11,044 bases of DNA from Scenedesmus sp. ARA3. Its lineage: Eukaryota > Chlorophyta > Chlorophyceae > Sphaeropleales > Scenedesmaceae. The notes under the pieces were generated by a model, which saw only the letters and a list, made by a program, of their open reading frames with translations, was not told the DNA's origin and did not search any database. Shown one piece after another: positions 1 to 11,044 of the stretch (positions within the stretch are counted from its first letter, which is position 1; the number at the start of each line of letters is the position of its first letter). The stretch covers positions 26,318 through 37,361 of the forward strand of contig RWJK01001399.1 of the NCBI GenBank assembly GCA_004335835.1, read 5' to 3'. The position numbers and the translations under genes are program-made.

Positions 1-252
1 ACCTTATTGCAGTGCTCCAACTTGGTCCAAACCCACCAGTTGCTCTGATGAGTCCTACAAAACCACTGCGGCTAGCATCGCATACACATAAGTTCTTGCA
101 AGCAACACAAGACAAACCCTGCAAGCCGCGGAGTCCTGCAGGCACCCACCTTGTCGCAGTGCTCCAGCGCTTGCACATAACACTGCAGCTTCAGCGCTGC
201 CGCTGCTGCGTTGGCGTGCAGCGGCATGCTGTGCCCCTGCACCTCCAGGCCT
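1..252 (-). repeat. Copies of TTC12-like exon 2, 3' part with donor, plus shared intron
   Basis: The copy at 150-252 covers LEVQGHSMPLHANAAAAALK to EHCDK with donor GTGGGTGC. Four codon changes are synonymous and two are replacements. A further decayed copy starts at the window edge (3-20, plus-strand GCAGTGCTCC). Intron sequence also repeats: 30-105 resembles 282-358. The unit is therefore about 240 bp and spans exon and intron. Confidence 0.85.
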
Positions 253-390
253 GAATGCTGCTGTTCAGCGCTAGCTTTGTGTGTTCAAACTCACCAGTTG
301 CTGCTATGGGCGCTTCAAAACTGCTGTGGCTGGCATCACAAGCACCGGTTTTCCTGCGCGGAACCTAATCACAGTCCTGTAAGCGCCCAC

Positions 391-592
391 CTTGTCGCAG
401 TGCTCCAGCGCCTGCACATAACATTGCAGTTTCAGCGCTGCTGCTGCTGCGTTGGCGTGCAGCGCCATGCTGTGCCGCTGCACCTCCAGGCCCGCCTGGT
501 AGCAGCGCAGTGCCTCGCTGTACTGCTGCGCCTTGAAGGCTGCGTTGCCTGCCTGCCGCTGGCGCTCCGCGATTTGGCGCTGCTCCACCATC
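391..592 (-). CDS. TTC12-like exon 2: first TPR
   Basis: The 202-nt exon starts cttgcag|GATGGTGGAG and ends GACAAG|GTGGGC. It encodes a canonical TPR helix pair with Gly, Ala, Tyr and Ala at the signature positions (AGNAAFKAQQYSEALRCY). It is the only full copy; partial copies flank it on both sides. Confidence 0.82.
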
Positions 593-1528
593 CTGCAAGC
601 AGATTGTAAGCAGGTTGTAAGCAGCCAAGGGAGATCAGTGTATGTTTCTGCAGGTTGAGAGGGTGGCTGGAGAAGCACAGTGTTTTCGTGTTGCCTGCCT
701 GCCGCTGGCGCTCTGCAATCAGGCGCTGCTCCACCATCCTGCAAGCAGCCAGCCACTGGCTGGCTGGCAGCCAGAGGTTTAAAGAACAGCATGGTGTATT
801 TGAGAATGAGACAGATGCTGAGTGAGCATATATTACGAGGATGCCACCATAGAAGTAGGATCAGAAATGCTGCATCATCAATCCAGGCCAGAGGCACAGA
901 GCAGCTGTGCCAGATGCAAGCAGCAGGCTGGCTGGCTGGCCTGCTGCTAGGGGCGCACCAATCAGCTGTGCAGGTACTCTGCATGCCCCGAGGTGCCAGC
1001 CTCATGATGACTGAGCACCCACCTGGCATGTCTGTCGTTTATGTCCCGCTCCATTGCTCTGAAGGCTGGGTTGTTGGGTGGGATGCTGTTGAACATGTCA
1101 TCCTCCTCATCACTGGGGCACCACAGGTCCCACTTCGCATAGTCCGTAGCATACGCCTGCGTGTTTTGCTGCTGAGAGTACTCGTCGAAGCGCTGGCGAG
1201 CCCGCAGCTTGCGTGCCCGGTTGGTTTTGAGCTCCTCGACCTTTCGCAGCAGCTCAGCCTGCCTGGCTGCCTCCCCTTTGCGCTCTGCGTCATCCTTTTC
1301 TGCAGCCTCGTCTGCTGAATCTGACGATGCTTGTTTTGAGGTTGCTTGCGGGGTGCTTGGAGCTGCAAGGCTTCCTTTCTGCTGTTCTTGCTGTGCTGTT
1401 CGTGCTGCGATCTTCTTGTCCACGTACTCAGGAGAGATTGTGCCTGCCTTGAGCGATTCGATCAGTCTAGATACCTCTGAAACATTGTCGATAAAGTCCT
1501 CCACATCGGAGCAGTGCGGCAGCTGCAT
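391..1528 (-). CDS. TPR protein, TTC12-like, first two coding exons (partial)
   Basis: Exon 1 is 1528-1023 (ATG at 1528-1526; an in-frame TGA at 1567-1565 fixes this as the first in-frame Met). Exon 2 is 592-391. The 236 visible residues begin MQLPHCSDVEDFIDNVSEVS, resembling the N-terminus of TTC12. A charged Gln/Ala/Lys-rich stretch at about 40-120 is probably helical or coiled. An acidic segment WDLWCPSDEEDD follows at 133-144, then the first TPR unit at about 180-236 (AGNAAFKAQQYSEALRCY to ALEHCDK). TTC12 is known in animals as a cytoplasmic factor for axonemal dynein arm assembly; other TPR co-chaperones (SPAG1- or RPAP3-like) remain possible. The rest runs off the left edge. Exon phases fit (AG|G, then phase 0). 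Confidence 0.75.
690..747 (-). repeat. Copy of TTC12-like exon 2, 5' part with acceptor
   Basis: The minus strand reads cttgcag|GATGGTGGAGCAG and MVEQRLIAERQRQAGN, then diverges. It lies upstream of the real exon 2 in intron 1 (593-1022) and offers a decoy acceptor at 739/738. From it the frame stays open through the intron but enters the real exon out of frame. Confidence 0.9.
919..948. repeat. Perfect 10-bp inverted repeat in TTC12-like intron 1
   Basis: AGCAGCAGGC at 919-928 and GCCTGCTGCT at 939-948 are exact reverse complements around a 10-nt loop of TGGC repeats. It could form a hairpin in the pre-mRNA. No function is implied by the sequence. Confidence 0.8.
1023..1528 (-). CDS. TTC12-like exon 1
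   Basis: The 506-nt coding part encodes 168 residues plus two bases of Arg169. The donor is AG|GTGGGT at 1022-1017. Reading on past the donor stays open for about 20 codons, but joining at this donor restores the conserved NDRHARMVEQR stretch into the TPR. A at -3 of the ATG is a favourable start context. Confidence 0.8.
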
Positions 1529-1567
1529 GTTTGACTGAAGAAGGGCGCCAATTGCTGCTAGCTGTCA

Positions 1568-4337
1568 GAGCACGATGTGCGATGCAAAGCAAAAGTCACA
1601 ATTCGCTTCTATGCTGATTCATGTCAAAGTCAAATGTCGCTGATGTCTACATGGCGCCAAACTCAACAGAATAACCACCCTTGTCACAAGAGGTTCACAC
1701 ATGGGGCACACTCTCAAGTTGAGAGTCTCAACATCAGGACTGTTATGTTACAGGCTGCAGTGCGCGTGGCACATGTTGGCATGCCATATCTCCATCCACT
1801 GCCACTGCAGGCAGTTGGTCTGATGTCAGACCAGCTTCAAACATCCTATGCAATCCGGTGGGACACATCATGATCGTGGCAGGGCAGCATTGCTGCTGCA
1901 CCCAGCACTGATAAGCCAACAGCGCTGGATCACAGCCGCAATGAGTCGCTTGCAAACACCACAAACAATGACGTTTCTCACGAACAAATCCTGCACATGT
2001 CATGTTGCAGACAGCCAGCGAGCTGCGGTGCCGTTTCAGCAACCGCCAGCCCATGCGCCGCTCTGGCAGCGGCGGCGGCAAGAGTGGAAACGCAAGTGCA
2101 GCGGAACACCAGGATAACAAGTCCAGATGACTGCTAGCATAACAAACAACACAGAATTTCAGAGCACAAACATGTTGGTACTCAGCTTTTGCTGAGCGTG
2201 CTGCTTGTGCCAGCAACAAGCAGACAACCGGGGTGCCTGCAAGAGCAGCATCAGGCAGTTTGCTGCATACATCTTCCCTGACACATTCGCCAAGCAGTGC
2301 AGTGCAGCAATTAGTGACAAAGTCCGGCTGCCCCTGCTTGCGCGGAGCATGCACACGTGCAGTCTGTAGTATGTACATGCTCCACGATTGTGCCGCGTAG
2401 CTGTGGTGGGTTTGAAACTGCAGCATAGCGTGTGCAGTGTGCAGAGTCACAATCATGCAGTGCGACGTCATGTGCTGTGCTTATATCACATCAGATAAAT
2501 GCCTCCCCACTTACAAGAACTCTGCATGGAAGATGCAGCGCTGTCTTGCAGGAAATGTACAGCGCGCTTGCAGGAAAGGGTGCGAGTGACAAGAGACACA
2601 AACATGCAGTCCAGCAGAGCTATCTGCGTGTCATGGCAAGAACTTTTGCTCACAGTAGGGAATGCTGCTGCTTCATCACAACCCCCGCCACAGCAGCACA
2701 ACAAAGAAACTGCTGCTGGTGCTTCACTGCACTTGAGGTCAGCCAAACAGTCAAACTCAGCAGTAGCGTCTGGATTGTAGAAAACACGGGACAACGTGAT
2801 GAACAGCAGAACATGTGTAGGGTAGCAAATCAAAGGGCAGCAGCCACACCAGGAGCAGAAAGCACGTGGTGACTTTTCAGTTCATTTCTACTCAGACCAG
2901 CACACAACCTCTGCTGGCTTTGCTTCTGATCGCATCAGAGCAGGAGGCAACAGGCAATCCCGCTGTTGCTGCTTTCGCCTGCAGCTCCGCACACCTGTAA
3001 CAGTAAAACAAGCACTCACAACAACGAACAGTTGGCACCACGCACCCGATTGAGTGCTGCCAAGTGCTGCTGATAGACAAAGAGCAAGACCTGTGCCGGA
3101 GCCCCAGTGCAGTGAGGATGCACACGCACCACGCCAAATCAACACACATCAGCTGCTGCACATCACCGCTAAAGGTATGTAAGTTGCTGTCGATTGCTCT
3201 GTGAGGGCATGCTGCAATGCCAGTGCGCGACAAGCAGGCTGACATCCAGAAGCAGCTGCGCCATGCCACGCTGCAGAGCATAGCAGCTGTCTATGCAGTG
3301 CCGCAAACTCCTGAACCCTGCTCTGCTGAACCCCTTTGCACAAACCTCGCAGAGTGTGTTATAACCCAGGGAGAGCTGCCAACCGCCAGTAAGCGCAGGG
3401 CTGTAAACGAACCCTATCCTGAAACCACAAACATGTTGGCAGATAATAAGCAGACATAGTATGTTTTGTGTTGAAATATGGCATACCAGTGGCACACAAA
3501 CCGCAGCGCACATGCCAAGCACGTCCGGGGCGTTGGAGCACAGTTCTTGTTGCATGCTGCCGCCGCAGCCACTGTGACAGCAAAAGCCGCCACACCTATG
3601 CGCACATGCACCAACCACACACGCTTGCTGCACCGCTGTGTCCAATGCTGAGCACAGCACCACGCCGCAGCTGCGTCCAAACACACGCAATTGTTGTGTT
3701 TTGTGTTTTTGTGTGTATTTTTGTTGCCTAAGCGATGAACCAGCACCTTCTGCAACAGCAGAAGCTTCAAAGCAGTACATGGGCATTTGACATTGACAGC
3801 ATGCCCCTGAGCGCAACACACAGTTCTACCAAAGACGGCCCCCAGTTCTTTCCCAGGCGATATGTACGTCTAGCTGACACTGCAACTGCTGTGAATAAGC
3901 CGCTGCAGCTGCCAACCGTGATGTACCATCAGCCTAACAAACAAGCTGGCAGACTGCCAACTGCCAACGACAAGACAAAACGAATCCAACACATACAGCC
4001 AACCAAGCAACCAGACCACAACAACAACTAGGAAGAACTCAACCGCCATGCAGCACGCAGCTGCTCCACAACATACCACCGTGCATCCGCAAAGCAACAC
4101 ACATACAGCAGCACTGCACAGCCGCTGCCGCTGGCTGCCCCTGGCACAGCTCACACGCACTGCCAGCAGCAGCAGCAGCAGCAGCGGCGGCAGCAGCCAA
4201 AGCAGCAGCAGCAGCCAATGCAGCCCCACCCAAGGGCTGCTGCGACACACGCACCCAGCGCCATCTGGGATTCGAGCCATAACAATCTGCTGAGAGTTTG
4301 TTTGCCCATAACATGGACCACCAGACTGCTGCTGTCG
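1568..4337. other. Spacer of about 2.8 kb with no recognisable gene
   Basis: It lies between the PEPCK 3' end and the TTC12-like start. It should hold the PEPCK 3' UTR and the TTC12-like promoter and 5' UTR. Reading frames of up to 242 codons exist on both strands (for example 2471-1743 minus), but they show no family motif and are Cys/Ala-rich, as expected from this base composition. The green-algal poly(A) signal TGTAA occurs on the minus strand at 2515-2511 and 1752-1748; none occurs nearer the PEPCK stop, so the 3' UTR may be about 2 kb or use another signal. A TG-rich stretch lies at 3690-3727. Confidence 0.6.
4162..4218. repeat. CAG/CGG-rich low-complexity tract in the PEPCK 3' flank
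   Basis: Interrupted CAG triplets with GGC insertions, plus a second run AGCAGCAGCAGCAGCC. It accounts for the long alanine and glutamine runs in spurious reading frames here. Confidence 0.9.
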
Positions 4338-4352
4338 CTATCACCAACTCAG

Positions 4353-4559
4353 CATCTCCGTCGTGGAAGTGCTTCTCTATGCAAGCCGACGTAGCAGCGC
4401 AGCCGTTGCACGCGCTGCCGTTTGCCACCTGCTGCTGCTGCTGCTGCTGCTTCAGCGTCTTCATGTCCACTGCTGCTGCTGCTGGCTCTGCTTCCTCTCC
4501 GGGCGGCAGCAGCGGCCCTCCAGACATGATGCGGCTGCACATTGCTTCGCCAACAAAGG
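4353..4559 (-). repeat. PCK1: Copy of the PEPCK tail coding sequence downstream of the stop codon
   Basis: This tandem unit of about 205 bp repeats [20 protein letters not shown] to [14 protein letters not shown]. It has seven Gln instead of five and Thr for Val before LKQ. Where the real exon has TGA, the copy runs on into IEKHFHDGDA, the start of a third and quickly diverging remnant near 4338-4365. About 14 codons differ synonymously from the real tail and one by replacement. Confidence 0.93.
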
Positions 4560-4586
4560 CATCTCCGTCGTGGAAGTGCATGCTGC

Positions 4587-4904
4587 TCAGCAGGCTGATG
4601 TAGCAGCGCAGCCGTTGCACGCGCTGCCGTTTGCCACCTGCTGCTGCTGCTGCTTGAGCACCTTCATGTCCACTGCTGCTGCTGCTGGCTCTGCTTCCTC
4701 CCCTGGGGGCAGCAGTGGCCCGCCGGACATGATGCGGCTGCACATGGCCTCGCCAACAAAGGCATCTCCATCATGGAAGTGCTCAAAGTTTTTGAGGAAC
4801 ATGCGGCCCAGCTTGGCCAGGGTTGCTGAGAACTCGGCCTTGTCTGTCCAGGCTGCTTCTGGGTGCAGCGCAGCAGACGGCACGCCTGTGCACCTGCTGG
4901 GCAC
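4587..4904 (-). CDS. PCK1: PEPCK terminal exon g with Q-rich, Cys-containing tail
   Basis: The 318-nt exon encodes residues 269-373 and the stop TGA at 4589-4587. The acceptor is gcgcag|GTG. The conserved part ([19 protein letters not shown], then [15 protein letters not shown]) matches the usual PEPCK C-terminus up to about SGGPLLP. It is followed by a tail of about 40 residues that I do not know from plant or bacterial enzymes: [20 protein letters not shown], then [14 protein letters not shown], with Cys364, Cys367 and the final Cys373. The tail could be a green-algal extension. Past the stop, a second copy of the tail begins at once. Confidence 0.88.
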   Translation of the reverse strand: MPSRCTGVPSAALHPEAAWTDKAEFSATLAKLGRMFLKNFEHFHDGDAFVGEAMCSRIMSGGPLLPPGEEAEPAAAAVDMKVLKQQQQQVANGSACNGCAATSAC

Positions 4905-7900
4905 CTGCGCAAAGAAAACACAGGCACGGTCACAGCATTTAAGTTATCTTGAAGGGTTTTGATTCAAGGGTTTGCTGTGTGAAAATGCTCAAAGTTTTTG
5001 AGGAACATGCGGCCCAGCTTGGCCAGGGTTGCGGAGAATTCGGGCGTGTCTGCCCAGGCGGCCTCAGGGTGCAGCGCAGCAGGCGGCACACCCGTGCAGC
5101 TGCTGGGCACCTGCAGGCGGGGAGCGCGACACACAGAGCAGGGTTCAGGGTTTGAAACGGCCGGATTCAGGGTTTGGAAGCATGCGGCCCAGCTTGCAGA
5201 GGGTCCCGTGCAGCTGCTGGGCACCTGCAGGTGAGAAGTTTCAAGCAGGTGGCACAGAGGTTGGACAGGTGTTACATTTGTTGTTACTTTGCCGGCCAGG
5301 TTGCTTCTGGGTGCAGCGCAGCAGCACGCACGCCCGTGCAGCTGCCGGGCACCTGCAGAGAGATAAGCACAGTGGGCGGCACATAGAGGTTTTAAGGAGT
5401 TCTGATGGGCGTCTCCATGCATTCTGCATCCTCCAGCTCCCCGCTGTGGATGACATTGATTATGCCCCACATGCACCTTTCACACAGCCATCAAATGAGC
5501 ACACAATGTCGAAAATAACATCGCATAACACAACAATAATGATAACAACAGAAGTGCCACGCACCTTGAGGTGGAAGATGGGCGTCTCTGTGTATTCCGC
5601 GCCCTCCAGCTCTCCGCTGTGAATGGCGTCGATCATGTGTCCCACGCATGCACGGTTTTGCACAGCCACCCAATGGAGCACATCACATCAAGTAACATGT
5701 CATACGACAAAATAACAAAAGTAACACGCACCTTGAGGTGGAAGATGGGCGTCTCCGTGTACTCTGCGGCCTCCAGCTCGCCACTGTGGATGGCGTCAAT
5801 GATGGCGCGCGTGTGTGCGATGCTCATGCGCTGCCCCACGCCGTACTTGCCACCTGTCCAGCCTGCAAGCAGTACAACCACAGGGACACGCAGTGAGTAA
5901 TGAGTAAAGCAGTACAGATGAAGGGGCTTGACAAATACTCATGGGCTGGCCCACGCCGTACTTGCCGCCTGTCCAGCCTGCAAGCAGTACAATTGCAGTA
6001 CATGGCGATCGGCAGCATGTCAGGCAGCAGTACAGATGGAGGGGGTTGTCAAAAGAATCCACATGCGCTGGCCCACGCCATACTTGCCGCCAGTCCAGCC
6101 TGCAGTAGTACGGTGGCAGTAGGATAGCATTATTTTCAATACATGCGCATGCATCCACGCGGCTGTACATGGCAGCTCTTTGTCAGGCAGCAGTCACTGC
6201 TGCACCTTGGCCGCCAACATGCAGGCATACTACAACTGGTCCTCACACGTGACAGCACTAGATCTTCAACCACACACCTGTGTTGACCAGCCACGCATGT
6301 GTGCCCTGCTGCTGCATTTTGTCTGCCAGCATTGCCGCATACTCCAACAGAACCTAAACTTTAAAGCCCTAAAAACCCTTTCAGTTGCGCACCTGTGTTG
6401 ACCAGCCAGGCGTGCGTGCCGTGCTGCTGCATCTTTTCTGCCAGCATTGCTGCGTACTTCATGGGGTGCCACATGACTCAAGAAGGCCTTTGAACCATCA
6501 CAAAAACACTACACCCAACACACACAACCCTACAGTAGAGTGCTGCAAAAAGGAAACACAAAACAACACAGACATTCACTAAGACAAGCATTTTGTGATT
6601 GCGCACCTGTGTTGACCAGCCAGGCGTGCGTGCCGTGCTGCTGCATCTTTTCCGCCAGCATGGCGGCATACTTCATGGGGTGCCACATCAGAAAAGCACC
6701 TCCAAAGCATGCTGAGAACGTTGCCTCTGGCTCCGTGATGCCGTCCTCAGTGCCTGCGTCACACAACATGTTACAAATGTGTTATATGACATTGTTGAAT
6801 TTGTTTGAGGCAGCATTGTGCGTACTTCATGGGGTGCCACATCAGAAAAGCCCCGCCAAAGCATGCTGAGAAGGTCGCCTCGGGCTCCGTGATGCCGTCC
6901 TCAGTGCCTGCATCACATAACATGTTACAGATGTTGCAAGTGAGTGTTTCAAATTTTTGGGATGCCACATGAGGAAGGCCCCCCCAAAGCAGGCTCCGTG
7001 ATGCCGTCCTCGGTGCCTGTGTCATAGAACATGTTACAACTGTTACATGTGAGTGTTCACGTTCTTGGAATGCCACATCAGAAAGGCCCCTCCGAAGCAC
7101 GCCGAGAAGGTCGCACCAGGCTCCGTGATGCCGTCCTCAGTGACTGCGTCATATAACATGTTACGAATGTGTTACATAACTTTGTTGGTTTAATTGAGGC
7201 AGCATGGCGTCGTAATTTACGGGGTGCAACATCGGAAAACTCCCCCAAAGCACATCAAACAAAGGTCGCCTCGGGCTCCGTGATCTCCGTCCTCGCTGCC
7301 TGCAAGGTGTGATGAATAAAAAAATAACACGTTACAGTTGATGTTATGTACTTAAACCAGCATGCTTCATGGGCTGTATATCCACTAATGAAGTGGATGG
7401 CCTGCTCCATTGTCAGGTGCAAAAATGGATCATGAAAAACCGAAACGCCAGCCTTCAAGAACGCACCTGCCACCTTTGCCGTATATCCACAAATGAAGTG
7501 GTACATGGCCTGCTCCACTGTCAGCTTGCTCACTGGTGGCAGCACCCCAAACGCGTCGCAGCACAGCAGGATGATGTTGCGCGGGTGGCACAAGCAGTTC
7601 AAAACATGGAATTAGAAAAAAATAACACTTGGAAAACCTTTAAACGCTAGCCTACAAGAACGCACCTGCCACCTTGGCCGTATATCCTGAGATGAAGTGG
7701 TACATGGCCTGCTCCATTGTCAGCTTGCTGACCGGAGGCAGCACGCCAAAGGCACCGCAGCACAGCAGGATGATGTTGCGCGGGTGGCACAAGCAGTTCA
7801 AAACATGGAATTAGAAATAATTACTTGTTCACATGGAATAAAAAAATTACACTTGGAAAACCTTTAAACGCTAGCCTACAAGAACGCACCTGCCACCTTT

Positions 7901-10755
7901 GCCGTATATCCGGAGATGAAGTGGTACATGGCCTGCTCCATTGTCAGCTTGGAAACGGGTGGCAGCAGCCCGAAAGAGGCATCCCAGATCAAAACCTAAA
8001 CCCAAGACCTGAAACCTTGGCGCACCTGCCACCTTTGCCGTATATCCACTAATGAAGTGGTACATGGCCTGCTCCATTGTCAGCTTGGAAACGGGTGGCA
8101 GCAGCCCGAAAGAGGCATCCCAGATCAAAACCTAAACCCAAGACCTGAAACCTTGGCGCACCTGCCACCTTTGCCGTATATCCACTAATGAAGTGGTACA
8201 TGGCCTGCTCCATTGTCAGCTTGCTCACTGGTGGCAGCACGCCAAACGCGTCGCAACACAACAGGATGATGTTGCGCGGGTGGCCCCCAATGCATGGGAT
8301 CTTGGCGTTGCGGATGTAGTGGATGGGGTAGCTGGCGCGCGTGTTCTCGGTCACAGAGCTGCATGTAGCGGCAGCAGCAGCAGCAGCAGCAGCAGGATGG
8401 TGTGTCGAGAGGCTTCAGTGGGTTGTTGCTCGATTGATTTCGCATAGGGGATCGTTTCAGGGCGGAAGAAACAGGCAGCAGAAGACAGATGCAGGGTATC
8501 TTGGCTTGCGGTTTGCGGATGTAGTGGATGGGGTAGCTGGCGCGCGTGTTCTCGGTCACAGAGCTGTATGTAGCGGCAGCAGCAAAACAGAAAAAAGACA
8601 AGTGCGCAGAGACGCTTCAGTGGGTTGTTGCTTCATTCTTTTCTGATAAGGGGTTGTTTCAGGGCAGAAGCAAACAGGCAGCAGAAAACAGATGCAGGGC
8701 ATCTTGGCGTTGCGGATGTAGTGGATTGGGTAGCTGGCGCGCGTGTTCTCGGTCACAGAGCTGTATGTAGCGGCAGCAGCAAAACAAAAAAAAGAAAAGT
8801 GCGCAGAGACGCTTCAGTGGGTTGTTGCTTCATTCTTTTCTGATAAGGGGTTGTTATAACAGCCGTGCAAAACCCTGCCAGCTGACGGCACAGTGCTGGT
8901 AGGCATGCCCGAGCCCCGCACCTAAAACCTCAAGCAGGTATAACAGCCTCGCAAAACCCTGCCGGCTGACGGCACAGTGCTGGTAGGCATGCCCGAGCAG
9001 CTCCCCTCAGGCGACAAAGATTATGACAGATTTCAAGCTCAAATTCAAATGGAACCACATGAACAGCACACCATGTCAGCCAGAAACACCAACGACAAAG
9101 TGCAGGGCAACCAACATTCAACACAAACATTAGATAAGACCCTCGTCATAAGAGCTCACCCGTTGCCGCAGTCCACATCGCGCGTCACGGGCTCGTTTTG
9201 CACAGCACATCCAGCACCGTCTGGCTTGCTGAAGCCTGACAAAACCTAAAGACAGTAAATCATGCATGCCGCACACGGCGCTGTAGTCCACCAAGTCAAC
9301 ACATAAGAAAACCTGCTACACTTTACTTTATAACCTGTACTATGCTCACCCGTCGTCGTAGTCCACCTTGCGTGTCACGGGGTCAAACTGCACATTCTCC
9401 AGCACCGTCCCAAAACGGATCGCATCGTAGATGTCAGGCTCGCTGGAGCGCTTCAGCTTGATGGCCTTGGCGTAGCAGCCACCTTCAATGTTGAACACGC
9501 CTGCATAGATTTGAAATTCAGATCGATTCAAACAAAGCAACCAATCACAGCATTGAAAGGGTTGTTGTGAGCTTGCTCTCGATGTTGAGCACGACTGCAG
9601 AAAGATTTTGCAACAAAAAGGGCGGGATTTGATATGTGTTTGAATATAGATCATTGTCTGGCTCGCTGGAGCGCTTTAGCTTGATGGCCTTGGCATAGCA
9701 GCCAATTTGAGTCGTCCCCAATCAGCGGCCGCTTGGCGTCAGCGCAGCCGATGTGAACTTCACATCAATCATGAATACAGTTAACAGTTTGAATTCAATA
9801 TGTGTCACTCACCGTTGGGCCCCCAGCAGTGCTCGTCGTCCCCAATCAGCGGCCGCTTGGCGTCAGTCAGTCACAGTAACCTTCACGCAACACACCAGCA
9901 CAGTTCACAGTCAGAACCTCCGAGCACGCAGCAGACGCCATGGGGTCTCCAACAATGCTCGTCTTCATCAATCACCCACTCACTGGTTCCCCTGATCGCC
10001 AATAACAGACCAACCACAAGTACAATATTTGTCACAGTAACTCACCACTGGGTCCCCAGCAGTGCTCGTCGTCCCCGATCAGCGGCCGCTTGGCGTCAGT
10101 CAGTCAATGTGAACTTCACACGAATCATGCACGCAGTTCACAGCGTGAATTCGAAATATGTCACTCACCGTTGGGCCCCCAGCAGTGCTCGTCGTCCCCA
10201 ATCAGCGGCCGCTTGGCATCAGTGGACAGCGTGGTCTTGCCGGTGCCTGCAGCAGCAGCAGCAGCAGCAGCAGCACCAGCAGCAGCAATGTCATTGCCTC
10301 CAAGCCCTTCTCTTGACATCTTCCCCCAGAGCCCAGATCATGCACGCAGGCACCAATGCGCAGCAACACACGCACCGCTGCCGTCAACATCCACAGAAAA
10401 CACAGCAGAACTGAGCAGCATGACTACAGGCAGCGGCAGCAGCAGCAGCAGCAGCGCAATCGAGAGGCCGAAGAAGAGTGTGACGTCACCCGCCGGGCCC
10501 ATGTTGCAGCCGCTGTGCAACATCCACTCAATCAGTTCATGTATGCACATTGGCACTGGCGCAGCTTACATTGCCACCTGATGCTTCCTGATCAAGCACA
10601 TGCTGCAGCTGCCAATCACAGGATATCAAGAACCAGGCAGCAGCAGCAGCGCACCCGAGAGGCCGAAGAAGAGTGTGACGTCACCCGCTGGGCCCATGTT
10701 GCAGCCGCTGTGCAGCGACAGCACGCCCCGCTTGGGCATGTAGTAGTGCATCAGC
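4587..10755 (-). CDS. PCK1: ATP-dependent phosphoenolpyruvate carboxykinase, C-terminal 373 residues in seven exons
   Basis: PEPCK (ATP type) converts oxaloacetate and ATP to PEP, CO2 and ADP in gluconeogenesis and anaplerosis; in plants and algae it is usually cytosolic. Seven exons (10755-10655, 10246-10169, 9500-9350, 8358-8162, 6753-6607, 5862-5732, 4904-4587) join without a frame break. Numbering the visible 373 residues: a probable active-site His is at 15, the P-loop GLSGTGKT at 31-38 (Lys37), the LIGDDEHCW metal-binding motif at 48-56 (Asp52), EGGCYAK at 65-71, ENTRASYP at 114-121 with the substrate Arg at 117, [12 protein letters not shown] at 146-157, and [17 protein letters not shown] at 236-252, whose Arg236 and Thr242 match the adenine-contact residues of the bacterial enzyme. 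No key residue in this part is missing. The family is about 530-670 residues, so 150-300 N-terminal residues lie past the right edge. The C-terminus has an unusual tail. Introns carry many partial exon copies. Identity is very sure; transcript structure is inferred from splice sites and phase. Confidence 0.95.
4984..5352 (-). repeat. PCK1: Three copies of PEPCK exon g 5' part with acceptors
   Basis: The copy at 4984-5110 keeps an open frame for 44 codons ([19 protein letters not shown] to NFEHFH). The copy at 5181-5224 has an internal deletion joining the SSCTG codons to the KLGRM region out of frame. The copy at 5297-5352 covers about 20 codons. All keep ctgcag|GTG. All share Ser (AGC) where the real exon has Arg (AGG), suggesting the real exon changed later. 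Confidence 0.9.
5404..5640 (-). repeat. PCK1: Two copies of PEPCK exon f 3' part
   Basis: The copy at 5565-5640 encodes [20 protein letters not shown] and HLK with donor GTGCGTGG; seven of eight codon differences from exon f are synonymous. The copy at 5404-5463 has lost the end of the exon and the donor, and carries several replacements. Confidence 0.9.
5732..5862 (-). CDS. PCK1: PEPCK exon f: [10 protein letters not shown] to adenine-binding RMSIAHTR
   Basis: The 131-nt exon encodes residues 226-268, [20 protein letters not shown] through ETPIFHLK, ending in phase 0. The acceptor is cttgcag|GC and the donor AAG|GTGCGTG. Two copies of the 5' part lie upstream and two of the 3' part downstream. 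Confidence 0.93.
5938..6099 (-). repeat. PCK1: Two copies of PEPCK exon f 5' part with acceptors
   Basis: Copies lie at 5938-5977 and 6062-6099, each starting tgcag|GCTGGAC and covering WTGGKYGVG. Flanking intron words such as GCAGTACAGATG (plus strand, 5904 and 6027) also repeat, so the unit is about 120 bp and includes intron. Confidence 0.88.
6278..6487 (-). repeat. PCK1: Two copies of PEPCK exon e 3' part with donors
   Basis: The copy at 6393-6487 encodes [20 protein letters not shown] and VNT with donor GTGCGCAA; its four differences over this part are all synonymous. It breaks frame upstream near the WHP codons. The copy at 6278-6345 is older, with several replacements and donor GTGTGT. 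Confidence 0.92.
6607..6753 (-). CDS. PCK1: PEPCK exon e: [17 protein letters not shown] to WLVNTG
   Basis: The 147-nt exon encodes residues 177-224: [20 protein letters not shown], then [18 protein letters not shown] and THAWLVNT. The acceptor is gacgcag|GC and the donor G|GTGCGCA. A motif TGTAACATGTT about 10-20 nt upstream of the acceptor is a candidate branch-point region and recurs beside the copies. Four copies of the 5' part lie upstream and two copies of the 3' part downstream. Confidence 0.93.
6812..7299 (-). repeat. PCK1: Four copies of PEPCK exon e 5' part with acceptors
   Basis: Copies lie at 6812-6907, 6959-7016, 7067-7143 and 7200-7299. The nearest keeps the frame from [17 protein letters not shown] to MKYA with only synonymous differences from exon e. 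The second lacks about 19 nt after EP. The third has Gly for Glu and a damaged first codon. The fourth is the most decayed. All retain the AG acceptor and the upstream motif AACATGTTACA or a near variant (plus strand: 6919, 7028, 7155, 7325; the real exon's is at 6765). Confidence 0.92.
7374..8117 (-). repeat. PCK1: Five partial copies of PEPCK exon d 3' part with donors
   Basis: Copies lie at 8026-8117, 7890-7981, 7666-7789, 7467-7589 and a decayed one at 7374-7416. Four keep a donor: GTGCGCC beside the first and GTGCGTTC beside the next three. All four encode LPPVSKLT(M/V)EQAMYHFI and then (S/C)GYTAKVAG. Changes are largely synonymous, including Ser codons switching between AGY and TCN families. 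The three GTGCGTTC copies also share intron blocks, such as ACCTTTAAACGCTAGC on the plus strand at 7637 and 7860. Confidence 0.92.
7945..8216. repeat. Perfect 136-bp tandem duplication inside the exon d copy array
   Basis: Bases 7945-8080 and 8081-8216 read identically by eye. Each unit starts CAGCTTGGAAACGGGTGGCA (the second runs on into the real exon d). The unit spans exon-derived and intron-derived sequence and ends inside the true exon d. It is the most recent visible duplication event in the array. Confidence 0.93.
8162..8358 (-). CDS. PCK1: PEPCK exon d: ENTRASYP to SGYTAKVAG
   Basis: The 197-nt exon encodes residues 111-175, from [20 protein letters not shown] through [16 protein letters not shown] to [12 protein letters not shown], with split glycines at both ends. 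The acceptor is acatgcag|CT and the donor G|GTGCGCC. It contains the oxaloacetate-binding Arg (NTR). Its 5' part is copied twice upstream and its 3' part five times downstream. Confidence 0.93.
8371..8396. repeat. CAG/CTG tract upstream of exon d acceptor
   Basis: The plus strand reads GGCAGCAGCAG and continues for eight triplets, starting about 12 nt upstream of the exon d acceptor on the minus strand. The two upstream copies of this region have only two or three triplets followed by an A-rich stretch, so the tract expanded next to the real exon. Confidence 0.88.
8490..8760 (-). repeat. PCK1: Two copies of PEPCK exon d 5' part with acceptor and upstream intron
   Basis: Copies lie at 8490-8563 and 8693-8760. 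Both start tacag|CTCTGTGACCGAGAAC and run to the AKIPCI codons. The first has an 8-nt insertion around the Asn codon, and the second has Ile to Met. Both continue into a shared non-coding block (with CTTCAGTGGGTTGTTGC on the plus strand), so the repeat unit is about 200 bp and includes intron. Confidence 0.9.
8855..8997. repeat. 84-bp tandem duplication unrelated to PEPCK exons
   Basis: The 59 bases from 8855 recur from 8939 with three mismatches (both begin TATAACAGCC and end GGCATGCCCGAG). I find no match to any PEPCK exon in the window. It lies in the c-d intron between the exon c copy and the exon d copies. Confidence 0.85.
9160..9223 (-). repeat. PCK1: Degenerate copy of PEPCK exon c 3' part with donor
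   Basis: The minus strand shows a decayed version of the end of exon c, with GACGGTGCTGGA and GCCCGTGACGCGCGATGTGG. The donor GG|GTGAGC is kept. It is more diverged than most copies in the window. Confidence 0.75.
9350..9500 (-). CDS. PCK1: PEPCK exon c: EGGCYAK and RFGTVLENV
   Basis: The 151-nt exon encodes residues 61-109, [17 protein letters not shown] through RKVDYDD, plus two bases of Gly110. The acceptor is tatgcag|GC and the donor GG|GTGAGC. EGGCYAK and the stretch [11 protein letters not shown] are hallmarks of ATP-PEPCK. The phase is correct with exons b and d. Confidence 0.93.
9574..9703 (-). repeat. PCK1: Two fragments of PEPCK exon c 5' part
   Basis: The fragment at 9656-9703 covers GGCTGCTATGCCAAGGCC to the SSEPD codons of exon c. 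The fragment at 9574-9594 follows tctgcag with TCGTGCTCAACATCGA, a degenerate form of the VFNIE start. They are separated by sequence I do not recognise. Confidence 0.7.
9711..10098 (-). repeat. PCK1: Four partial copies of PEPCK exon b 3' part in the b-c intron
   Basis: Copies lie at 10046-10098, about 9937-9972, 9813-9866 and 9711-9741. The copy at 9813-9866 matches the real exon over [16 protein letters not shown] and its donor GTGAGTGAC, and the following intron bases also resemble the real ones, including a GAATTC. The copy at 10046-10098 has GPS for GPN and keeps GTGAGT. The copy at 9937-9972 is degenerate and its donor GT reads GC. The copy at 9711-9741 stops after GGGGACGAC and abuts an exon c fragment. 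The b+intron+b arrangement at 10046-10230 resembles that at 9711-9866, so a dimeric unit was duplicated. Confidence 0.85.
10169..10246 (-). CDS. PCK1: PEPCK exon b: rest of the P-loop and metal-binding LIGDDEHCW
   Basis: The 78-nt exon starts GC-ACC-GGC-AAG and supplies TGKTT of the P-loop, then [16 protein letters not shown] and the first base of Gly60. The acceptor follows a CTG-triplet tract and the donor is G|GTGAGTGAC. Phase 1 on both sides fits exons a and c. This is the only copy that carries the P-loop half; every other copy in the following intron starts after it. Confidence 0.92.
10247..10286. repeat. CAG/CTG tract abutting the exon b acceptor
   Basis: A run of CAG triplets (CTG on the coding strand), interrupted once by CAC, sits directly next to the exon b acceptor, in the place of a polypyrimidine tract. 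Confidence 0.9.
10460..10519 (-). repeat. PCK1: Partial copy of PEPCK exon a, 3' part, donor destroyed
   Basis: The copy covers [20 protein letters not shown] with one synonymous change visible at Pro (CCA to CCG). The donor region reads TCGATTGCGC where the real exon has TCGGGTGCGC, so the GT is lost. It sits in the a-b intron. Confidence 0.85.
10655..10755 (-). CDS. PCK1: PEPCK exon a (first visible): active-site His and start of P-loop
   Basis: The 101-nt exon encodes [20 protein letters not shown] and continues to FFGLS plus the first base of a glycine codon. The acceptor is a ctgcag preceded by a run of CTG triplets. The donor is G|GTGCGC, again followed by CTG triplets. The intron cuts inside the P-loop codon for Gly34. 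One preceding base completes a codon from an exon outside the window. Confidence 0.9.
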
Positions 10756-10873
10756 CTGCAGCAGCAGCAGCAGCAGCAGCAGCAACGGCAGCATCGGCAG
10801 ATCTCAGCACGCCGCGCTTGGCCATGTAGTAGTGCATCAGCCTGTGCAGCAAGAGCAGCAGCAGCAGCAGCAG
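10756..10873. repeat. CAG/CTG tracts flanking exon a
   Basis: CAG runs occur at 10757-10785 (next to the exon a acceptor) and 10852-10873 (upstream of the exon a copy). Similar short tracts lie at 10432-10455 and 10639-10650. Expansion or slippage in these may aid local duplication. Confidence 0.9.
10804..10841 (-). repeat. PCK1: Partial copy of PEPCK exon a, 5' part with acceptor
   Basis: On the minus strand, gcacag|G is followed by CTGATGCACTACTACATG, as in exon a. It diverges after GTGCTG. Pro is replaced by Ala (MAKRGVL). It lies upstream of the full exon and is separated from it by a CAG/CTG tract. Confidence 0.85.
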
Positions 10874-10981
10874 CAATATTATCACTAATCAACTGTTTCC
10901 ATCACTAGCACAATATCACCGCAACTTTAGCAACTTTCATCAGATACTTGCAAAAGCGATTGTTGTTATTGTTATTGTTAC
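10874..10981. other. Unassigned AT-rich sequence upstream of exon a
   Basis: Probably intron of the PEPCK gene between a missing upstream exon and exon a. I see no exon fragment in it. Confidence 0.5.

Positions 10982-11044
<63 letters not shown>
10982..11044. repeat. ATT microsatellite at window edge
   Basis: About twenty uninterrupted ATT triplets run to the last base, preceded by GTTATT imperfect units from 10960. It probably lies in the PEPCK intron upstream of exon a. The window ends inside it. Confidence 0.95.

Follow-up and report, generated by a model that had tools for sequence, protein, structure and literature searches.

How an intron comes to be filled with pieces of the exons beside it, and how such pieces evolve afterwards, is the question raised by a PEPCK gene of the green alga Tetradesmus obliquus at the end of contig C1029 in an 87-Mb assembly. 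The window, i.e., the whole stretch of 11,044 nucleotides analysed here, carries this gene on its minus strand; the 5' end of the gene and its earlier exons lie past the contig end, which is a run of TTA triplets (window positions 10966-11044). The seven exons within the window (a to g) were placed exactly, with an intact reading frame, GCAG at all acceptors and GTG at all donors. The protein encoded by the spliced exons matched the T. obliquus protein OEZ86_007107 (P0001) except for a single residue, E for K, in exon c. Runs of CAG were observed within and beside several exons.

Each exon with its 12-base flanks was aligned by BLAST to the window, which gave the list of copies below. The partial copies around the PEPCK exons that the sequence-only reading had described were confirmed, with counts within one per junction of those reported there. 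Copies were present at 12 of the 13 splice junctions, and 43% of the intron length was exon-derived. Exons a to g had 1, 0, 1, 2, 4, 2, and 3 upstream copies, respectively, plus one very short copy of c recognized by eye, and 1, 4, 1, 5, 3, 2, and 2 downstream copies. Upstream copies were 5' parts or inner pieces of the exon and downstream copies were 3' parts or inner pieces. An internal deletion split one upstream copy each of e and g, the acceptor was absent from an upstream copy of c (9655-9704), and among the downstream copies the outermost of b, d, e, and f stopped short of the donor. Only some of these arrays were detected by Tandem Repeats Finder, which gave six non-triplet rows for the PEPCK part. 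Full exons and copies, with identity to the exon, were as follows:

10805..10844, minus strand, exon a upstream copy, exon 1-37 with acceptor, 95%
10655..10755, minus strand, PEPCK exon a, full
10448..10519, minus strand, exon a downstream copy, exon 42-101 with donor, 96%
10169..10246, minus strand, PEPCK exon b, full
10037..10100, minus strand, exon b downstream copy, exon 24-78 with donor, 91%
9938..9974, minus strand, exon b downstream copy, exon 43-78, to the donor, 76%
9803..9867, minus strand, exon b downstream copy, exon 24-78 with donor, 98%
9711..9742, minus strand, exon b downstream copy, exon 25-56, 97%
9655..9704, minus strand, exon c upstream copy, exon 20-69, without acceptor, 94%
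about 9580..9601, minus strand, exon c upstream, very short, acceptor and about 17 nt, by eye, unscored
9350..9500, minus strand, PEPCK exon c, full
9154..9221, minus strand, exon c downstream copy, exon 92-151 with donor, 76%
8692..8772, minus strand, exon d upstream copy, exon 1-69 with acceptor, 95%
8513..8575, minus strand, exon d upstream copy, exon 1-51 with acceptor, 98%
8162..8358, minus strand, PEPCK exon d, full
8014..8110, minus strand, exon d downstream copy, exon 113-197 with donor, spacer core as that of the exon
7885..7974, minus strand, exon d downstream copy, exon 113-197 with donor, 88%
7661..7788, minus strand, exon d downstream copy, exon 75-197 with donor, 90%
7462..7589, minus strand, exon d downstream copy, exon 75-197 with donor, 96%
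7373..7416, minus strand, exon d downstream copy, exon 140-186, 91%
7200..7303, minus strand, exon e upstream copy, exon 1-98 with acceptor, 76%
7062..7151, minus strand, exon e upstream copy, exon 1-82 with acceptor, 84%
6958..7024, minus strand, exon e upstream copy with internal deletion (exon 1-25, 41-78) and acceptor, 94% and 82%
6804..6917, minus strand, exon e upstream copy, exon 1-105 with acceptor, 89%
6607..6753, minus strand, PEPCK exon e, full
6385..6474, minus strand, exon e downstream copy, exon 66-147 with donor, 96%
6275..6346, minus strand, exon e downstream copy, exon 79-147 with donor, 86%
6197..6234, minus strand, exon e downstream copy, exon 79-116, 82%
6057..6104, minus strand, exon f upstream copy, exon 1-43 with acceptor, 88%
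5935..5989, minus strand, exon f upstream copy, exon 1-43 with acceptor, 93%
5732..5862, minus strand, PEPCK exon f, full
5553..5637, minus strand, exon f downstream copy, exon 59-131 with donor, 87%
5404..5473, minus strand, exon f downstream copy, exon 50-119, 77%
5287..5363, minus strand, exon g upstream copy, exon 1-66 with acceptor, 82%
5181..5228, minus strand, exon g upstream copy with internal deletion (exon 1-20, 82-105) and acceptor, 92% and 88%
4980..5114, minus strand, exon g upstream copy, exon 1-131 with acceptor, 90%
4587..4904, minus strand, PEPCK exon g, full, with stop codon
4381..4579, minus strand, exon g tail copy, exon 123-315, 89%
4352..4373, minus strand, exon g tail copy, exon 122-143, 91%

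The pattern extended beyond the range first given for it (4338..10850), as a second gene on the minus strand (about 132-1560, with a TPR match under the Pfam cut-off) has copies between 132 and 748. Its layout was the same, with a 5' copy upstream and a 3' copy downstream of the full exon:

690..748, minus strand, second-gene exon upstream copy, acceptor and 5' part, 93%
391..592, minus strand, second gene (TPR-like protein), full exon
132..251, minus strand, second-gene exon downstream copy, 3' part and donor, 92.5%

Self-comparison of the window revealed no local repeats in the intergenic part (about 1500-4250) except CAG runs.

The analysis was extended to five exactly modelled genes, namely the window PEPCK, the PEPCK loci on C588 and C924, CCT-epsilon on C1032, and CCT-alpha on C1492; the models of the four loci outside the window were built by spliced protein-to-DNA alignment. 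The 15-nt exon and the last two exons of C924 and the 9-nt first exon of C1492 were left out as unreliable; self-matches, low-complexity matches, and matches with fewer than 15 exon bases were dropped before counting. In these genes, 110 of 117 matches, far more than chance would give, were direct and adjacent to their own exon, and the other seven were weak (27-35 bits; three inverted non-adjacent, two inverted adjacent, two direct non-adjacent). The adjacent direct copies comprised 49 upstream 5' parts, 6 upstream inner pieces, 43 downstream 3' parts, and 12 downstream inner pieces. The side rule proposed for PEPCK, 5' parts upstream and 3' parts downstream, was not broken by any of the 110 adjacent direct copies in the five genes, and none of them was full-length, each having no more than one splice site of its exon. 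Inner pieces, 18 in all, agreed with the rule but are a weak test of it; one of them (exon g 122-143 of 318) came from the 5' half of its exon though it lay downstream. Six more genes (on C1184, C530, C584, C1400, C373, and C699) were examined with Pfam exon cores, of which 37 of 44 were used; three cores of C584 and four of C1400 were left out as possible copies, since their profile positions overlapped with those of other cores. All 49 direct copies within 1.5 kb lay on the right side (20 upstream, 29 downstream), one of them covering 133 of the 147 bases of its core. One direct match in C584 more than 1.5 kb off, which would break the rule, and three inverted matches were not counted.

The phenomenon was thus present in several other genes, which were very unevenly loaded. 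Copies were found at 12/13 junctions in the window PEPCK, 6/22 in C588, 1/22 in C924, 13/24 in C1032, and 17/20 in C1492 (49/101 in total), and the exon-derived share of the introns was 0.43, 0.14, 0.01, 0.23, and 0.31, respectively; C373 had one copy and C699 none. That PEPCK is special, as had been supposed, was therefore not supported, since the two CCT genes were loaded whereas the two other PEPCK loci were little affected. The further genes had been picked from Pfam lists, some with arrays already visible, so that their loading does not represent a genome-wide rate. Eleven unselected stretches (one of 889, one of 4,810, and the rest of 10,000 bases) gave 23 local direct-repeat matches, with none in six of them, which indicates that arrays do not occur in all genes. 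The third PEPCK gene (C924:37170-42368) encodes a protein 65.5% identical to that of the window gene and 60.7% to that of C588 (pieces compared). It has a higher GC content, more varied acceptors, and one copy only, and is possibly a divergent paralogue or lies on a contig of another organism.

The strict placement of the copies held, but it needs no special mechanism of its own, as tandem duplication across one junction suffices. In a first step, short tandem duplications spanned one splice junction and thereby brought the acceptor with the 5' part of the exon into the preceding intron, or the 3' part with the donor into the following one. Presumably, only duplications that spared one intact exon survived. 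The side rule follows, because junction-spanning duplication and selection for one intact exon leave exactly this geometry. In a second step, the units multiplied to arrays of up to six copies, filling much of the introns in loaded genes. The anatomy expected from the first step and the growth of the arrays are directly visible in these genes: copies had the orientation of their own exon and lay locally, adjacent to it, spacers were homologous, and one intact exon was retained. The duplication unit measured about 107-205 bases for the middle 80% (median 129.5). Within arrays, 81 of 202 spacer pairs exceeded the 95th and 50 the 99th percentile of unrelated spacers, the rest being too diverged to tell. 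The tandem-duplication part of the explanation is therefore held firmly, and the proposal that introns grow from their own exon edges by direct, local duplication was borne out. Of 133 direct self-matches in the five genes, all but 3 touched an exon or a copy, so that intron-only duplications were rejected as an equal class; their rarity is taken to be partly a detection effect because spacers diverge faster. That no transposon is involved agrees with the result for the exon d array, the one array searched, which at the DNA level yielded no dispersed family and, among the matches listed, only C1029 and the PEPCK places on C588 and C924.

Related processes have been described. In a study on the RdRp gene of potato (Ma et al., 2016; PMC4974935), a tandem duplication crossing a junction inherits the acceptor, branch site, and polypyrimidine tract. 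There, too, the duplication spans a splice junction, but a single event created a new intron, whereas here existing introns were lengthened at 49 of 101 junctions in five genes. The same study states the model in which introns are gained when an exon segment containing AGGT is duplicated; an exon-derived tandem copy becomes intronic in both cases, but here the unit carries a pre-existing junction with its intron flank rather than an AGGT inside an exon. New intron positions of the AGGT type were not found in the window gene, the gene compared in this respect. It has five consecutive intron positions in common with the C924 gene (with exons of 78, 151, 197, and 147 between them and the same phases), and these introns are therefore not new; agreement with the intron positions of the C588 PEPCK was only partial. 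Duplication of exon sequence as an intron source is also reported for Drosophila (PMC2891723). Introners (PMC9860276) likewise multiply intron sequence across many genes, but they form dispersed families, unlike the array searched here.

It had further been assumed that outer copies are older and more decayed. This was not upheld: the innermost copy was closer to the exon in 20 arrays and the outermost in 12 (n = 32, p = 0.22), the age order over all copy pairs was 55 vs. 46, and in the downstream arrays of b and d of the window the best-kept copies (98% and 96%) lay far out. The picture behind this assumption, plain neutral tandem duplication followed by decay with the oldest copies outermost, accounts for the side rule, the direction, the adjacency, and the related spacers, but also makes predictions on how the copies should have changed. 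Exon parts were more alike between copies (mean identity 0.884) than spacers (0.762 in gapped alignment; control 0.724), and the exon part was more alike than the spacer in 80 of 91 copy-copy and 92 of 101 copy-exon pairs; in the other 11 copy-copy pairs spacer identity equalled or exceeded that of the exon part. Differences at the three codon positions numbered 117/116/424 between copies and exons and 142/153/353 between copies. In arrays with at least two copies, sites at which all copies differed from the exon were distributed 4/2/44 and single-copy sites 55/73/133. Of 657 copy-exon differences, 400 were synonymous (expected share 0.26), the share being 0.71 and 0.73 in copies of at least 90% identity, 0.66 at 85-90%, and 0.48 below 85%. 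The most decayed copies, those below 85%, were near-even (119 synonymous vs. 130 non-synonymous), as decay would have it. Per-site rates were 0.233 for synonymous and 0.053 for non-synonymous changes, a ratio of 4.4 overall and above 7 in copies of at least 90% identity, whereas neutral decay predicts a ratio of about 2 at most. By copy number the ratio was 2.8 (one), 4.8 (two), 4.9 (three), and 4.6 (four or more), and the intervals overlapped (1.7-5.2 with a single copy, 3.2-8.3 with several). Decay should also bring the third-position GC of copies to intron values (0.52-0.59), but it was 0.812 in copies and 0.822 in exons. Together with the absent age trend, this makes neutral decay quite improbable as the full account: duplication and decay does not explain how the copies evolved, since they changed in a coding-like manner.

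Synonymous changes were balanced in composition (163 GC>AT vs. 158 AT>GC). With C588 as outgroup, synonymous differences in the window gene were 37 times like the copy, 44 times like the exon, and 30 times like neither; with C924 the numbers were 32, 31, and 35. Synonymous changes thus fell about equally on copy and exon and non-synonymous ones mostly on copies, a polarity that is noisy, since in same-residue codons the share of third positions at which outgroups and exon agreed was only 0.63-0.67. Fast synonymous change of the exon alone was considered unlikely, as the outgroups place changes about equally on the copies (with this noise) and the GC changes are balanced. The synonymous excess, the exon-like third-position GC, the balanced changes, and the outgroup polarity suggest that recognisable copies passed much of their history in what seems a coding-like state. 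Amino-acid changes in the copies were no more conservative than random (p = 0.30) and stop codons were mildly reduced (4 vs. 9.3, p = 0.046); purging is therefore invisible in the kind of change.

A coding-like substitution pattern could mean that the copies are functional in themselves, e.g., as alternative partial exons or RNA elements, and among scorable copies the acceptor AG was kept in 44 of 49 and the donor GT in 37 of 41. However, none of the 110 copies was full, their amino-acid changes were not conservative, acceptors preceded downstream copies in 16 of 43 cases, no excess over the 38% background, and a donor-like site followed none of the 49 upstream copies (background 12%). Use as mini-exons was rejected on the last two grounds, and a function of the copies in themselves is regarded as very improbable. 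The lack of any donor-like GT near the end of the upstream 5' copies looks as if potential mini-exons had been removed. Tandem exon duplication is known to give rise to mutually exclusive exons, which likewise places exon copies inside introns, but full-length copies with both splice sites, as in that system, were not found among the 110.

Assembly artefact, i.e., exon pieces of different haplotypes, homeologues, or organisms joined in series, was considered as well, since faulty joining could produce dissimilar introns, synonymous differences, and a division of partial exons into left and right sets, and a 13-kb gap of N lies on the scaffold beside the window. Yet the window itself contains no N, arrays hold up to six copies, some with identical spacers, and the copies carry random-type amino-acid changes, frameshifts, and a few stops, unlike real exons. 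The d array was matched in full by a single locus. Moreover, the deposited T. obliquus CCT-epsilon protein P0121 contains an extra segment of 15 residues that equals one array copy of the CCT-epsilon gene at 14 of them; gene prediction probably took an intronic copy as an exon there. This entry is presumably from strain UTEX 393 and a separate assembly. An artefact is thus quite unlikely.

Capture from divergent haplotypes, in which unequal allelic exchange sets a partial exon beside the exon of the other allele, would make the synonymous differences present at birth. It explains synonymous-only differences and diverged spacers without conversion between copy and exon, and strains do differ in protein, by one residue in exons a-g of the window PEPCK and by four in the C588 PEPCK (by eye). 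Nevertheless, alleles would need to differ by about 0.2 at synonymous sites (the three identity classes below 95% gave 0.21, 0.30, and 0.37), whereas the small number of residues by which strains differ would suggest a few per cent. It would also have to provide arrays of up to six copies, in one case five that all differ. We consider this origin unlikely.

The explanation preferred here is tandem duplication followed by a third step, in which the exon and its copies would keep swapping short tracts in both directions by gene conversion. Spacers would remain outside this exchange and drift until unrecognisable. Transfer of an amino-acid change from a copy to the exon would harm the carrier, so that defective recombining copies would be purged indirectly; copies below about 85% identity would escape exchange and decay freely. 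No direct coding role of the copies is claimed. We give the combined explanation an even chance, and its part on exchange with purging is the most likely of several. Gene conversion is known to cause concerted evolution in tandem arrays, in which the conserved part is homogenised, spacers diverge, and mosaic tracts appear. Here, too, the presumably recombining part was more alike than the flanking spacer. Unlike in such arrays, however, the working exon of a gene is among the members, and all others are fragments located within introns of that gene. The evidence for exchange was strong in one array only, that of exon d, where the only clear mosaic patches were seen. A spacer core of 45 bases is identical between exon d and the copy nearest to it, but the two differ at seven sites within exon positions 115-135, and the second downstream copy differs from the nearest in the exon part only at 172-175. 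Of 55 informative site pairs, 30 showed four-gamete violations, and a single array accounted for 15 of these, but a share of 0.27-0.49 is expected from repeated mutation without recombination; as this control was nearly as high, the test was withdrawn as proof of conversion.

Simulated two-way exchange with lethal bad transfers gave synonymous to non-synonymous ratios of 2.2-6.6. Conversion of neutral copies without indirect selection reached at most 2.4 and was rejected, and the rates of a ladder control without exchange imply a ratio of about 2. Since the rates were chosen by us, these simulations indicate that such exchange is able to produce the observed ratio, not that it did so; in the matching runs divergence (synonymous 0.03-0.19, non-synonymous 0.01-0.04) stayed below the observed 0.233 and 0.053. 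In its boldest form, which we judge possible though less than probable, the introns of T. obliquus would hold partial spare exons in two-way exchange with the working exon, and untranslated DNA would be kept under coding constraint by recombination alone. On the same reading, natural selection would keep the spares almost without amino-acid change, since the exon can be overwritten from a damaged spare.

Of the initial interpretation, growth of introns from exon edges thus stands, whereas a special mechanism for the side rule and outward ageing were abandoned, and the coding-like evolution of the copies had been overlooked. Neither arrays at many junctions nor coding-like copy evolution was described in any title found in the literature outside subscription papers. 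Intron growth is usually attributed to transposons or simple repeats; here, the edges of a gene's own exons supplied the intron material, as seen at 49 of the 101 junctions of the five genes. The mean intron of T. obliquus is 462 bases long, compared with 230-302 in three related Sphaeropleales (PMC5966456), and exon-edge copying could help to explain these long introns. The copies may mislead gene prediction, as the extra segment of P0121 illustrates. If they stay in exchange with their exons, they would offer a natural system in which to study gene conversion and selection on untranslated templates.
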